Of a stretch of 64,000 bases of DNA, positions 1 to 64,000 are shown one piece after another (positions within the stretch are counted from its first letter, which is position 1; every line of letters begins with the position of its first letter). The stretch spans positions 62,001 to 126,000 of the forward strand of contig NZ_AZRN01000036.1 in the NCBI RefSeq assembly GCF_002895565.1, given 5' to 3'. Position numbers and translations under genes: made by a program. Source of the stretch: Petrotoga mexicana DSM 14811. GTDB lineage: Bacteria > Thermotogota > Thermotogae > Petrotogales > Petrotogaceae. The notes under the pieces are model-generated. The model saw only the letters and a program-made list of their open reading frames with translations. It was not told the origin of the DNA and ran no database searches.

Positions 1-297
1 GGTTTGATAGGAGGATTGGGTCTTGCTCCAGCTGCTAATATTGGCGAGGATGCTGCGATCTTTGAAGCGGTCCATGGAAGTGCTCCAGATATAACCAATA
101 AAGGTATAGCAAACCCGATTGCTTTATTAAGCTCATCCATTATGTTATTAGATTATTTAAAACTGAATAAGTTAGCAAAAAAACTCGAAAATGCTATTTC
201 TGCAACGGTTAAAGATATACAAGTTTTAACACCGGATTTAGGTGGAAAAGGTAACATAGAGTCTATGAAAAATAAAATTATTTCATTTTTGAGTTGA
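1..297 (+). CDS. Isocitrate/isopropylmalate-type dehydrogenase, C-terminal fragment
   Basis: This is the 3' end of a gene whose start lies left of the window; reading is open from base 1. The visible ~98 residues carry the C-terminal signature of the NAD(P)-dependent beta-decarboxylating dehydrogenases: GLGLAPAANIGEDAAIFEAV, then HGSAPDI and GIANP. The HGSAPDI-type loop contacts the cofactor in this family. The closing LTPDLGGKG motif resembles NAD-isocitrate dehydrogenases more than LeuB, but substrate cannot be fixed from this fragment. It is followed after a few bases by proB; an isocitrate dehydrogenase supplying 2-oxoglutarate/glutamate next to a glutamate kinase would make sense, but this is inference. 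Confidence 0.8.
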   Translation, partial: GLIGGLGLAPAANIGEDAAIFEAVHGSAPDITNKGIANPIALLSSSIMLLDYLKLNKLAKKLENAISATVKDIQVLTPDLGGKGNIESMKNKIISFLS

Positions 298-313
298 ATG
301 GTTGGTGATTTTT

Positions 314-1480
314 TTGAAAAATACAATCAATAAGATAGTTATAAAGGTTGGTAGTAGCTCAATAGCTGATGAGAATGGAATAAATGTTGGTAAGATGAAT
401 AAAATTGTCGAGCAAGTGACTGACTTAAAGTTTAAAAGAAAAAAAGATATAATTATTGTTTCATCAGGAGCTATAGCAGCTGGCAGAAGTGAATTAGGTT
501 ACAGTTACAAACCGTATTCTGTTGCAGAAAAGCAGGCTTGTGCAGCAGTTGGCCAAGGTGTATTGATCTCCAAATATCGTGATCTTTTTGCAGTTAAAAA
601 TATTAAAGTGGCACAAATACTTTTAACAGCTGACGATTTTTCTAATCGTCAGCGTTATTTAAATGCATACAATACCATGAATGCACTTTTAGAAAATGAT
701 GTGATACCTATTGTAAATGAAAACGATACAATAACGACAGATGAAATCAAATTCGGAGATAATGATGTTTTATCTGCTCAAGTAGCAAGTTTGTTGGAAG
801 CAGACTTATCGATCATTCTCTCAGATATTCCAGGATTGTTGAAAGATTTAGGTAACCCGAAATCACTGATCAATATTGTTGAAGAAGTTACTCCTGAGCT
901 TGAAAATCTTGCTAATGGAAAAAGTGGTAAACTAGGTACCGGCGGGATGAGTTCAAAATTAAAAGCAGCAAAGATTTCCATCGCCTCAGGAATACCTTTA
1001 ACAATTCTCCCATCTTATGAAGAGAGTATTATTACAAAGGCTGTGGATAATATTGAAAATAGGCAGTTTAACCTTGGTACAACCTTTTTACCCAAAGGAA
1101 AAAGGATGAGCAAAAGGAAGAGATGGATTCAATTCAGCTTAAAGCCAAAAGGCAAATTGATTGTGGATAATGGAGCCCATGAAGCACTTTTAAAAGGAAA
1201 AAGTCTATTAGCGGTAGGAATTATAAGTGTATCAGGTAGTTTTTCCGTCGGAGATCTGGTTTTGATATCTAATAAAAAAGGAGAAAGCATTGGAAAAGGT
1301 TTAATAAACTATTCTTCCGAGGAATTAAAAGAAATAATTGGTAAAAAAACCGATGAAATACTTACATTCAAAGAAAACTTTGGACCTGAAGAAGTAATAC
1401 ACAGGGATAATTTAGTTATAATGGAGGCAACGGAGGGATTTGAACCCTCGAATAGCGGTTTTGCAGACCGCCGCCTTTGA
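314..1480 (+). CDS. proB: Glutamate 5-kinase
   Basis: ProB phosphorylates glutamate to gamma-glutamyl phosphate, the first step of proline synthesis. The N-terminal amino-acid-kinase domain shows VIKVGSSSIA, VSSGAIAAG, NENDTI and LGTGGMSSKL motifs; a PUA-like C-terminal domain follows from about residue 270 (RWIQFSLKPKGKLIVDNGAHEALL region). I prefer the TTG at 314, about 5 bases after GGTGAT; an upstream TTG at 302 has no ribosome binding site. No proA lies beside it in the window. The last ~17 codons, ending ...SGFADRRL, are the antisense of a tRNA-Cys gene: the frame has no stop before the convergent tRNA, so the protein has a tRNA-derived tail. Confidence 0.93.
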   Translation: MKNTINKIVIKVGSSSIADENGINVGKMNKIVEQVTDLKFKRKKDIIIVSSGAIAAGRSELGYSYKPYSVAEKQACAAVGQGVLISKYRDLFAVKNIKVAQILLTADDFSNRQRYLNAYNTMNALLENDVIPIVNENDTITTDEIKFGDNDVLSAQVASLLEADLSIILSDIPGLLKDLGNPKSLINIVEEVTPELENLANGKSGKLGTGGMSSKLKAAKISIASGIPLTILPSYEESIITKAVDNIENRQFNLGTTFLPKGKRMSKRKRWIQFSLKPKGKLIVDNGAHEALLKGKSLLAVGIISVSGSFSVGDLVLISNKKGESIGKGLINYSSEELKEIIGKKTDEILTFKENFGPEEVIHRDNLVIMEATEGFEPSNSGFADRRL

Positions 1481-1498
1481 CCCCTTGGCTACGTTGCC
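1422..1498 (-). tRNA. tRNA-Cys (GCA)
   Basis: The minus-strand sequence folds as a cloverleaf. The acceptor arms are GGCAACG and CGTTGCC, the anticodon stem GCGGT/ACCGC encloses loop CTGCAAA with anticodon GCA, and the T arm is GAGGG-TTCAAAT-CCCTC. The 3' CCA is encoded in the genome (TGG at 1422-1424 on the plus strand). It sits about 4 bases downstream of tRNA-Asp and overlaps the 3' end of proB on the opposite strand. Confidence 0.95.
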
Positions 1499-1502
1499 AA
1501 AT

Positions 1503-1579
1503 TGGCGGGGACGACGGGACTCGAACCCGCGGCCACCGGTGTGACAGACCGGCATGATAACCAGCTTCACCACGTCCCC
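1503..1579 (-). tRNA. tRNA-Asp (GTC)
   Basis: On the minus strand this reads GGGGACG...CGTCCCC for the acceptor stem, GCCGGT-CTGTCAC-ACCGGT around anticodon GTC, and a T arm with GGTTCGAGTCC. Discriminator G and an encoded CCA (plus-strand TGG at 1503-1505) follow. It lies about 30 bases downstream of tig, so tig, tRNA-Asp and tRNA-Cys may be co-transcribed. Confidence 0.95.
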
Positions 1580-1610
1580 TGCAACTTCAAATGTATTTTA
1601 TCATATAATT

Positions 1611-2957
1611 CTAATTTTGTCCAGTCTCTTCTTCACTTGCTTCATTATCAGTATTTACTTTTTCTTCTTTTTGATCTTCGGTTGGGGTTACATTTTCACC
1701 TTCGAACTCTTCTTTTGATATTTCAACTATTTGTACTTTCTCTTTGATGAATTGGGCTACTTTTTCTCTTAATTTGTTCCATAGAATTTCATTAGATAGT
1801 TCAGGATTTGAGCTTATTATTTCCTGAGCACGTGAGAAAGGTAAACCATACATAGTTGAGAAGTTCTTGATCTCTTGTGATAACTCTTCGTTTCCTACTT
1901 TGATATCGTTTTCTAAGGATAGTTTTTCGATGACAACCATCTCTTTTATCCAATTCAATGCACTCTTTTTGATTTCCTCTCTCAATTTATTTTCGTCATT
2001 ATCGTATTTTTTTAAGTTTTCTTCGTATTTACCCTTGTTTTTAAGATCGTTTATGGTTGCATCAATATAATAATTTACACTTTCATCAGATATATCAATA
2101 TCCACATAATTAGGTAACTCCGATAAGATATAGTTAACCACAAATTGATCCTGCCAATTTTTAACGGCATCTTCTCCTTCTTTTCTCAACGTCTCTTTCA
2201 ACTCGTTCAATGTTTCTACTTCAATATTCAGCTCTTTTGCAAAATTATCGTTTAGTTCAGGAAGTTTTCTTGTATAAACTTGTGCAATTCGAACTTTTTG
2301 AATCAATTTTTTGTCTTGATCTTCTTTTTCTAATTCAAATTCCTCGCCAGTAGTTTTTCCTATGAGTTTTTTAACGAGTTCTCTTTCATCATCTTCTCTA
2401 ACTATTATTTCCTCTTCTTCATCAGATTTGATCACTTCACCGTTTTCATCTACTAAATCATAATTAATTCTTACATAATCTCCGTACTGAATAGGTTCTT
2501 CTTTGGGATCTAATATTGCGTTGCTCTCCAGTAAATCATTCAATCTTCTCTGTACAAAGTCCTCAACCACTTCTTTAGATTCAGGGATTTTAACCGTAAT
2601 ATTTTCAAATTCTGTTTTTATAATTTCAGGATAGGTGTGAAGTAAAACCTCGAATTCTATGTGTTCCTCATCTTGAGCTCTTGATTCAACAATAATTGGG
2701 AAAAGCAACTTTTCTTCTTCTCTGATTTTGTGATCCAGCTCATGTTCCGCTTCTTCTAATAACATATTATTAAAATCAGAACCTAAGCGCAACTTAATAA
2801 CCTGTTTGGGGACCTTACCTTTTCTAAATCCTTCAAAGGTGTAATGTTGATTAATTTCTCGAACGATTTGATCTTCAATTTTTTCAATTTCATCTTTAGA
2901 AAATTTGATGAGGTATTTCTTAACATTTTTGTCTTGGCTAAGTAAAGTTTTTTCCAT
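1611..2957 (-). CDS. tig: Trigger factor, ribosome-associated chaperone/peptidyl-prolyl isomerase
   Basis: The 448-residue protein matches trigger factor in length and order. It has an N-terminal ribosome-binding domain with the loop FEGFRKGKVPKQV (about residues 42-54), a central FKBP-like PPIase region around residues 150-235, and a long helical C-terminal chaperone domain ending in a very acidic tail (ENVTPTEDQKEEKVNTDNEA region). I chose the ATG at 2957 because AGGAGGAAGG stands just before it; the frame is open a further 12 codons upstream without a better signal. Two tRNA genes follow immediately downstream on the same strand. Confidence 0.95.
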   Translation of the reverse strand: MEKTLLSQDKNVKKYLIKFSKDEIEKIEDQIVREINQHYTFEGFRKGKVPKQVIKLRLGSDFNNMLLEEAEHELDHKIREEEKLLFPIIVESRAQDEEHIEFEVLLHTYPEIIKTEFENITVKIPESKEVVEDFVQRRLNDLLESNAILDPKEEPIQYGDYVRINYDLVDENGEVIKSDEEEEIIVREDDERELVKKLIGKTTGEEFELEKEDQDKKLIQKVRIAQVYTRKLPELNDNFAKELNIEVETLNELKETLRKEGEDAVKNWQDQFVVNYILSELPNYVDIDISDESVNYYIDATINDLKNKGKYEENLKKYDNDENKLREEIKKSALNWIKEMVVIEKLSLENDIKVGNEELSQEIKNFSTMYGLPFSRAQEIISSNPELSNEILWNKLREKVAQFIKEKVQIVEISKEEFEGENVTPTEDQKEEKVNTDNEASEEETGQN

Positions 2958-3003
2958 GATCCTTCCTCCTAATTTGAGAAGTTTTATCATCAAAGTTCAA
3001 AGT

Positions 3004-3032
3004 ATTATACAATGAAAGATAAGGAATTTGGT
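3004..3032 (-). promoter_or_regulatory. Possible tig promoter
   Basis: A TATAAT lies on the minus strand at 3009-3004, about 45 bases upstream of the tig start. No convincing -35 sits 17 bases away; a TTGACG on the same strand at 3046-3041 is too distant for this -10 and might pair with a weaker one. Low-confidence call. Confidence 0.35.
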
Positions 3033-3171
3033 TAATTAAACGTCAATTTTTGTTTTTATAGTGTAAACATTTTTCTTAATTCAACCTTTTATTTGTATAA
3101 TTATTTATGGAAATTTCAATTTAATTGTGATACAATATTTCGATTCGAAGCAGTTACTAGAGGTGAATATA

Positions 3172-3888
3172 TTGGTTGGACGGTTTCTTTTGAAAGATAT
3201 CCCGATGGTTTATGGCAGTCAAGATGATATTTATTCTTTTATCGAAGATCAAATTGGAAAAGAGAAGCTTTGGATAGTTACTTTAAATGCGTTGATGTAT
3301 ATGGAATATTTAAAGGGTAACGAATATTCTAAAGCAATTAGTAAAGCTTCTTTTTCCATTCCTGATGGGGTGGGAATAGTTAAATTACTCAAAAAGAAAG
3401 GAATTGAGACGGAAAGGTGCCCCGGTATAGATACAATGAAATATTTATTAGAATTGTCTGAAATAAATAATTATAGAATATTTTTGCTTGGGTCAGAAGA
3501 GAGTGTGGTTGGACAAGCTGCTCAAATAATTGAGAAAATGTTCAACGTAAATATTGTTGGATTTCATCATGGGTATTTTGATATAAGTGCTGAACGAGAG
3601 GTTGTTCGAAAAATTAATGATAGTAAAACAGATCTCCTTTTTGTAGGGATGGGAATTCCAAAACAGGAATCCTTTATTTTCCGAAACTATGAAACGTTAC
3701 AAGCAAAGCTTATGATGGGAGTTGGTGGTAGCTTTGACGTATTTGCTGGTGTTACGAGAAGGGCTCCTCTTTTCTTTCAAAAGCTTGGATTAGAATGGTT
3801 GTATAGAATGTTTGAAGAGCCCCATCGATTCAAAAAATTACCTGATTTATTTAAATTTTATATGAATTTGTATAGAAATAAAGATTAA
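3172..3888 (+). CDS. WecG/TagA/CpsF family glycosyltransferase
   Basis: This family (GT26) transfers N-acetylmannosamine, N-acetylmannosaminuronate or glucose onto undecaprenyl-linked sugars in teichoic acid, common antigen or capsule synthesis at the cytoplasmic membrane. Signatures seen are WIVTLNALMYM, SIPDGVGIVKLLKKKG, FLLGSEESVV, DLLFVGMGIPKQESF, GVGGSFDVFAG and the C-terminal RAPLFFQKLGLEWLYRMFEEP. The TTG at 3172 lies 5 bases after AGGTGA and is preferred over a GTG at 3127 with no ribosome binding site. Its stop codon directly abuts that of the convergent gene. No other cell-wall genes are adjacent, so the acceptor is unknown. Confidence 0.85.
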   Translation: MVGRFLLKDIPMVYGSQDDIYSFIEDQIGKEKLWIVTLNALMYMEYLKGNEYSKAISKASFSIPDGVGIVKLLKKKGIETERCPGIDTMKYLLELSEINNYRIFLLGSEESVVGQAAQIIEKMFNVNIVGFHHGYFDISAEREVVRKINDSKTDLLFVGMGIPKQESFIFRNYETLQAKLMMGVGGSFDVFAGVTRRAPLFFQKLGLEWLYRMFEEPHRFKKLPDLFKFYMNLYRNKD

Positions 3889-4830
3889 TTATATAAATTC
3901 TATATTTAGACGCGAAATCTCAGAGGAAATGTTCAGATAACAAGTGTAAGATGCTTCCGAGAAATTATCAGAAACATAAGTTCCATCTTCTCTTTGGTAC
4001 ATTCGTCCAAAATTTTTGAAATTCAAATCCCCAACATGGTTTAATACTAAAGCAACATCCCCTGGCAATTTTATATTTATTGCTGAAACTTCAGAGTCTA
4101 CGTCAACTGTGGTATTATCCTTTTGAGATGGTATCAAAGTGATTTTAGATGCGGTAGATTTTATTCTTACTTCTCGTGTTTTAATTTGTCTCAGATCAAA
4201 AAAGGCTACGCTAACGTTCAATTTTGCTTGATAATTGTAATTAATATTTTCGTTTAAATATACAGTTATCTTTGCCCGTTCAGGTACTTTTACGTTGGAT
4301 ACTTTCAGCTTGTTCAAAATATCGACTTTAGAAGAGTCATATTCTTTCTTAAAAGAATATATATCATTATCAATCACAGCTTTTACTTTTACAGGTGTCT
4401 CTATCTTAGAAGAGTCAATAGTTACAGAGCTCCAGTCTACATCTGTTGATAAATCAAGTGTGTCACCTATAAATTTAGGAGGAAGATTTTCAGATATTAT
4501 CGATTTGTTAATCTTTAAGTGGGGCTTTCTTATATGGAACAGCCCTTTAAATCCAGCAGCAATAATATAAGATGCGATCATCAATAGAACCAATTCCCAA
4601 AAATTTAGTGAAGTGGGGAACAACTCAAATGTGTCTAGCAACAGTATTATTCCAAATATTAGACTTCCTAAAGTTCCTACGTTTCTTTTTTTGAAAAAGG
4701 TTAGTCCGTATCCAAGAAAAATCAATGTAAAAAAGAATTCTAACAAGTTAAAACTAACTAAGAATTCGTTGAAAATGACTGATAAAACTATTAAAATACC
4801 TAGCGCGATCAGTATTAATCTTCCTTGCAT
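3889..4830 (-). CDS. Membrane-anchored protein of the DUF4097 operon
   Basis: I do not recognise a named family with certainty. The 313-residue protein opens with about four hydrophobic segments (residues 5-105; e.g. LILIALGILIVLSVIF and FFFTLIFLGYGLTFF) and continues as a ~200-residue beta-rich soluble region. This resembles LiaF-like proteins: short membrane bundle plus beta-helix-like tail. It is the last gene of a three-gene operon and starts two bases after the stop of the DUF4097 gene, with GGGGGAG as ribosome binding site. A role in envelope-stress sensing is an inference from this architecture. Its stop abuts that of the convergent glycosyltransferase gene. Confidence 0.6.
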   Translation of the reverse strand: MQGRLILIALGILIVLSVIFNEFLVSFNLLEFFFTLIFLGYGLTFFKKRNVGTLGSLIFGIILLLDTFELFPTSLNFWELVLLMIASYIIAAGFKGLFHIRKPHLKINKSIISENLPPKFIGDTLDLSTDVDWSSVTIDSSKIETPVKVKAVIDNDIYSFKKEYDSSKVDILNKLKVSNVKVPERAKITVYLNENINYNYQAKLNVSVAFFDLRQIKTREVRIKSTASKITLIPSQKDNTTVDVDSEVSAINIKLPGDVALVLNHVGDLNFKNFGRMYQREDGTYVSDNFSEASYTCYLNISSEISRLNIEFI

Positions 4831-4832
4831 AA

Positions 4833-5942
4833 TTACTCCCCCCTGTCCTTTAAAAATTTTTCTGCAAGCTCTTCAGAGTATCCCAACTCTTTTAAAAGTT
4901 CTATCGCAAAAGATCGAGAAATCTTTCCCTCTTTTAATAAAGACAATATCTTTTTTTCTTCAATGGTTAAGAATTCGTCGCCTTTGGAAATATCTTTGCT
5001 TTCTTCTTTCTCCACTTCTTCTATGATTTTCTCATGAAGTTCTACACCTTTGATACTAATATCTCCACTCATTACATTAATTTTTAAAACTCTTTTTTTG
5101 GGCATAGTAGAAGAATCACTACTTTGAACTAAATCGACGTTTGATCTTATAGATGAAGAATATCTATGTATTGGAGCTTCTAAATAGATTTTCTCTCTTC
5201 CTTGAACTATTAGATTTATATCTCCGGAAGCAGTGTTTACAATACAATAAAAATCTCTGTCTAAGGAATCTACAGAGATATCACCACTAGCTGATTTAAA
5301 GTTTGCTACTTTCACGATAGAATTTTTTATTAAGACATCACCGGAAGCCACACTTAACTTAAGATTTACAATTTTAGAGTTTTGAACTAGAACATCGCCA
5401 CTAGCCATGCTAAAATCACCATATGATATATTTACGTTGTGAATTTCAAAATCTCCAGAAGCTCCTTTTAAAATCAATTCATCCATCTCACTGTTATTTA
5501 AGTCGATACTCACATCCCCAGACCCAGTATCCACCCTTAAAGATTTCAAAGTTTTAGTTTGATTAGATCCAATAATATCTACATCTCCTGATCGTGTTTT
5601 GATCGCTAAATTATATAAGTTAGTAGAATCCAAGTCCGTTTCTATATCAGCTGATGATAAGTCTAACGTTATATCGTTAACTTGATCACCTATGTACAAA
5701 TTAATAGGTACTTCATGGAACATTTTAGAGAAAGAAAAAAATTTTGATAAGAAATCACCTTTTTCATAATCAATGTCGATTGATACGCTTGTATGATCTG
5801 AATTCCAAGCAGTCCCGACGTTAATATCTTGATCTCCGTATTCGAGATATGTTATTTCACTGTGGCAAATTTTTATTCGTCCGTGAAAATTTTTGGCCTT
5901 TATTTTAATAACTTTTACATCATTCAAATCAATCTTTTGCAT
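4833..5942 (-). CDS. DUF4097-type beta-helix protein with C-terminal helical region
   Basis: Residues about 80-300 contain a run of repeating strands with the recurrent motif SGD (e.g. TRSGDVDI, GSGDVSI, ASGDFEI, ASGDVLV, ASGDVLI, ASGDISV, ASGDINL, MSGDISI), typical of the right-handed beta-helix of DUF4097 putative adhesins. A charged C-terminal stretch (residues ~305-369) forms helices resembling a SHOCT-like module (LLKEGKISRSFAIELLKELGYS). There is no signal peptide, so it is probably cytoplasmic. It lies between the DUF2089 gene and the membrane protein gene in one operon. Such genes often accompany envelope-stress systems, but the biochemical role is unknown. Confidence 0.75.
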   Translation of the reverse strand: MQKIDLNDVKVIKIKAKNFHGRIKICHSEITYLEYGDQDINVGTAWNSDHTSVSIDIDYEKGDFLSKFFSFSKMFHEVPINLYIGDQVNDITLDLSSADIETDLDSTNLYNLAIKTRSGDVDIIGSNQTKTLKSLRVDTGSGDVSIDLNNSEMDELILKGASGDFEIHNVNISYGDFSMASGDVLVQNSKIVNLKLSVASGDVLIKNSIVKVANFKSASGDISVDSLDRDFYCIVNTASGDINLIVQGREKIYLEAPIHRYSSSIRSNVDLVQSSDSSTMPKKRVLKINVMSGDISIKGVELHEKIIEEVEKEESKDISKGDEFLTIEEKKILSLLKEGKISRSFAIELLKELGYSEELAEKFLKDRGE

Positions 5943-5958
5943 TCAAAATCACTCCTTT

Positions 5959-6333
5959 TTATTTTTTGTATTTTTTTAATAATTCTTTTGCATCTTCAGG
6001 GGTAATCTCTCCTTTTTCAATTTTTTCAAGGATTTCAAGGGTTTTTTCTCTACTTTCAATGCTTTCAGATTCGTACCCCATTGCTGTGGCAACTTCTTCT
6101 AATCTTGCTTTTGCTGTAGGATAAGAGATACCAAGTTCTTTTTGTAATTCCGATAAATTTCCTCTCACCTTAATAAAAATCTTCAAAAAATTTAATTGTT
6201 GGTTTGTTAATTGAGCAAATTCTTCTAATTCGAAATTGCCAGATATTTCAGTTCCGCATTCTTCACATCGATATTTTATGATATTTAACTTACCCCCACA
6301 TACCGGGCATTTGGATAAACGGTATTTTGACAT
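5959..6333 (-). CDS. DUF2089 family zinc-ribbon/HTH protein
   Basis: The 124-residue protein has an N-terminal zinc ribbon (CPVCGG near residue 9, CEECG near residue 28). A helix-turn-helix follows (LSELQKELGISYPTAKARLEEVA, roughly residues 58-80), then a C-terminal helical SHOCT-like tail (IEKGEITPEDAKELLKKYKK). This layout is that of DUF2089, proposed DNA-binding regulators. As first gene of the operon it is a good candidate for its autoregulator. Behind it are a DUF4097 protein and a membrane protein. The ATG is preceded by AGGAGG. Confidence 0.8.
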   Translation of the reverse strand: MSKYRLSKCPVCGGKLNIIKYRCEECGTEISGNFELEEFAQLTNQQLNFLKIFIKVRGNLSELQKELGISYPTAKARLEEVATAMGYESESIESREKTLEILEKIEKGEITPEDAKELLKKYKK

Positions 6334-6402
6334 ATTAGGACCTCCTATTATTTTTTATGTTTTTGATGATATTTTGATAGACTCTCACGTTATTTTAAAA
6401 AA

Positions 6403-6431
6403 ATTATAACATAAAACTTTAAAAATGTCAA
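6403..6431 (-). promoter_or_regulatory. Consensus sigma-70 promoter of the DUF2089 operon
   Basis: On the minus strand TTGACA (6431-6426) and TATAAT (6408-6403) are separated by exactly 17 bases, a full match to the housekeeping consensus. It lies about 70 bases upstream of the DUF2089 start. Such an ideal promoter suggests strong expression held in check by a repressor, possibly the DUF2089 protein itself. Confidence 0.8.
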
Positions 6432-6585
6432 GTTTTAATGCAAAAATTTTGATTTTCTAAATAAAAAAATTAAACTAAAGGTTTTAATATAAAAATTTTA
6501 AAAAAAGGGGTAGGTATTTGATATAATCGATGATATAATATTTATTGCAATTCAAAGAAAAATTACACTTTGAGGAGGTCCAATC

Positions 6586-7866
6586 GTGGCAATAGACTCA
6601 CCTAGTTGGTTAAAAAGTTCTGTAATTTATGAAGTTTTTGTTAGAAATTATGGAAATGCTGGAACCTTTAATGATATATACAACGATATTGAACGTATTA
6701 AGGCTTTGGGGACAGATATACTGTGGTTTATGCCTTTTTATCCTATTGGGAAAGTTGGTAGAAAAGGTACTCATGGAAGTCCTTATTCGATAAAAGATTA
6801 CGAAGAAATATCTAAAGAAATTGGAAATAAGAGGGATTTTAAAAGATTAATAGACAAGGCACATGATAACGGATTAAAAATAATGATCGATATTGTTTTC
6901 AATCATACCTCTTTGGATTCAAAGCTGGTTGAAACACATCCGGAATGGTTTGTGAAAGATGAAAACGGAAAATTAACCAGAAAAGTTGAAGATTGGATGG
7001 ATGTTTACGATTTGGATTATGAGAATAAGGATTTATGGGACTATCTAATAAAAGTTTTAGATAGCTGGGTTGATCTAGGTGTCGATGCTTTTAGATGTGA
7101 TGTAGCACCACTTGTACCTTTAGAGTTCTGGAAAAAAGCTAGAGAACGATTGAACCAAAAAAAGGAAGTTATTTGGTTGGCAGAAACTCTTGATCCAAAA
7201 TTTATTCATGATCTCAGAACTAGAGGGTACAATGTTCATTCAGATTCAGAAGTATATCAAAGCTTTGATCTTACATACGATTATGATGGCTTCTATTATC
7301 TAAAAAGTTATTTTTCTGGGGAGAAAGATTTAAATCATTATTTTGATCATGTTTTTTTGCAGAATACAATATTTCCAAAAAATTCTATTAAGATGCGTTT
7401 TTTAGAAAATCATGATAATCCAAGAATAGCATCAGTTTTAGAAGGGAAAAACAAGATCAAAAATTGGACTGTTTTCTATAATCTTTTGCCAGGAGCTTCT
7501 TTAATATATGCTGGACAAGAATTAATGATGGAAAAACTACCTAACCTTTTCGAAAAGGATCCGATTAAGTGGGACAAAGGTGATTATGAATTTTTAAGCT
7601 TCTTTAAGAAAATTGTTAACATGACCAAAGAGATTAAATCAACCTGTGACCAATTTTCTATTCGAGAGTTATCTGAGGGTATAATAATGATCAAATGGAG
7701 TGGAGATAAAGATGAATACATTACCATATTGAATTTGGAAGATAGATATGGAAAAATACCAGTAGATTTTACTTTATATGGGACTGATTTAATAACTAAC
7801 GAAATTGTTTCTATACAATACTTCTTTGTAATCAGCAAATTACCTATTATTATTAAAACAAGATAA
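6586..7866 (+). CDS. Glycoside hydrolase family 13 (alpha-amylase-like) enzyme
   Basis: The protein acts on alpha-glucosidic bonds. It has the (beta/alpha)8 core of GH13: DIVFNHTS (about residues 102-109, region I), DAFRCDVA with predicted nucleophile Asp172, WLAETLD with acid/base Glu200, and FLENHDNPR with Asp277. At 426 residues and with no signal peptide it is a short, cytoplasmic member, resembling intracellular maltodextrin-processing or trehalose-synthase-like enzymes; substrate is not determined. The GTG start at 6586 follows GAGGAGG. Two TATAAT boxes (6522, 6534) lie upstream without clear -35 partners. It precedes ftsY by about 50 bases. Confidence 0.85.
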   Translation: MAIDSPSWLKSSVIYEVFVRNYGNAGTFNDIYNDIERIKALGTDILWFMPFYPIGKVGRKGTHGSPYSIKDYEEISKEIGNKRDFKRLIDKAHDNGLKIMIDIVFNHTSLDSKLVETHPEWFVKDENGKLTRKVEDWMDVYDLDYENKDLWDYLIKVLDSWVDLGVDAFRCDVAPLVPLEFWKKARERLNQKKEVIWLAETLDPKFIHDLRTRGYNVHSDSEVYQSFDLTYDYDGFYYLKSYFSGEKDLNHYFDHVFLQNTIFPKNSIKMRFLENHDNPRIASVLEGKNKIKNWTVFYNLLPGASLIYAGQELMMEKLPNLFEKDPIKWDKGDYEFLSFFKKIVNMTKEIKSTCDQFSIRELSEGIIMIKWSGDKDEYITILNLEDRYGKIPVDFTLYGTDLITNEIVSIQYFFVISKLPIIIKTR

Positions 7867-7876
7867 AATATTGTAT

Positions 7877-7897
7877 AATCTAAATTAACCTTAGATT
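7877..7897 (+). repeat. Small inverted repeat before ftsY
   Basis: AATCTAA (7877-7883) and TTAGATT (7891-7897) form a perfect 7-base inverted repeat with a 7-base loop, between two TATAAT boxes (7874-7879 and 7900-7905). It could be an operator or a small hairpin ahead of ftsY; there is no T tract to make it a terminator. Confidence 0.4.
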
Positions 7898-7917
7898 GAT
7901 ATAATGGAGGCATATTA

Positions 7918-8832
7918 ATGGGAATTTTTGAAAAGTTCAAAAATGGTTTGAGTAAAGCGAGAAATACCATATTTAAAAATATCAAAACTATTTTTTCAGG
8001 TAAAGTTCTTGACGATGATGTATTGGAAGAATTAGAAGAGATTTTAATAATGTCTGATATGGGTGTTGAAGTTTCCCATGAAATTTTGAAAGAGTTAAAA
8101 AGTAGATATAAAGCTGATAATTCTTACAATGATCCCCTTTTATTATTGAGAGATATTTTAGTGGAAAATTTACAGAAAGACGAAGTAGTTAACGACTTTC
8201 AGCAAAAACCTTATGTAATACTCATTGTTGGAGTAAACGGTAGCGGTAAAACTACAACTGCTGCTAAGTTAGCAAAGATGTATTCTAGCCAAGGTAAAGA
8301 AGTTGTTTTAGCTGCCGCAGATACATTTAGGGCTGCTGCAATTGAGCAGCTCAAAGAGTGGGGTAATAGGTTAAATACCACTGTAATAGCTCACCAAAAA
8401 GGTTCAGATGCCGCAGCTGTGGTGTACGATGCAATAACGCACGCAAAATCAAGAGGTAAAGATGTAGTGTTAATAGATACTGCAGGACGTTTGCATACAA
8501 AAAGCAATTTAATGGATGAATTGAAAAAAATAAGGCGTGTGGTTGAAAGGGAAGTTCCAGGAGCTCCTCATGAAACACTGTTAGTTCTTGATGGAACTAC
8601 TGGTCAAAATGGTATTTCTCAAGCAAAGGCTTTTAAAGAAGCTATAGATATAACGGGTATAATCGTGACTAAACTGGATGGAACCGCCAAAGGGGGAATA
8701 GCTTTCGCTATAAACCATGAACTCAATATTCCAATAAAGCTAGTAGGATTTGGGGAAAAAGAAGACGATTTACAAATCTTTGATCCGTTATCCTACTGTG
8801 ATGCTTTACTAGGTGTTGATGAAGTAGAATGA
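7918..8832 (+). CDS. ftsY: Signal recognition particle receptor FtsY
   Basis: FtsY is the SRP receptor GTPase that docks ribosome-nascent-chain complexes at the membrane for co-translational insertion. The 304-residue protein has the N domain helices (residues 1-95). The NG GTPase motifs follow: P-loop GVNGSGKTTTAAKLA (about 105-119), DTFRAAAIEQL, DTAGRLHTK and TKLDGTAKGG, with the closing FGEKEDDLQIFDP. It lacks the long acidic A domain of E. coli FtsY, as in most thermophiles. The ATG follows GGAGG. Its stop overlaps the start of the DUF2225 gene by four bases. Confidence 0.97.
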   Translation: MGIFEKFKNGLSKARNTIFKNIKTIFSGKVLDDDVLEELEEILIMSDMGVEVSHEILKELKSRYKADNSYNDPLLLLRDILVENLQKDEVVNDFQQKPYVILIVGVNGSGKTTTAAKLAKMYSSQGKEVVLAAADTFRAAAIEQLKEWGNRLNTTVIAHQKGSDAAAVVYDAITHAKSRGKDVVLIDTAGRLHTKSNLMDELKKIRRVVEREVPGAPHETLLVLDGTTGQNGISQAKAFKEAIDITGIIVTKLDGTAKGGIAFAINHELNIPIKLVGFGEKEDDLQIFDPLSYCDALLGVDEVE

Positions 8833-9491
8833 AAGATTTTATTAGAGATTTTGCAGTTTGCCCAATATGTCAAAAAGAATTTTCATTTGATAAAGTAGCT
8901 TCAACGTCTATAAAAGTAAGTTCTTATGATTTAGATTTGAAACCTGAATACAGAGATATTAATGTATCTCTCTATTCTTTAGTTACTTGTCCTCATTGCT
9001 ATTTTACTTTTCAGGAAAAAGATAAAGATTACATATATGAATATTTAAATTCTCAAAACATCGAAGAAGTTAAGCAGTTTTTAAATAATATAAATAAACT
9101 ATCCCTTCCAGAAGTAGATAATTCTTCTTCAAAATCTCATGAATTTTATGCAATTCAACTTATGATAGCAGCCAATATTTATGCTATTTTGGGGCTGCCT
9201 AGCGAAGTAGTAAAAATTCTAGTAAAATTTGCTTGGTACTACCGGGAACAAAATGAAGAAGAAAAAGAGTTAGGAATACTTTACTATTGTGGAAAGATAA
9301 TTGAAAAGAACTACGAAACATTTTCAGAAGAAGATTATATATTTTCGCTGTTTTATCTAGGCTATATAAATTATAGATTGAATAATAGAAAAGAAGCGGC
9401 GAAGTTGTTTGATTATTTATTAAAAAATTATAATAATCCTGCAAATCCGTATTTAAAGGCTGCAAAATTTCTAAGGGGTGAATTAAAGTGA
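8829..9491 (+). CDS. DUF2225 domain protein
   Basis: The 220-residue protein begins with a zinc-ribbon-like region (CPICQKEF near residue 11, CPHCYFTF near residue 56), as in DUF2225, followed by a helical region that looks TPR-like (LGILYYCGKIIEKNYE; FYLGYINYRLNNRKEAAKLF). Function of the family is not established. The start overlaps the ftsY stop and the stop overlaps the GTG of the next gene by four bases, so the three genes are translationally coupled. Confidence 0.75.
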   Translation: MKDFIRDFAVCPICQKEFSFDKVASTSIKVSSYDLDLKPEYRDINVSLYSLVTCPHCYFTFQEKDKDYIYEYLNSQNIEEVKQFLNNINKLSLPEVDNSSSKSHEFYAIQLMIAANIYAILGLPSEVVKILVKFAWYYREQNEEEKELGILYYCGKIIEKNYETFSEEDYIFSLFYLGYINYRLNNRKEAAKLFDYLLKNYNNPANPYLKAAKFLRGELK

Positions 9492-11281
9492 GGAAATTTT
9501 TTTGGATTTTTTTGTTAGGTGTGGTATTTTTTCTATCTGGCTGTACAGTTTTTCAACCAACCTCTCAAGAAACCACTTTGCCAAGCGAGAACTTAGAGTT
9601 AATTCAAAATCAATTGGATGAATTGGATGAGCGTTTAACTCAAATGGAAGAAAAACTTAATACCTTATCTGACGAAATTTATCAAATTTCAAAGAATAAC
9701 AGTTATGCTTATGATATGACAAAAAGTTTAAAAGATCAGTATACCAATATTGATAGCAGGGTAGTAACCTTGGAAAATTATTTATATGAAGGGCGGAGTT
9801 CTGAATCGATTGATAAACTACTAGATTTAGATCAAAGGGTGCAAAGTTTAGAGGATCAAATTAACAATATGAATCAAAAAAATGTTAATAATACTATAAA
9901 CACTGATTTAGATCAAAGAGTATCGCAATTGGAAATTCAGATTACAGAATTACAGAATGTTGTGAACAATATTCCCAAAAATGATCAAAAGATCCTTTTA
10001 GATAGTGTGAATTCATTAACGGAAAAGGTTAATAGTTTAGAACAAAGTTTTAAAAACTCTGAGTTTTACTTTTTGGAAAACGGTAATATAAAAGAACTCG
10101 TTCAACAAGAGGTAGACAAACTTAATTTAGAAAAATATGTGGAAAACATAGTAGATTATAAAACGGAAGAGACCGTATCTAAATTTTATTATAAAAACCA
10201 GAGTGAAGATATTTTGAACGTAAAATCTTTAGAAAATATGGTTGCTTCTTTAGATAAGGAAGTAGACAATATAAAATATGAGCTTCAAAAGGTTATCACT
10301 CAACCACCAAATTCATTAAACGAGAAATACCTTGGTCAAATACAAAATATTGAAATGAAGATCGATCAACTTTATAGCTCTGTAGGAGAAGCCGAGGCTA
10401 ATTATTTATTTGAGAATTCAAACGAAGTTAGGTATCAAGTTAAGTCGGGGGATACTCTAATAAGCATTTCAAATGCCTTTAAATTAGGAAACAATGGTGT
10501 TCAAATTATTTTGCAAGCCAATAATTTACAATCCACGAATATTAAAGTAGGGCAAGAATTAATCATACCGGTGAATAATATTGAAGAGTATATAAGATGG
10601 CCTTTTCCTAAAACTTCACCTGCCAATTATAAAAATGTTGTTGTAAGGTTTGGAGAAAGGAATGCTGCTGGAGTTTCAAGCGGGATAGGAGTTTTGGTTC
10701 AAACCGAACAAGTTTATCCTGTCATGCCTGGAAGAGTAATTGAGACTGGAAAATTATCGAACAACAATTGGTATATAAAAGTGGATCATGGAAATGCTAT
10801 TATAAGTGTCATAGGGAATTTAAAGACACCGTATGTTGATGAAGGTAAATGGGTTGATTCGAATACATCGTTAGGAATTGCTCAAGCAGGTAGTATTGTT
10901 ACAGTTGAATTATGGAAGAACGGAGAGCCAAGAGACCCTTTGAAACTTTTTTACAATATGATTGGAGAATTCCAGGCAACTTACTATACAGAATGGGATG
11001 ACAAACTTGTTTATTCTCCAACTTTTAGGTTAACAAGGTCTGGAGAAAAGCCAACACCCTACAAAACAATTGCAGCAGATCCCGATGTCCTACCTTTAGG
11101 AACGATAGTATACATACCTGAATTGTCAGATCTTCCAAATAATGGGTATTTTGAAGTTCAAGATACAGGAGCCAAAGTTTTGGGAAATAAAATTGATATA
11201 TATGTAAATGATGTAAGGTTAGCTAATAATAGTTTACAGAATTTAACTGTTTACGTTGTTGGTAGAAAATCAGATGTATAG
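9488..11281 (+). CDS. LysM/LytM-like/3D-domain cell-wall lipoprotein
   Basis: A lipoprotein signal peptide ends in the lipobox LSGC (Cys near residue 19). A long coiled coil follows (residues ~38-310, many heptads such as LDQRVSQLEIQITELQ). A LysM peptidoglycan-binding module comes next (about 315-360, YQVKSGDTLISISNAFKL). Then comes a LytM/M23-like fold (about 385-490) in which the usual HxH zinc motif is replaced by VEL, so it is probably not a metallopeptidase. The C-terminal 3D domain (about 497-595) has AADPDVLPLGTIVYIP and VQDTGAKVLGNKIDIYV with its aspartates, as in MltA/Rpf-like lytic enzymes. It is probably an outer-sheath or periplasmic cell-wall factor. GTG start overlapping the upstream stop. 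Confidence 0.8.
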   Translation: MRKFFWIFLLGVVFFLSGCTVFQPTSQETTLPSENLELIQNQLDELDERLTQMEEKLNTLSDEIYQISKNNSYAYDMTKSLKDQYTNIDSRVVTLENYLYEGRSSESIDKLLDLDQRVQSLEDQINNMNQKNVNNTINTDLDQRVSQLEIQITELQNVVNNIPKNDQKILLDSVNSLTEKVNSLEQSFKNSEFYFLENGNIKELVQQEVDKLNLEKYVENIVDYKTEETVSKFYYKNQSEDILNVKSLENMVASLDKEVDNIKYELQKVITQPPNSLNEKYLGQIQNIEMKIDQLYSSVGEAEANYLFENSNEVRYQVKSGDTLISISNAFKLGNNGVQIILQANNLQSTNIKVGQELIIPVNNIEEYIRWPFPKTSPANYKNVVVRFGERNAAGVSSGIGVLVQTEQVYPVMPGRVIETGKLSNNNWYIKVDHGNAIISVIGNLKTPYVDEGKWVDSNTSLGIAQAGSIVTVELWKNGEPRDPLKLFYNMIGEFQATYYTEWDDKLVYSPTFRLTRSGEKPTPYKTIAADPDVLPLGTIVYIPELSDLPNNGYFEVQDTGAKVLGNKIDIYVNDVRLANNSLQNLTVYVVGRKSDV

Positions 11282-11380
11282 AGGTGTAATGTTTAAGAAG
11301 TTTATTTGATGTATTTCTATGAAGCTTTAATTTATTATTGAACAACGATGAAACGTTTATTTTAAAAGGAGGAATAAATA

Positions 11381-11851
11381 ATGTCGCTTACTGTCAAAAG
11401 CAGTTATGCTTTAAGAGCTTTGTTTGAATTAGCCGTATTAACCGAAGATGAAGGAAAAGAAAAAGTACCTATTAGTGAATTGTCTGAAAGGCAAAACATA
11501 CCAAAAGATTTTCTTGAAAAAATCTTTATAGAATTACGTGATGCAGGAATTGTAAAATCTGTTAGAGGTAAATTTGGTGGATATGCTTTGGCTAAAAATC
11601 CAGAAGATTTACGGTTAAGTGAAATTATTCAAGTTTTAGATAAACCCCTTCAATCTTTTGATTGTATTGTTGGAGAATGTTCGTTGGAAATAGAGTGTGC
11701 CGTTGAATTTGTATGGAAAAGGGTTAATAATTCTATCATGTTAGAGCTGAATAAAATGACTTTGCAAGATATAATTGATTACGGAAGAAAAATTGCACAG
11801 ATTAAGATCTCAGAAAATGTAGGAGGTAGATTAAAAAAAATAAATGTTTAA
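11381..11851 (+). CDS. Rrf2 family transcriptional regulator
   Basis: The 156-residue protein has the Rrf2 winged helix (SSYALRALFELAVL; ISELSERQNIPKDFLEKIF; VRGKFGGYALAKNPEDL). A cysteine cluster (C95, C100, C106 in FDCIVGECSLEIECAVEF) matches the Fe-S cluster ligands of IscR/NsrR-type members. It probably senses iron-sulfur status or redox/sulfur conditions. It overlaps mnmA by 8 bases; MnmA needs activated sulfur, so co-regulation of sulfur transfer is plausible. No iscS is adjacent in the window. The ATG follows AGGAGG. Confidence 0.9.
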   Translation: MSLTVKSSYALRALFELAVLTEDEGKEKVPISELSERQNIPKDFLEKIFIELRDAGIVKSVRGKFGGYALAKNPEDLRLSEIIQVLDKPLQSFDCIVGECSLEIECAVEFVWKRVNNSIMLELNKMTLQDIIDYGRKIAQIKISENVGGRLKKINV

Positions 11852-12932
11852 TAAAAAAGTATTAATGCTTATGAGTGGTGGGGTAGATAGCTCTGTTGCT
11901 GCCTATCTTTTGAAAGAACAAAATTATCAAGTTATAGGGCTTCATTTCAAAACGGTGAGCGATATTGTTTTTTCAATGATCCCTGAAAAAAAGAAAGTTT
12001 GTTGTAGTCCTTCAGATACACAAGATGCCTTAAAAATTGCAAATAAGTTAGATCTCGATGATTTTCAGATCGTTGATATAAAAAAGGAATTTAAAGAAAA
12101 AATAATCAATTATTTTATAAATACCTACAAAGAAGGTAAAACACCCAATCCTTGCATGTTATGCAACAGGTTTTTTAAGTTTGGGAAAGCTTTAGAGATA
12201 GCTCATAGCTACGGTGCAGATTTTGTTTCCAGTGGTCACTATTTAATGAGAGAGTATTCTGAAAAGTACTCTACCTATGTTATTAAAAAAGGCGTTGACC
12301 AATACAAAGATCAATCATACTTTCTATCGTACATAGACAGAAATACTCTTCCCAAATTGCATTTTCCATTGGGAAATATGTATAAAGTTGAAATCAGGGA
12401 TATAGCAAAAAAAAAAGGGTTAAGCGTAGCAAATAAACCTGACAGTCAAGAATTGTGTTTTATTCCTGATAACGATTATAGAAGATTTCTGAAAGAATAT
12501 GGAGTTAATCCTGAAGAAGGAAAAGTTTACGATTTAGAAGGAAACGAAATAGGAACTCACACTGGATACATGAATTACACTATTGGTCAACGTACCGGGA
12601 TAAGCTACTATAAAAACGCAAATGTGAAATTACATGTATATAAAATACTTCCTCAAAAGAATGTTCTTATAGTTGCACCTACTGAAGAAATGTATTCTAA
12701 AGAACTTATTGTACAAAACGTCAACTTTTTTGTAGATTTCAAAGAAATAGAAGGATTTTGTAGAGTTCGCAAAAAAAGTGAAGAAAAGCCCGCAGTTGTT
12801 AAAAAGACCGATGATCATACTTTAAAAGTAAATTTTAAAGAACCTATATTTGCCGTTACACCTGGTCAATTTGCAACAATTTATGATGAAAGCGGTGTTG
12901 TTTTAGCTTCTGGTATAATCAATATTAATTGA
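11844..12932 (+). CDS. mnmA: tRNA-specific 2-thiouridylase MnmA
   Basis: MnmA installs 2-thiouridine at U34 of tRNA-Lys, -Glu and -Gln using ATP and relayed persulfide sulfur. The N-terminal PP-loop is MSGGVDSSVAAYLL. The catalytic cysteine pair is in NPCMLCNR (C104) and QELCFIPD (C205). The C-terminal beta-barrel is visible (NYTIGQRTGI; FAVTPGQFATIY). Its 362 residues are normal for the family. It starts inside the Rrf2 gene (8-base overlap), indicating translational coupling. Confidence 0.96.
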   Translation: MFNKKVLMLMSGGVDSSVAAYLLKEQNYQVIGLHFKTVSDIVFSMIPEKKKVCCSPSDTQDALKIANKLDLDDFQIVDIKKEFKEKIINYFINTYKEGKTPNPCMLCNRFFKFGKALEIAHSYGADFVSSGHYLMREYSEKYSTYVIKKGVDQYKDQSYFLSYIDRNTLPKLHFPLGNMYKVEIRDIAKKKGLSVANKPDSQELCFIPDNDYRRFLKEYGVNPEEGKVYDLEGNEIGTHTGYMNYTIGQRTGISYYKNANVKLHVYKILPQKNVLIVAPTEEMYSKELIVQNVNFFVDFKEIEGFCRVRKKSEEKPAVVKKTDDHTLKVNFKEPIFAVTPGQFATIYDESGVVLASGIININ

Positions 12933-12950
12933 AATGGGGGAAATTTAATA

Positions 12951-13439
12951 ATGGGAATCAGGGACGCAGCATATCCAGGGAGTTTCGATCCAATAACCTA
13001 TGGACACGTTAATATAGTGAAAAGAGCGAGTGAAAGGTTTGACAAACTTTATGTTGTTGTTGTGAATAATCCCAACAAAAAGTATCTTTTTTCCCTACAA
13101 GAAAGGATTGAAATGGTAAAAAAGGATTTAGAGGGTATACCAAATGTTATTGTTGAATCTTTTGATGGTTTGTTGGTAAATTATTTAAAAGAAAAAAAAA
13201 TTTATAATTTAATAAGAGGTTTAAGGGCGGTCAGTGATTATGAGTATGAACTCCAAATGGCAAACGCTAACCATATGCTTTTTCGGGAGTTAGAGATTTT
13301 CTTTCTCATGGCTGATACTGATTTTTCTTACATTTCTTCGTCTATGATCAAAGAAATCGCATCTTACAATGGAGATGTTAGTAAATGGGTTTCTAAATTC
13401 GTCGAATCAAAATTACAAGAAAAACTATTAAAAAAATAG
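12951..13439 (+). CDS. coaD: Phosphopantetheine adenylyltransferase
   Basis: CoaD adenylates 4'-phosphopantetheine to dephospho-CoA, the penultimate step of CoA synthesis. The 162-residue protein shows the nucleotidyltransferase signature YPGSFDPITYGH at the N terminus, then IRGLRAVSDYEYELQMA and the C-terminal SYISSSMIKEIASYNGDVSKWV. All are diagnostic. It follows mnmA by 18 bases and has GGGGG as ribosome binding site. Confidence 0.97.
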   Translation: MGIRDAAYPGSFDPITYGHVNIVKRASERFDKLYVVVVNNPNKKYLFSLQERIEMVKKDLEGIPNVIVESFDGLLVNYLKEKKIYNLIRGLRAVSDYEYELQMANANHMLFRELEIFFLMADTDFSYISSSMIKEIASYNGDVSKWVSKFVESKLQEKLLKK

Positions 13440-13484
13440 TAATAAAACAATAATTTTCTTATTTTAATATTCAATTAATTGTGT

Positions 13485-13490
13485 TAAAAT
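13485..13490 (+). promoter_or_regulatory. Possible -10 element before tsf
   Basis: A TAAAAT preceded by TGTT lies in the gap between coaD and tsf; no strong -35 stands at 17 bases. If used, it would give a leader of about 100 bases carrying the G-rich patch described separately. Confidence 0.3.
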
Positions 13491-13510
13491 ACAGTGGTTT
13501 TATCGATCGT

Positions 13511-13552
13511 TATGGGTGGGGAGTGGGGCGAAGGTGGCGCTAACATAAGGTT
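13511..13552 (+). other. G-rich, structured leader patch before tsf
   Basis: In an AT-rich gap stands a run containing GGGTGGGGAGTGGGG followed by further GG pairs, flanked by TTATG (13511 region) and CATAA. Three runs of three or more G plus extra GG pairs make a G-quadruplex possible; the flanking repeats could close a stem. It can also be read as a 24-codon frame with no ribosome binding site, which I do not call a gene. Confidence 0.45.
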
Positions 13553-13598
13553 TTATTTTTTTAAAATCAGTAATAATAAGTATTAGGAGGTATTTTAA

Positions 13599-14192
13599 AT
13601 GGATGTATCAATTGAAAAGATAAAGAATCTTAGAACTTCAACAGGAGCGGGAATGTTGGATTGTAAAAATGCTTTAGTAGAGGCTAACGGGGATATAGAT
13701 AAAGCCGTTGAAATTTTAAGAAAGAAAGGTGCTATAAAAGCTGCAAAGAAAGCTGGAAGAGTCACCAACGAAGGTATAGTTTATTCTTATATTCATCATA
13801 ATGAAAAAATCGGTGTTCTTTTATTATTAGGATGTGAAACCGATTTTGTAGCTAGGACTGAGGATTTCCACGATTTAGCTAAGAAGATTTCTCTTCAAAT
13901 TGCATCGATGAATCCAAAATGGATTTCAAGGGAAGATGTACCTCAAGAAGTTGTCGATAAAGAAAAAGAAATTTACTTAGAAGAGTTAAACGATTCCAGC
14001 AAGCCTGAAAATATTAAGGAAAAGATTGTAGAAAATAAATTGGAAAAATTCTACAGCGAAAATTGTCTTCTTGAACAGGAATATGTTTTTGGTGAAGGGG
14101 AAAGTATCAAAGACATCATTAATTCTACGATAGCTAAAGTAGGAGAAAATATAACGGTAGATAAATTTGCTAGATTTGCAGTTGGCGAATAA
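13599..14192 (+). CDS. tsf: Elongation factor Ts
   Basis: EF-Ts is the nucleotide exchange factor of EF-Tu. The 197-residue protein has the N-terminal UBA-like module with KIKNLRTSTGAGMLDCKNAL and the core motif GCETDFVARTEDFHDLA. It is a short form with a single main subdomain, as in several thermophiles and Thermus. rpsB, usually just upstream, is not here; coaD takes its place. The ATG follows TAGGAGG. A terminator follows directly. Confidence 0.96.
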   Translation: MDVSIEKIKNLRTSTGAGMLDCKNALVEANGDIDKAVEILRKKGAIKAAKKAGRVTNEGIVYSYIHHNEKIGVLLLLGCETDFVARTEDFHDLAKKISLQIASMNPKWISREDVPQEVVDKEKEIYLEELNDSSKPENIKEKIVENKLEKFYSENCLLEQEYVFGEGESIKDIINSTIAKVGENITVDKFARFAVGE

Positions 14193-14193
14193 T

Positions 14194-14219
14194 AAAAAGG
14201 TGGAGTTTTCCGCCTTTTT
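14194..14219 (+). terminator. Intrinsic terminator after tsf
   Basis: AAAAAGGTGG (14194-14203) pairs with CCGCCTTTTT (14210-14219), with one G-T pair, around a short AGTTTT loop. The stem ends in a T run. It separates tsf from pyrH. Confidence 0.85.
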
Positions 14220-14290
14220 GCTTTATTTATAGAGTAGAAACTTTTTCTTTTAACTATAAAACTGCATTCTCGTATTTAAAAGGAGGCCCT

Positions 14291-14989
14291 ATGTACAAAA
14301 GAGTATTACTAAAATTAAGTGGGGAAGCTTTGAGTGGTGAAGGGGGAAAAGGATTTTCTGAGAAAATGTTAACATATCTGGTGAACGAGATCCAGAAAAT
14401 CCATAGTTTAAATATTAAATTGGGGATCGTCATAGGAGCTGGCAACATTTTTAGGGGAAAAGAGTTAAAAGATTTCCGAATTCAAATGGCAGATCAATTA
14501 GGGATGTTGGGCACTGTCATAAATTCACTCTATCTTAAAAATGTTTTCGAAAAGAAAGGTATAAAAAGTATCGTAGTTTCCCCGATTGTTAATTTGCCTT
14601 CTGTAATGCCACTTAAATATGATTTTATTGAACAGTATTTTGAAGCTGGGTATATTGTCTTATTTGGTGGCGGAACTTCCAACCCTTTGTTCACTACGGA
14701 TACTGCTGCCGCATTGAGAGCGATAGAAATGAATGCAGATATACTTGTTAAAGCCACCAAGGTGGATGGAATATACAATAAAGATCCAAAATTATTCGAA
14801 GATGCCAAAAAATATGATATCATAACTTATGAACAAGCAATTAAAGAGCAAATAAAAGTAATGGATACAGAGGCTTTTTCAATATGTGAAAAAAATAATC
14901 TTTCCATATTGATTATTAATTTTTTCAAAGAAGGGAACTTGCTTAAAGCTATAGAAGGAGAGAATATAGGCACTAAAGTCAACTACTAA
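14291..14989 (+). CDS. pyrH: Uridylate kinase (UMP kinase)
   Basis: PyrH phosphorylates UMP to UDP in pyrimidine synthesis and belongs to the amino-acid-kinase fold. The 232-residue protein shows RVLLKLSGEALSGE, IVIGAGNIFRGKEL, ADQLGMLGTVINSLYL, FGGGTSNPLFTTDTAAALRA, KATKVDGIYNKDP and VMDTEAFSICEKN. All are characteristic. The ATG follows AGGAGG. It lies between tsf and eno but is separated from tsf by a terminator. Confidence 0.97.
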   Translation: MYKRVLLKLSGEALSGEGGKGFSEKMLTYLVNEIQKIHSLNIKLGIVIGAGNIFRGKELKDFRIQMADQLGMLGTVINSLYLKNVFEKKGIKSIVVSPIVNLPSVMPLKYDFIEQYFEAGYIVLFGGGTSNPLFTTDTAAALRAIEMNADILVKATKVDGIYNKDPKLFEDAKKYDIITYEQAIKEQIKVMDTEAFSICEKNNLSILIINFFKEGNLLKAIEGENIGTKVNY

Positions 14990-15029
14990 CAAATTCTCAT
15001 TTAAGCCCGAGTTATATTCGAGATTTTAA

Positions 15030-16367
<1,338 letters not shown>

Positions 16368-16394
16368 TGTATATTTAAATTAAAATAGTTCATT

Positions 16395-16431
16395 AAAAAA
16401 ACCGGTGATTCCTTACTTCACCGGTTTTTTT
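16395..16431. terminator. Bidirectional intrinsic terminator between eno and the convergent minus-strand operon
   Basis: A perfect 14-base inverted repeat: AAAAAAACCGGTGA (16395-16408) and TCACCGGTTTTTTT (16418-16431) around a 9-base loop. With A and T runs on either side it can stop transcription from both strands. Confidence 0.95.
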
Positions 16432-16473
16432 AATAGATATATTTGTTATAATACTTGAACGAAATTATTTTTG

Positions 16474-17553
16474 TCATACAAAATCAATTCTTTTTACCTG
16501 ATAATCTTTCTCCTCCAATTTTTTTATGAGATACTGCGTTTTTAATTTAAAATACTCAGAGTTATTCTCCAATTCGAAACTTATATAAATTTCCTTCTCA
16601 AAACTCTGTATATGTGCATCTACAACCCCAAAGTTATTGGTCAAAAGGATTAAATTTAACTTTTGGTTCATTGTCTTATTCTGATAACTTTTTGAATTAT
16701 TTTGATATTCTCTATCAATGGTAAAAAATATGGGCATCCCAAAGATCGAAAAAAACATCAGTGGCGTTTTTGTTTCTAAGCTTAGATTTTTAATAGTTAA
16801 GTAAGAACTTAATGTTTTATCCACTATATTATTTTTTTTGATAATTTGGGATTCATTTTTATTAAGCAAGAAATTCTTATCTTTCTCTTGCAAGGTTAAT
16901 AATTCTTTCATTAGCCTTATCTCGTTCTTAGAGAAAAAATCCGGATTATCCCTTTTAGAAATATATGCTCTGATCATATCTACGATTTTATTGGCAGAAT
17001 GAGAGGGAGATAAAACGGAGTTTAAGTTATCTTTAAAGGATTTTAGAAGTGCAACTACTATCTTCTCAGTTAGTTTTTTAAAGGAAGTTATCTCGCGGGT
17101 TTCCAAATTACCAAATTTTAAGTTTTTCAATCGTCCGTTTAGGGTTCGAGAAAATTCCGAGAGCCATATTGATGCTTTCATATTTTGTGATTCTGTGATG
17201 TTAGGAGATTTAAGATTAATAGCATCGATATCTTTAAAGTTTGGGAATTTCATACTTAATTTAAAGCCATCTTTTGATGACTCACCCAAATATTTCATCT
17301 TAATTGGACCATCTATATTATTTGTTTTTTCTTGTGATTTTAAAAAATTTAAATTTACTCTAGTACCTGTTTTAAAATGTTGAGTGCTTTGATTTTCTAG
17401 TAGGAAAAGAAAATTTTTAACACCTATTATAACTATGTTATCCTTTGAATAAAGAACTGTACCTACCATTTTATTAATATTATTCTTCTTTGCGTAATCC
17501 AATAAAAAGGAATTATTTTGAGAAAGGATTAAACTCAACAATTTGTCATACAT
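16474..17553 (-). CDS. Uncharacterised protein, possibly FliK-like at its C terminus
   Basis: I do not recognise this 359-residue, lysine- and asparagine-rich protein. It has no signal peptide or membrane segment. The N-terminal ~100 residues look beta-rich (IVIIGVKNFLFLLENQ). The middle is helical, and the last ~80 residues (LNLILLTNNFGVVDAHIQ ... YLIKKLEEKDYQVKRI) loosely recall the C-terminal domain of flagellar hook-length proteins. That resemblance is weak. It follows the HTH gene by 9 bases and shares the terminator with eno. Confidence 0.5.
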   Translation of the reverse strand: MYDKLLSLILSQNNSFLLDYAKKNNINKMVGTVLYSKDNIVIIGVKNFLFLLENQSTQHFKTGTRVNLNFLKSQEKTNNIDGPIKMKYLGESSKDGFKLSMKFPNFKDIDAINLKSPNITESQNMKASIWLSEFSRTLNGRLKNLKFGNLETREITSFKKLTEKIVVALLKSFKDNLNSVLSPSHSANKIVDMIRAYISKRDNPDFFSKNEIRLMKELLTLQEKDKNFLLNKNESQIIKKNNIVDKTLSSYLTIKNLSLETKTPLMFFSIFGMPIFFTIDREYQNNSKSYQNKTMNQKLNLILLTNNFGVVDAHIQSFEKEIYISFELENNSEYFKLKTQYLIKKLEEKDYQVKRIDFV

Positions 17554-17562
17554 TTTAATTAC

Positions 17563-18072
17563 CTACTCTTCAGATTTATCGAATAGACCCAATTCCAAAG
17601 ATTTTTTAACAGATTTATAGCGTTTGATTTTGGAAGTAACCAACTTCTCCGAAGTAAGCAATTTCTCTTTCATCATTATGTATCTAACTTTATTGGGGGC
17701 AGTGAAGTACCAGTTGTTAAAAGAAGAAGAATATTCAGGTACGTTTACTTTGTATTTTGTTCCAATTACCGCTCTTGATTCTATTTTTTCTATTGCTTTA
17801 ATTTTTTTAAAATAAGTAATTGCATTTTGCGTTCTTCCAATACTAATATTCAAATTTGAAGCTATTTCGCGCACACTGGTATGGGTAACTGTATGATCGT
17901 ATCCAAGTCCGTAGCTCATGTTGTACAAGTATAAATATACCTTTGCAAAAGACGACGGGGTTAGTTGCAAAATATACATAAGTACCTTTTCTGGTATCTG
18001 TATGAATGGTCTGACTGGTCGATATTCAAATAAATTTACGTTAGTATCTTTTTCCCCTTTTGTTCTAGGCAT
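17563..18072 (-). CDS. Winged-helix/HTH protein of unknown role, replication-initiator-like
   Basis: The 169-residue protein contains a helix-turn-helix (TSVREIASNLNISIGRTQNAITYFKKIKAIEK, roughly residues 80-112). This is preceded by a helical segment (LQLTPSSFAKVYLYLYNMSYG) that resembles the N-terminal wing of plasmid/phage replication and DnaD-like proteins. The ATG at 18072 overlaps the stop of the upstream gene (TAATG) and is preceded by GGGAGG; a longer form from 18090 would start within that site. A role in DNA binding is likely; the target is unknown. Confidence 0.55.
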   Translation of the reverse strand: MPRTKGEKDTNVNLFEYRPVRPFIQIPEKVLMYILQLTPSSFAKVYLYLYNMSYGLGYDHTVTHTSVREIASNLNISIGRTQNAITYFKKIKAIEKIESRAVIGTKYKVNVPEYSSSFNNWYFTAPNKVRYIMMKEKLLTSEKLVTSKIKRYKSVKKSLELGLFDKSEE

Positions 18073-18395
18073 TAGCTTTTTTCCTCCCATTCTTCTTTAT
18101 TAATGACTTCCCCGTTTTCTAAAGTGTATTCTTTTAATTTATAATTCCTATCAAATGTGGCAGAAAGGTGTATTCTGTTAAAACAATTTGAACCGATATA
18201 TTCTTTATTTATTTTGTACTCTCCTGTATCGTAATCCGTAATAAAATCGTAGCCTTTCCTAAGATAACTCCTAAATTTCTCTCCACATTTTGAACATTTG
18301 AAATATATGACTAATGCATTTTTTTCATCGTAAAAAACTTGTTTATCCGTGGTTTTAGAAATGTCTGACTTATTTCTTTTAAAAAAGTTAAACAT
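18072..18395 (-). CDS. Small zinc-ribbon-like hypothetical protein
   Basis: The 107-residue protein has a single CxxC pair (FKCSKCGEKF, near residue 34) and a later lone cysteine (GSNCFNRIHL). It is otherwise charged, without a membrane segment. No family recognised. It is the first gene of a three-gene minus-strand operon and is translationally coupled to the HTH gene. The ATG is preceded by AAGGAGG. Confidence 0.55.
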   Translation of the reverse strand: MFNFFKRNKSDISKTTDKQVFYDEKNALVIYFKCSKCGEKFRSYLRKGYDFITDYDTGEYKINKEYIGSNCFNRIHLSATFDRNYKLKEYTLENGEVINKEEWEEKS

Positions 18396-18502
18396 TGTAA
18401 ATGTCCTCCTTTTTGATCAAAATTAAACAATATACACCTTAAAAAATTGAACAAATCAACCTTTTTTAAAAACTGTACAATTACTTCTCAATCTATATTG
18501 AG

Positions 18503-18531
18503 ATTATATCATAATTTATACGTTAAGTTAA
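18503..18531 (-). promoter_or_regulatory. Probable promoter of the minus-strand hypothetical operon
   Basis: On the minus strand TTAACT (18531-18526) and TATAAT (18508-18503) are 17 bases apart, about 110 bases upstream of the first gene. Confidence 0.5.
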
Positions 18532-18611
18532 ATATATCAGATTATGGGGAATTACAAAAAAATAACAGTAAATAAAAACGATTAAACCCGTTAAACTATA
18601 AAAAACTTTAC

Positions 18612-18640
18612 TTGCGAATAAAGCAAAATTAAAGTATAAT
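18612..18640 (+). promoter_or_regulatory. Promoter of the NCS2 permease gene
   Basis: TTGCGA (18612-18617) and TATAAT (18635-18640) are 17 bases apart, about 60 bases before the start codon. The transcript leader would be about 50 bases long, too short for a known purine riboswitch. Confidence 0.75.
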
Positions 18641-18699
18641 AAAAGTTAAAGTTTAATTAAAAATCATATCCATACATGTTATACGAGGGGTGATTATTA

Positions 18700-20058
18700 A
18701 TGGGAGATAGCGCAACAAAGACCGTGGAAGAAGAAAGGGAAACAGAAGTTTTATACAAACTTGAAGATAGACCTCCGTTTTATGAGACGGTTGTTCTGAG
18801 TATTCAGCACATGTTAGCAATGTTTGTCAGTATTGTGACTCCACCATTGATAATTGCAGGTGCAGCGGGTCTAGATCCATTAGAGACAGGATATTTTGTA
18901 AGCATGGCATTAATTATCTCAGGGGTAACTACTTTCATCCAAGTAAAACGAATTGGGCCTTTAGGAAGTGGGCTATTGGTAGTTGAAGGAACGAGTTTTA
19001 CTTTTGTTCCGATGGCGATTGTCGCAGCAAATGTTGGAGGGTTACCTTTAGTTCTAGGGATGGCTCTTGTTACTTCGCCTGTTGAGATGATTTTGAGTAG
19101 GTTTTTAGCTCAAACACGAAAGATTTTTCCTCCACTGGTGTCTGGTACCGTTGTTATGTTAATAGGCTTTGGCTTGATAGAAGCCGCCATAACGGATATC
19201 GGAGGAGGTGCAGGAGCAAGCGATTTTGGGAATATTCAAAATTTATCCATTGCTTTGTTTGTATTAATAATTATCATAATTGCAAATGTATACGGAAAAG
19301 GTATCATAAAAGCAGCAGCCGTAGCAATTGGTTTAATGGCAGGATATCTCGTTGCAATACCGTTGGGTATGGTAGATTTTACCCCTATTTTAGAAGCCGG
19401 ATGGATAACCGTTCCGGTTCCTTTTAAATATGGGTTATCATTTAATTGGAAACTTATTATTCCTTGGATTTTAGCATATATTATTACAACAATTGAAACA
19501 ATTGGTGATCAAACAGCTATTGCTGAAGTAAGTGGTGAACCAATCGAAGGTGAAGTACATGAAGAAAGATTAAAAAGAGGAGTTTTGTGGGATGGCGTAG
19601 GCAGTGCTTTAGCAGCTGTTTTCAACACTCTTCCTAATACAAGCTTTAGTCAAAATACTGGAGTTATCCAACTAAGCAAGATCGCAAGCCGAGTCGTCGG
19701 GTATGGTGTGGCAATTATTTTGATATTACTCGGTATCTTTCCAAAAATAGGTGCTCTAGTGAGCGTTATGCCTGCTCCTGTCTTAGGAGGAGCAACTATA
19801 GCTCTTTTTGGTATGGTTGCTATGGCGGGTATGAAAATTGCGGTAAAAGGCGGAATAGACGATAGAAAAATGTTTATCTTAGCGCTTTCTTTAGCTTTAG
19901 GATTAGGAGTCAGTTATAGGCCTGATATAGTGAATCGGCTTCCTGAATGGTTAGCTGTCATTTTTTCATCTAACATTACTGTTGGCGCTTTGACGGCTTT
20001 TATTTTAAACCTCATCATGCCAGAACAAAAAAAAGAAAAGAATGAGTACAAGGCTTAA
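18700..20058 (+). CDS. NCS2 family nucleobase permease (xanthine/uracil type)
   Basis: The 452-residue integral membrane protein has about 12-14 hydrophobic segments. NCS2 features seen are VLSIQHMLAMFVSIVTPPLI in the first helix, GPLGSGLLVVEGTSFTFVP, the helix-8 region TTIETIGDQTAIAEV, and NTLPNTSFSQNTGVIQLSKIASR. The QH in helix 1 and the E of the TIETIGD-type motif are substrate-site positions in UraA/XanQ. Next to a purine-degradation locus it most likely imports xanthine or urate by cation symport. The ATG follows GAGGGGTGA. The 256 bases downstream carry a separate TATAAT (20194-20199) before the PLP genes. Confidence 0.9.
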   Translation: MGDSATKTVEEERETEVLYKLEDRPPFYETVVLSIQHMLAMFVSIVTPPLIIAGAAGLDPLETGYFVSMALIISGVTTFIQVKRIGPLGSGLLVVEGTSFTFVPMAIVAANVGGLPLVLGMALVTSPVEMILSRFLAQTRKIFPPLVSGTVVMLIGFGLIEAAITDIGGGAGASDFGNIQNLSIALFVLIIIIIANVYGKGIIKAAAVAIGLMAGYLVAIPLGMVDFTPILEAGWITVPVPFKYGLSFNWKLIIPWILAYIITTIETIGDQTAIAEVSGEPIEGEVHEERLKRGVLWDGVGSALAAVFNTLPNTSFSQNTGVIQLSKIASRVVGYGVAIILILLGIFPKIGALVSVMPAPVLGGATIALFGMVAMAGMKIAVKGGIDDRKMFILALSLALGLGVSYRPDIVNRLPEWLAVIFSSNITVGALTAFILNLIMPEQKKEKNEYKA

Positions 20059-20193
20059 GTTTACTTATTGCCACTTATGAATAAATTTGATTATTTATGA
20101 TTAATCCCGTTTATTGATCTTTATAGACAACTAAGAAAGATTAAGTTGAATTATCAACGAAAATCAAGTTTTAATTATTTGGTCAAAAAGATG

Positions 20194-20199
20194 TATAAT
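20194..20199 (+). promoter_or_regulatory. Possible -10 of the PLP enzyme pair
   Basis: TATAAT at 20194-20199, about 115 bases before the first PLP gene. A -35 at 17 bases is poor. The presumed leader holds a short inverted repeat (TTGAT...ATCAA near 20226-20246). Confidence 0.35.
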
Positions 20200-20314
20200 A
20201 TTAGGTTAATGAAGAAAAAAGGTTTTGATCTTAAAAGTGTATCAAGGTGAAGCTGTTTCGATCCCTAGTATGAGAACATATCTAAAAAATATTTAAAAAC
20301 TTAGGAGGAATAAG

Positions 20315-21781
20315 ATGATAGATTTAACTGTTAACAAAAATGTGCTCGAAAAAGCGATAGAAAGGGCTAAAGAAAATAATATTATTATACCAACCTTTGC
20401 ACAAATGAGAGATCCCGGCTTAATTCCCGAAAAAATCAAACAAAGGTTAAAAAATATAGGTTTATGGGATGTTAATTCATACAACTTATTTAGAATTACA
20501 TGGAAAAACGAACCGGTTCCAAAAGGTGGTTTATATGGCGATGTAAATTACTTTGAGTTACCATCTGAATTAACAGGCGTTAAAGCTCGAATCGTGGCAT
20601 TGGTAGGTAAATGGTTCCCAACCGGCTCCCACAAGGTTGGTGCCACCTTTGGGTGCCTTGTACCAAGGCTTGTAACCGGTCAATTTGATCCTACTACTCA
20701 AAAAGCCGTTTGGCCTTCAACCGGAAATTATTGTCGTGGAGGTGCATACGACGCGCAGCTTTTGGGATGTGAATCCATAGCTATATTGCCTGAAGGTATG
20801 AGTAGAGAAAGATTCGAATGGTTATCAAAAGTTGCAGGGGAAGTAATTGGAACACCTGGAAGTGAAAGTAACGTAAAAGAGATATTCGATAAATGTAATG
20901 AATTAAAGTCTACTCACGACAATGTGGTTATTTTCAACCAGTTCGATGAAATGGGCAATCGTTTGTGGCATTATGTAGTTACAGGTCCCGCTATGGAAGA
21001 AGTCTTACAAAAAATCCTGGGGGAAAAAGACAGATTGGCAGGAACCGTACTCACTTCAGGATCCTCTGGAACGTTGGGTTCAGGAGAATATTTAAAATCT
21101 AAGTACCCAAATAGTAAATTAGCTGTCTCAGAGGCACTGCAGTGTCCCACTTTATTATACAACGGATTTGGTGCCCATCGAATTGAGGGCATAGGAGATA
21201 AACATGTGCCTTGGATTCATAACGTTAAAAATACCGATATGGTCATGGCGATAGATGACAATGATGCTATGAATTTAATAAGGCTTTTCAACGAACCTGA
21301 AGGGAAAGACTTTTTAAGAAAACAGGGAGTCTCTTCATCGGTAGTAAATAATTTATCTTTACTAGGAATCTCTTCTATTGCGAATGTTCTCTCCGCTATA
21401 AAATTTGCCAAATACTACGAATTAACAGATAAAGATGTTGTGATGACAGTATTCACTGATTCAATGGAATTATATGATTCTAGGCTTAAAGAGTTACAAG
21501 AACAAAAAGGTAAATATTCTGAACAACAGGCTGCTGTGGATTTTCAGAAGCATCTAATAGGGGTAAAAACAGACTTTATTCAGGAACTGAGTTATTATGA
21601 TAAAAAAAGAATACACAATTTAAAATACTATACTTGGATAGAACAGCAGGGTAAAGAACTAGATGAATTAAACGAGCAATGGTACAACGATGAAGAATAT
21701 TGGGGTAACGCCTTTGAAATTGCAGACAAAATCGATCAATTAATAATTGAATTTAACAAAAAAACGGGATTATTAGGCTAA
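20315..21781 (+). CDS. PLP-dependent fold-type-II enzyme of the purine locus
   Basis: The 488-residue protein belongs to the tryptophan-synthase-beta/cysteine-synthase superfamily. The PLP lysine is probably Lys107 in FPTGSHKVGA, the amine/substrate loop is STGNYCRGGAYDAQLLG, and the phosphate loop is SGSSGTLGSG. It is clearly not the standard YgeX (2,3-diaminopropionate ammonia-lyase, ~400 residues with a different lysine motif), although it sits where ygeX is found in related loci. It is longer than most family members, with a helical C-terminal extension (KRIHNLKYYTWIEQQG onward). It is probably a lyase or beta-replacing enzyme on an amino-acid intermediate. Starts at ATG after TAGGAGG; the threonine-synthase-like gene follows at once. 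Confidence 0.75.
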   Translation: MIDLTVNKNVLEKAIERAKENNIIIPTFAQMRDPGLIPEKIKQRLKNIGLWDVNSYNLFRITWKNEPVPKGGLYGDVNYFELPSELTGVKARIVALVGKWFPTGSHKVGATFGCLVPRLVTGQFDPTTQKAVWPSTGNYCRGGAYDAQLLGCESIAILPEGMSRERFEWLSKVAGEVIGTPGSESNVKEIFDKCNELKSTHDNVVIFNQFDEMGNRLWHYVVTGPAMEEVLQKILGEKDRLAGTVLTSGSSGTLGSGEYLKSKYPNSKLAVSEALQCPTLLYNGFGAHRIEGIGDKHVPWIHNVKNTDMVMAIDDNDAMNLIRLFNEPEGKDFLRKQGVSSSVVNNLSLLGISSIANVLSAIKFAKYYELTDKDVVMTVFTDSMELYDSRLKELQEQKGKYSEQQAAVDFQKHLIGVKTDFIQELSYYDKKRIHNLKYYTWIEQQGKELDELNEQWYNDEEYWGNAFEIADKIDQLIIEFNKKTGLLG

Positions 21782-21797
21782 ATTGGAGGGGAGAAAA

Positions 21798-23045
21798 CTG
21801 AAATATGTAAAAGATTTGGTTTGTATTTCTTGTGGGGAAAAATACGAAGCTTCACCTACACAATATCTTTGCCCAAAATGTGGAGAAAAAGGTACTTTAG
21901 ATGTTGAATACGATTACGAAAAGATAAAAAAAGATTGGAATAAGCAAGATTTAAAAGCAAATCCTGATCCATCTATATGGAGATATTCAGCACTCTTACC
22001 AATAGATCCTAACACCCCTAAGCCACCCTTGAGGGTGGGAGGAACGCCTCTATATAAAAGTAATATTATGGCAAAGCTACTAGGTATAGAAACTCTTTAC
22101 ATAAAAGATGATGGTTTAAATCCAACAGGTTCATTGAAAGATAGAGCGTCTGCTATAGCCGTTGTAAAAGCACAAGAGGCAGGCATGAACATCGTCGCCT
22201 GTGCTTCCACTGGGAACGCTGCCTCTTCGTTGGCGGGGAACATAGCGTCTATGGGAAATGAAATGAAGGCTGTTATTTTTGTTCCCTCGCGAGCCCCGAT
22301 CGGAAAGGTCACTCAGTTGTTGGTTTTTGGAGCTTTAGTTTTATCAGTAAAGGGATCTTATGAAGAAACTTTTTATCTCTCACAAGAAGCTATTGATAAG
22401 TGGGGATGGTATAACAGAAACGCTGCGATTAACCCCTACTTAGTTGAAGGTAAAAAAACTTCTTCAATTGAAATCGCTGAACAATTAAACTGGCAAATGG
22501 TTGATTGGTTAGTTTACTCCGTGGGTGATGGTTGTACAATAGCAGGTGCTTGGAAAGGCATGTATGATTTAAAACAAATAGGATTCATCGATAAACTACC
22601 GAGGTTATTAGGAGTGCAATCTGAAGGTTGTGCACCAATTACTCAGGCATTTAAAAACGGTACAGATCTTGTTCCTGTTCCAGAAAATACCATTGCTGAT
22701 AGTATTGCTGTTGGAAAACCTCGAAATTATATAAAAGCTATCAAGGCTGTTAAAGATTCCGATGGCGATATGATCAACGTTACAGATGATGAAATATTAA
22801 ATATGATAAAAATCTTAGGAAAGAATACCGGCATTTTTGGTGAGCCGGCAGGAGTGGCAGGGTTAGCTGGTATAAAAAAAGCTGTTAAAAAAGGTATAAT
22901 TAAACCTACTGAAAGTGTTGCGGTTGTTGTTACTGGTAATGGACTAAAAGATATTAAAAATGCTGAAAATGTCGTAGGAGCTCCGCTAACTTTGCAACCA
23001 GATTTAAAAGAATTGTCTCAATTATTAAAGGATTATAATTTTTAA
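21798..23045 (+). CDS. Threonine-synthase-like PLP enzyme with N-terminal zinc ribbon
   Basis: The ~415-residue protein begins with a zinc ribbon (C9xxC12 and C25xxC28) followed by a fold-type-II PLP domain. Lys114 in NPTGSLKDRAS is the Schiff-base residue, ASTGNAASSLAG is the substrate loop, and VYSVGDGCTIAGAWKG is the phosphate-binding loop. This is the layout of ThrC, but no homoserine-pathway gene is near, and its neighbours point to a role in the purine/ureido-amino-acid pathway. A canonical start is missing: GGAGGGG (21785-21791) is placed for the CTG at 21798, while a TTG at 21783 lies ahead of that site. It forms a tandem with the previous PLP gene. Confidence 0.75.
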   Translation: MKYVKDLVCISCGEKYEASPTQYLCPKCGEKGTLDVEYDYEKIKKDWNKQDLKANPDPSIWRYSALLPIDPNTPKPPLRVGGTPLYKSNIMAKLLGIETLYIKDDGLNPTGSLKDRASAIAVVKAQEAGMNIVACASTGNAASSLAGNIASMGNEMKAVIFVPSRAPIGKVTQLLVFGALVLSVKGSYEETFYLSQEAIDKWGWYNRNAAINPYLVEGKKTSSIEIAEQLNWQMVDWLVYSVGDGCTIAGAWKGMYDLKQIGFIDKLPRLLGVQSEGCAPITQAFKNGTDLVPVPENTIADSIAVGKPRNYIKAIKAVKDSDGDMINVTDDEILNMIKILGKNTGIFGEPAGVAGLAGIKKAVKKGIIKPTESVAVVVTGNGLKDIKNAENVVGAPLTLQPDLKELSQLLKDYNF

Positions 23046-23278
23046 TAATTTATTTAATAGTTGAACGATAGTTTTTTTATCATAAATTTACCTACAATAA
23101 TCTATATAAAAAATTATTTTCAAGAATTAGATGGTGAAAGCCATGCTTCTTCATCCTTATGGACGGGCAGCGGAGCGAATGGGAGCCAAAAACATTAGAT
23201 ATAGATTACATTTTAAAGTGTTTTTTAGAGTTTCTAAAAGTAGTAAACTATTGAATAAAAGGGGGTTCATCAAAATAT
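23046..23278 (+). other. Gap before ygeY with a GC-richer, possibly structured patch
   Basis: The 233 bases hold TTGAAC (23061-23066) with TAAATT at 23083-23088 as a possible promoter. A patch at 23128-23190 is much richer in GC than its surroundings, including a small hairpin ATGG-TGAAAG-CCAT. A 62-codon frame (23131-23319) crosses it but lacks a ribosome binding site and resembles nothing I know, so I do not call it a gene. No known riboswitch class is recognised. Confidence 0.45.
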
Positions 23279-24481
23279 ATGAATTACCAACAAATACTAT
23301 CAAAAGCAGAAGAGTATAAAAAAGATATGACTAGATTTCTGAGGGACATGATTGCCATTCCGAGTGAAAGTGGAAAAGAAAAAGAGGTTATTTTACGAAT
23401 TAAAGAGGAGATGGAAAAAGTTGGTTTCGATCGAATAAACATCGATCCTATGGGAAACATTCTAGGTTACATCGGCAGTGGAAAACACTTAATAGCTATG
23501 GATGCTCATATAGACACAGTAGGTATTGGAGATATAAATTTATGGAATTACGATCCGTATAAAGGTTACGAAGATGAGGAAATTATAGTTGGAAGAGGGG
23601 CAAGTGATCAAGAAGGCGGGATGGCTTCTATGGTTTATGGAGCCAAGATTATCAAAGATTTAGATTTATTTGATGATTATACACTATTAATTACTGGAAC
23701 AGTTCAAGAAGAAGATTGTGATGGACTCTGTTGGCAATATATCATCGAAGAGGATAAAATTAAACCTGAATTTGTTGTTATTACAGAACCAACTTCTTGC
23801 AATATATATAGAGGCCAACGTGGGCGGATGGAAATTAAAGTATCAACGCATGGTATTAGTTGTCATGGTTCAGCTCCGGAAAGAGGAGACAACGCTATAT
23901 ATAAAATGGCTGACGTTATAAAAGAGCTCCAAGTATTACACACTTGTTTAAAAGATGATGATTTCTTAGGAAAAGGTAGTCTGACAGTTTCTGAAATCTT
24001 TTTTTCTTCTCCTTCAAGATGTGCGGTTGCAGATGGTTGCTCAATATCTATAGATAGAAGGTTGACTTGGGGAGAAAATTGGAATAATGCGTTAAAAGAG
24101 ATTAAAAACTTACCTTCATCTGCAAAATACAATGCCGATGTGGAACTTTACACTTATGAAAAGCCATCCTACACTGGATTAGTATATCCCACACAAGCGT
24201 ATTTTCCTGCCTGGGTACTATCGGAAGATCATCCTGCTTGTAAAACTCTCATAGATGCATATCAAAACTTATTTGAAGAAAAACCATTGGTAGATAAATG
24301 GACTTTTTCCACCAACGGTGTTTCAATAATGGGAAGGTATGGTATATCGTGTATTGGATTCGGTCCGGGACATGAAGATCAAGCACACGCTCCCAACGAA
24401 AAAACTTGGAAAAGCGAGTTAGTTAAGGCTGCTGCAATGTATGCATGCATTCCTAAACTGTACGTTCAAAAATACTCGTAA
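23279..24481 (+). CDS. ygeY: YgeY family M20 peptidase-like hydrolase
   Basis: The 400-residue protein is a metal-dependent M20-type amidohydrolase of the YgeY family, which is known for co-occurring with selenium-dependent molybdenum hydroxylase genes. Motifs: [10 protein letters not shown] (first metal ligands), [18 protein letters not shown] (bridging Asp), [16 protein letters not shown] (catalytic Glu-Glu), and the C-terminal [15 protein letters not shown] with the metal His. In such loci it is thought to cleave an amide or ureido bond of a purine-derived intermediate; the exact substrate is not proven. GGGGG lies 13 bases before the ATG, which is a long spacing. Confidence 0.9.
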
Positions 24482-24495
24482 AGGGAAGGATTGAA

Positions 24496-25851
24496 GTGTT
24501 AATACAAAACGGTCTTGTTGTTACCACCACAAAAACTGAAAAAAAGGACATTAGAATAGTAGGAGAGAAAATAAAAGAAATAGACGCTAAGTTAGACCCT
24601 GATATAGATGAAGAGGTAATAGATGCAAGTGGGAAGTATGTTTTCCCTGGTATTATAGATAGTCATACGCATTTTAGTTTACACGCTAGAGGTACCACAA
24701 GTATAGACGACTTTTACTGGGGAGGTAGATCAGCTGCTTTAGGTGGTGTAACCACACACATAGATTTTGCTGATATGGATGAGGTTTCTTTAATGAAGGG
24801 ATTAAAAAAAAGATTTGAAGAAACTAGAGATTCCGTGATCGATTTTCATTTTCACATGGTTATTAACAACCATTTTGATCCACTTAAGCAAAATAATCAG
24901 CTTAAAGAGGTCAAAAATTTTGGAATATCTAGTTTAAAAGCTTTTACCACCTACAGAAATATATACATGCTGTCTCCTGAGAAATGGGAACCTTTATTTA
25001 GAGCAGCCTCAGATAATGATTTAATAGTAGCTGTTCATGCTGAAGATAATGAAATTATTGAAAAAAATATTATCAAATTCCAAAAAGAAAATAAATTAGA
25101 TGTTCAATATCATCCAGATATAAGACCAAGTGAAGCTGAACAAAAGGCCCTTAAAGAAATTTGTGAGATTGCTCATAAAGCTAAGGCTTCATTATACATC
25201 GTACATCTTTCATCTGAAAAAGGCTATCAGGTTGTAAAAGATTACAAGAAATTAGAAGATTTTAAATTGTATATCGAAACCACACCTCATTATCTTTTAT
25301 TAACTAAGGAATTATTAAAAGGTCCTAAAGCTAGACTTTATCTTATGACTCCTCCTTTGAGGGAAAGACAAGATAACGAAGCTTTGTGGGAAGGTGTTAA
25401 AAAAGGTTTTATAGACGTAATTGCCACAGATCACTGTGCATACAATGCAGAACAAAAATCAAAAGGTGAAAATTCGTTGGATATATTTCCTGGTATTCCA
25501 GGAGTAGAAACACTTCTCCCGTTGGTTTATACATATGGAGTAAATAAAGGTTTAATTTCTACTAACCGCTTGGTTGAGCTGCTTTCCACCAATCCTGCAA
25601 AAATTTTTAAATTATACCCAAAAAAAGGAACAATAGCTGTAGGTTCAGACGCTGATTTAGTTATTTTTGATCCGAATTTAAAGGAGGTATTAAATAGTTC
25701 TAACACTCATTCAAAAGCCGGATACACTCCTTTTGAAGGATTTGAAGTAGAGGGAATCCCTATTACAACTATTTTAAGAGGAAAGGTAATAGTAAAAGAT
25801 AGAAAATTCATAGGAGAAAAAGGATTTGGAAGGTTTGTAAAAGCCATATAA
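24496..25851 (+). CDS. Dihydropyrimidinase/hydantoinase-like cyclic amidohydrolase
   Basis: This enzyme opens cyclic amide (dihydropyrimidine, hydantoin or reduced purine) rings. The 451-residue protein has the metal-dependent amidohydrolase signature DSHTHF (His57, His59), the lysine expected to be carboxylated at Lys148 (SSLKAFTTYR), VHAEDN, HLSSEKGYQ and the final Asp in ATDHCAYN. It resembles HyuA/YgeZ of the E. coli ygeWXY locus. GTG start after GGGAAGGA; 14 bases from ygeY and 19 from ygeW, so one operon. The local order ygeY-hyuA-ygeW supports acting on the same pathway. Confidence 0.9.
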   Translation: MLIQNGLVVTTTKTEKKDIRIVGEKIKEIDAKLDPDIDEEVIDASGKYVFPGIIDSHTHFSLHARGTTSIDDFYWGGRSAALGGVTTHIDFADMDEVSLMKGLKKRFEETRDSVIDFHFHMVINNHFDPLKQNNQLKEVKNFGISSLKAFTTYRNIYMLSPEKWEPLFRAASDNDLIVAVHAEDNEIIEKNIIKFQKENKLDVQYHPDIRPSEAEQKALKEICEIAHKAKASLYIVHLSSEKGYQVVKDYKKLEDFKLYIETTPHYLLLTKELLKGPKARLYLMTPPLRERQDNEALWEGVKKGFIDVIATDHCAYNAEQKSKGENSLDIFPGIPGVETLLPLVYTYGVNKGLISTNRLVELLSTNPAKIFKLYPKKGTIAVGSDADLVIFDPNLKEVLNSSNTHSKAGYTPFEGFEVEGIPITTILRGKVIVKDRKFIGEKGFGRFVKAI

Positions 25852-25870
25852 TCATATCGGAGGAGATAAA

Positions 25871-26881
25871 ATGAATACACTTTTTAGGGGAAAGGATTTT
25901 ATAACCACGCAAGAATGGAGTGAAGAAGAGTTAGAAACAGTCTTTGAAGTATCCAAAGAACTTAAATTAAGATTTGCATTAGGAGAGCCTACGGATCATT
26001 TGTTGAGATCAAAAACTGTCTTTATGATGTTTTTTGAACAATCTACACGAACTCGAAACTCAATAGAAGCAGGTATCACACAACTTGGTGGACATGCTCA
26101 TGATCTAACGCCAGATAAGATGCAACTTTCTCACGGAGAATCCGCGAAAGACACCGCAATTGTGTTGAGTCGATTCGGCCATGCCATAGCGATAAGAAAC
26201 TGTTTCTATGGAATTGGAAACAAATACATCAGAGAAGTGGCAAAATATGCCGATGTACCTGTTATCAACCTACAAGATGATATTTATCATCCTTTACAAG
26301 GATTGGCAGATTTGATGACAATAAAAGAAAAATGTGGCAATGATCTTAAAAATATTAAAGTCACTATATCTTGGGCTTACGCCACATCACACGCAAAACC
26401 TTTGTCCGTACCTCAAACACAGGCATTATTATTTACAAGGTACGGAATGGACGTGACTATAGCCCATCCAAAAGAATTTCCACTTATGTCAGAGATCATA
26501 GAACAAGCTAAGCAAAACGCAGAAAAACATGGTGGAAGTTTAAAGTTCACAGACGATATGGACGAAGCATTCGATGAAGCTCAAATTGTAATTCCAAAGA
26601 ACTGGGGTGGATTTTTAGGCGTGGAAACTCCTGATACGGATGAAGGGAAAAAACAAATGAAAGAAAATCTTGAAAAGCACAAAGATTGGATCTGTGATGA
26701 AAGAAGAATGGCGTTGGCTGATAAAGATGTTCTTTATATGCACGCGATGCCAGCAGATAGAGGAAAAGAAGTAACTGATCCTGTCATTGACGGACTTCAT
26801 TCAATAATATATGATGAAGCAGAAAACCGTTTACATACAGCAAAGGCAATTATGGCTTTGACTATGGGAGGAAGACCCTGA
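25871..26881 (+). CDS. ygeW: Knotted carbamoyltransferase YgeW
   Basis: The 336-residue protein is an aspartate/ornithine transcarbamoylase relative. The carbamoyl-phosphate loop FEQSTRTRNS (Ser58-Arg62) and HPLQGLADLMT (about residue 143) are typical, and DLTPDKMQLSHGESAKDT is the second loop. The size and motifs fit the YgeW group, a trefoil-knotted family that uses an unusual substrate. In purine-degrading anaerobes it probably runs in the phosphorolytic direction, releasing carbamoyl phosphate from a ureido intermediate. No carbamate kinase is in the window. Its start follows GGAGGAG. Confidence 0.93.
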   Translation: MNTLFRGKDFITTQEWSEEELETVFEVSKELKLRFALGEPTDHLLRSKTVFMMFFEQSTRTRNSIEAGITQLGGHAHDLTPDKMQLSHGESAKDTAIVLSRFGHAIAIRNCFYGIGNKYIREVAKYADVPVINLQDDIYHPLQGLADLMTIKEKCGNDLKNIKVTISWAYATSHAKPLSVPQTQALLFTRYGMDVTIAHPKEFPLMSEIIEQAKQNAEKHGGSLKFTDDMDEAFDEAQIVIPKNWGGFLGVETPDTDEGKKQMKENLEKHKDWICDERRMALADKDVLYMHAMPADRGKEVTDPVIDGLHSIIYDEAENRLHTAKAIMALTMGGRP

Positions 26882-26904
26882 TCTCTATTTGGAGGTGAAA
26901 AATT

Positions 26905-29193
26905 ATTTTTAATAGTGTTAATCAACCAAAAAAAAGAATCGACGCATACGAAAAGGTAACCGGAAAAGCGAAATTTGCTGATGATTTAGAATTTCCGAAT
27001 ATGTTGTATGCAAAAGTACTTAGATCTAAGTATCCTTCTGCGAGAATATTGAACATATACTTAGACGAAGCTAAAAAGATTCCTGGTGTAAAAGCAATTA
27101 TAACGGCAAATGATATACCCAACAACGAATTTGGCGTCATTATCCCCGACCAACAAGTGTTGGCTAAAGAAAGGACTTACTTCATAGGAGATGGAATAGC
27201 GGTTGTCGCTGCAGAAACGCCAGAGTCTGCAAAAAAAGCAGTCGAAAGTATAAAAGTAGAATATGACGAGATTTCAGGAATTTTTGACCCCTTAGAATCT
27301 AAAAACGCGCCATCTATTCATGAAGATAAAGATAATAATCAAGTTATTCATCACAAACTCAGAAAAGGTAATATAGAAGAAGGATTTAAAAGATGTGATG
27401 TAATTTTAGAAAGAGAGTATCAAACTCAATTTATTGAGCATGCCTACATGGAACCCGAGGTTGTAATTGCCGTTCCTTATGAGAACAATAGTGTAGTTAC
27501 AATATATGGGTCGGTACAAAATCCTTTTGCTTGCCGTAACGCGGTAGCTTCAGTTCTTAAAATTGGCTTCAATCAAGTTAGAATTGTTCAAAATCACATA
27601 GGTGGCTCTTTTGGTGGTAAAGATGAAGTAATTTCTTCTATGGCTGCTCGAGCCGCTGTTCTAGCTTTAAAAACCAACAGGCCTGTAAAATTAAAAAACA
27701 CAAGGGAAGAATCAATTATCGAAAGTTATAAGAGGCATCCTTACAATATGAGGTACAAAGTAGGGGCTACAAAAGAAGGCAAGCTACTGGCTATGGAAAT
27801 AGAGGCAATCGCTGACAGTGGAGCTTACGCGTGTCAAACTCCTTTTGTTACTTGGAGGTCTGTTGTTCAAGCAACGGGCCCTTACGAAATTCCAAATGTA
27901 AAAACAGATACTTACGGATATTATACAAACAATGTATACACTGGAGCCATGCGCGGCTATGGATCTCCTCAGGTCATATTTGCCAATGAATCTCTAATGG
28001 ATGAATTGGCTCAAGAACTCGGGATGAACCCCTTAGATCTTAGATTAAAAAATATTTTTCATGACAATTCAGAAACAGCAAGTGGTCAAAAACTAGATAA
28101 TCACAAAGTTAGCCTCGAAGAGGTAATAAAAAAGGCTGCTGATTCGATCAATTTTTTAGAAAAGTACAAAGAGTACAGTCGAGAGCAAAAAGGTGATAAA
28201 AGAAAAGGAATAGGAATGGCTATAAGTTACAGAGGTTGTAGCTTAGGAGCAGAAGCTGTTGATGCAGCTGGTATCATATTATCTATACAAAAAGATGGAA
28301 CTGTATATCTCTATAGCGGCTTAGCTGAAAATGGACAAGGTCTAAAAACAGCCTTTTCTCAAATTGTAGCCGAAGAATTGGGGATTGATATTGAAAAGAT
28401 CAACTTCATGGTTGTCGATACATTAGTTTCCCCAGATAGTGGTTCTACGGTAGCCTCTCGTGCAACGTTGATTGGAGGAAATGCATCGCTCGACGCCGCT
28501 AAAAATCTCAAAAAGAAATTGACGGATTTTATAGTTAAAAAATATAATTTGGTATTTAACGAATTAATATTTAAAGATAATTCAATTTACACACCTGATC
28601 AAAAAAAGATAATTTCCTTTGATGAAGCTGCTTCCCAAGCATATAACTCTGGTGTCTTTTTATCTTCATACGGTTGGTACAAAGCTCCGGAGATAAGTTG
28701 GGATGAAGAAACCGGACAAGGCAGACCTTATTTTACCTACGTTTATGGATGTCAGATAGCCGAGGTTGAAGTTGATATAGGTACAGGTGAGATAAAAGTG
28801 CTTAAAATGGTAGCTGCTCACGATGTTGGAAGGGCTATCAATCCTGCGAATGTTTTAGGTCAATTTTATGGTGGAATATCAATGGGCCTCGGATATGGGA
28901 TCATGGAAGAGCTGGATATAAACGAGGGATACATCAATAACACCAATTTTGACGAATATTTGATACCCACAGTTAAAGATATGCCAGATATAACTCCTAT
29001 TATCGTTGAAAATCCTGATCCTAATGGACCTTACGGTGCAAAATCTATAGGAGAACCTACCTTGGAGTTAGGGGCAGCTGCAATAGCAAATGCGGTAGCC
29101 CAGGCAACTGGAAAAAGAATAAGATCTTTGCCTATAAACTTAGAAAAAATACTGGTAGGTCATTCTTTGAAAAAAGGAAGGAAGAAAAAATGA
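26905..29193 (+). CDS. Molybdenum hydroxylase (xanthine dehydrogenase family), catalytic subunit, set 1
   Basis: The ~762-residue subunit binds the molybdopterin cofactor and hydroxylates a purine-type substrate. Motifs are IGGSFGGKDE (cofactor), AMRGYGSPQ (substrate-site Arg region) and SIGEP with the catalytic Glu717. Conserved family sequence (KRIDAYEKVTGKAKFADDL) lies upstream of the first ATG (27001), so the protein must start earlier. In that frame a stop occurs at 26896 and no ATG, GTG or TTG follows; GGAGGTG (26891-26897) is correctly spaced for ATT at 26905. So either an ATT start is used, or a small frameshift links it to the GTG at 26895. The FAD subunit gene overlaps its stop. Confidence 0.88.
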   Translation: MFNSVNQPKKRIDAYEKVTGKAKFADDLEFPNMLYAKVLRSKYPSARILNIYLDEAKKIPGVKAIITANDIPNNEFGVIIPDQQVLAKERTYFIGDGIAVVAAETPESAKKAVESIKVEYDEISGIFDPLESKNAPSIHEDKDNNQVIHHKLRKGNIEEGFKRCDVILEREYQTQFIEHAYMEPEVVIAVPYENNSVVTIYGSVQNPFACRNAVASVLKIGFNQVRIVQNHIGGSFGGKDEVISSMAARAAVLALKTNRPVKLKNTREESIIESYKRHPYNMRYKVGATKEGKLLAMEIEAIADSGAYACQTPFVTWRSVVQATGPYEIPNVKTDTYGYYTNNVYTGAMRGYGSPQVIFANESLMDELAQELGMNPLDLRLKNIFHDNSETASGQKLDNHKVSLEEVIKKAADSINFLEKYKEYSREQKGDKRKGIGMAISYRGCSLGAEAVDAAGIILSIQKDGTVYLYSGLAENGQGLKTAFSQIVAEELGIDIEKINFMVVDTLVSPDSGSTVASRATLIGGNASLDAAKNLKKKLTDFIVKKYNLVFNELIFKDNSIYTPDQKKIISFDEAASQAYNSGVFLSSYGWYKAPEISWDEETGQGRPYFTYVYGCQIAEVEVDIGTGEIKVLKMVAAHDVGRAINPANVLGQFYGGISMGLGYGIMEELDINEGYINNTNFDEYLIPTVKDMPDITPIIVENPDPNGPYGAKSIGEPTLELGAAAIANAVAQATGKRIRSLPINLEKILVGHSLKKGRKKK

Positions 29194-30074
29194 TTGAATA
29201 TGATTTTTTAACCGCTAAAGACGTTGATGCTGCTTTGGAATATTTGCACAAATATGAAAGTATAAAAGTAATAGCTGGTGGAACTGATTTACTAGTAGAT
29301 ATACATAAAGAAAGTTCTAGATTAGAAAAATTTGATTATATTTTAGATATTTCTAATATCAAAGCTCTTCAATTCATAGATGAAACGGAAGATTCTGTAG
29401 AGTTAGGACCTTTGTGTACACATACCATGTTGATAAATTCAAAAATTATCAATAAATATTTCCCGTTTCTTGTAACAGCAGCAAAGAGTATAGGATCAAC
29501 CCAGATTAGAAACAGAGGTACCGTTGGAGGGAATATATCCAATGCCTCTCCAGCAGCAGATTTAATTCCTCCGTTGATGGCTTTAAATGCTGAAATAGAG
29601 TTAAGCTCTGTAAACGGGAGAAGACTCATACCTTTAGATAATTATATTGTTGGTCCTTACAAAACTAGTAAAAATCATGATGAACTTGTAACTAAAATAC
29701 TAATACCAAAGGTAGATGAAAATTATCGTTTTAGTTTTCAAAAAATAGGAAGAAGAAGAGCTTTAAATATAGCAAGATTAAACTTAGCTGTGGCTGCAAA
29801 AATAAATAAAAAAGACCTAAAAATTGAAGATATAAGAATAGTTCCAGGTTCCGCAACACCTTTTCCAGTAAGATTTAAAAACATAGAAATGGAAATACTA
29901 AACAAAAAATCTAACGAATTAAATTTAGAAGAGCTAGCAAAAAAAATAGGCGACGAAATGGTGAATATAACTGGTGAAAGGTGGTCAACTCCTTACAAAA
30001 AACCAGCCTTAGGGGCAATTTTCAAAAAGGCGATTATAGAGATAACAAATTCAAGTGATAGTGATAGTCACTAA
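29190..30074 (+). CDS. Molybdenum hydroxylase FAD subunit, set 1
   Basis: The 294-residue protein is the FAD-binding medium subunit (CoxM/XdhB type) that passes electrons from the iron-sulfur subunit to NAD or another acceptor. It has the two FAD loops, AGGTDLLVDIHK (near residue 30) and RNRGTVGGNISNASPAADLI (near residue 110). The ATG overlaps the TGA of the catalytic gene. A ribosome-binding-site-led gap of 42 bases separates it from the 2Fe-2S gene. Confidence 0.93.
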   Translation: MIEYDFLTAKDVDAALEYLHKYESIKVIAGGTDLLVDIHKESSRLEKFDYILDISNIKALQFIDETEDSVELGPLCTHTMLINSKIINKYFPFLVTAAKSIGSTQIRNRGTVGGNISNASPAADLIPPLMALNAEIELSSVNGRRLIPLDNYIVGPYKTSKNHDELVTKILIPKVDENYRFSFQKIGRRRALNIARLNLAVAAKINKKDLKIEDIRIVPGSATPFPVRFKNIEMEILNKKSNELNLEELAKKIGDEMVNITGERWSTPYKKPALGAIFKKAIIEITNSSDSDSH

Positions 30075-30116
30075 GGTTGAATAATTGAAACTTACGTTGA
30101 TGGAGGTATTCGAAAA

Positions 30117-30590
30117 ATGGACAAAATTGAAGTAACGCTTTATGTAAATAATAAAAAAGAAACATTACAAGTGGATCCAACGGAGAGACTTCTTGATACT
30201 TTACGCAACCGATTAAAATTAACTAGCGTAAAAGAAGGATGCGATGTGGGCGAATGTGGCGCTTGTACGGTTATTTTAAACGGTGAAGCCGTTCATTCAT
30301 GTTTAGTGTTAACTGCTCAAGTTGATGGTTATGAAATTTTCACTACAGAGGGTTTGGAAGTTAATGGAAAATTAGACCCGCTGCAACAATCTTTTATTGA
30401 TCATCAAGCTGTTCAATGCGGTTTTTGCACCCCTGGTATGCTGATGTCTGCTAAAGCTTTGTTGAATAAAAATCCTAATCCCTCAAGGGAAGAAATAAAA
30501 ACCGCAATAGAAGGGAATCTCTGTAGATGTACTGGATATCAGCAAATAGTTGAAGCGATAGAATCAGTTACACAGGATAAGAAAGGGTGA
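30117..30590 (+). CDS. Molybdenum hydroxylase 2Fe-2S subunit, set 1
   Basis: The 157-residue protein carries two [2Fe-2S] clusters. The plant-ferredoxin-type site is [16 protein letters not shown] with a later Cys in HSCLV, and the helical-domain site is QCGFCTPGM and LCRCTGYQ. This is the XdhC/CoxS-type small subunit. The gene is third in the order catalytic-FAD-FeS. The deaminase gene that follows starts 5 bases after its stop. Confidence 0.95.
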   Translation: MDKIEVTLYVNNKKETLQVDPTERLLDTLRNRLKLTSVKEGCDVGECGACTVILNGEAVHSCLVLTAQVDGYEIFTTEGLEVNGKLDPLQQSFIDHQAVQCGFCTPGMLMSAKALLNKNPNPSREEIKTAIEGNLCRCTGYQQIVEAIESVTQDKKG

Positions 30591-30595
30591 TATCT

Positions 30596-31963
30596 TTGTC
30601 GAACATATTGATAAAAAATGCTAAAGTTATTACAACGATGAATACAAATAGAGATCAGTTGAAAGATCACGATATTTTAATTAAAGGAAACAAGATACAT
30701 AAAATTGCCAAAAATATAGATTTATCAAACGAACAAATAGATGAAGTTATAGATGGTTCCAAATATTATGTATATCCAGGATTGATTAATACTCATCATC
30801 ATTTCTATCAAACTTTTACTAGGAACATTCCTCAGGTACAAAATGTTGAATTATTCGACTGGTTAAAGTTTTTGTATCCAATTTGGTCAAGATTGACACC
30901 AGAAGTTGTTTATTATAGTACTTTAGTTGCAGCAGGAGAACTACTTAAAACTGGTTGTACGACATCAGTTGATCAATTTTATGTTTTTCCAAAGAATCAA
31001 CCACCAGATCTTCTTGATAATGAATTTTATGCAGCAAGAGAAATCGGCATCAGATTACACGGTAGTAGAGGAAGTATGTCATTGAGTGAAAAAGATGGTG
31101 GCCTTCCTCCTGACTCGGTAGTTCAAACAGAAATCGAAATCTTGAAAGATTCCCAAAGAATTATTGAAAAATTTCATGATCCTTCCCCATTTTCCATGCA
31201 TAGAGTCATTCTAGCCCCTTGCTCCCCATTCTCTGTAACTTCAACATTACTTAAGCAATCTGTTCAATTAGCAAGAGAATATAGTGTGTGCAGTCATACA
31301 CATTTAGCCGAAACAAGAGATGAAGAAAAATTTTGTATTGAGACTTTTGGGAAGAGACCATTAGAATACATGGAGAGTCTAGATTGGTTAGGCCCTGATG
31401 TATGGTTCGCCCATGGAGTTCATTTCAATGAAGAAGAAATAGATAAGTTGGCATTAACTCACACAGGGGTTGCTCACTGTCCCGTTTCGAATTCAAAACT
31501 CGCCTCTGGAGCTGCAAATATCCCCTACATGTTAAAAAAAGGTGTAAAAATTAGCTTAGCTGTGGATGGAAGTGCAAGTAACGACTCTTCTAATATGATT
31601 TTAGAAATGAAAACCGCTTTTTTGATGAGTCGACTAATCTACGGTATAAGTGCTATCACTGCTGAGGATGTCCTGCGTATGGCTACAAAGGGTGGAAGTG
31701 AAGTTATAAACCAACCAGAAATTGGAAGTTTAGAGGAAGGTAAGGCAGCAGATATGTTCTTGATTCGTTGGGACCGATTAGGTTATACAGGAGGTCTTTA
31801 CGATCCTATATCCATGCTTATTAATACTGGAGATTCTCAAATCGTAGATATGACAATCGTCAATGGAGAAATAGTTGTAAAAGATGGTGAGCTTGTCAAA
31901 GTTGATGAAAGAAAAATCATAGACAAAGCTAATGAACTTTCTAAAAGGATGGTCGAAGTCTGA
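30596..31963 (+). CDS. 8-oxoguanine deaminase-like amidohydrolase
   Basis: The ~455-residue protein is an amidohydrolase-superfamily deaminase. The metal motif is INTHHHFYQTFTR, and SHTHLAETRDE, HGVHFNEEE, HCPVSNSKLASG and AVDGSASND follow. The HHH-FYQ-T signature and the length match the 8-oxoguanine deaminase/hydroxyatrazine hydrolase group, which would turn 8-oxoguanine into urate. Its position inside a purine locus supports a purine substrate, though SsnA-like or guanine deaminase activity cannot be excluded. TTG at 30596 follows GGGTGA by 5 bases and is preferred to the GTG at 30587. Confidence 0.82.
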   Translation: MSNILIKNAKVITTMNTNRDQLKDHDILIKGNKIHKIAKNIDLSNEQIDEVIDGSKYYVYPGLINTHHHFYQTFTRNIPQVQNVELFDWLKFLYPIWSRLTPEVVYYSTLVAAGELLKTGCTTSVDQFYVFPKNQPPDLLDNEFYAAREIGIRLHGSRGSMSLSEKDGGLPPDSVVQTEIEILKDSQRIIEKFHDPSPFSMHRVILAPCSPFSVTSTLLKQSVQLAREYSVCSHTHLAETRDEEKFCIETFGKRPLEYMESLDWLGPDVWFAHGVHFNEEEIDKLALTHTGVAHCPVSNSKLASGAANIPYMLKKGVKISLAVDGSASNDSSNMILEMKTAFLMSRLIYGISAITAEDVLRMATKGGSEVINQPEIGSLEEGKAADMFLIRWDRLGYTGGLYDPISMLINTGDSQIVDMTIVNGEIVVKDGELVKVDERKIIDKANELSKRMVEV

Positions 31964-31981
31964 AATTTGGAGGGGAAAAAC

Positions 31982-33313
31982 ATGTTGTTAATAGGTAACG
32001 CTACTATTTTCACCTTTGATGACGAAATTCCTATAATTGAAAATGGTGCAGTATTAATAGAAGGTAAAAAAATAAAAGAAATAGGAGAAACAGAAAATTT
32101 ACTTCAAAAATATCCAAACGCTGTTTTCAAAAACGCTCAAGATAAAATTTTAATGCCTGGTTTGATAAACACTCACACACACCTGTACAGTACTTTCGCC
32201 AGAGGAATGAATTTAAAAACCGAGATCCCTCCACAAAACTTTTTAGAAATATTAGAAAAATTGTGGTGGCGATTGGACAACACTTTAAACGAAGAGGATA
32301 TTTATTACAGTGCATTATTTGCAATCTTAGAGTGCATAAAAAACGGAGTAACAACGATTTTTGACCATCATGCAAGTTTTAATTATATAGATGGAAGTTT
32401 GGATATCATCGCGCAAGCTGTCATGGAAACAGGTATAAGAGCCAATCTTTGTTATGAAGTATCAGATAGACATGGACAGGCTAAAAGCGATGCCTCTCTA
32501 AAAGAAAATGAAAGGTTTATTAGAAAGATTAAGGATTCTGAGAACGATAAATTAGGTGGAATGATTGGATTACACGCTTCTTTTACCCTTGAAGACAAAA
32601 CTTTAAACAAGGCCTCGGAGTTAGCTGACGAATTAAACGTTCCTTTTCATATCCATGTAGCAGAAGGAATAGCAGATTTACAAGACAGTGTAAAAAGAGG
32701 TTACATAGGAGTAGTCGATAGATTATCGAAATTTAAAATATTAAGACCTCATGCCTTAGCTGTTCATGGCGTTCATATAAAGAAGGAAGAGATTCCAATT
32801 TTGAAGGAAAGTGGTGCATACGTTGTTCATAATCCAGAATCAAACATGGGAAACGCAGTAGGAGCGGCTCCAATAAAAGATTTCTTTGATCACGGAATCC
32901 TAACCGGATTGGGAACAGATGCCTACACGCACGACATGTTCGAAAGTATAAAAGTTGCCAATTTACTCCAAAAGCATCAATTAGGTGATCCACAGGCAGG
33001 ATGGAGCGAAGTTTACAACATGGCGTTTAATAATAATGTGCAAATTGCTTCTAACCTTTTAAACCTAAAAATAGGAAAGATAAAAGAGAATTTCCCAGCC
33101 GATTTAATAATAGTGGATTATATCTCCCCAACACCCGTTGAAAAAGACAACGTTTATTCCCACATCCTTTTCGGAATGAACGGTGGGATGGTTGATACGG
33201 TTATTATAGACGGCAAAATTATTATGGATAATCGGGAGGTGACGGTTTTAGATTATGAAAGAATACACAGGAGAACTCGGGAGCAAGCAAGAAGATTTTG
33301 GGAGAGATTCTGA
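31982..33313 (+). CDS. ssnA: Putative aminohydrolase SsnA
   Basis: The ~443-residue amidohydrolase has the metal motif INTHTHLYSTFARGM, the SsnA-typical LWWRLDNTL, DHHASFNYIDGSL, HIHVAEG, HGVHIKKEE and GLGTDAYTHDMFES. This best matches SsnA, an uncharacterised aminohydrolase seen repeatedly beside YgeWXY and selenium-linked molybdenum hydroxylase genes. Its exact substrate is unknown. The ATG at 31982 follows GGAGGGG. Its last 59 bases overlap the start of the FAD subunit gene of set 2. Confidence 0.9.
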   Translation: MLLIGNATIFTFDDEIPIIENGAVLIEGKKIKEIGETENLLQKYPNAVFKNAQDKILMPGLINTHTHLYSTFARGMNLKTEIPPQNFLEILEKLWWRLDNTLNEEDIYYSALFAILECIKNGVTTIFDHHASFNYIDGSLDIIAQAVMETGIRANLCYEVSDRHGQAKSDASLKENERFIRKIKDSENDKLGGMIGLHASFTLEDKTLNKASELADELNVPFHIHVAEGIADLQDSVKRGYIGVVDRLSKFKILRPHALAVHGVHIKKEEIPILKESGAYVVHNPESNMGNAVGAAPIKDFFDHGILTGLGTDAYTHDMFESIKVANLLQKHQLGDPQAGWSEVYNMAFNNNVQIASNLLNLKIGKIKENFPADLIIVDYISPTPVEKDNVYSHILFGMNGGMVDTVIIDGKIIMDNREVTVLDYERIHRRTREQARRFWERF

Positions 33314-34172
33314 TCAATACTTTGCTCCTAAAACATTGAAAGAAGCTACAGAAATACTTTCAAGATACAGCCCTAACATCAAAATCATCGCAGGTGGTAC
33401 AGATGTTTTGGTAGATTACTTTGACCGTCTTTATGAAATAGAAAGGTGGTTGAGCTTAAAAAACCTCAATGAACTGAAAAAAATCGAAATCAACAATGAT
33501 CGAGTTGAAATTGGTGCCTTACTCACCCACGATGAATTAGAAAAATCTGAGATTATACAAAGATATTTTCCACTTATCAGTCAAGCTGCATGGGATGTTG
33601 GATCACCTCAAATCAGAAACATGGGCACCATAGGTGGAAATATTGCAAATTCTTCCCCTGCTGGGGATTTATTACCTCCTTTAATGGCATATGATGCACT
33701 ATTCAAACTAACTTCCCAAAACGAAACTCGTGAAGTACCCGCACAAGACTTTTTTCTAGGACCTAAAAAAAACGTACTTATAAAGAATGAAATCATCGAA
33801 AAAATTATCATTCCAATTCCCCAAAAACACACCTATGGAAAATGGTTCAAAGTTGGAAAAAGAAATGCCTTAATAATTTCAAGTATCACGTTGGCTCTTG
33901 TTGTGACCTTCGATGATGATGAACGCATAAAAACAGTGAAATGTTGTCTTGGTTCTGTGGCTCCCGTTCCAGTTGAAATCTCACAAATTCAACCTTTGAT
34001 GGTTGGCAAAAGGTTAAACGAATTAGACTATTCTCAGATTGGGAAAGTAGTTTCTGAAAATATTTCACCAATAGACGACATAAGAGGAACCAAAGAATAC
34101 CGCATAGATGTAGCAAAAAATCTAACAGTTAACGCTTTAAATGAAATTGAAAGGATGGTGAGGGTAGGTTGA
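33255..34172 (+). CDS. Molybdenum hydroxylase FAD subunit, set 2
   Basis: The 305-residue FAD subunit shows [14 protein letters not shown] and [20 protein letters not shown], the two FAD loops. The best start is the ATG at 33255, which follows GGGAGGTGA, so its 5' end overlaps ssnA by 59 bases in a different frame; the conserved fold begins near residue 22 ([10 protein letters not shown]), leaving a short N-terminal tail. Its TGA overlaps the TTG of the 2Fe-2S gene. Confidence 0.9.
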
Positions 34173-34663
34173 AAATAAACTTTACCATAAATGGAATTGA
34201 AAGAGAATGCAATGTAAATTCAACTACCCGATTGTTAGACTTAATTAGGGACGACCTGAATCTTACAGGTACAAAAGAAGGTTGTGGAAAAGGGGAATGT
34301 GGTGCATGTACAGTTATAATGAACGATAAAATCGTAGCCTCTTGTTTGGTACTTGCATATGAAGCTGATGGTGCAGATATAGTTACTATTGAAGGTTTGA
34401 GCAATAAAGAAATTTTACATCCTATTCAAGAAGCTTACATTGAAGCAGGAGCAGTACAATGTGGATTTTGTACGCCTGGATTCATATTAACAACTAAGAA
34501 ACTTCTCGATGAAATTCCTAACCCAACGGAAGAAGAAATAAAAAGGGGATTATCCGGGAATATCTGTAGATGTACAGGGTACCAAAAAATAATAGACGCT
34601 GTTAGACTCTCGGTCATTAAAATCGCTGAGTATAAGCGAGGTGAGAAAGTTGAAATCAAATAA
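34169..34663 (+). CDS. Molybdenum hydroxylase 2Fe-2S subunit, set 2
   Basis: The 164-residue protein has both cluster sites: [16 protein letters not shown] with ASCLVL, and QCGFCTPGF with ICRCTGYQ. The TTG start overlaps the preceding stop. The catalytic gene starts inside its last codons, so FAD, FeS and catalytic genes are translationally coupled. The order FAD-FeS-catalytic differs from set 1. Confidence 0.94.
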
Positions 34664-35921
34664 ATACGTGGGAGAGAATGTCTTCAAAGTTGACGCCAAA
34701 GACAAGGTAACAGGTAAAGCTATTTATCCCGATGATATATACTTTGAAGACATGCTCTATGTGAAAGTTAAACGCGCAACTCACCCACATGCTTACATTC
34801 AAAAGATAGATGCCTCCAAGGCAGAATCACTACCGGGAGTAATTAAAGTTATAACTGCAAAAGATTATCCGCATTTGAAAAAGTTTGGATTGATAATCAA
34901 AGATCAACCCGTTCTGGTTGGGATAGGAGAGAAGACCCGTTTTATGGGAGATGCATTGGCATTAGTCGTTGCAAAGAGTAAAGAAATTGCCTCCAAAGCA
35001 ATTAATTTAATAGAGGTAGAGGTTAAAGAATTAGAGGTAATTACAGATCCTTTCAGGGCAATGGAAGAAGACGCCCCAAAAATTCATGAAGATGGAAACA
35101 TACTCGTCACTCACCAATTAAACAAAGGAGATATTAAAAAGGGATTTGATGAATCTGACGTAATAATAGAAAGAGAATACAAAACACAGCATATCGATCA
35201 ACTGCCTTTACAAGTGGAGTCTGGCGTAGCTGTTTACGACGAAAAAACTGGTGTAATAACTATTTGGGCAGCTACACAATGGCTTCATGATACACAAGCA
35301 GATATAGCCCAATCTTTGAATCTACCCAAAGAAAAAATCAGAATAATACAACCAGTTATTGGTGGAGCGTTTGGTAGGAAAGAGGATATTTCAGTACATA
35401 TACATTTAGCATTGGCTGCAATGATAACAAAACACCCTGTTAAATTAACTTACACAAGAGAAGAATCTATGATCGCTCAGTCTAAAAGGCATCCTCTATA
35501 TATAAGGGCAAAAACGGGAGCTACCAAAGATGGAATCCTAAAAGCATGGGAGGTTGAAGTTGTAGGTGATACTGGGGCGTATGCATCTAGTGGACCTGCT
35601 GTTGTACATAAAGGTATGTACCATTGTACAGGTCCGTACAATGTACCCAACGTTATGGGTATCGCTCATACCGTTTACACTAATAATACATACGCTGGTG
35701 CTATGAGAGGATTTGGAGCAATGCAGATGACTTTCGCCTATGAATCTCAAATGAACATATTAGCTGAAAAGTTAGACATGAATCCAGCAGAGCTCAGACT
35801 TAAAAACGCCTATCGAATTGGCTCAACTACGCCAAATGGTCAAAGACTTACACAAAGTGTAAATGTCGTTGAAACCATAGAAGAAGCTTTAAAGCTTTCC
35901 AGTGAGAAAGAGGGTGTTTGA
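34650..35921 (+). CDS. Molybdenum hydroxylase catalytic subunit, N-terminal (large) half, set 2
   Basis: The ~423-residue protein equals the first half of a xanthine-dehydrogenase-type catalytic subunit: the a/b hammerhead region ([20 protein letters not shown]) and the first molybdopterin-binding domain with [25 protein letters not shown] and AMRGFGAMQ. It ends in a true stop just before the second half begins. The pair together is as long as the single set-1 subunit. Such a split is known in the four-subunit nicotinate dehydrogenase of Eubacterium barkeri. TTG at 34650 is 6 bases after GAGGTGA and overlaps the 2Fe-2S gene. Confidence 0.88.
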
Positions 35922-35923
35922 CA

Positions 35924-36919
35924 ATGAAGAAAAAAGGTAGAGGTATGGCTACGATAATGTTTGGATATGGTTACGGTGAAGGATTTCCTGATTTTTCCCA
36001 TGCGACGGTTGAATTTACCGATGATGAAAAGGTTTTGGTGGTAACCGCCGCCGCAGATGTAGGACAAGGAGTTTTAACGGTTGTTACTCAAATTGCCGCA
36101 GAAGTACTATCTGTTGAGGTTGAAAAAATAAAAGTTATTCAAGGTGATACCCATAAAACTATGAATGCAGGCTCAACCTCTGCAACTCGTCAAACCACCT
36201 TTACAGGGAATGCAGTAAAACAGGCCTGTGAAAATTTAAAGGGAAAAATCTACCACTATGCGAGCTTAGAATTTAACAGTAATTATCCAGAATTAACTTT
36301 AAAAGATGGAAAAATCATCTACAATCCTAACCCTGAAAAATCTCTTACTTACTGGGATTTGAAAAGAAAGGTGGAAGAAAAAGGAGAAATTTTGAAAGGT
36401 GAGTCAACGTTCTTTCCTCCAACATACTCTCCAGACCTAATATCCGGCCAAGCTGATAAAGTATACGTTGCTTACACTTTTATGACTCAGATCGTAGATG
36501 TGGAAGTGGACACAATCACTGGAAAAGTTGATGTCAAAGATGTATACACAGCCCTTGATTGTGGAAAAGCTATAAATCCAAAAAATGTAGAAGGACAGAT
36601 TGAAGGTGGTACAGTGCAAGGAATAGGAATGGCCCTTATGGAAGAACAAGTAATAAAAAATGGAATCACGTTAAATCCAAATATGACAGGTTACCTGGTT
36701 CCAACTTCTATGGATGTTCCGAATTTTCACTCAGTTTTAATTGAAAATGAAGATGCTATTGGACCATTTGGAGCAAAAGGTGTAGGAGAACCAACAATCA
36801 TGGCAGCCTCTCCTGCCATTGCTAACGCTATTTACGATGCCATAGGTGTCAGATTTTATGAGTTACCCATCACTCCAGAAAAAATTCTTAAAGCTTTAAA
36901 AGAAAAAGATGATGATTAA
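35924..36919 (+). CDS. Molybdenum hydroxylase catalytic subunit, C-terminal (medium) half, set 2
   Basis: The ~331-residue protein is the second molybdopterin-binding domain. It has AAADVGQGVLTVVTQIAAEV and GSTSATRQTTFTGNAV. The catalytic base is in KGVGEPTIMAASPAIANAI (Glu289). The ATG at 35924 is 7 bases after GAGGGTG; a TTG at 35918 overlaps the TGA of the first half. Since each half has its own start signal and intact motifs, I read this as a natural split rather than a broken gene. A selenium-containing form is possible but cannot be seen in sequence. Confidence 0.88.
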   Translation: MKKKGRGMATIMFGYGYGEGFPDFSHATVEFTDDEKVLVVTAAADVGQGVLTVVTQIAAEVLSVEVEKIKVIQGDTHKTMNAGSTSATRQTTFTGNAVKQACENLKGKIYHYASLEFNSNYPELTLKDGKIIYNPNPEKSLTYWDLKRKVEEKGEILKGESTFFPPTYSPDLISGQADKVYVAYTFMTQIVDVEVDTITGKVDVKDVYTALDCGKAINPKNVEGQIEGGTVQGIGMALMEEQVIKNGITLNPNMTGYLVPTSMDVPNFHSVLIENEDAIGPFGAKGVGEPTIMAASPAIANAIYDAIGVRFYELPITPEKILKALKEKDDD

Positions 36920-37463
36920 AAAGAATATTTTTCTTACAGGTTTTGTGGGGGTCGGTAAATCAACGATTATAAGTAAAGTGATCAAGCAACTATCATTGAA
37001 TATATCTGGTTTTTCAGTTGCTAGAGAAGGTAAAAAAAATAACTGGAACTCATTTTATTTAATAGATGCATCTTCTCTTAGCAAAGATAATCAACCTAGA
37101 AAAAATGAATTCAACAGATTTGCATTCAGAAATGATTACTCTAAAAATTGGGAGATAAATATTCAAGTATTTGACAAACTTGGTGTACAGCTCCTTACAA
37201 ACATCGATGATGCTGACGTAGTAATCATGGACGAATTAGGGAGATTCGAGTTAACTGCGTTCAAATTTCAAAAGAAAGTCAAAGAAGTTTTGAATAGTGG
37301 CAAACCTGTTTTAGGTGTAATAAAAGATGAGTCTAACGCATTTTTGGATGATATTAGGAATAGAAAAGACGTTCAAATATTTAGAGTGACCTTGGAAAAC
37401 CGAGAAGAAGTTTACAAAGAGGTATTATGTTTGATAAAACAAATAATTTCAATGAAGGAGTGA
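36909..37463 (+). CDS. THEP1-type nucleoside-triphosphatase
   Basis: The 184-residue protein has the Walker A GFVGVGKST at residues ~11-19 and the Walker B DVVIMDELGRFEL near residue 108, matching the THEP1/DUF265 NTPase family first studied in thermophiles. These enzymes hydrolyse various NTPs; the biological role is unknown. It overlaps the molybdenum hydroxylase gene and precedes the DHOD-like gene by 4 bases. It could assist cofactor insertion or nucleotide salvage, which is speculation. Confidence 0.82.
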   Translation: MMIKKNIFLTGFVGVGKSTIISKVIKQLSLNISGFSVAREGKKNNWNSFYLIDASSLSKDNQPRKNEFNRFAFRNDYSKNWEINIQVFDKLGVQLLTNIDDADVVIMDELGRFELTAFKFQKKVKEVLNSGKPVLGVIKDESNAFLDDIRNRKDVQIFRVTLENREEVYKEVLCLIKQIISMKE

Positions 37464-37467
37464 ATTT

Positions 37468-38559
37468 ATGGCTGATATATCTGTAGACTTATTAGGAATG
37501 TTGTTGAAAAACCCTGTAATGCCTGCTGCTGGGCCTCCCATTAAAGATGGAGAGAGTGCTCACAAAGCCAAAGAAGGAGGAGCTGGAGCAATCGTTACTA
37601 AAACGGTCTCAGTGAAAGCTGCAAAAGTTCCAAAGCCAAATATGGCACAAGTAAAAGGAGGTTTTATCAATACCGAACTTTGGTCTGAGTTATCCTTAGA
37701 GCAATGGATTGAAAAAGAATACCCCAAGGTTGTTGAAACAGGTTTACCTGTGATAATAGGAGTTGGATACACCTCTGAAGAGATAAAGGAAGTAATACCA
37801 CAAGCAGAACAATTCGCTGATGCCTTTGAACTCTCCACCCATTATCTTGGTAATGATCCAACACCTATGATTAATAGCATAAAAGCTGCAAAAGAAAGTA
37901 CAGACCTTCCCGTTATGGTAAAACTTAGTCCACAAGTAGATATTCCTACGTTTGCAAAAGAGGCTGAAAAGGCTGGTGCAGATGGTTTAGTCTTAATAAA
38001 CTCTTTCGGTCCGACGTTAGATATTGATTTCGAAAGTGGTAAACCTTTGTTGGGAAGTGAGAATGGTTTTGGATGGCTATCAGGTCAAGCAATATTTCCC
38101 TTAGCTTTGAGGTCAGTTTTTGAGGCTGTAAGATCGGTTAATATTCCAGTAGTCGGAGTAGGTGGAGTCAGTACAGGTAAAGAAGCCGTAAAAATGATAA
38201 TGGCAGGAGCCCAAGCAGTTCAAGTCTGTACCGCTGCCATTTTAAATGGACCTCAAATATATAGCAAAATTGCCAACGAAATTGAAAAGTATTTGGACGA
38301 TCATGGTTTCAACTCCCTAGAAGAAATTAGGGGAATCGCTCAAAAAAATACCGTTATTCAGCCAAATTATAAATTGATAGTTCCAGATATAAACGATGAA
38401 AAATGCACAGAATGCGGTTTATGTGTTAAAAGTTGTGTTTATGATGCAATTCACCTCGTAAAAGATCTCCACAGTGTGAGAATAGATACAAATAAATGCG
38501 CTGGTTGTGGATTATGTATAACAAGATGTAATTTCAACGCTCTGTCCTTGCCTTTATAG
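37468..38559 (+). CDS. DHOD/PreA-like flavoprotein with C-terminal 2[4Fe-4S] ferredoxin domain
   Basis: The 363-residue protein has a dihydroorotate-dehydrogenase-type FMN barrel (LKNPVMPAAGP; VMVKLSPQVDIPTFAKEA; PVVGVGGVSTGKEAVKMIMAG). A ferredoxin domain with two CxxCxxCxxxC sites follows (CTECGLCVKSC, CAGCGLCITRC). This is the layout of PreA (dihydropyrimidine dehydrogenase). The classical catalytic region of PreA is not obviously conserved, and no preT partner is near, so it may reduce another ring such as urate or xanthine, or work with the hydroxylases. The operon position between NTPase and adenine deaminase supports purine metabolism. Confidence 0.8.
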   Translation: MADISVDLLGMLLKNPVMPAAGPPIKDGESAHKAKEGGAGAIVTKTVSVKAAKVPKPNMAQVKGGFINTELWSELSLEQWIEKEYPKVVETGLPVIIGVGYTSEEIKEVIPQAEQFADAFELSTHYLGNDPTPMINSIKAAKESTDLPVMVKLSPQVDIPTFAKEAEKAGADGLVLINSFGPTLDIDFESGKPLLGSENGFGWLSGQAIFPLALRSVFEAVRSVNIPVVGVGGVSTGKEAVKMIMAGAQAVQVCTAAILNGPQIYSKIANEIEKYLDDHGFNSLEEIRGIAQKNTVIQPNYKLIVPDINDEKCTECGLCVKSCVYDAIHLVKDLHSVRIDTNKCAGCGLCITRCNFNALSLPL

Positions 38560-38574
38560 AGGGGGGTAATACTA

Positions 38575-40287
38575 TTGTCAAACAAAGATCTTTTACCAAT
38601 AGCTTTAGGAAAGGAAAAAGCAGATTTAGTATTCAAAAACGGAAAAATAATAGACGTTTTTAACGAACAAGTTATAGAAGAAGATTTAGCTACTTCCAAT
38701 GGTGTAATCATAGGCTTTGGAAATTATGAGGGTAAAGAAGAAATTGACTTAGAAGGCAAATTCATTTCTCCGGGATTCATAGACGCCCACCTACATTTGG
38801 AAAGTGCCATGGTTACAATAGAAGAATTCGCTAAAACGGTCATCCCTTTGGGGACGTTGACACTTGTTGCTGATCCACATGAGATAGCAAATGTATCTGG
38901 GGAAGTTGGTATAAAATACTTCTTGACAATTGGGAACAATTTACCATGGAATTTTAATTTAATGATACCCTCGTGTGTGCCTGTTACTCCTTTCGATAAA
39001 TCAGGTTCGGTACTGAACGCTGAAAAAATAAAAGAATTAATTGCAGAAGGAAGTTTTTTTGGCCTTGGTGAGGTTATGGACTATGAAGGAGTTTTAACTG
39101 GTAAAGATTATATTTGGGATAAGATAGAACTGATGAAGAACTATTTTATTGATGGTCATGCACCAAAACTAGAAGGCAAATTTTTAAACGCATATCTTTT
39201 AGCTGGAATCATGGCTGATCACGAAACCACATCCCCCGATGAGGCATTAGAAAAGGTTTCAAAAGGTATGTACATAATGGTTAGGGAAGGTTCAGTTACG
39301 AGGGATCTTCAGAGCTTGTTACCTGCAATTAACGATAAAAACAACTGTAACTTTTTATTCGCCACAGATGACAAACACCCTGAAGACCTTCTCTCAGAAG
39401 GCCATATTAATTTTATGATTAAAAAGGCTATAAAACTCGGAATGGAACCAATTAGAGCGATAAAACTTGCCACTCTGAATGCTGCACGTTCTTTAGGATT
39501 ACATCGTTTGGGAGGTATTGCTCCAGGTTATAAGGCTGATTTTCTGATAATCGACAATTTAGATGATTTGAACGTTTTACAAGTTTACAAAGACGGAAAA
39601 AAAGTAGCAGAAAACGGAAAAGCATTATTCCAAGTTGACTCTAATAACTTTGAAAAACCTACGTCCATTTTTCATTCTGTAAATATTGCTCCCATTAAAG
39701 AAGAGGATTTCAATATTCCTAAGGGGAAAACTTACCGTGTTATTAACATGATTCAGGATCAGATTATCACTGAAGAGGAGTTTTTCTCATTTCCAGATAG
39801 TTTTGAAGAAGAACGATTTATAAGGTATAATATAAATAAAATTGCGGTTGTAGAAAGACACAAAAGTACTGGAAAGATTGGTTTGGGTTTGATAAGGGGT
39901 TTTGGATTGGAGTTTGGTGCCATTGCGAGCTCCATAGCTCATGATTCTCACAACATTATTGTAATAGGTACGAATTCAAGAGATATGAAGATGGCAATAG
40001 ACAAGATAGCTGAAATTCAGGGTGGAATTGTGATTGTTAATAATAAAAATATTGTTGATTTTATCAACTTACCCATCGGAGGACTTGTTTCTACCGACCC
40101 AATTGGAAAAGTTTCCGAAAAGCTTCAAGTACTTAGAAAAATTGCCCATGACTTAGGGGTCAAAATTAACAGCCCTTTCATGACATTAGCATTTATGGGT
40201 TTACCAGTGGTTCCCAAATTAAAGATAACTTGTGATGGCTTATACGATGTTGAAAATAATACTTTTGTACCATTGGTTGTAAATTGA
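38575..40287 (+). CDS. ade: Adenine deaminase
   Basis: Adenine deaminase converts adenine to hypoxanthine. The 570-residue protein shows the family marks DAHLHLESAMVTIEEF, VADPHEIANV, INGH-like IDGHAPKLEG, ADHETTSPDEA and FATDDKHPEDLLSEGHI, with the C-terminal domain PIGGLVSTDP. The length is normal. TTG start after GAGGGGGGTAA. It feeds hypoxanthine to the molybdenum hydroxylases beside it, and a purine permease gene follows. Confidence 0.96.
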   Translation: MSNKDLLPIALGKEKADLVFKNGKIIDVFNEQVIEEDLATSNGVIIGFGNYEGKEEIDLEGKFISPGFIDAHLHLESAMVTIEEFAKTVIPLGTLTLVADPHEIANVSGEVGIKYFLTIGNNLPWNFNLMIPSCVPVTPFDKSGSVLNAEKIKELIAEGSFFGLGEVMDYEGVLTGKDYIWDKIELMKNYFIDGHAPKLEGKFLNAYLLAGIMADHETTSPDEALEKVSKGMYIMVREGSVTRDLQSLLPAINDKNNCNFLFATDDKHPEDLLSEGHINFMIKKAIKLGMEPIRAIKLATLNAARSLGLHRLGGIAPGYKADFLIIDNLDDLNVLQVYKDGKKVAENGKALFQVDSNNFEKPTSIFHSVNIAPIKEEDFNIPKGKTYRVINMIQDQIITEEEFFSFPDSFEEERFIRYNINKIAVVERHKSTGKIGLGLIRGFGLEFGAIASSIAHDSHNIIVIGTNSRDMKMAIDKIAEIQGGIVIVNNKNIVDFINLPIGGLVSTDPIGKVSEKLQVLRKIAHDLGVKINSPFMTLAFMGLPVVPKLKITCDGLYDVENNTFVPLVVN

Positions 40288-40310
40288 TATTTTAAAAGGG
40301 GGTTAAACTT

Positions 40311-41633
40311 ATGGCAAACACTCAGCAAGAAGGTTTTTTAGAAAGGACTTTCAAGTTAAAAGAGAACGGAACAAACGTTAGAACTGAGGTCTTAGCTGGT
40401 ATCACAACGTTTATGACGATGGCTTATATCATCTTCGTGAACCCTTCTATACTTAGTGATGCAGGAATGCCTTTCAACGGGGTCTTTATAGCTACTATAG
40501 CTGGAGCAATTTTAGGTACTGTAATGATGGCCTTACTGACCAATTATCCATTTGCATTGGCTTCAGGAATGGGTTTAAACGCTTTCTTTGCCTATTCAGT
40601 CGTAATAGGTATGGGGGTCCCTTGGCAAACCGCTCTAGGAATAGTTTTTTTGGAGGGTATCATCTTTATTGTACTTAGTGTTACCCCCGTAAGACAAATG
40701 ATCGTTAATTCGATCCCAATGAGTCTGAAAACGGGGATAAGTTCTGGAATTGGTTTGTTTATTGCTTTTATAGGTTTGCAAAACGCCGGCATAGTAGTAG
40801 CAGATCCTGCAACATTGGTAAGAATGGGGGATTTATTTTCTGGGACGGCTTTAATAGCGTTATTAGGCCTAATCATAACCGGGATTTTACACGCATTAAG
40901 GGTAAAAGGAGCCCTATTGTTAGGAATCATAATTGCTACAATCTTAGGGTTTTTCAACGGAGTCACACCAATACCCGAAGGTGTTGTAGCATTGCCAAGA
41001 ATGGCTGATTGGTCTCAAGTTTTGTTCCAACTCGATATCAAATCTGCATTTAATATCGGCATGATAGGTGTTTTGATTTCGTTCTTATTTGTAGATCTAT
41101 TTGATACAGCAGGTACGTTAGTAGGGGTTAGTCAGCAAGCAGGTTATTTGAAAGAAGACGGTTCCTTACCAAAAGCAGATAGAGCTCTCTTAGCTGACGC
41201 TATTGCTACTACTGGTGGTGCACTCTTCGGAACCAGTACTGTTACAACATACGTTGAATCTGCGTCAGGTGTTTCTGAAGGTGGAAGAACAGGGTTAACA
41301 GGTATCGTTGTTGCTATTTTATTCTTCCTTTCCTTATTTTTTCAACCTATAATAGCTATAGTACCCGGTGCAGCAACAGCACCAGCATTGATAATCGTTG
41401 GGGTAATGATGTTATCAAATATAAGAAGCATAAAATGGGAAGCTTTTACAGAAGTTTTTCCCGCTTTCGTTGCAATGATAGTAATGCCTTTAACTTATTC
41501 CATTTCTAACGGAATAGCTTTAGGCTTTATAACCTATCCTTTAATTAAATTATTCACTGGCAAAGGTAAAGAAGTACATTGGTTAGTATACGTTTTGTGT
41601 GCTTTATTTATTGTTTACTTTATTTGGCTCTAA
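40311..41633 (+). CDS. AzgA-type NCS2 purine (hypoxanthine/guanine) permease
   Basis: The 440-residue membrane protein begins with LKENGTNVRTEVLAGITTF and has MAYIIFVNP, ALASGMGLNAFFAY, VSVTPVRQM-like VLSVTPVRQMIVNSIP, LFDTAGTLVGVSQQAGYL, and TSTVTTYVESASGVSEGGRT. These are diagnostic for the AzgA/GhxP branch that imports hypoxanthine, guanine or adenine. Its place directly after adenine deaminase fits uptake of adenine or hypoxanthine. The ATG follows AAAGGGGG. Confidence 0.93.
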   Translation: MANTQQEGFLERTFKLKENGTNVRTEVLAGITTFMTMAYIIFVNPSILSDAGMPFNGVFIATIAGAILGTVMMALLTNYPFALASGMGLNAFFAYSVVIGMGVPWQTALGIVFLEGIIFIVLSVTPVRQMIVNSIPMSLKTGISSGIGLFIAFIGLQNAGIVVADPATLVRMGDLFSGTALIALLGLIITGILHALRVKGALLLGIIIATILGFFNGVTPIPEGVVALPRMADWSQVLFQLDIKSAFNIGMIGVLISFLFVDLFDTAGTLVGVSQQAGYLKEDGSLPKADRALLADAIATTGGALFGTSTVTTYVESASGVSEGGRTGLTGIVVAILFFLSLFFQPIIAIVPGAATAPALIIVGVMMLSNIRSIKWEAFTEVFPAFVAMIVMPLTYSISNGIALGFITYPLIKLFTGKGKEVHWLVYVLCALFIVYFIWL

Positions 41634-41661
41634 ATCATTTAGGTAGGAAGTGGGTTTTACA

Positions 41662-42279
41662 ATGATATCAGCGGTGGTATTAGCAGCTGGTGAATCCTTA
41701 AGAATGGGAACTCCTAAACAGATTTTACCTTGGGAAAATACAACTGTTTTAGAAAGCATTATCATCAAACTTATGAAATGCCAATATATAGACGATGAAA
41801 TAATCATTGTATTAGGAGGTAACTTTGAGAATATAATTCCACTTTTTTCGAAGTATGAAGACCACCGTTTGAAAATAGTAAAGAATAACAATTTCCAAAA
41901 AGGCATGCTAACAAGTGTGTGGAGTGGTTTGAACTCATTATCCAATAATTCTGAATACATACTTTTCACACTTGGAGACATGCCTTTAATCAAAATAGAA
42001 ACATTCAACACACTTGCTAGCTTTGCTATAAAAAACAAAACAATTGTTTTGGCACCTACTTATCACGGGAAAAGAGGCCATCCATTGATTGTACATAAAA
42101 GTCAGATACCAGATATTTATCAATTATCAGGACCTGGAGGGTTAAGAACACTTTTAAGTAAATATCCTGAAAGAGTAACACTGCACGAAGTCCATGATGA
42201 AGGTATTACCATAGATATTGATACCTTTGAAGATTACAATATATATCTAAAAAAACAAAAGGGAGATGATAGTGAGTGA
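41662..42279 (+). CDS. mocA: MocA-like molybdenum cofactor cytidylyltransferase
   Basis: The ~205-residue nucleotidyltransferase has the GT-A motif ISAVVLAAGESLRMGTPKQIL, the metal site FTLGDMPLI, and the closing GHPLIV and ITIDIDTFEDY found in MocA/YgfJ. It attaches CMP to molybdopterin to give the cytosine dinucleotide cofactor that many bacterial molybdenum hydroxylases use. It is therefore a dedicated maturation gene for the two hydroxylases upstream. The ATG at 41662 is preferred over GTG 41650. It overlaps the next gene. Confidence 0.9.
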   Translation: MISAVVLAAGESLRMGTPKQILPWENTTVLESIIIKLMKCQYIDDEIIIVLGGNFENIIPLFSKYEDHRLKIVKNNNFQKGMLTSVWSGLNSLSNNSEYILFTLGDMPLIKIETFNTLASFAIKNKTIVLAPTYHGKRGHPLIVHKSQIPDIYQLSGPGGLRTLLSKYPERVTLHEVHDEGITIDIDTFEDYNIYLKKQKGDDSE

Positions 42280-43280
42280 AGAGATTTTCATCCTTTTTTT
42301 TACTTTTGTTTCTTTTAACTTTCGCATATGTATTATTTGCCAATACAATAACGGTTACTGATATGGCAGGAAGGGAGGTAACAATACCTTCTAAAATAGA
42401 ACGTATCGTGACAACTTACAAACCTGCTACTCAATTCGTATTTGCATTAAATGCTCAAAGAATGCTTGTTGGCGTGGATAATACATCAACAAGAGAAAAA
42501 TTATTTACTTCAATTTATCCGGAAGTAGAACTGTTAGTAGAAGTGGGTTCAAAAAGAGAAGGGATAAATATTGAAACAGTGGCATCTTTAAATCCTGATT
42601 TAGTAATACTATTTCCACATAACCAAGCCGAATTCACAGCTTCCAAATTAGAAACGTTAGGGATTTCTACAATTATTATCAATCCTGAAAGTTTAGAAGA
42701 AATACGGGAAACCAACCGATTATTAGGAGAAGTATTGGGATTAGAAGATAGAGCGAAAATTGTAGATAAACAGTTTGATAATATTTTAAAATTGTTGGAA
42801 AAGACTAAAAACTTGCCGCAGGCTCAGAAAAAAGTTGTCTATTTCGCTAATTCTCAACTATTGGATACAGTGGGAAAAGATATGATGCAAACGGATATGA
42901 TAGAGTGGGCTGGTGGAATAAATCCAGCAGCAAAAAGTGATGCTGGATTTATAAAAATATCTCCAGAACAGTTAATAGCTTGGAATCCTGATGTTATAGT
43001 TACATCCCAAAAATTTCAAGATGATATTGAGGAACTTTATAAAGAAGAAAAATATCAAAACGTTAAGGCTTTTAAAAACAAGCAAATTTACCGTTTCCCA
43101 TCAGTGCTAGAGCCATGGGATTATCCAAATCCATCATCTTATTTGGGTATGCTTTGGTTAGCAACAAAAATACATCCTGAACTTTTTTCGGATGTTGATT
43201 TTGATAAAGTAGCTGACGAATTTTATTACACTTTGTACGGAGTTTCATACAGGGAATTGTTATCTAAAATTGGAAATTAA
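42276..43280 (+). CDS. ABC transporter substrate-binding protein (FecB/BtuF type)
   Basis: The 334-residue protein has a signal peptide (FFLLLFLLTFAYVLFA) and the class III binding-protein fold: TVTDMAGREVTIPSKIERIV, NPDLVILF, LGISTIIINPESLEEI, and the long linking helix. It belongs to the iron-siderophore/cobalamin/heme group, which also contains the MolA molybdate-binding proteins. The GTG overlaps the mocA stop, which suggests that the substrate is molybdate or tungstate for the cofactor; this is an inference. No lipobox cysteine is visible. Confidence 0.85.
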   Translation: MKRFSSFFLLLFLLTFAYVLFANTITVTDMAGREVTIPSKIERIVTTYKPATQFVFALNAQRMLVGVDNTSTREKLFTSIYPEVELLVEVGSKREGINIETVASLNPDLVILFPHNQAEFTASKLETLGISTIIINPESLEEIRETNRLLGEVLGLEDRAKIVDKQFDNILKLLEKTKNLPQAQKKVVYFANSQLLDTVGKDMMQTDMIEWAGGINPAAKSDAGFIKISPEQLIAWNPDVIVTSQKFQDDIEELYKEEKYQNVKAFKNKQIYRFPSVLEPWDYPNPSSYLGMLWLATKIHPELFSDVDFDKVADEFYYTLYGVSYRELLSKIGN

Positions 43281-43312
43281 ATCATTAAACTTATTTATAT
43301 GGAGATATTAAT

Positions 43313-44356
43313 ATGCACATTCACAATAAGAATCAGACTCCAGGTCAACATCAAAAAAGAACACTTCTCTATCTTTTATTAATTCTGTTATTGTTATTTA
43401 TTATTTCACTTTTTGTTGGAAGATACAAAATCTCGTTCGTTGAAATTATTAACACGATAAAAAACTTACTCTTACGTAACGATATACAAAGTAGTAACGA
43501 TTGGTTAGTTTTCTTTCACATTCGTTTGCCGAGAATTATATTGGTAATGTTTGTGGGTTCTGTTCTATCTATAACTGGTGCAACATATCAAAGCGTTTTT
43601 AGAAATCCATTGGCTTCTCCTTCTATCCTTGGTGTGTCAGCCGGATCAGCATTTGGAGTAGCTTTGGCTATTTTGATCAACGAAGAATCGTTATTTGATA
43701 CTTACTTATTATCTTTTCTGTTAGGGTTAGTTGCCGTTCTTTTTACGTTTTTTATTTCCGTTTGGAGTAAAGTGAAGGGGGTTACCGTTCTTGTTTTGGC
43801 AGGAATGGCGGTAACCTCTTTTTTCAACGCATGTGTCTCTTTAGTACAATACTTAGCAGATCCTTACGAAAAATTACCAAATATAGTATTTTGGTTAATG
43901 GGAAGTTTCAACAGGGCAGGTTGGAGAGAAGTATATATTTCATTATTTACAATGCTTCCAGGGATAATAATTCTTCTTATTTTAAGATGGTATTTGAACG
44001 TTATGTCTATGGGAGAAGAAGAAGCATTATCCATGGGAATAAATGTTCGAAGAATGAGAATTTTATTGATCATTGTAAGTACCGTTATGGTTGCCCCTAC
44101 AGTGGCTGTTGCAGGTCAGGTAAGCTGGATTGGTTTGATTACTCCACACATTGCGAGGTACATAATAGGTGCAAATCATAGGTACATGCTTCCTGCAACG
44201 TGCATTTTAGGCTCTGTACTTCTGCTTATTATGGACAACATCGCGAGAACAATCACACCTGCAGAGATCCCTATAAGTATCGTTACCGCCTTTATAGGCG
44301 CGCCTTTTTTTGTCTATCTTTTATTAAGAAGAAGAGAAAGTGGGTGGAATCAATGA
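43313..44356 (+). CDS. FecCD family ABC transporter permease
   Basis: The 347-residue permease has about ten membrane helices and the family motifs RLPRIILVMFVGS, SITGATYQSVFRNPLASP, LGVSAGSAFG and QVSWIGLITPHIARYIIGANHR. The N terminus is histidine-rich (MHIHNKNQTPGQHQ), which may bind metal or be incidental. It lies between the binding protein and the ATPase, whose ATG overlaps its stop. Substrate is probably a metal oxyanion or iron complex; the mocA context favours molybdate/tungstate. Confidence 0.92.
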   Translation: MHIHNKNQTPGQHQKRTLLYLLLILLLLFIISLFVGRYKISFVEIINTIKNLLLRNDIQSSNDWLVFFHIRLPRIILVMFVGSVLSITGATYQSVFRNPLASPSILGVSAGSAFGVALAILINEESLFDTYLLSFLLGLVAVLFTFFISVWSKVKGVTVLVLAGMAVTSFFNACVSLVQYLADPYEKLPNIVFWLMGSFNRAGWREVYISLFTMLPGIIILLILRWYLNVMSMGEEEALSMGINVRRMRILLIIVSTVMVAPTVAVAGQVSWIGLITPHIARYIIGANHRYMLPATCILGSVLLLIMDNIARTITPAEIPISIVTAFIGAPFFVYLLLRRRESGWNQ

Positions 44357-45114
44357 TATCCATTAAGAATATATCCTTTTCATACGACACAGTTAGAGAT
44401 ACCATTAAAAATATAAGTTTTAATTTGAACAAAGGAGAATTGATTGCCCTTTTAGGACCTAATGGTTCAGGTAAAACAACTATACTAAAATGTTTAAACG
44501 GCACAATAAAACCAAAAACTGGTGAAATCTATATAGAAAATCATAATATTAAAAATCTAAGTTATAAAGAAATAGCAAAATTCATAAGTGTAGTTCCTCA
44601 AGAACACTCTGCTATATTTTCATACCTTGTGATAGATATAGTAGCTATGGGAATAACTCCCTATCTTTCTTTTGGAAGGATGCCCACAAAAAAAGACTAT
44701 AGGACGGCATATACAAAGTTAGAATTTTTCAATATTCAACACCTTGCTGAAAAAAATTACAATCAATTAAGTGGCGGAGAAAAACAATTGGTGCTAATTG
44801 CAAGAGCCTTAATGCAAAATACGGATTACTTAATCATGGATGAACCAACGTCCCATTTGGATTTTAAGAATCAACATCTATTGATGAAAGAATTAAAAAA
44901 ATTGAGTGAAAACGGGAAGGGTGTCATTACAGCTCTTCACGATCCTAATCTGGCTTTAAGATTCTGTGATAGAATAATAATGGTAAAAAACGGTGAAGTA
45001 ATTTTTAGTGGTGAAAACACCAAAGTTATGAACCCACAAAATTTACAAATCTTGTACGATGCACCAGTTTCGATGAATAAAGTGGAAGATGTAAGTATAA
45101 TTTACATCAACTAG
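44353..45114 (+). CDS. ABC transporter ATP-binding protein (FecE/BtuD type)
   Basis: The ~253-residue ATPase has Walker A LLGPNGSGKTTIL, Q-loop VVPQEHS, signature NQLSGGEKQLVLIARAL, Walker B DYLIMDEPTSHLD and the H-loop ALHDPNLALRF. The correct start is the ATG at 44353, overlapping the permease stop (ATGA); the frame is open further upstream but this has no meaning. It completes the transporter. Confidence 0.95.
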   Translation: MISIKNISFSYDTVRDTIKNISFNLNKGELIALLGPNGSGKTTILKCLNGTIKPKTGEIYIENHNIKNLSYKEIAKFISVVPQEHSAIFSYLVIDIVAMGITPYLSFGRMPTKKDYRTAYTKLEFFNIQHLAEKNYNQLSGGEKQLVLIARALMQNTDYLIMDEPTSHLDFKNQHLLMKELKKLSENGKGVITALHDPNLALRFCDRIIMVKNGEVIFSGENTKVMNPQNLQILYDAPVSMNKVEDVSIIYIN

Positions 45115-45152
45115 CAAAATATTGTGAACTAATACCCCTAGAAGGTGACATT

Positions 45153-47312
45153 ATGGAAGGAACAAAAATAAGTGAAAAAACAAAGTTTAACGTAAGTAAA
45201 GGATTCCCAGTTTTAGGTACGTCTATCGAAAAAGGTGGAGTTAATTTTGGTGTTTTTTCAAGAAACGCTATATCAGTTATTTTGGAGATATATGAAAATT
45301 ACTATGATGAAGAACCAATGTTTAAATATGTTCTCGATAAAAAAGAAAATAGAACCGGTAATATTTGGCATGTTTTTGTTGAACAAGTAAGAGCCGGAAT
45401 GTCTTTCGGTTGGCGTATGAATGGCCCCTACAAACCAGAGAAAGGATTTAGATTCAACAAAAACAAATTGCTTTTAGACCCTTATGCCAAAGTTATTGGG
45501 GGAACGTTAGATTTTACAGAAGAGTCTATTTTTGGTTATAATAAAAATGATCCGAAAAAAGACCTTAGTTTTTCCACTTTGGATTCTGCAAGATCTCAAG
45601 TCAAATCCATCATTTGGGATAGTCGTGAATACAATTGGAAGAACGATGAGCATCCACGTTATACACTAAACGACATAATTATTTATGAACTGCATGTCAG
45701 GCTTTACACGATAAATCCAAATTCTCATGTAGAACATCGAGGAACTTATAAGGGAATCGCGGAAAAAATAAATTATTTAAAAGATTTAGGAGTAAACGCC
45801 GTTGAACTAATGCCTATTTTTGCTTTTCCTTTGAACGATAATCCCAACGTTAATCCTATAACTGGTGAAAAATTAAAAAATATATGGGGTTACAATCCGG
45901 TTAATTTTTTTGCTGTGACGAGTAATTACAGATATGGTGTAAAAATTGGGGAGGAAATAATCCAGTTTCAGGATTTAGTTTTTGAATTACACAAAAATGG
46001 AATAGAAGTGATATTGGACGTTGTCTTTAATCACACAGCAGAAGGAAATGAATTGGGACCAACTCTTAATTTTAGAGGTTTAGAAAACTCCGTTTATTAT
46101 CTTTTGAACAAAGATAACCCAAGATATTATGAAAATTTTTCAGGAACTGGGAACACTATTAATTCAAGCCATTACGTAGTGAAACAAATGATTTTGGATA
46201 GTTTGAGATATTGGGTTTCTGAGATGCATGTAGACGGTTTCCGGTTCGATCTCGCTTCCATTTTAGGGAGAGATTCAAAAGGAAATTGGATTGGTGATCT
46301 GTCTTTGTTAAAAGACATTGCTGATGATCCTATCTTGGCAGGAACTAAACTCATAGCGGAAGGTTGGGATGCTGCTGGAGGATACTACGTTGGTGATTTT
46401 CCTACTGGTTGGGCAGAATGGAATGGAAAGTTCAGAGATACGGTAAGAAGATTTGTAAGAGGCGATAATGGTGTAGTTTCAGATTTAGCAACAAGAATAG
46501 CTGGAAGTCCAGATCTTTTTGAAAAAAGAGGTAGAAAACCTTACCATAGTGTCAATTTTATTACTTCTCACGATGGATTTACTATGTGGGATCTAGTTTC
46601 CTATAACAATAAACACAATGAAGCTAATGGGGAAAATAATCGTGACGGAACAGATGCAAATTATAGTTTCAATTACGGATTTGAAGGAGAGACTCACGAT
46701 GAAAATATAATAAAACTCAGAAAACAACAAATTAAAAATTTTATAACTATATTAATGGTTTCCCAAGGGTTACCTATGATTTTAATGGGTGATGAATTCT
46801 GTAGAACTCAATTTGGTAACAACAACGCTTACTGTCAAGATAATCACATTTCATGGGTTGATTGGAGCAGAAAATTAAAATTCAATGATATTTTTAATTT
46901 CACAAAAAGTATGATCAATTTTAGAAAAAGTCATTGTGCTTTAAGAAGAGACCGATTTTTCACGGGAAGGGATCTAAGTGGTGATGGAATAGCAGACATA
47001 ACTTGGCATGGAGTTAAGCCTTTTAAACCCGATTTCGGATATTATTCTCACAGCCTTGCGTTCATGATAAGTGGCGATGACTATATTCAAGGATGCAAAG
47101 AAAAAGACAGTGATATATACGTAGCCTTAAATGCTTTCATAAAAGATCTACAATTTGAAATTCCAAAATTGCCAAATGGAAAAAAATGGTATAGGGTAGT
47201 GGATACATCCCAAGAATCGCCCAAGGATTTTCTCTTAGAACCTTCTATAATTCAAGATAATTACTACACAGTACATTCAAGGAGCTCAATAGTTTTAATT
47301 TCAAAAAAATAA
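45153..47312 (+). CDS. glgX: Glycogen debranching enzyme GlgX-type (isoamylase family)
   Basis: The 719-residue GH13 enzyme hydrolyses alpha-1,6 branches of glycogen-derived dextrins. It has the N-terminal CBM48-like domain ([17 protein letters not shown]) and [10 protein letters not shown]. The catalytic core has [20 protein letters not shown] (nucleophile Asp366), [13 protein letters not shown] (Glu403) and [12 protein letters not shown] (Asp474). No signal peptide, so cytoplasmic. Its link to the purine genes is only positional; it lies 38 bases after the ABC ATPase gene and 17 bases before fhs. Confidence 0.93.
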
Positions 47313-47329
47313 AAAGGAGGAGTTTTTCA

Positions 47330-48994
47330 ATGCTTTCTGATATTGAAATTGCAAGATCTGCAAAACTCAAAAAAATTGATTTAATCGCAAACGAACTGGA
47401 TATTCCAGAGGAGTACTACAACCTTTACGGTAAAAACATCGCCAAAGTTTCCCACAAATATTTGAATGAACTTAACTTCAAAAATGATGGTAATTTAGTA
47501 ATGGTCACTGCTATTACACCAACCCCTGCTGGTGAAGGAAAAACTACTACAAGTATCTCACTATCCATGGCTTTAAACAAAATCCACAAAAGATCGATAG
47601 TAACGCTAAGAGAACCTTCTTTGGGTCCGGTAATGGGTATAAAAGGTGGAGCAGCAGGAGGAGGGTATTCTCAAGTCCTCCCTATGGAAGACATAAACTT
47701 ACATTTTACAGGAGACATTCATGCTATTTCCTCAGCACATAACCTGGTGTCTGCAGTTTTAGACGATTATATAAAGTACAACAAATGTGACATAGATTCA
47801 ACCGAAGTCTCTTGGCCTCGCACTATGGACATGAACGATAGGGCCTTGAGAGAAATAATAGTTGCCTTGGGTGGAAAGAAAAACGGTTATCCTAGACAAG
47901 ATGGTTTTATAATCACCGCTGCTTCAGAAATAATGGCAATACTATGTTTGGCAGAAAATCTTGAAGATTTAAAGAAAAAATTATCTAATATAGTAGTTGC
48001 ACGAAATAAAAAGAGAGAGCCAGTGACTGTAAAAGATTTAGAAATTACAGGTGCTCTTTCTGTATTGTTAAAAGATGCGATTAATCCTAACTTAGTTCAA
48101 ACAATAGAAAATACACCTGCTTTCGTTCATGGTGGACCATTTGCAAATATTGCCCATGGGACCAATTCTATTTTAGCAACAAAACTTGCTTTGAAGCTTT
48201 CTGATTACGTTGTAACAGAAACAGGTTTTGGTTCTGATTTAGGAGGAGAAAAATTCTATGATTTTGTTTCTCCAACTTTTGGTTTAAAACCATCAGCAAC
48301 GGTTTTGGTAGCTACGATAAGGGCTTTAAAATACCACGGCGGGCAAAACCTAAAAGATTTGAATACACCAAACCTTGAAAGTTTAGAGAAAGGGTTGCCT
48401 AACTTACAGGTTCATGTTGAAAACCTAAAAAAGTACAATATTCCTGTGGTTGTTTCTTTAAATAAATTTTACTCAGATACGGATGACGAAATCAATATGG
48501 TAAAAGATTATTGCGATAAATTAGGTGTAGAAGTAAGTGTCAACGAAGGATTTGAGAAAGGTTCAGAAGGTGCTATAGACTTAGCTGAAAAAGTGGTAAA
48601 AGTTAGCGAGCAAAGATCCGAATTGAAAAGTATTTACGATTTTGAAGATCCTTTAGAAGTGAAAATAGAAAAGTTAGCAAAAAATATCTATCGTGCTGCC
48701 AAGGTTGAATATTCTTCACAGGCCTTATCAACAATAAAATTTTTGAAAAAATACGGATACGAAAATCTCCCTATAATTGTAGCAAAAACCCAGTATTCTA
48801 TATCCGACGATCCTAAAAAACTTGGATTTCCAAAAGATTATACATTCACAATACGCGATTTCGAACTTTCCGCGGGTGCTGGTTTCATTGTGGCATTGGC
48901 TGGTGATATATTGAGAATGCCTGGACTTTCAAAAGTTCCCAATGCAGTAAATATGGATATAGACAATGAAGGAAACATATCCGGATTGTCATGA
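47330..48994 (+). CDS. fhs: Formate-tetrahydrofolate ligase
   Basis: The enzyme interconverts formate + ATP + THF and 10-formyl-THF + ADP + Pi. The 554-residue protein has the P-loop [12 protein letters not shown] (about residues 64-75), [59 protein letters not shown] and the C-terminal DDPKKLGFP. In purine-fermenting anaerobes the reverse direction makes ATP from formyl-THF, which fits the genes upstream. The ATG follows AAAGGAGGAG. Confidence 0.97.
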
Positions 48995-49076
48995 ATATTC
49001 TAATAGAAAGATACGAATTTAGCCTCATTTCATTACACAAAGAGCTATATCAATTGCTTTTAGGGGGTATCACATT

Positions 49077-49892
49077 ATGTTAATTGAAGTAAAGGATATT
49101 ATTAATGAAATAAAGGCAGAAATATCATCACTTAAAGAAAAAGTTCCTTATGAACCCAAACTAGTAAGTTTAGTTGTTGAACCCGATGAATCTACCACAT
49201 CTTATCTTAACTCTCAAAAAAGAAATGCAAAAAAATATGGAATCAACTTAGAAATTGTTGAAAGTAATGATTTGATTAATGATCTAAGAAAATATAATGA
49301 AGACGATGATACTGATGCGATCTTTATTGCAAGACCTTTAAAGAAAGGGTACACTGAACTAGATATAGCAAAATATATCAATCCAGAAAAAGATGTTGAA
49401 GGGGTAAGTTTACATAACATTGGTTCTATGTTTTACGAAAAAGAACTATTTGTACCTTGTACAGCAGAAGCAGTGGTGAAAATAATAGAAGATACGACCG
49501 ACGTTAGAGGAAAGAATATTGTTATTCTTGGAAGAAGTACGACGGTAGGAAAACCAGCTGCAATAATGCTTCAAAGACATGGAAGGGATGCCACTGTTAC
49601 GGTCACACATACAAAAACTAATAACTTAAAAGAGGTAACCAAAAAAGCAGACATTTTGGTTGCAGCAATAGGAAAGGCTAATTTCGTTGATAGGAGTTTT
49701 GTAAAAGAAGGAATGATCGTGATTGATGTGGGGATTAATGTATTGAATGGAAAGATAGTAGGTGATGTAGATAAAGATATCTCAGAAATTTGCAAATTAA
49801 CACCTGTACCCGGTGGAGTAGGAAGTGTTACAACAGCTATCCTAATGAGAAATGTTTTTAGAGCGGCTAACAATAAAAAGGGAGATTTATAA
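49077..49892 (+). CDS. folD: FolD methylene-THF dehydrogenase/methenyl-THF cyclohydrolase family
   Basis: FolD normally oxidises 5,10-methylene-THF and hydrolyses methenyl-THF. The 271-residue protein keeps KDVEGVSLHNIG, PCTAEAV, ILGRSTTVGKPAA, VDRSFVKEGMIVIDVGIN and TPVPGGVGSVTTA. The active-site motif YxxxK, however, reads Y43-L-N-S-Q47, with glutamine at the position of the catalytic lysine (Lys56 in human, Lys54 in E. coli numbering). This predicts a weak or lost cyclohydrolase step, with dehydrogenase probably retained. ATG after AGGGGG; 82 bases after fhs. Confidence 0.92.
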   Translation: MLIEVKDIINEIKAEISSLKEKVPYEPKLVSLVVEPDESTTSYLNSQKRNAKKYGINLEIVESNDLINDLRKYNEDDDTDAIFIARPLKKGYTELDIAKYINPEKDVEGVSLHNIGSMFYEKELFVPCTAEAVVKIIEDTTDVRGKNIVILGRSTTVGKPAAIMLQRHGRDATVTVTHTKTNNLKEVTKKADILVAAIGKANFVDRSFVKEGMIVIDVGINVLNGKIVGDVDKDISEICKLTPVPGGVGSVTTAILMRNVFRAANNKKGDL

Positions 49893-49894
49893 TC

Positions 49895-51067
49895 TTGAAA
49901 TACAATTTTGACGAAATTGTGGACAGAAAACCAACAGAATCAGTAAAATGGAACGGTGTAAAAAAACTTTATGGTAGAGACGATGTTATTCCAATGTGGG
50001 TAGCGGATATGGATTTTAAATCTCCACCTGACGTAATTGAAGCTTTAAAAAAACGAGCAGAACATGGGATATTTGGATATCCAATGTTAGACGATTATTA
50101 TTTTGACCCTTTTATAAATTGGATCGAAACCAGACATGGTAGTGAGGTAAAAAAAGAGTGGATAGTGACTACTGACGGTGTGGTTGACGCTTTAAAAGTA
50201 GCGATACTTGCCTACTCCAAACCAGGAGACAACGTTGTAATTCAAACACCTGTTTATTATCCTTTTTATAATATCATCAAATCCAATGGCCGAATGATAA
50301 TAAAAAATTCTCTAAAATTTGAAAACAGAAATTATAGCATGGACTTTGATGATTTAGAAAAGAAATTATCACTCAAAAGAACGAAATTATTCATCTTATG
50401 TAATCCACACAACCCGGTTGGAAGAGTTTGGAAACGGGAAGAATTAGAAAAGCTACTTCAATTATGTGTTAAACATAACGTTATCTTGTTATCGGACGAA
50501 ATACATTCAGATCTGGTATTTTCTCCCAACAAACATATTCCAATATTTTCGATCTCACAAGATATAAAAGAGAGTTCTTTAACTTTTTATGCCCCAAGTA
50601 AAACCTTTAATTTGGCTGGTTTAAAAGCGTCATTTGTTGTTATTCCAAATGAACAATTACGAACAGAATACAAAAACGTGATCGAGAGCCTTACAAGCGA
50701 TAATTTAAATATCTTTGGAATGGTTGCAGCTAAAGTTGCTTACGAAAGAGGTAAAGATTGGCTTGATGATTTACTAAATTACTTAAGGGGTAATATTGAT
50801 TACGTATACGATTTTTTCAATGAAAAACTACCTAAAATAAAATTACAAAAACCAGAGGGGACATATTTAATGTGGTTAGATTTTAGGGCATATGGAGATG
50901 AACAAAAAGTCAAAGATATACTCGTAAACAAAGCAAAAGTTGGTTTAGAAGAAGGTAGCATCTTTGGAGAAGAAGGTAAAGGCTTTTTTAGAATGAATAT
51001 TGGATGCTCTATATCTATTTTAAAAGATGCATCCAACAATATTTATAATGCTTTTAAAGATTTATAA
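49895..51067 (+). CDS. PatB/MalY family PLP-dependent aminotransferase or C-S lyase
   Basis: The 390-residue fold-type-I enzyme has the PatB/MalY pattern: VPMWVADMDFKSPPDVIEAL, YPFYNIIKSNGR, LCNPHNPVGRVW, LLSDEIHSDLVF, and the Schiff-base lysine in YAPSKTFNLAGLKASF. Members are cystathionine beta-lyases or aminotransferases. It begins at a TTG two bases after folD and may work on sulfur amino acids or serine-derived compounds. Its start follows AAAGGGAGA. Confidence 0.88.
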   Translation: MKYNFDEIVDRKPTESVKWNGVKKLYGRDDVIPMWVADMDFKSPPDVIEALKKRAEHGIFGYPMLDDYYFDPFINWIETRHGSEVKKEWIVTTDGVVDALKVAILAYSKPGDNVVIQTPVYYPFYNIIKSNGRMIIKNSLKFENRNYSMDFDDLEKKLSLKRTKLFILCNPHNPVGRVWKREELEKLLQLCVKHNVILLSDEIHSDLVFSPNKHIPIFSISQDIKESSLTFYAPSKTFNLAGLKASFVVIPNEQLRTEYKNVIESLTSDNLNIFGMVAAKVAYERGKDWLDDLLNYLRGNIDYVYDFFNEKLPKIKLQKPEGTYLMWLDFRAYGDEQKVKDILVNKAKVGLEEGSIFGEEGKGFFRMNIGCSISILKDASNNIYNAFKDL

Positions 51068-51095
51068 AAGTAGAAAAAGTAAGAGGGAGGATTTA

Positions 51096-51971
51096 ATGTA
51101 TCATTCTGCAAAGCAACTACTAGAACTTTGTGAAAAACAAAAAAAGCCAATCTATCAAGTAGTTATAGAAGAAGAATCCAAATCATCTGGTTCAGCTCCT
51201 GAAATGATTTTTTCACAAATGAAAGAAATTTTATCCGTCATGAAGCAATCCTCTCAAAGTACCTTGAATAAAAAGGTACCTAGTTTATCAGGAATGATGG
51301 GAGGAGATGCCCAACAGGTTAACAAATATCAAAAAGATGGTAAAACTCTTTTAGGGGTTATTCCTAATAAAGCAATGGCTATGGCCCTTTCAACCGCAGA
51401 AGTCAATGCCTCTATGGGAAAAATTGTAGCAGCTCCCACTGCAGGCTCTTCTGGCATACTGCCAGCAGTCTTGATGACTCTTGAGGAAAGTTTACATTTG
51501 AATGAAGAGGATTTGATCCATGCCCTACTTGTAGCATCAGGGATTGGACGAGTTATCGGTCAAAACGCAACCTTTTCCGGCGCTGAAGGGGGATGCCAAG
51601 TAGAGTGTGGTTCAGCAGCAGCTATGGCGGCGGGAGCTGCAGTGTTTGCTTCAGGAGGAAACAATGAACAAATCTTTCATGCAGCCTCTATTGTACTCAT
51701 TAATATAATGGGGCTGGTTTGTGATCCCATTGCTGGTTTAGTAGAATTCCCCTGTATTCTGAGAAATGCTTCAGGAGCTATAAATGCCTTGTCTGCCGCA
51801 GATCTAGCTCTTGCGGGGGTAAAATCTTTGATACCTTTTGATGAAGTGGTAAAAGCAATGTACAAAGTAGGAAAAGCTCTTCCAGAAAGCTTAAGAGAAA
51901 CAGGGCTTGGTGGTATAGCAGGTACTCCAACAGGTTGTGCTATAAGAAACTCTCTGCTTAAGAATGATTAA
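51096..51971 (+). CDS. sdaAA: L-serine dehydratase, alpha subunit (iron-sulfur type)
   Basis: The ~291-residue subunit carries the catalytic [4Fe-4S]-binding region of serine dehydratases: GEEGGCQ-like SGAEGGCQVECGSAAAMAAG, LVCDPIAGLVEFPCILRN, and AAPTAGSSGILPAVL earlier. It deaminates serine to pyruvate and ammonia in anaerobes. The ATG at 51096 follows GAGGGAGGA; the open frame upstream is unlikely. The beta subunit gene follows. Confidence 0.95.
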   Translation: MYHSAKQLLELCEKQKKPIYQVVIEEESKSSGSAPEMIFSQMKEILSVMKQSSQSTLNKKVPSLSGMMGGDAQQVNKYQKDGKTLLGVIPNKAMAMALSTAEVNASMGKIVAAPTAGSSGILPAVLMTLEESLHLNEEDLIHALLVASGIGRVIGQNATFSGAEGGCQVECGSAAAMAAGAAVFASGGNNEQIFHAASIVLINIMGLVCDPIAGLVEFPCILRNASGAINALSAADLALAGVKSLIPFDEVVKAMYKVGKALPESLRETGLGGIAGTPTGCAIRNSLLKND

Positions 51972-52024
51972 ACTTTGTTACTTTCATTGCAATAATATCA
52001 GAAAGATAAAGAAAGGGATATCAT

Positions 52025-52714
52025 ATGAAAAACTTTGGTATTTTCGACGTAATCGGTCCCGTTATGATTGGTCCTTCTAGTTCTCATACTGCTGGTGCTG
52101 CTAGAATTGCTCTAGTAGCCCGAAGGATAGCTGGGGTAGGCTATCATCATGTGGATTTTTTTCTTCATGGTTCTTTTGCAGCTACTTACAAAGGCCATGG
52201 AACCGATAAGGCTCTTGTTGGAGGAATATTAGGGTTTGAACCTAGTGATCTACGCATTAAGAATTCTTTTTTTCATGCCAAAGAGGCTGGAATTACTTAT
52301 AATTTTATTCCTGTTAACTTGGAAGACGTCCATCCTAATACCGTAAAAATTGAATTTCATTACCCCGATGGCAGTTGTTTTTATGTAATCGGTTCTTCTA
52401 TCGGTGGAGGAAATATTGAAATCACTAATATTAATGGTACCTCTGTTATTTTTACTGCAGAAAATCCTACTTTACTTTTTAGATACAAAGAGCAAAAAGG
52501 AATGATTGCTTATATTTCCAATGCTTTGTACTCCAAAGGGCATAATATTGATTTAATGAGAACAATCAAAGAAGACGATGAGGTTCTTCTTATAGTTGAA
52601 TTAAATGAAAGTTTAGATTCTGAACTCTATGAATCTATCCAAAACGGAAAGACTTTTTTATTTAGCAAATATATTTATGTACCCATTTCAAAAATAGGTA
52701 AAAGCAATGATTAA
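52025..52714 (+). CDS. sdaAB: L-serine dehydratase, beta subunit
   Basis: The 229-residue subunit shows the beta-domain signature DVIGPVMIGPSSSHTAGAAR and HGSFAATYKGHGTDKALVGG, then an ACT-like regulatory region (GMIAYISNALYSKGHNIDLM). Two-gene serine dehydratases are typical of Gram-positive and other anaerobes. It pairs with sdaAA, 53 bases upstream; serine formed from C1 units and glycine would give pyruvate. Confidence 0.95.
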   Translation: MKNFGIFDVIGPVMIGPSSSHTAGAARIALVARRIAGVGYHHVDFFLHGSFAATYKGHGTDKALVGGILGFEPSDLRIKNSFFHAKEAGITYNFIPVNLEDVHPNTVKIEFHYPDGSCFYVIGSSIGGGNIEITNINGTSVIFTAENPTLLFRYKEQKGMIAYISNALYSKGHNIDLMRTIKEDDEVLLIVELNESLDSELYESIQNGKTFLFSKYIYVPISKIGKSND

Positions 52715-52821
52715 ATAGAAGTTAAATGTCTTACTATTGAAAGTTTTAGAAAATAGTCAAATGCTTGCTTTTACAGTTTCCAAAAATGGTAAAAAACGCA
52801 AAACTAAGGAGGAAATTAAAT

Positions 52822-54555
52822 TTGAGAGATTACAAAAAAATTTACTATGAATGGTTAAATAATTCATATATTGATGAAAAAGCAAAAGAAGAATTAAAAA
52901 GTATTGAAAACAATCCTGAAGAGATAAAAGAAAGATTCTACAAAGATCTCGAATTTGGAACAGCTGGATTGAGAGGAAAACTGGGTATAGGTTCTAATAT
53001 GATGAATATATACACTGTAGGTAGAGCATCTCAAGCCCTTGCTGATTATATAACAGACTTCGGTGAAGAAAGAATGAAGATGGGTGTTGTGATAGCTTAC
53101 GACGTACGCCACTTTTCAAAGGAGTTTGCAAAAGAATCTGCATTAATCCTTGCGGCAAATGGTATAAAAGCTTATTTATTTGACGATATTAGGCCCACAC
53201 CCGTTTTATCCTTTGCTGTCAGATATTTAAAAACTACTGCTGGAATAGTCGTTACCGCTAGTCATAATCCGAAAGATTACAATGGTTACAAAGTTTATTG
53301 GGACCAAGGGTCTCAAATATTAGATGATGTTGCCAATGGAATAGTAGAAAAGATCGAAAAGATAGGATACGATTTTAGTAAAATAAAAAAAATAAAGGAA
53401 GAGGAAGCAATTAACAAGAATTTACTTCAATATATTTCAAAAGAAGTCGATGAAGAATACATTCAAAGAGTTGAAAGTCTGGCGTTAAGGGACGAAGATT
53501 TAGATAAAAATATAAAAATAGTTTACACACCTTTGAATGGAACATCAAATAATTTTGTCAGAAGGGTACTTAAAGATAGAGGTTTTAAAAATGTATTCAT
53601 AGTTAAAGAACAAGAACTACCCGATCCAGATTTCAAAAGCGTTGCCAACCCAAATCCAGAATACGAAGTAGCTTTTGAAGAGGCAAAAAAATTAGGTTAT
53701 GAAAAAAATGCCCAATTACTTTTAGCAAATGATCCCGATGGAGATAGAACCGCTTTAGAAATTTTACATGACAACAATTACAAAATGTTAAACGGTAACC
53801 AAGTTGGAGCTCTTTTGGTTAATTATATACTGGAAAGTAAAAGTGAAAAAGGAAGTTTAGAAGATAACTCTGTTATCATAAAATCAATAGTTACAGGAGA
53901 TCTCACAAAAAGAATTGCAAAAAAATATGGTGTATCCGTTCTTGAAACGCTTACTGGATTTAAAAATATTTGTGGGAAAGAAAACGAATTAGAAAAAGAA
54001 GGCAAGAGTAAGTTTCTCTTTGGTTTCGAAGAAAGTATTGGTTATATATACGGCACCTTTGTGAGAGACAAGGATGGAACTATTGCTTCTATGCTTATAT
54101 CAGAGATGGTTGGATACTACTCTAAAAAAAATAAGAATTTAATTGACGTACTAGAAGATATTTATCAGGAATTTGGTTACGAGTTGGAAAACAATTATTC
54201 TCTTGTGCTTGAAGGAGTTGAAGGCCAAGAAAGGATCAAGCGAATAATGGAAAAGTTTAGAAACAACTTCCCCAAAGAAATGGGGAATCTCAAACTTGAA
54301 CAATACGCGGATTATTTAAAAAGAAAAATATACAATTTAACAACAGGCGAAATTAGCGATATAACCGATATACCTTCTTCTGATGTTTTAAGATTCTGGT
54401 TTAGCGATGGTTCATGGTATGCAATTAGGCCTTCCGGAACAGAACCAAAACTTAAAATATACATATATTCAAACGATAAAGAAAAAGAAAAATCAAAAGC
54501 AAAGCTCAATTTAATTAAAAATATCGTTGATAATATCATAGAACATGTTGTTTAG
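52822..54555 (+). CDS. Phosphoglucomutase/phosphomannomutase
   Basis: The ~577-residue alpha-D-phosphohexomutase moves phosphate between C1 and C6 of glucose (or mannose). The catalytic serine is in VTASHNPKDYNGYKVYW, the metal loop is NDPDGDRTA, the sugar-binding loop is GFEESIGYI, and the phosphate loop is RPSGTEPKLKIY. Its length and RFYKDLEFGTAGLRGKLG start match the PgcA-like group. Starts at TTG 52822 after AAGGAGG; the upstream ATG at 52765 lacks a binding site. Confidence 0.95.
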   Translation: MRDYKKIYYEWLNNSYIDEKAKEELKSIENNPEEIKERFYKDLEFGTAGLRGKLGIGSNMMNIYTVGRASQALADYITDFGEERMKMGVVIAYDVRHFSKEFAKESALILAANGIKAYLFDDIRPTPVLSFAVRYLKTTAGIVVTASHNPKDYNGYKVYWDQGSQILDDVANGIVEKIEKIGYDFSKIKKIKEEEAINKNLLQYISKEVDEEYIQRVESLALRDEDLDKNIKIVYTPLNGTSNNFVRRVLKDRGFKNVFIVKEQELPDPDFKSVANPNPEYEVAFEEAKKLGYEKNAQLLLANDPDGDRTALEILHDNNYKMLNGNQVGALLVNYILESKSEKGSLEDNSVIIKSIVTGDLTKRIAKKYGVSVLETLTGFKNICGKENELEKEGKSKFLFGFEESIGYIYGTFVRDKDGTIASMLISEMVGYYSKKNKNLIDVLEDIYQEFGYELENNYSLVLEGVEGQERIKRIMEKFRNNFPKEMGNLKLEQYADYLKRKIYNLTTGEISDITDIPSSDVLRFWFSDGSWYAIRPSGTEPKLKIYIYSNDKEKEKSKAKLNLIKNIVDNIIEHVV

Positions 54556-54584
54556 CGTTTCACACCTTGTTGGGGGAAAAAACT

Positions 54585-55481
54585 ATGATGGATATAGATA
54601 ATACGTCAGACTCTATAAAAGATAAAGACAAAATCGAAGGATATATCTCAGAATTTTTATCATATCTGAAATTCGTCAAGCGAAGGGCAGACTCAACCAT
54701 ATATGAATACAAAAAAATATTGAACAATTATAAAAAATTTGTTCAAATTTATGGTCTTACCCGAGGATGTTTTCTAAAATATCTTGAAGAGATCTCAAAT
54801 CTATCACAAAGAACCATAAAACTTAGGATAGTTGTTTTAAAATCCTTTTTGAACTATCTATACGAAAATGGAGAAATATCTGGTAAAAAATATTGGAAAG
54901 ATGCAAACGCAAAAATTCCAAGTGACGTTCCCAAAGGCTTGACAGAAAGTCAAATCAAAGTTTTTTTCTCCGTTATTGAAGATAAATTTGACAAAACTTT
55001 TTATTCATTATTATTAAAAACGGGTTTAAGAATTTCAGAAGCCTTATCGTTAGAAAAAGAACACATTATTTTTTACGATGATCATGCCGAGCTTGTTATA
55101 AATGGGAAAGGAAACAGAGTAAGATATCTAAAGATTTCAAAACAATACGCAGAACAATTAGTAACCTTTGCAAACGGTAAAAAATACATATTTTCAAATG
55201 ACAACGATGTTCCAATAACTTCTAGAACTATGGAGAGAAGATTTCAAGATTACGTTATAAAAGCCAACAAAAAGATCGATCAATTAAGGATTAACGGTTA
55301 TAACAATATAAATTATATCAACGCAACCCCCCATGCTTTAAGGCACACATGCGCAAAAAGGCTTTTAAACTCAGGGAAAAATTTGGAAGAAGTTCGATAC
55401 ATACTTGGACATACGACCATCTCAACTACAGGAATATACGTTAGATCTGATAGTCATAGTTCAGTGCTGGATCAAATATAA
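54585..55481 (+). CDS. Tyrosine recombinase (XerC/XerD-like)
   Basis: The ~298-residue protein has the SAM-like N-terminal DNA-binding domain (FLSYLKFVKRRADSTIYEYK) and the catalytic domain with Arg149 (TGLRISEAL), His250 and Arg253 (HALRHTCAK), His276 (LGHTTIST) and the nucleophile Tyr285 (GIYVRSD). All catalytic residues are present, so it is active in sequence terms. It could be the chromosome dimer resolvase or an element integrase; no att site is visible. It starts 29 bases after the phosphohexomutase, and a strong terminator closes the long same-strand gene run after it. Confidence 0.9.
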   Translation: MMDIDNTSDSIKDKDKIEGYISEFLSYLKFVKRRADSTIYEYKKILNNYKKFVQIYGLTRGCFLKYLEEISNLSQRTIKLRIVVLKSFLNYLYENGEISGKKYWKDANAKIPSDVPKGLTESQIKVFFSVIEDKFDKTFYSLLLKTGLRISEALSLEKEHIIFYDDHAELVINGKGNRVRYLKISKQYAEQLVTFANGKKYIFSNDNDVPITSRTMERRFQDYVIKANKKIDQLRINGYNNINYINATPHALRHTCAKRLLNSGKNLEEVRYILGHTTISTTGIYVRSDSHSSVLDQI

Positions 55482-55506
55482 GATTACAACTTTAAAGTCA
55501 CCTTTC

Positions 55507-55538
55507 AAAAAGTTCCCCAACTTAACGGGGAACTTTTT
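55507..55538. terminator. Strong intrinsic terminator after the recombinase gene
   Basis: AAAAAGTTCCCC (55507-55518) and GGGGAACTTTTT (55527-55538) form a perfect 12-base stem with an 8-base loop and T run, able to act in both directions. It is the first clear terminator after the same-strand gene run that starts at ygeY (23279). Confidence 0.95.
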
Positions 55539-55644
55539 AATAAAGAAAAAAATATTTTTGTTGTTTATTATATGTTTAACTTTACATTGTATAATAAGAT
55601 CTATAAGGGTATAATATATTTACTATTAAGAAAGTGCTTCCTAT

Positions 55645-55679
55645 TAGATATAATTATATTTAATATAAAATTATATCTA
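55645..55679. repeat. Perfect 11-base inverted repeat, AT-rich
   Basis: TAGATATAATT (55645-55655) and AATTATATCTA (55669-55679) are exact complements with a 13-base spacer. All but one pair is A-T, so it could be an operator, a weak hairpin or a chance feature of AT-rich DNA. Confidence 0.6.
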
Positions 55680-55822
55680 TAACGTATAATAAAATATATA
55701 ATGTATATATACTCTTTGAAAATTAAAATATAACAAAACAGATCAACAATAAATTAATGATTCAAATTTTTCCTGTGACAAATAAAAAAGTAGAGAATTT
55801 ATTAAAAATTAGAAAAGAAATT

Positions 55823-55852
55823 TCTGTCGGAAAACCTAAGTTTTCCGACAGA
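55823..55852. repeat. Perfect 13-base hairpin with 4-base loop
   Basis: TCTGTCGGAAAAC (55823-55835), loop CTAA, and GTTTTCCGACAGA (55840-55852). It is an exact palindrome with no following T run, so not a normal terminator. It could be a regulatory RNA stem, a recombination site or a remnant of a mobile-element end. Confidence 0.8.
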
Positions 55853-56188
55853 GTGAGTTAAACAATCAAATAATACGAATTCTAACCTATGAAATCCTTT
55901 ATTTATGCTAATTACAAACTACCTCTTTGTAAGAAGCCATGAGAGCCTTTGAAGTTTTCAATAAATATAAAAAACTAATATCTTAAATTTAATTCTCTAA
56001 ATTAAGCGTTTTACGAAGACCCTTTTCTTTAGAAAGTGTTAGATAAAAATTTTCACCAACAATTTAAATGAAAATTTAACCTTTTCCCTTTTACTCAGGA
56101 AAACCATTTATATACATTGCATATTTATATCATTTTGTATATATTAACGAATCTATATATATAAAAGTTTCTTCTCTTGCTCAAAGAA

Positions 56189-56197
56189 TGTTATAAT
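56189..56197 (+). promoter_or_regulatory. Extended -10 promoter of the MNT/HEPN pair
   Basis: TGTTATAAT combines an extended TGn and a perfect TATAAT about 60 bases before the antitoxin start; the -35 is weak, as extended -10 promoters allow. Confidence 0.6.
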
Positions 56198-56256
56198 ATA
56201 AAATGATTCATAAAGTTGATACTGAAAAGGCAAAAAATGAAGAAGGTGAAATACAA

Positions 56257-56556
56257 ATGCAAAGTTCAAATTTGGAAGAAATAATTCAAACTCTAAGGAG
56301 TTTAAAGAAACAGATAAAGGAAAATTACAAGGCTGAAATTATAGGAATATTTGGGTCTTACGCCAGAAGAGAAGAGAAAAGAGATAGTGATTTGGATATA
56401 ATAGTTAGATTCGAAGAAGGTGCAACACTGTTCGATTTGGCAGGATTATCAATTTTCTTACGGGAAAAACTTAATGTTAAAGTTGATGTCGTTTCAAATA
56501 AAGCTATAAGAGAAGAGTTAAAAGATGAAATATTAAAAGAAGCTATATCGATATGA
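56257..56556 (+). CDS. MNT-domain nucleotidyltransferase, antitoxin of a HEPN/MNT pair
   Basis: The ~99-residue minimal nucleotidyltransferase has the GSX10DXD motif in [17 protein letters not shown] and a further VDVV aspartate. In MntA/HepT systems this protein AMPylates the toxin at a tyrosine and so neutralises it. The ATG at 56257 follows GAAGGTGA; the frame begins earlier at 56203 but that start has no binding site. Its end overlaps the toxin gene by four bases. Confidence 0.9.
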
Positions 56557-56894
56557 AAAGAGATTACACTCTTTTTTTAAAAGATATAATTAATGCTATG
56601 TCTTCTATCGAGGAATTTGTTCAAGGAATGAGTTTTGAAGAATTTTCAAAGGATGACAAAACTTTTAGTGCTGTTGTAAGAAAATTCGAAGTTATCGGTG
56701 AAGCTACAAAAAACATTCCAGATAGCTTGAGAGAGAAGTATCCCTATATTCCATGGAATAGTATGGCTGGAATGAGAGACATATTAATACATGCCTATTT
56801 CGGTATTGATTGCGAATTAGTATGGGAATCAATAAAGAATGAAATACCAAGGATAAAACCTGAATTAGAAAAAATAATTAAAGATATAAAATAA
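56553..56894 (+). CDS. HEPN-domain RNase toxin (HepT/DUF86 type)
   Basis: The 113-residue HEPN protein has the RX4HXY motif at Arg75, His80 and Tyr82 ([14 protein letters not shown]). Arg and His make up the RNase site, and the tyrosine is the residue modified by the MntA antitoxin. It overlaps the antitoxin gene. The order antitoxin-toxin and the short overlap are typical. The toxin could also act in defence against phage. Confidence 0.9.
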
Positions 56895-56947
56895 AGGTAT
56901 AAAATTGTGAGATACTTCAATCAAATTTTATAAGTTGGAGAAGATTA

Positions 56948-57553
56948 ATGGCTAAAAGGCAAAAACCTTCTAAAAAAAATACACAATATAAGATTGAAAA
57001 GTTAATCGATTTAGCAAAGGGGGAGCTTCTCAATCACGGCATCACTAACTTCAATTATGAAAAAGTTATCTACGATGCCAAACTCAGCAAATCGACTGTT
57101 TATAAAAAGTTTGGTAAAAAGGATGAATTCATAATTTTTGTTATTAAGAACTTATTAGATGATTTCTTTATTCCCTTTAAAAAATACGTTGATGATTTTA
57201 ACACATTCCAAGAAGTCCTTGATTACTTATCCAATCTAAACTTTGACGTTCAATCTCTGATGAAAGAGTACCCCATAGATGATCTTTTTGAACATCCCGA
57301 GATTACTTCAGTCATAAATGATTACTACTATCAACGGTTTGGAAAGGTAATCACTGATAAGATCGCTGAATTTCAAAAAGCAGGGCAGATAAGAAAGGAT
57401 ATTGAAGCTAAATACATCTTAGAATTTCTTACCTCTGTTACCAAAGGTATGGGTATGATGCTTAAAGATCATGATTTCAAGGAAGTTATTAATAATTACA
57501 GAAAGTTAATTGAAACAGCCCTAGCTTACAAAGCAAATTCTGAAAAGGAGTGA
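56948..57553 (+). CDS. TetR/AcrR family transcriptional regulator
   Basis: The 201-residue protein has the N-terminal TetR HTH (GITNFNYEKVIYDAKLSKSTVYKKFGKKDEFI, about residues 29-60) and a helical ligand-binding domain after it. It probably controls the carboxypeptidase and tricorn genes that follow: its TGA overlaps the GTG of the carboxypeptidase gene. It is lysine-rich at the N terminus. The ligand is not known. Confidence 0.88.
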   Translation: MAKRQKPSKKNTQYKIEKLIDLAKGELLNHGITNFNYEKVIYDAKLSKSTVYKKFGKKDEFIIFVIKNLLDDFFIPFKKYVDDFNTFQEVLDYLSNLNFDVQSLMKEYPIDDLFEHPEITSVINDYYYQRFGKVITDKIAEFQKAGQIRKDIEAKYILEFLTSVTKGMGMMLKDHDFKEVINNYRKLIETALAYKANSEKE

Positions 57554-58923
57554 ACAGTATTAAATTGAAAAATCACTTAAGATCCAGTAAATTTTTTGAC
57601 GTCTTGAGTCTCACAATCTTTATTATAGTTTTTTTTAACTTTAGTACGATTGCCATCGCCGCTCCAATTTCTAGTAGAGTTCCAATTGATAGAGATGACG
57701 AAGATTCCTCAAAAATACAAATAATAGAACCATCCAAAATAGCTGAACCTGAACCCAAACCTAAACCTGCTCCCTCTATAGTTCCCCTAGAAACTCCACC
57801 TATAACTCCTCAAATCCAAAATGAACTAATTTCACAACTGAAAACTTTTCAAGGATTTGTTGGATTTGAATTGAGAGATCTTTCTACCAATGATGTTTTT
57901 ATTGCTTACAATTCTGAAAAGTTATTCATCCCTGCCTCAAACACAAAATTACTTACCGCACTTGTTGCCTTAGAAAGTTTGGGAGATGACTACAAATTTG
58001 AAACCAAAATATACCATACAGGGGAAATAACAAATAATTTCAGAGGAAATCTATATATAAAAGGATATGGAGACCCTGTCTTAACTTCTTTACAATACAA
58101 AGAAATACTAAAAAGGGCAACGGTGGATAGAGGAATAAAAACGATATATGGCGATATAATTTTCGATTATTCTTTTATGACAGAAGAAGGTTTTGGAAGA
58201 GGCTGGATGTGGGATGACCCCCAACCACAAATAGCTGCGATTAATATTTGGCAAACAAGCTATGAATCTTTTAAATATAAAACAAATTATGAAATAAGGG
58301 ATTATATAACCTTTCTTACAACATTGTACTTACAAGAAATAGGTGTCGAATTTTGGGGAGAAATAAGGTATGAAGAAGTACCTTCTAACGCTAATCTACT
58401 GTACACAAATTATTCCCCACCCTTAACAGATATAATACAACAAATGTTGGAGATTAGCGATAACCAGATTGCCGAACAGCTTTTTAGAGATCTTGGCGCT
58501 ATTTACGGTAACGGAGAAATAGAAGATTCCGAAAATCACTTTAAGAAAGTCATCAAAGAAACCTTAGGATACGACACAACCGATTATGTAATTAAAGATG
58601 GCTGTGGATTATCTATGTACAACTTAATTTCCCCAAAGATGTTGGCAGATACTTTATTTTATCTATATTCACAATACCAATCTAAATTTTTAGATTACTT
58701 AGCATCGCCATACGAAGAAAGTACTCTTGAAAAACGTTTTAACTTTGAAATTTATGCAAAAACCGGAACTTTGTATTACGATTCTGCCATCAGTGGAATT
58801 TTCAAATCAAAAAGTGGAAAATATTATATTTTTAGCTTAATGGAAAACAACTTTCCTTTAGATGTTCAAAAGGTGAAAGAGTTTGAAAATTCAATAATCA
58901 ACTATCTCTATGAAAACTTATAA
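57550..58923 (+). CDS. dacB: PBP4-type D-alanyl-D-alanine carboxypeptidase
   Basis: The 457-residue class C penicillin-binding protein trims or cross-checks peptidoglycan peptides. An N-terminal hydrophobic segment (VLSLTIFIIVFFNFSTIAIAA) directs export, followed by a proline/glutamate/lysine linker (EPEPKPKPAPS). The catalytic motifs are SNTK (Ser130-Lys133), SDN (303-305) and KTG (404-406). GTG at 57550 overlaps the regulator stop; a TTG at 57565 is the alternative start. It lies ahead of the tricorn protease gene by 21 bases. Confidence 0.92.
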   Translation: MNSIKLKNHLRSSKFFDVLSLTIFIIVFFNFSTIAIAAPISSRVPIDRDDEDSSKIQIIEPSKIAEPEPKPKPAPSIVPLETPPITPQIQNELISQLKTFQGFVGFELRDLSTNDVFIAYNSEKLFIPASNTKLLTALVALESLGDDYKFETKIYHTGEITNNFRGNLYIKGYGDPVLTSLQYKEILKRATVDRGIKTIYGDIIFDYSFMTEEGFGRGWMWDDPQPQIAAINIWQTSYESFKYKTNYEIRDYITFLTTLYLQEIGVEFWGEIRYEEVPSNANLLYTNYSPPLTDIIQQMLEISDNQIAEQLFRDLGAIYGNGEIEDSENHFKKVIKETLGYDTTDYVIKDGCGLSMYNLISPKMLADTLFYLYSQYQSKFLDYLASPYEESTLEKRFNFEIYAKTGTLYYDSAISGIFKSKSGKYYIFSLMENNFPLDVQKVKEFENSIINYLYENL

Positions 58924-58944
58924 TGACAAAAGGGGGAAGAATTC

Positions 58945-61900
58945 ATGAGTGAAGAGTTCAACGGTTACTACAGATTTCCGACTATTTACAACGATCAAAT
59001 AGCCTTTGTTGCTGAAGATGACATTTGGGTAGTTTCTTCTTCAGGGGGAGTAGCCAGAAGATTAACCTCAAATGTTGGAGAAATCTCCGACCTTACTTTT
59101 TCTGAAGATGGAAAATGGATAGCCTTTACAGGAAGAGATGAAGGTGTACCAGATGTATATATAATTCCATCTACAGGTGGTGTACCAATTAGGTTAACTT
59201 ACTTAGGTGCAAACAGCAAAGTACTTTGTTGGCATGACGGAAAGATAATTTTTTCATCAAATTATACCCAACCTTTTAAAAGAATTACATCCCTATGGGA
59301 AGTCGACGTTGAAGATAAAAGGAAGTTAAAGCAATTAGATTTTGGAATAGCCACTGAAATCTCATTTGGAAAAGAAAAAGGCATCGTTTTGGGAAGAAAA
59401 ACTGGAGATCCAGCTCGATGGAAAAAGTACAGAGGTGGAACAGCTGGAGAATTACTGATGGATGTAGAAGGGAACTACAACTTCAGAAAATTGATCGACT
59501 TAAAATCCAACTTTGCCAATCCAATATGGATTCAAGACCGAATTTACTTCGTCTCAGACCATGAGGATGTCGCTAACATATATTCTTGTACAGTAGAAGG
59601 AAAAGATCTAAAAAAACATACGTATCATAACGATTTTTATGTCAGAAACCCAAAATCTGATGGAAACAATATTGTATACCATGCCGGTTCGGATATTTAC
59701 ATTTTGAATTTATCAACTAACGTATCAGAAAAGGTAGATATAAAATATTACAGTACCTTACCACAAAGAAACAGAAAATTTGTTGAATCCACACAGTATT
59801 TTGAAGGTTTCTCTATTTCTAAAGATGCTGAGAATTTAATAAGCACTCACAGAGGCAAAAGCTTTTATTACAACAACTGGTACGGTCCCGTTAAACAACT
59901 TGGGAAAGAAAGCGGTGTCAGATATAGACTTACCACCTACCTAAATCTGGAAGATGAAGAAAAGGCTGTAACAATAAGCGATGAAAATAATAATGAACAT
60001 ATCGAGGTGTACGATTTAAAAAGTGGCAATTTAATCGATAAAGTCGAGGAATATGATTTAGGAAGGGTTATGAATATCGTTGCCTCTCCTAAAGATGAAG
60101 AAATCTTGTTAACTAATCAAAGAAACGAACTTATCTTGATCGATTTGAGAAACCATAAAAAGATTGATGTGGATAAAAGTACCGTTGGTCCCATTAATGG
60201 ATATTCTTTTTCTCCAGATGGTAGATGGATTGCTTATTCAAAATTTATAAACAGCAAACAAGCCGCTATTATGATATTTGATAAAGTAAAAGGAGAGATG
60301 CAGCAAGTTACAGAACCAATTCTGCTTGATGTAGACCCTGTCTTTGATCCAGACGGAAAATACCTTTATTTTATATCTTATAGGATATTCAATCCAATTG
60401 AAGATAGGCTTCAAATGAATGCAGCCTTCGCAAAAGGTACTAAACCTTATCTTATAACACTCAAAAAAGATATCTTTTCACCTTTTCAGGAAATAATTAA
60501 AGAAGAAGAAAAAGGGAAAGACAAAGAAGAAGAAGAAGAAGAAATAAAAGTTGATATTGATTTTGATAACATCGCTGATAGAATTATACCCTTCCCAGTT
60601 AGTGAAGAAAGATATGTAAACATACAAGCTGCAAAAGATAAAGTTTTTTATACTATTTCTACTGTAAGTGGTGTACTGGAAGATGAAGAAGATATGCTCA
60701 GCGAGAAACATGAAAAATTAACCCTCAAATACTATGATCTTATTGAAAAAGAAGAAAAAACTTATCTTGAGGGCATCTCAGAATTTCAAATTTCCGAGGA
60801 CAAAGAGAAAATCGCAATTCTGATAGACGATGGATTAAGAATTCTTAAAATTTCTAATCCTCCCTCCCCAGAACAAGAAAAAGAATGCGAAAATAAGTAT
60901 ACGAGAAAGTGCGGCTGGATAGATTTTCACAGAGTCAATGTGGAAGTTCAACCACTGTTAGAATGGAGACAAATGCTTTGTGAAGCTTGGCGTCTACAAA
61001 AATTTTATTTTTGGAACAAAGACAAACTAGACGAAATCGAATGGGACAAAATATTAGAAAAGTATTATCCTTTAGTTGAAAGAATAGCAACAAGAACAGA
61101 ATTTTCTGATTTAATATGGGAAATGCAAGGAGAGTTAAAATCATCACATGCCTATGAAATGGGGGGAGAATACAAACCTAAACCAGTTTACAAAATAGGG
61201 TATTTAGGGGCAGATTTGATACTGGATGAAGATAGAAATCTATACAAAATAAGTCACATTGTCAAGGGAGACATATGGGATGAAAAAAATAAACCACCAT
61301 TACTTGGGCCAGGAGTCGAAGTAAAAGAAGGAGATTATCTATTATCGATAAACGGTATAGAAATAAAGGATAAAATACCTAATGAAATTTTGGTGAATTA
61401 CAGTGGCAAAGATGTTGAAATAGTAGTATCAAACGGCGATAATATTGAACATAAAAGAAAGTATGTTGTCAAAACGTTAAAAGATGAAACGTCTCTAAGA
61501 TACAGAGAATGGGTAGAACAAAACAAGAAATATGTTCATGAAAAAACTGATTCACGGATTGGATACATTCACATCCCAGATATGGGATATACTGGATACG
61601 CAGAATTTCACAGAAACTTCTTAAGCGAAGTCAAATATGACGGACTCATAATCGATGTAAGGGTCAACAGTGGTGGCTTTGTATCTTCAATGATTTTGGA
61701 TAAATTGAATAGAAAGTTTATCGGATATGATCTTTCACCATATAGAGAGGCCGAAGCCTATCAATATGATAGTGTTAGAGGTCCAATGGTTGCTATAACG
61801 AATGAGTTTGCTGGTTCAGATGGGGATATTTTTAGTCACTCCTTCAAACTGTTGAAACTAGGGAAACTTATTGGTAAGAGGACGTGGGGCGGAGTGATTG

Positions 61901-62145
61901 GAATTTGGCCTAGAAACCCGCTTGTCGATCACACTATAACAACCCAACCAGAAATGGCCTTTTGGTTTAAAGATGTTGGATGGGACGTTGAAAATTATGG
62001 AACCGATCCGGATATTGAAATAGATATTACCCCAAAAGACTATAAAGAAAAGAAAGATCCACAACTCGATATGGCTATAGAAATAGTACTAAAAGACCTG
62101 AACGAAAATCCACCAATAGGCCCAAAAGATATCAAAAAACCTTAA
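58945..62145 (+). CDS. tri: Tricorn protease
   Basis: Tricorn is a large hexameric serine peptidase that degrades peptides released by other proteases. The 1066-residue protein has N-terminal beta-propellers with WD40/PD40-like repeats (LTFSEDGKWIAFTGRDEG; YSFSPDGRWIAYSKF), a low-complexity acidic stretch near residues 515-535 (KDKEEEEEEIK), a PDZ domain around residues 770-835 (EGDYLLSINGIEIKD) and the catalytic domain. Active-site residues match the archaeal enzyme: Ser-His in KSSHAYEMGG (Ser734-His735) and the nucleophile in AGSDGDIFS (Ser958). No signal peptide, so cytoplasmic. A clear terminator follows. Confidence 0.95.
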   Translation: MSEEFNGYYRFPTIYNDQIAFVAEDDIWVVSSSGGVARRLTSNVGEISDLTFSEDGKWIAFTGRDEGVPDVYIIPSTGGVPIRLTYLGANSKVLCWHDGKIIFSSNYTQPFKRITSLWEVDVEDKRKLKQLDFGIATEISFGKEKGIVLGRKTGDPARWKKYRGGTAGELLMDVEGNYNFRKLIDLKSNFANPIWIQDRIYFVSDHEDVANIYSCTVEGKDLKKHTYHNDFYVRNPKSDGNNIVYHAGSDIYILNLSTNVSEKVDIKYYSTLPQRNRKFVESTQYFEGFSISKDAENLISTHRGKSFYYNNWYGPVKQLGKESGVRYRLTTYLNLEDEEKAVTISDENNNEHIEVYDLKSGNLIDKVEEYDLGRVMNIVASPKDEEILLTNQRNELILIDLRNHKKIDVDKSTVGPINGYSFSPDGRWIAYSKFINSKQAAIMIFDKVKGEMQQVTEPILLDVDPVFDPDGKYLYFISYRIFNPIEDRLQMNAAFAKGTKPYLITLKKDIFSPFQEIIKEEEKGKDKEEEEEEIKVDIDFDNIADRIIPFPVSEERYVNIQAAKDKVFYTISTVSGVLEDEEDMLSEKHEKLTLKYYDLIEKEEKTYLEGISEFQISEDKEKIAILIDDGLRILKISNPPSPEQEKECENKYTRKCGWIDFHRVNVEVQPLLEWRQMLCEAWRLQKFYFWNKDKLDEIEWDKILEKYYPLVERIATRTEFSDLIWEMQGELKSSHAYEMGGEYKPKPVYKIGYLGADLILDEDRNLYKISHIVKGDIWDEKNKPPLLGPGVEVKEGDYLLSINGIEIKDKIPNEILVNYSGKDVEIVVSNGDNIEHKRKYVVKTLKDETSLRYREWVEQNKKYVHEKTDSRIGYIHIPDMGYTGYAEFHRNFLSEVKYDGLIIDVRVNSGGFVSSMILDKLNRKFIGYDLSPYREAEAYQYDSVRGPMVAITNEFAGSDGDIFSHSFKLLKLGKLIGKRTWGGVIGIWPRNPLVDHTITTQPEMAFWFKDVGWDVENYGTDPDIEIDITPKDYKEKKDPQLDMAIEIVLKDLNENPPIGPKDIKKP

Positions 62146-62159
62146 ATCATTAAACAAAT

Positions 62160-62183
62160 GCCGAGCGCACTGCTCGGCTTTTT
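62160..62183 (+). terminator. Intrinsic terminator after tricorn
   Basis: GCCGAGC (62160-62166) and GCTCGGC (62172-62178) around GCACT, followed by TTTTT. The strongest GC stem in this part of the window. Confidence 0.95.
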
Positions 62184-62249
62184 GTTTGGGGTGTGCTCTG
62201 ATCCCTAACTTTATGCTTGAGATCTTATAACAGGTTTTTATTCTATAAC

Positions 62250-63473
62250 TTATCTATCTTCAATTGGAAAAGATACGTATTTAGGAATACCATTTTCGTA
62301 AGATGGATAACTTTCTCCTTGAATTAAAGGTTTGGCATAATCAATAAAATCATCATTTACACCGTAACCGTCATCAGAAATATATTCTTCAGGTAAATAT
62401 TTGGTGTTATTTGCTACCTCGAATAATGGGACCTTTCCAAATTCTATTTTGTAAGGGTCATTTGAGAGACGGTTAATTGTTACCATAAATCCTGAGATAC
62501 CATCCCGAGCATATTCTAAGGCTTTTTCCCCTATCATAACAGCTTCAGCTTGATCAGTTTTACTAACGATGTGTCCTGCACTTCTCTGGAGGTAATCTGG
62601 AATGGACACATGTACTTTCAAGCCTAACCTTGTTAAAATAATGTTGGCTACAACCCTTCCAACATCTCCCAACTGTCTGTTTCCAAAACTATCGGTGTAT
62701 CCCATATCAGAAACAAATGCACCGCTTTTATACCTAATACCTTCCGAAACAGCTATCGTACAGTAACCATTCTTACTTACCTCTTTTTGAACCTTATCTA
62801 TAAAATTATCTTCTTCAAAAATTCTTTCTGGCAACAAAATAACATGAGGTCCAAAATCCCCATTTAATTTAGCTAACGAAGTAGCAGCTGTAAGCCAACC
62901 CGCATGTCTACCCATTGTCTCCATTATGAAAATTTTTGTAGAGTCTTTTGCCATACTACGCGTGTCTATACTTGCTTCCAACATTGAAATTGCCAAATAC
63001 TTTGCTGCAGAACCATAACCTGGAGAGTGATCAGTGCCGTACAGATCGTTATCTATTGTTTTTGGAATCCCTATGACTTTTAAATCATAACCTATCTTTT
63101 TTGAATACTCGTCGATTTTATGGGCCGTGTCCATAGAATCGTTACCACCATTATAAAAGAAATAACTAATATTGTAATCTTCGAACGTTTTAAAAAGTTT
63201 TTGAAAACCTTCTTCATCACCTTCTTTTAATCTATGTCTGCAAGTACCAAAGGCACTTGCTGGTGTAGCTTTCAAATTATTTATTTTATCAACAGATTCT
63301 TTTGTTAAATCGAATAATTTACCTTCAAGAACCCCTGTAATACCATTTATTCCCACATATATCTTATCAATTTGTGGATCCTTTAAAGCCTTGCTTATCA
63401 GTCCATATGCAGAAGCATTTATGACACTAGTAACTCCTCCCGATTGTGCATATATGATATTTTTTTTATTCAA
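62250..63473 (-). CDS. Phosphofructokinase, probably PPi-dependent
   Basis: The 407-residue PFKA-family enzyme phosphorylates fructose 6-phosphate. The motifs NGGNDSMDTA (residues 108-117) and PKTIDND (137-143) are of the pyrophosphate type: ATP enzymes have GGDGS and PGTIDND. MGRHAGWLTAATSLA and PERIFEEDNF follow. A PPi-PFK would run glycolysis reversibly with less ATP, as is common in Thermotogota. TTG start at 63473 after GGGGGTG. Its gene stands downstream of cas6 on the same strand, with 48 bases between. Confidence 0.9.
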   Translation of the reverse strand: MNKKNIIYAQSGGVTSVINASAYGLISKALKDPQIDKIYVGINGITGVLEGKLFDLTKESVDKINNLKATPASAFGTCRHRLKEGDEEGFQKLFKTFEDYNISYFFYNGGNDSMDTAHKIDEYSKKIGYDLKVIGIPKTIDNDLYGTDHSPGYGSAAKYLAISMLEASIDTRSMAKDSTKIFIMETMGRHAGWLTAATSLAKLNGDFGPHVILLPERIFEEDNFIDKVQKEVSKNGYCTIAVSEGIRYKSGAFVSDMGYTDSFGNRQLGDVGRVVANIILTRLGLKVHVSIPDYLQRSAGHIVSKTDQAEAVMIGEKALEYARDGISGFMVTINRLSNDPYKIEFGKVPLFEVANNTKYLPEEYISDDGYGVNDDFIDYAKPLIQGESYPSYENGIPKYVSFPIEDR

Positions 63474-63521
63474 TAATTACACCCCCGAACTTTTAATTTA
63501 AAATTACAATGTATCTATATT

Positions 63522-64000
63522 TCAGCCTTCTTCAGCAAGTTCTAAAAAACTTCTTTCTTTGATGGAATCCTTTTCTACAGGAAGGATCATTCCAAAACCT
63601 TGTGCATTTTTAGCTCCCAATCCCGAATTAAGCGCTAATTTCAACAATTGAGTATCACCTTTTAAAATGAAATATCCAGTCCATCCTTTTATAATAATAT
63701 CTTTGTAAAAAAGTAATTTTTCATTTTTTTCCGTTATACCATAAGGCTCTATATAAAAATTGTTATTTTTTATTCCAATTTCCAATGCCAAAGCTTTTCT
63801 CCTGAGGTTTTCTTCTATCAGTTTTTTAAAATCTGATGAGTAAGGAGAAAAATAATGAGTATAACGATTCCCGTTTGGTAGAACGATAGTTGAATATGCT
63901 GTAATGGGAGACAAAGTTTTAACAAGCATTTCTTCATTAACTTCATTATGAATAACTTCATACTTCATCAAAGTAAAATAATTTTTTTCGATTCTCACAA
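63522..64000 (-). CDS. cas6: CRISPR-associated endoribonuclease Cas6, C-terminal part
   Basis: Open from the right window edge; a GTG at 63998 is not the likely start because Cas6 is usually ~230-250 residues and the first RAMP fold is missing. The visible ~158 residues have the Cas6 signature: LSPITAYS, YFSPYSSDFKKLIEENLRRK, and the C-terminal glycine-rich loop GLGAKNAQGFGMI that defines the family. Cas6 processes pre-crRNA by cutting repeats. No CRISPR repeat is in the window; the other cas genes presumably lie upstream, beyond the right edge. Confidence 0.88.
   Translation of the reverse strand, partial: VRIEKNYFTLMKYEVIHNEVNEEMLVKTLSPITAYSTIVLPNGNRYTHYFSPYSSDFKKLIEENLRRKALALEIGIKNNNFYIEPYGITEKNEKLLFYKDIIIKGWTGYFILKGDTQLLKLALNSGLGAKNAQGFGMILPVEKDSIKERSFLELAEEG

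Follow-up and report, generated by a model that had tools for sequence, protein, structure and literature searches.

Loss of the catalytic lysine in FolD of Petrotoga mexicana and other Thermotogota, and a predicted division of labour with FTCD_C-family proteins

The folD locus

The window analysed here is a stretch of 64,000 nucleotides from Petrotoga mexicana DSM 14811. It contains a gene of the FolD family that is surrounded by the following genes (THF, tetrahydrofolate):

47330..48994, + strand: fhs, formate-THF ligase (Pfam FTHFS, 839.9 bits), 82 bp upstream of folD
49077..49892, + strand: folD, FolD-family 5,10-methylene-THF dehydrogenase of 271 amino acids, predicted from open reading frame, Pfam and alignments to be without cyclohydrolase activity
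49895..51067, + strand: class I/II aminotransferase, beginning 2 bp past the folD stop codon
51027..51971, + strand: L-serine dehydratase alpha chain, 3' of the aminotransferase gene, start codon uncertain (alternative at 51090)
52025..52714, + strand: L-serine dehydratase beta chain, after the alpha chain gene

The product of folD belongs to its family by both Pfam domains, THF_DHG_CYH (PF00763) with 61.1 bits at a cut-off of 32.8 and THF_DHG_CYH_C (PF02882) with 184.1 bits at a cut-off of 27. It stays below the NCBIfam equivalog cut-off for bifunctional FolD, as the top match (NF010769) among the best 25 of 33 reaches 228.6 bits and 392 are demanded. The proximity of fhs is a common feature, since the two genes adjoin in many Thermotogota and fhs is present in at least 64 of 106 folD loci of this phylum.

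Active-site residues

As described in passages of PMC3368264 and PMC3338484, the FolD site comprises Tyr52, Lys56, Gln100 and Asp125 in the human enzyme and Tyr50, Lys54, Gln98 and Asp121 in that from Pseudomonas, with lysine acting as general acid/base of the cyclohydrolase reaction, glutamine positioning this lysine and aspartate holding the pterin. For comparison we use 103 genomes of Thermotogota, 97 of them with FolD. All 106 FolD copies were read, and the 97 main copies are those that remain when eight MTD1-like paralogues and one probable contaminant (L106) are set aside. The relevant codons of the window gene are:

49203..49205, + strand: TAT, Tyr43, corresponding to E. coli Tyr50 in the alignment to solved FolD structures; start of the YxxxK motif, kept
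49215..49217, + strand: CAA, Gln47, aligned with E. coli Lys54 and human MTHFD1 Lys56
49218..49220, + strand: Lys48, poorly conserved in the phylum (Lys in 32 of 97 main copies) and an unlikely substitute
49329..49331, + strand: Ala85, aligned with the lysine-positioning E. coli Gln98 and human Gln100; glutamine lost
49392..49394, + strand: Asp106, aligned with E. coli Asp121, pterin binding, kept

An earlier sequence-only reading had described the YxxxK site as Y43-L-N-S-Q47 with glutamine in place of the catalytic lysine. This is borne out by the codons from TAT to CAA and by the printed alignments, where Gln47 falls on the lysine of the solved structures and no gap is found. The same reading regarded the other motifs as intact, and here it has to be corrected: Tyr43 and Asp106 do persist (each in 97/97 main Thermotogota copies), but the lysine-positioning glutamine is replaced by Ala85. 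The window protein thus shares its fold family and the folate-site tyrosine and aspartate with the bifunctional enzymes of E. coli and Pseudomonas aeruginosa and with the DC domain of human MTHFD1, whereas the Lys54/Gln98 pair of those enzymes is represented by Gln47/Ala85. A placement of Lys48 in the active site is unlikely, since position 48 is variable across the phylum (Lys 32, Glu 22, Gln 13, Arg 10 and others among the 97 copies), and a takeover of the lysine role by this residue was rejected.

The loss of these residues is by itself no proof of a lost activity. Table 2 of PMC6443876 lists a cyclohydrolase kcat/Km of 0.097 for the K53A variant of Bombyx (silkworm) MTHFD and of 0.22 for Q97A, compared with 0.13 for the wild type, and a modelling study of MTHFD2 (PMC9173628) assigns no clear catalytic role to Lys88. 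Such data would suit a FolD that is still bifunctional because Gln47 or nearby residues together with ordered water suffice, in which case FTCD_C proteins (see below) would serve histidine breakdown, and genes of the histidine pathway are indeed common in Thermotogota and present in the genome of the window. We nevertheless consider this improbable. In E. coli FolD the exchange K54S reportedly abolishes the cyclohydrolase activity alone, and the distribution of FTCD_C in Thermotogota and Bacillota_A points in the opposite direction.

FolD across Thermotogota

The catalytic lysine is found in none of the 106 Thermotogota copies, which have Gln (69), Ile (35) or Met (2) instead, and the position of Gln98 is occupied by glutamine in just 2 of the 97 main copies. 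The comparison with other FolD proteins of the phylum that had been proposed from the window alone therefore confirms the observation and at the same time widens it: as the lysine is absent from all copies in 97 genomes, its loss is a fixed, phylum-wide trait and no peculiarity of the window gene. The dN/dS ratio of folD amounts to 0.08–0.13 in seven of eight near relatives from the genus and its neighbours (it could not be computed for the eighth), so that among the Thermotogota read the lysine-less FolD is, as judged from these alignments, a state under purifying selection. A sequencing error, for which a single base would suffice (CAA versus AAA), was rejected because glutamine occurs in 6/6 genomes of the genus and lysine nowhere in the phylum, and the low dN/dS values, where computed, likewise led us to reject a pseudogene.

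The locus L106 (G002:C53) is a near copy of the fhs-folD region of the window, and its fhs is 97% identical to the window's. The host genome belongs to a different family and has its own FolD too, so this is probably an assembly contamination.

FTCD_C-family proteins as candidate partners

If methenyl-THF is not hydrolysed by FolD another protein such as FchA could do so, and a search along this line, suggested already by the sequence-only reading, revealed two genes of the FTCD_C (FchA-type) family in the same genome, both on contigs other than that of folD. The product of the first (G000:C34:68007-68549, 237.9 bits) is closer to the solved FchA structure 7vg4 (134.7 bits) than to FTCD 1tt9 (89.4 bits) and 1o5h (80.5 bits), and its sole NCBIfam match is FchA with 201.6 bits, which is below the equivalog cut-off of 275. 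A tree of 63 FTCD_C proteins, meant to separate cyclohydrolases from cyclodeaminases, did not assign the Thermotogota copies to either role. The second gene (L003, G000:C4:85012-85503, 100.3 bits) encodes a divergent FTCD_C protein of 193 amino acids. Its neighbours are a peptidase-like and a queuine tRNA-ribosyltransferase-like gene, both named from reading their translations. Proteins of the L003 type occur in the genera g1, g2 and g3, and a second FTCD_C copy is present in g6 too.

Within the phylum FTCD_C is present in 99/103 genomes, or in 95/97 if only those with FolD are counted; the two FolD-bearing genomes without a match are G045 (99% complete) and G073 (60% complete). This bears on the other possibility raised in the sequence-only reading, namely that in these bacteria, most of them thermophiles, methenyl-THF hydrolyses by itself and requires no enzyme. 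The retention of FTCD_C in 95/97 genomes with a lysine-less FolD makes such an assumption unnecessary, Clostridium, Fusobacterium and Acetoanaerobium likewise combine FTCD_C with a FolD of this type, and we consider spontaneous hydrolysis highly improbable as a general explanation; only G045, nearly complete and without an FTCD_C match, would leave room for it. This genome (L084, L085) combines a lysine-less FolD with an MTD1-like paralogue and is a genuine exception, unless its FTCD_C gene was lost in a gap of the assembly.

The histidine pathway complicates the assignment. Formiminotransferase is encoded in 92/103 and urocanase in 81/103 Thermotogota genomes, in that of the window at G000:C33:9832 and G000:C33:7897, respectively, so that both a cyclodeaminase and a cyclohydrolase should be required in most Thermotogota. 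Most of them have a single FTCD_C, which could be the cyclodeaminase of histidine breakdown, while the genus of the window has two. On the other hand, urocanase is missing from 22 Thermotogota genomes, among them all seven of genus g5 (two of the 22 were assigned by elimination), and 21 of these retain FTCD_C. Hence it does not serve histidine breakdown solely, a fact that argues for a cyclohydrolase role in Thermotogota and speaks against a FolD that is still bifunctional. A function of FTCD_C in the histidine pathway alone was also rejected, as it fails to explain FTCD_C where formiminotransferase or urocanase is missing.

Co-occurrence of FTCD_C with FolD types in Bacillota_A and other lineages

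Of 139 evenly drawn Bacillota_A genomes, 138 contain FolD, and the FolD proteins were read in 130; the eight genomes with unread FolD (G173, G175, G209, G223, G251, G269, G271 and G285) all have FTCD_C. FTCD_C is present in 21/22 genomes where all read FolD proteins are devoid of the lysine, in 24/24 with lysine and a glutamate at the position of Gln98 and in the only one with lysine and histidine, compared with 27/83 genomes (strong matches; four more weak) with the intact Lys/Gln pair. The class with lysine and glutamate, represented by L285, L284 and L312 (e.g., MVELPLP), has FTCD_C mostly beside folD.

Most FTCD_C in genomes with an intact pair is accounted for by formiminotransferase, and copy number follows both the presence of this enzyme and the breakage of the FolD Lys/Gln pair. 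With an intact pair the mean number of FTCD_C copies is 0.04 in the absence of formiminotransferase (none in 54/56 genomes) and 1.07 in its presence; with a broken pair it is 1.06 and 1.08 without and 1.78 and 1.90 with formiminotransferase. If we consider solely the 82 genomes without formiminotransferase, FTCD_C is found in 28/28 with a broken and in 2/54 with an intact pair, which is difficult to reconcile with a bifunctional lysine-less FolD (G179 and G247, with weak partial formiminotransferase matches, belong to the group of 56 but were left out of that of 54). The neighbourhood shows the same division: an FTCD_C gene is located less than 2 kb away from 0/28 intact-pair copies of folD versus 35/53 broken-pair copies, the latter made up of 19/25 with lysine and glutamate, 16/27 without lysine and 0/1 with lysine and histidine.

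All these counts, and the Fisher values calculated from them, refer to genomes or gene copies and not to independent evolutionary events. Among the 82 genomes that lack formiminotransferase, about three changes along the FolD tree explain where the pair is broken, and the independent pairs (one supported, three over all branches) are too few for significance, as a sign test demands six or more informative ones; the supported one runs in the expected direction in most pairings. In 12 of the 130 genomes a lysine-bearing and a lysine-less FolD occur together, and FTCD_C is absent from six and weak in two of them, which fits because the lysine-bearing FolD can perform the step. G289, with two lysine-less FolD proteins and a third, unread FolD match, has no FTCD_C and together with G045 represents counter-evidence.

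A second set of 80 Clostridium-like and Lachnospiraceae-like genomes, 50 of them read, contains FTCD_C in 20/21 lysine-less and 1/29 lysine-bearing cases. Fusobacterium and Acetoanaerobium have a lysine-less FolD and FTCD_C, Listeria a FolD with lysine and no FTCD_C, and in Collinsella (lysine-less FolD) a gene annotated as "cyclodeaminase/cyclohydrolase" ends 2 bp before folD.

Proposed function and relation to known systems

From the observed residue losses and their fixation in the phylum, from the presence of FTCD_C and from the way in which FTCD_C of Bacillota_A co-occurs with FolD types, varies in copy number and neighbours folD we consider it very probable that the window FolD is a monofunctional methylene-THF dehydrogenase and that a separate FTCD_C cyclohydrolase performs the second step. 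In this scheme FolD, with folate and cofactor binding kept, is predicted to oxidize 5,10-methylene-THF in an NAD(P)-dependent manner, and its cyclohydrolase activity would be missing as the Lys/Gln pair for opening of the methenyl ring is lost. Methenyl-THF would be converted to 10-formyl-THF by an FchA-type protein, most likely that encoded at G000:C34:68007-68549, and Fhs, encoded just upstream of folD, would connect 10-formyl-THF with formate. The proposal of the sequence-only reading that another protein (FchA) hydrolyses methenyl-THF is thus favoured by FTCD_C in the same genome, by its presence in 95/97 genomes and by its tracking of pair loss in Bacillota_A. It falls short of proof, as the Bombyx K53A variant stays active and the histidine pathway may be where the single FTCD_C of most Thermotogota belongs.

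The usual single FTCD_C of Thermotogota is at odds with the two expected under the copy-number rule of Bacillota_A. The simplest guess is that one FTCD_C performs both jobs, as methenyl-THF cyclohydrolase and formimino-THF cyclodeaminase, in most Thermotogota, which would refine the division between FolD and FTCD_C and not exclude it. It would account for the combination of a single FTCD_C, formiminotransferase and lysine-less FolD in most of these genomes, whereas Bacillota_A of this kind average 1.90 copies. However, the genus of the window itself has two FTCD_C genes, and formiminotransferase may have a different purpose, for instance the removal of 5-formyl-THF, so we regard such a dual enzyme as possible but tentative. 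Somewhat more doubtful is the general rule that the state of Lys54/Gln98 of FolD together with formiminotransferase sets the number of FTCD_C genes, with Thermotogota deviating by a dual FTCD_C and a one-step FolD throughout the phylum.

A division of labour between FolD and FchA is already known from other bacteria, and the comparative rule is what is added here. The closest parallel is Clostridium perfringens, whose FolD is said to be monofunctional by assay and to work with FchA; with its lysine-less FolD, separate FchA and Fhs it resembles the arrangement predicted for the window. L146, which is 98% identical to the C. perfringens FolD, has YQNFQ at the YxxxK site and leucine at the position of Gln98. 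In contrast, the window protein has alanine at the latter position, its function is a prediction, and in its genome fhs adjoins folD and the FTCD_C genes are located on other contigs. In the fhs1-fchA-folD cluster of Acetobacterium woodii separate fchA and folD genes, accompanied by fhs, carry the annotations cyclohydrolase and dehydrogenase (PMC10472528); unlike the window this cluster contains fchA and serves acetogenesis, and the likeness is one of annotation. PMC7219735 mentions FolD and FchA as two enzymes in general terms. Among titles and abstracts in PMC, which cover few subscription papers, no report of a phylum-wide lysine loss or of the copy-number rule was found, and in a FolD family survey from 2024 (PMC11064299) a term search of the main text gave no occurrence of "FchA", "lysine" or "Thermotog".

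Genome annotation assigns both activities to FolD nearly automatically, and metabolic models take this over. A check of two residues would correct the assignment in many anaerobic Bacillota and in what is apparently an entire phylum and would point to FTCD_C as a possibly essential partner, and ambiguous cyclodeaminase/cyclohydrolase genes would gain a testable role.

A known monofunctional member of the FolD family is the NAD-dependent dehydrogenase MTD1 of yeast (1edz). It is a weak match to the window FolD (43.2 bits), and the MTD1-like proteins of Thermotogota (e.g., L072 and L088) are separate paralogues. These second FolD-family proteins of about 335 amino acids are found in genus g5 (L072, L074, L076, L078, L080, L082 and L084) and genus g7 (L088). 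All eight have isoleucine at the lysine position and an altered form of the usual VPGG motif of FolD, and MTD1 is the nearest PDB entry for L088.
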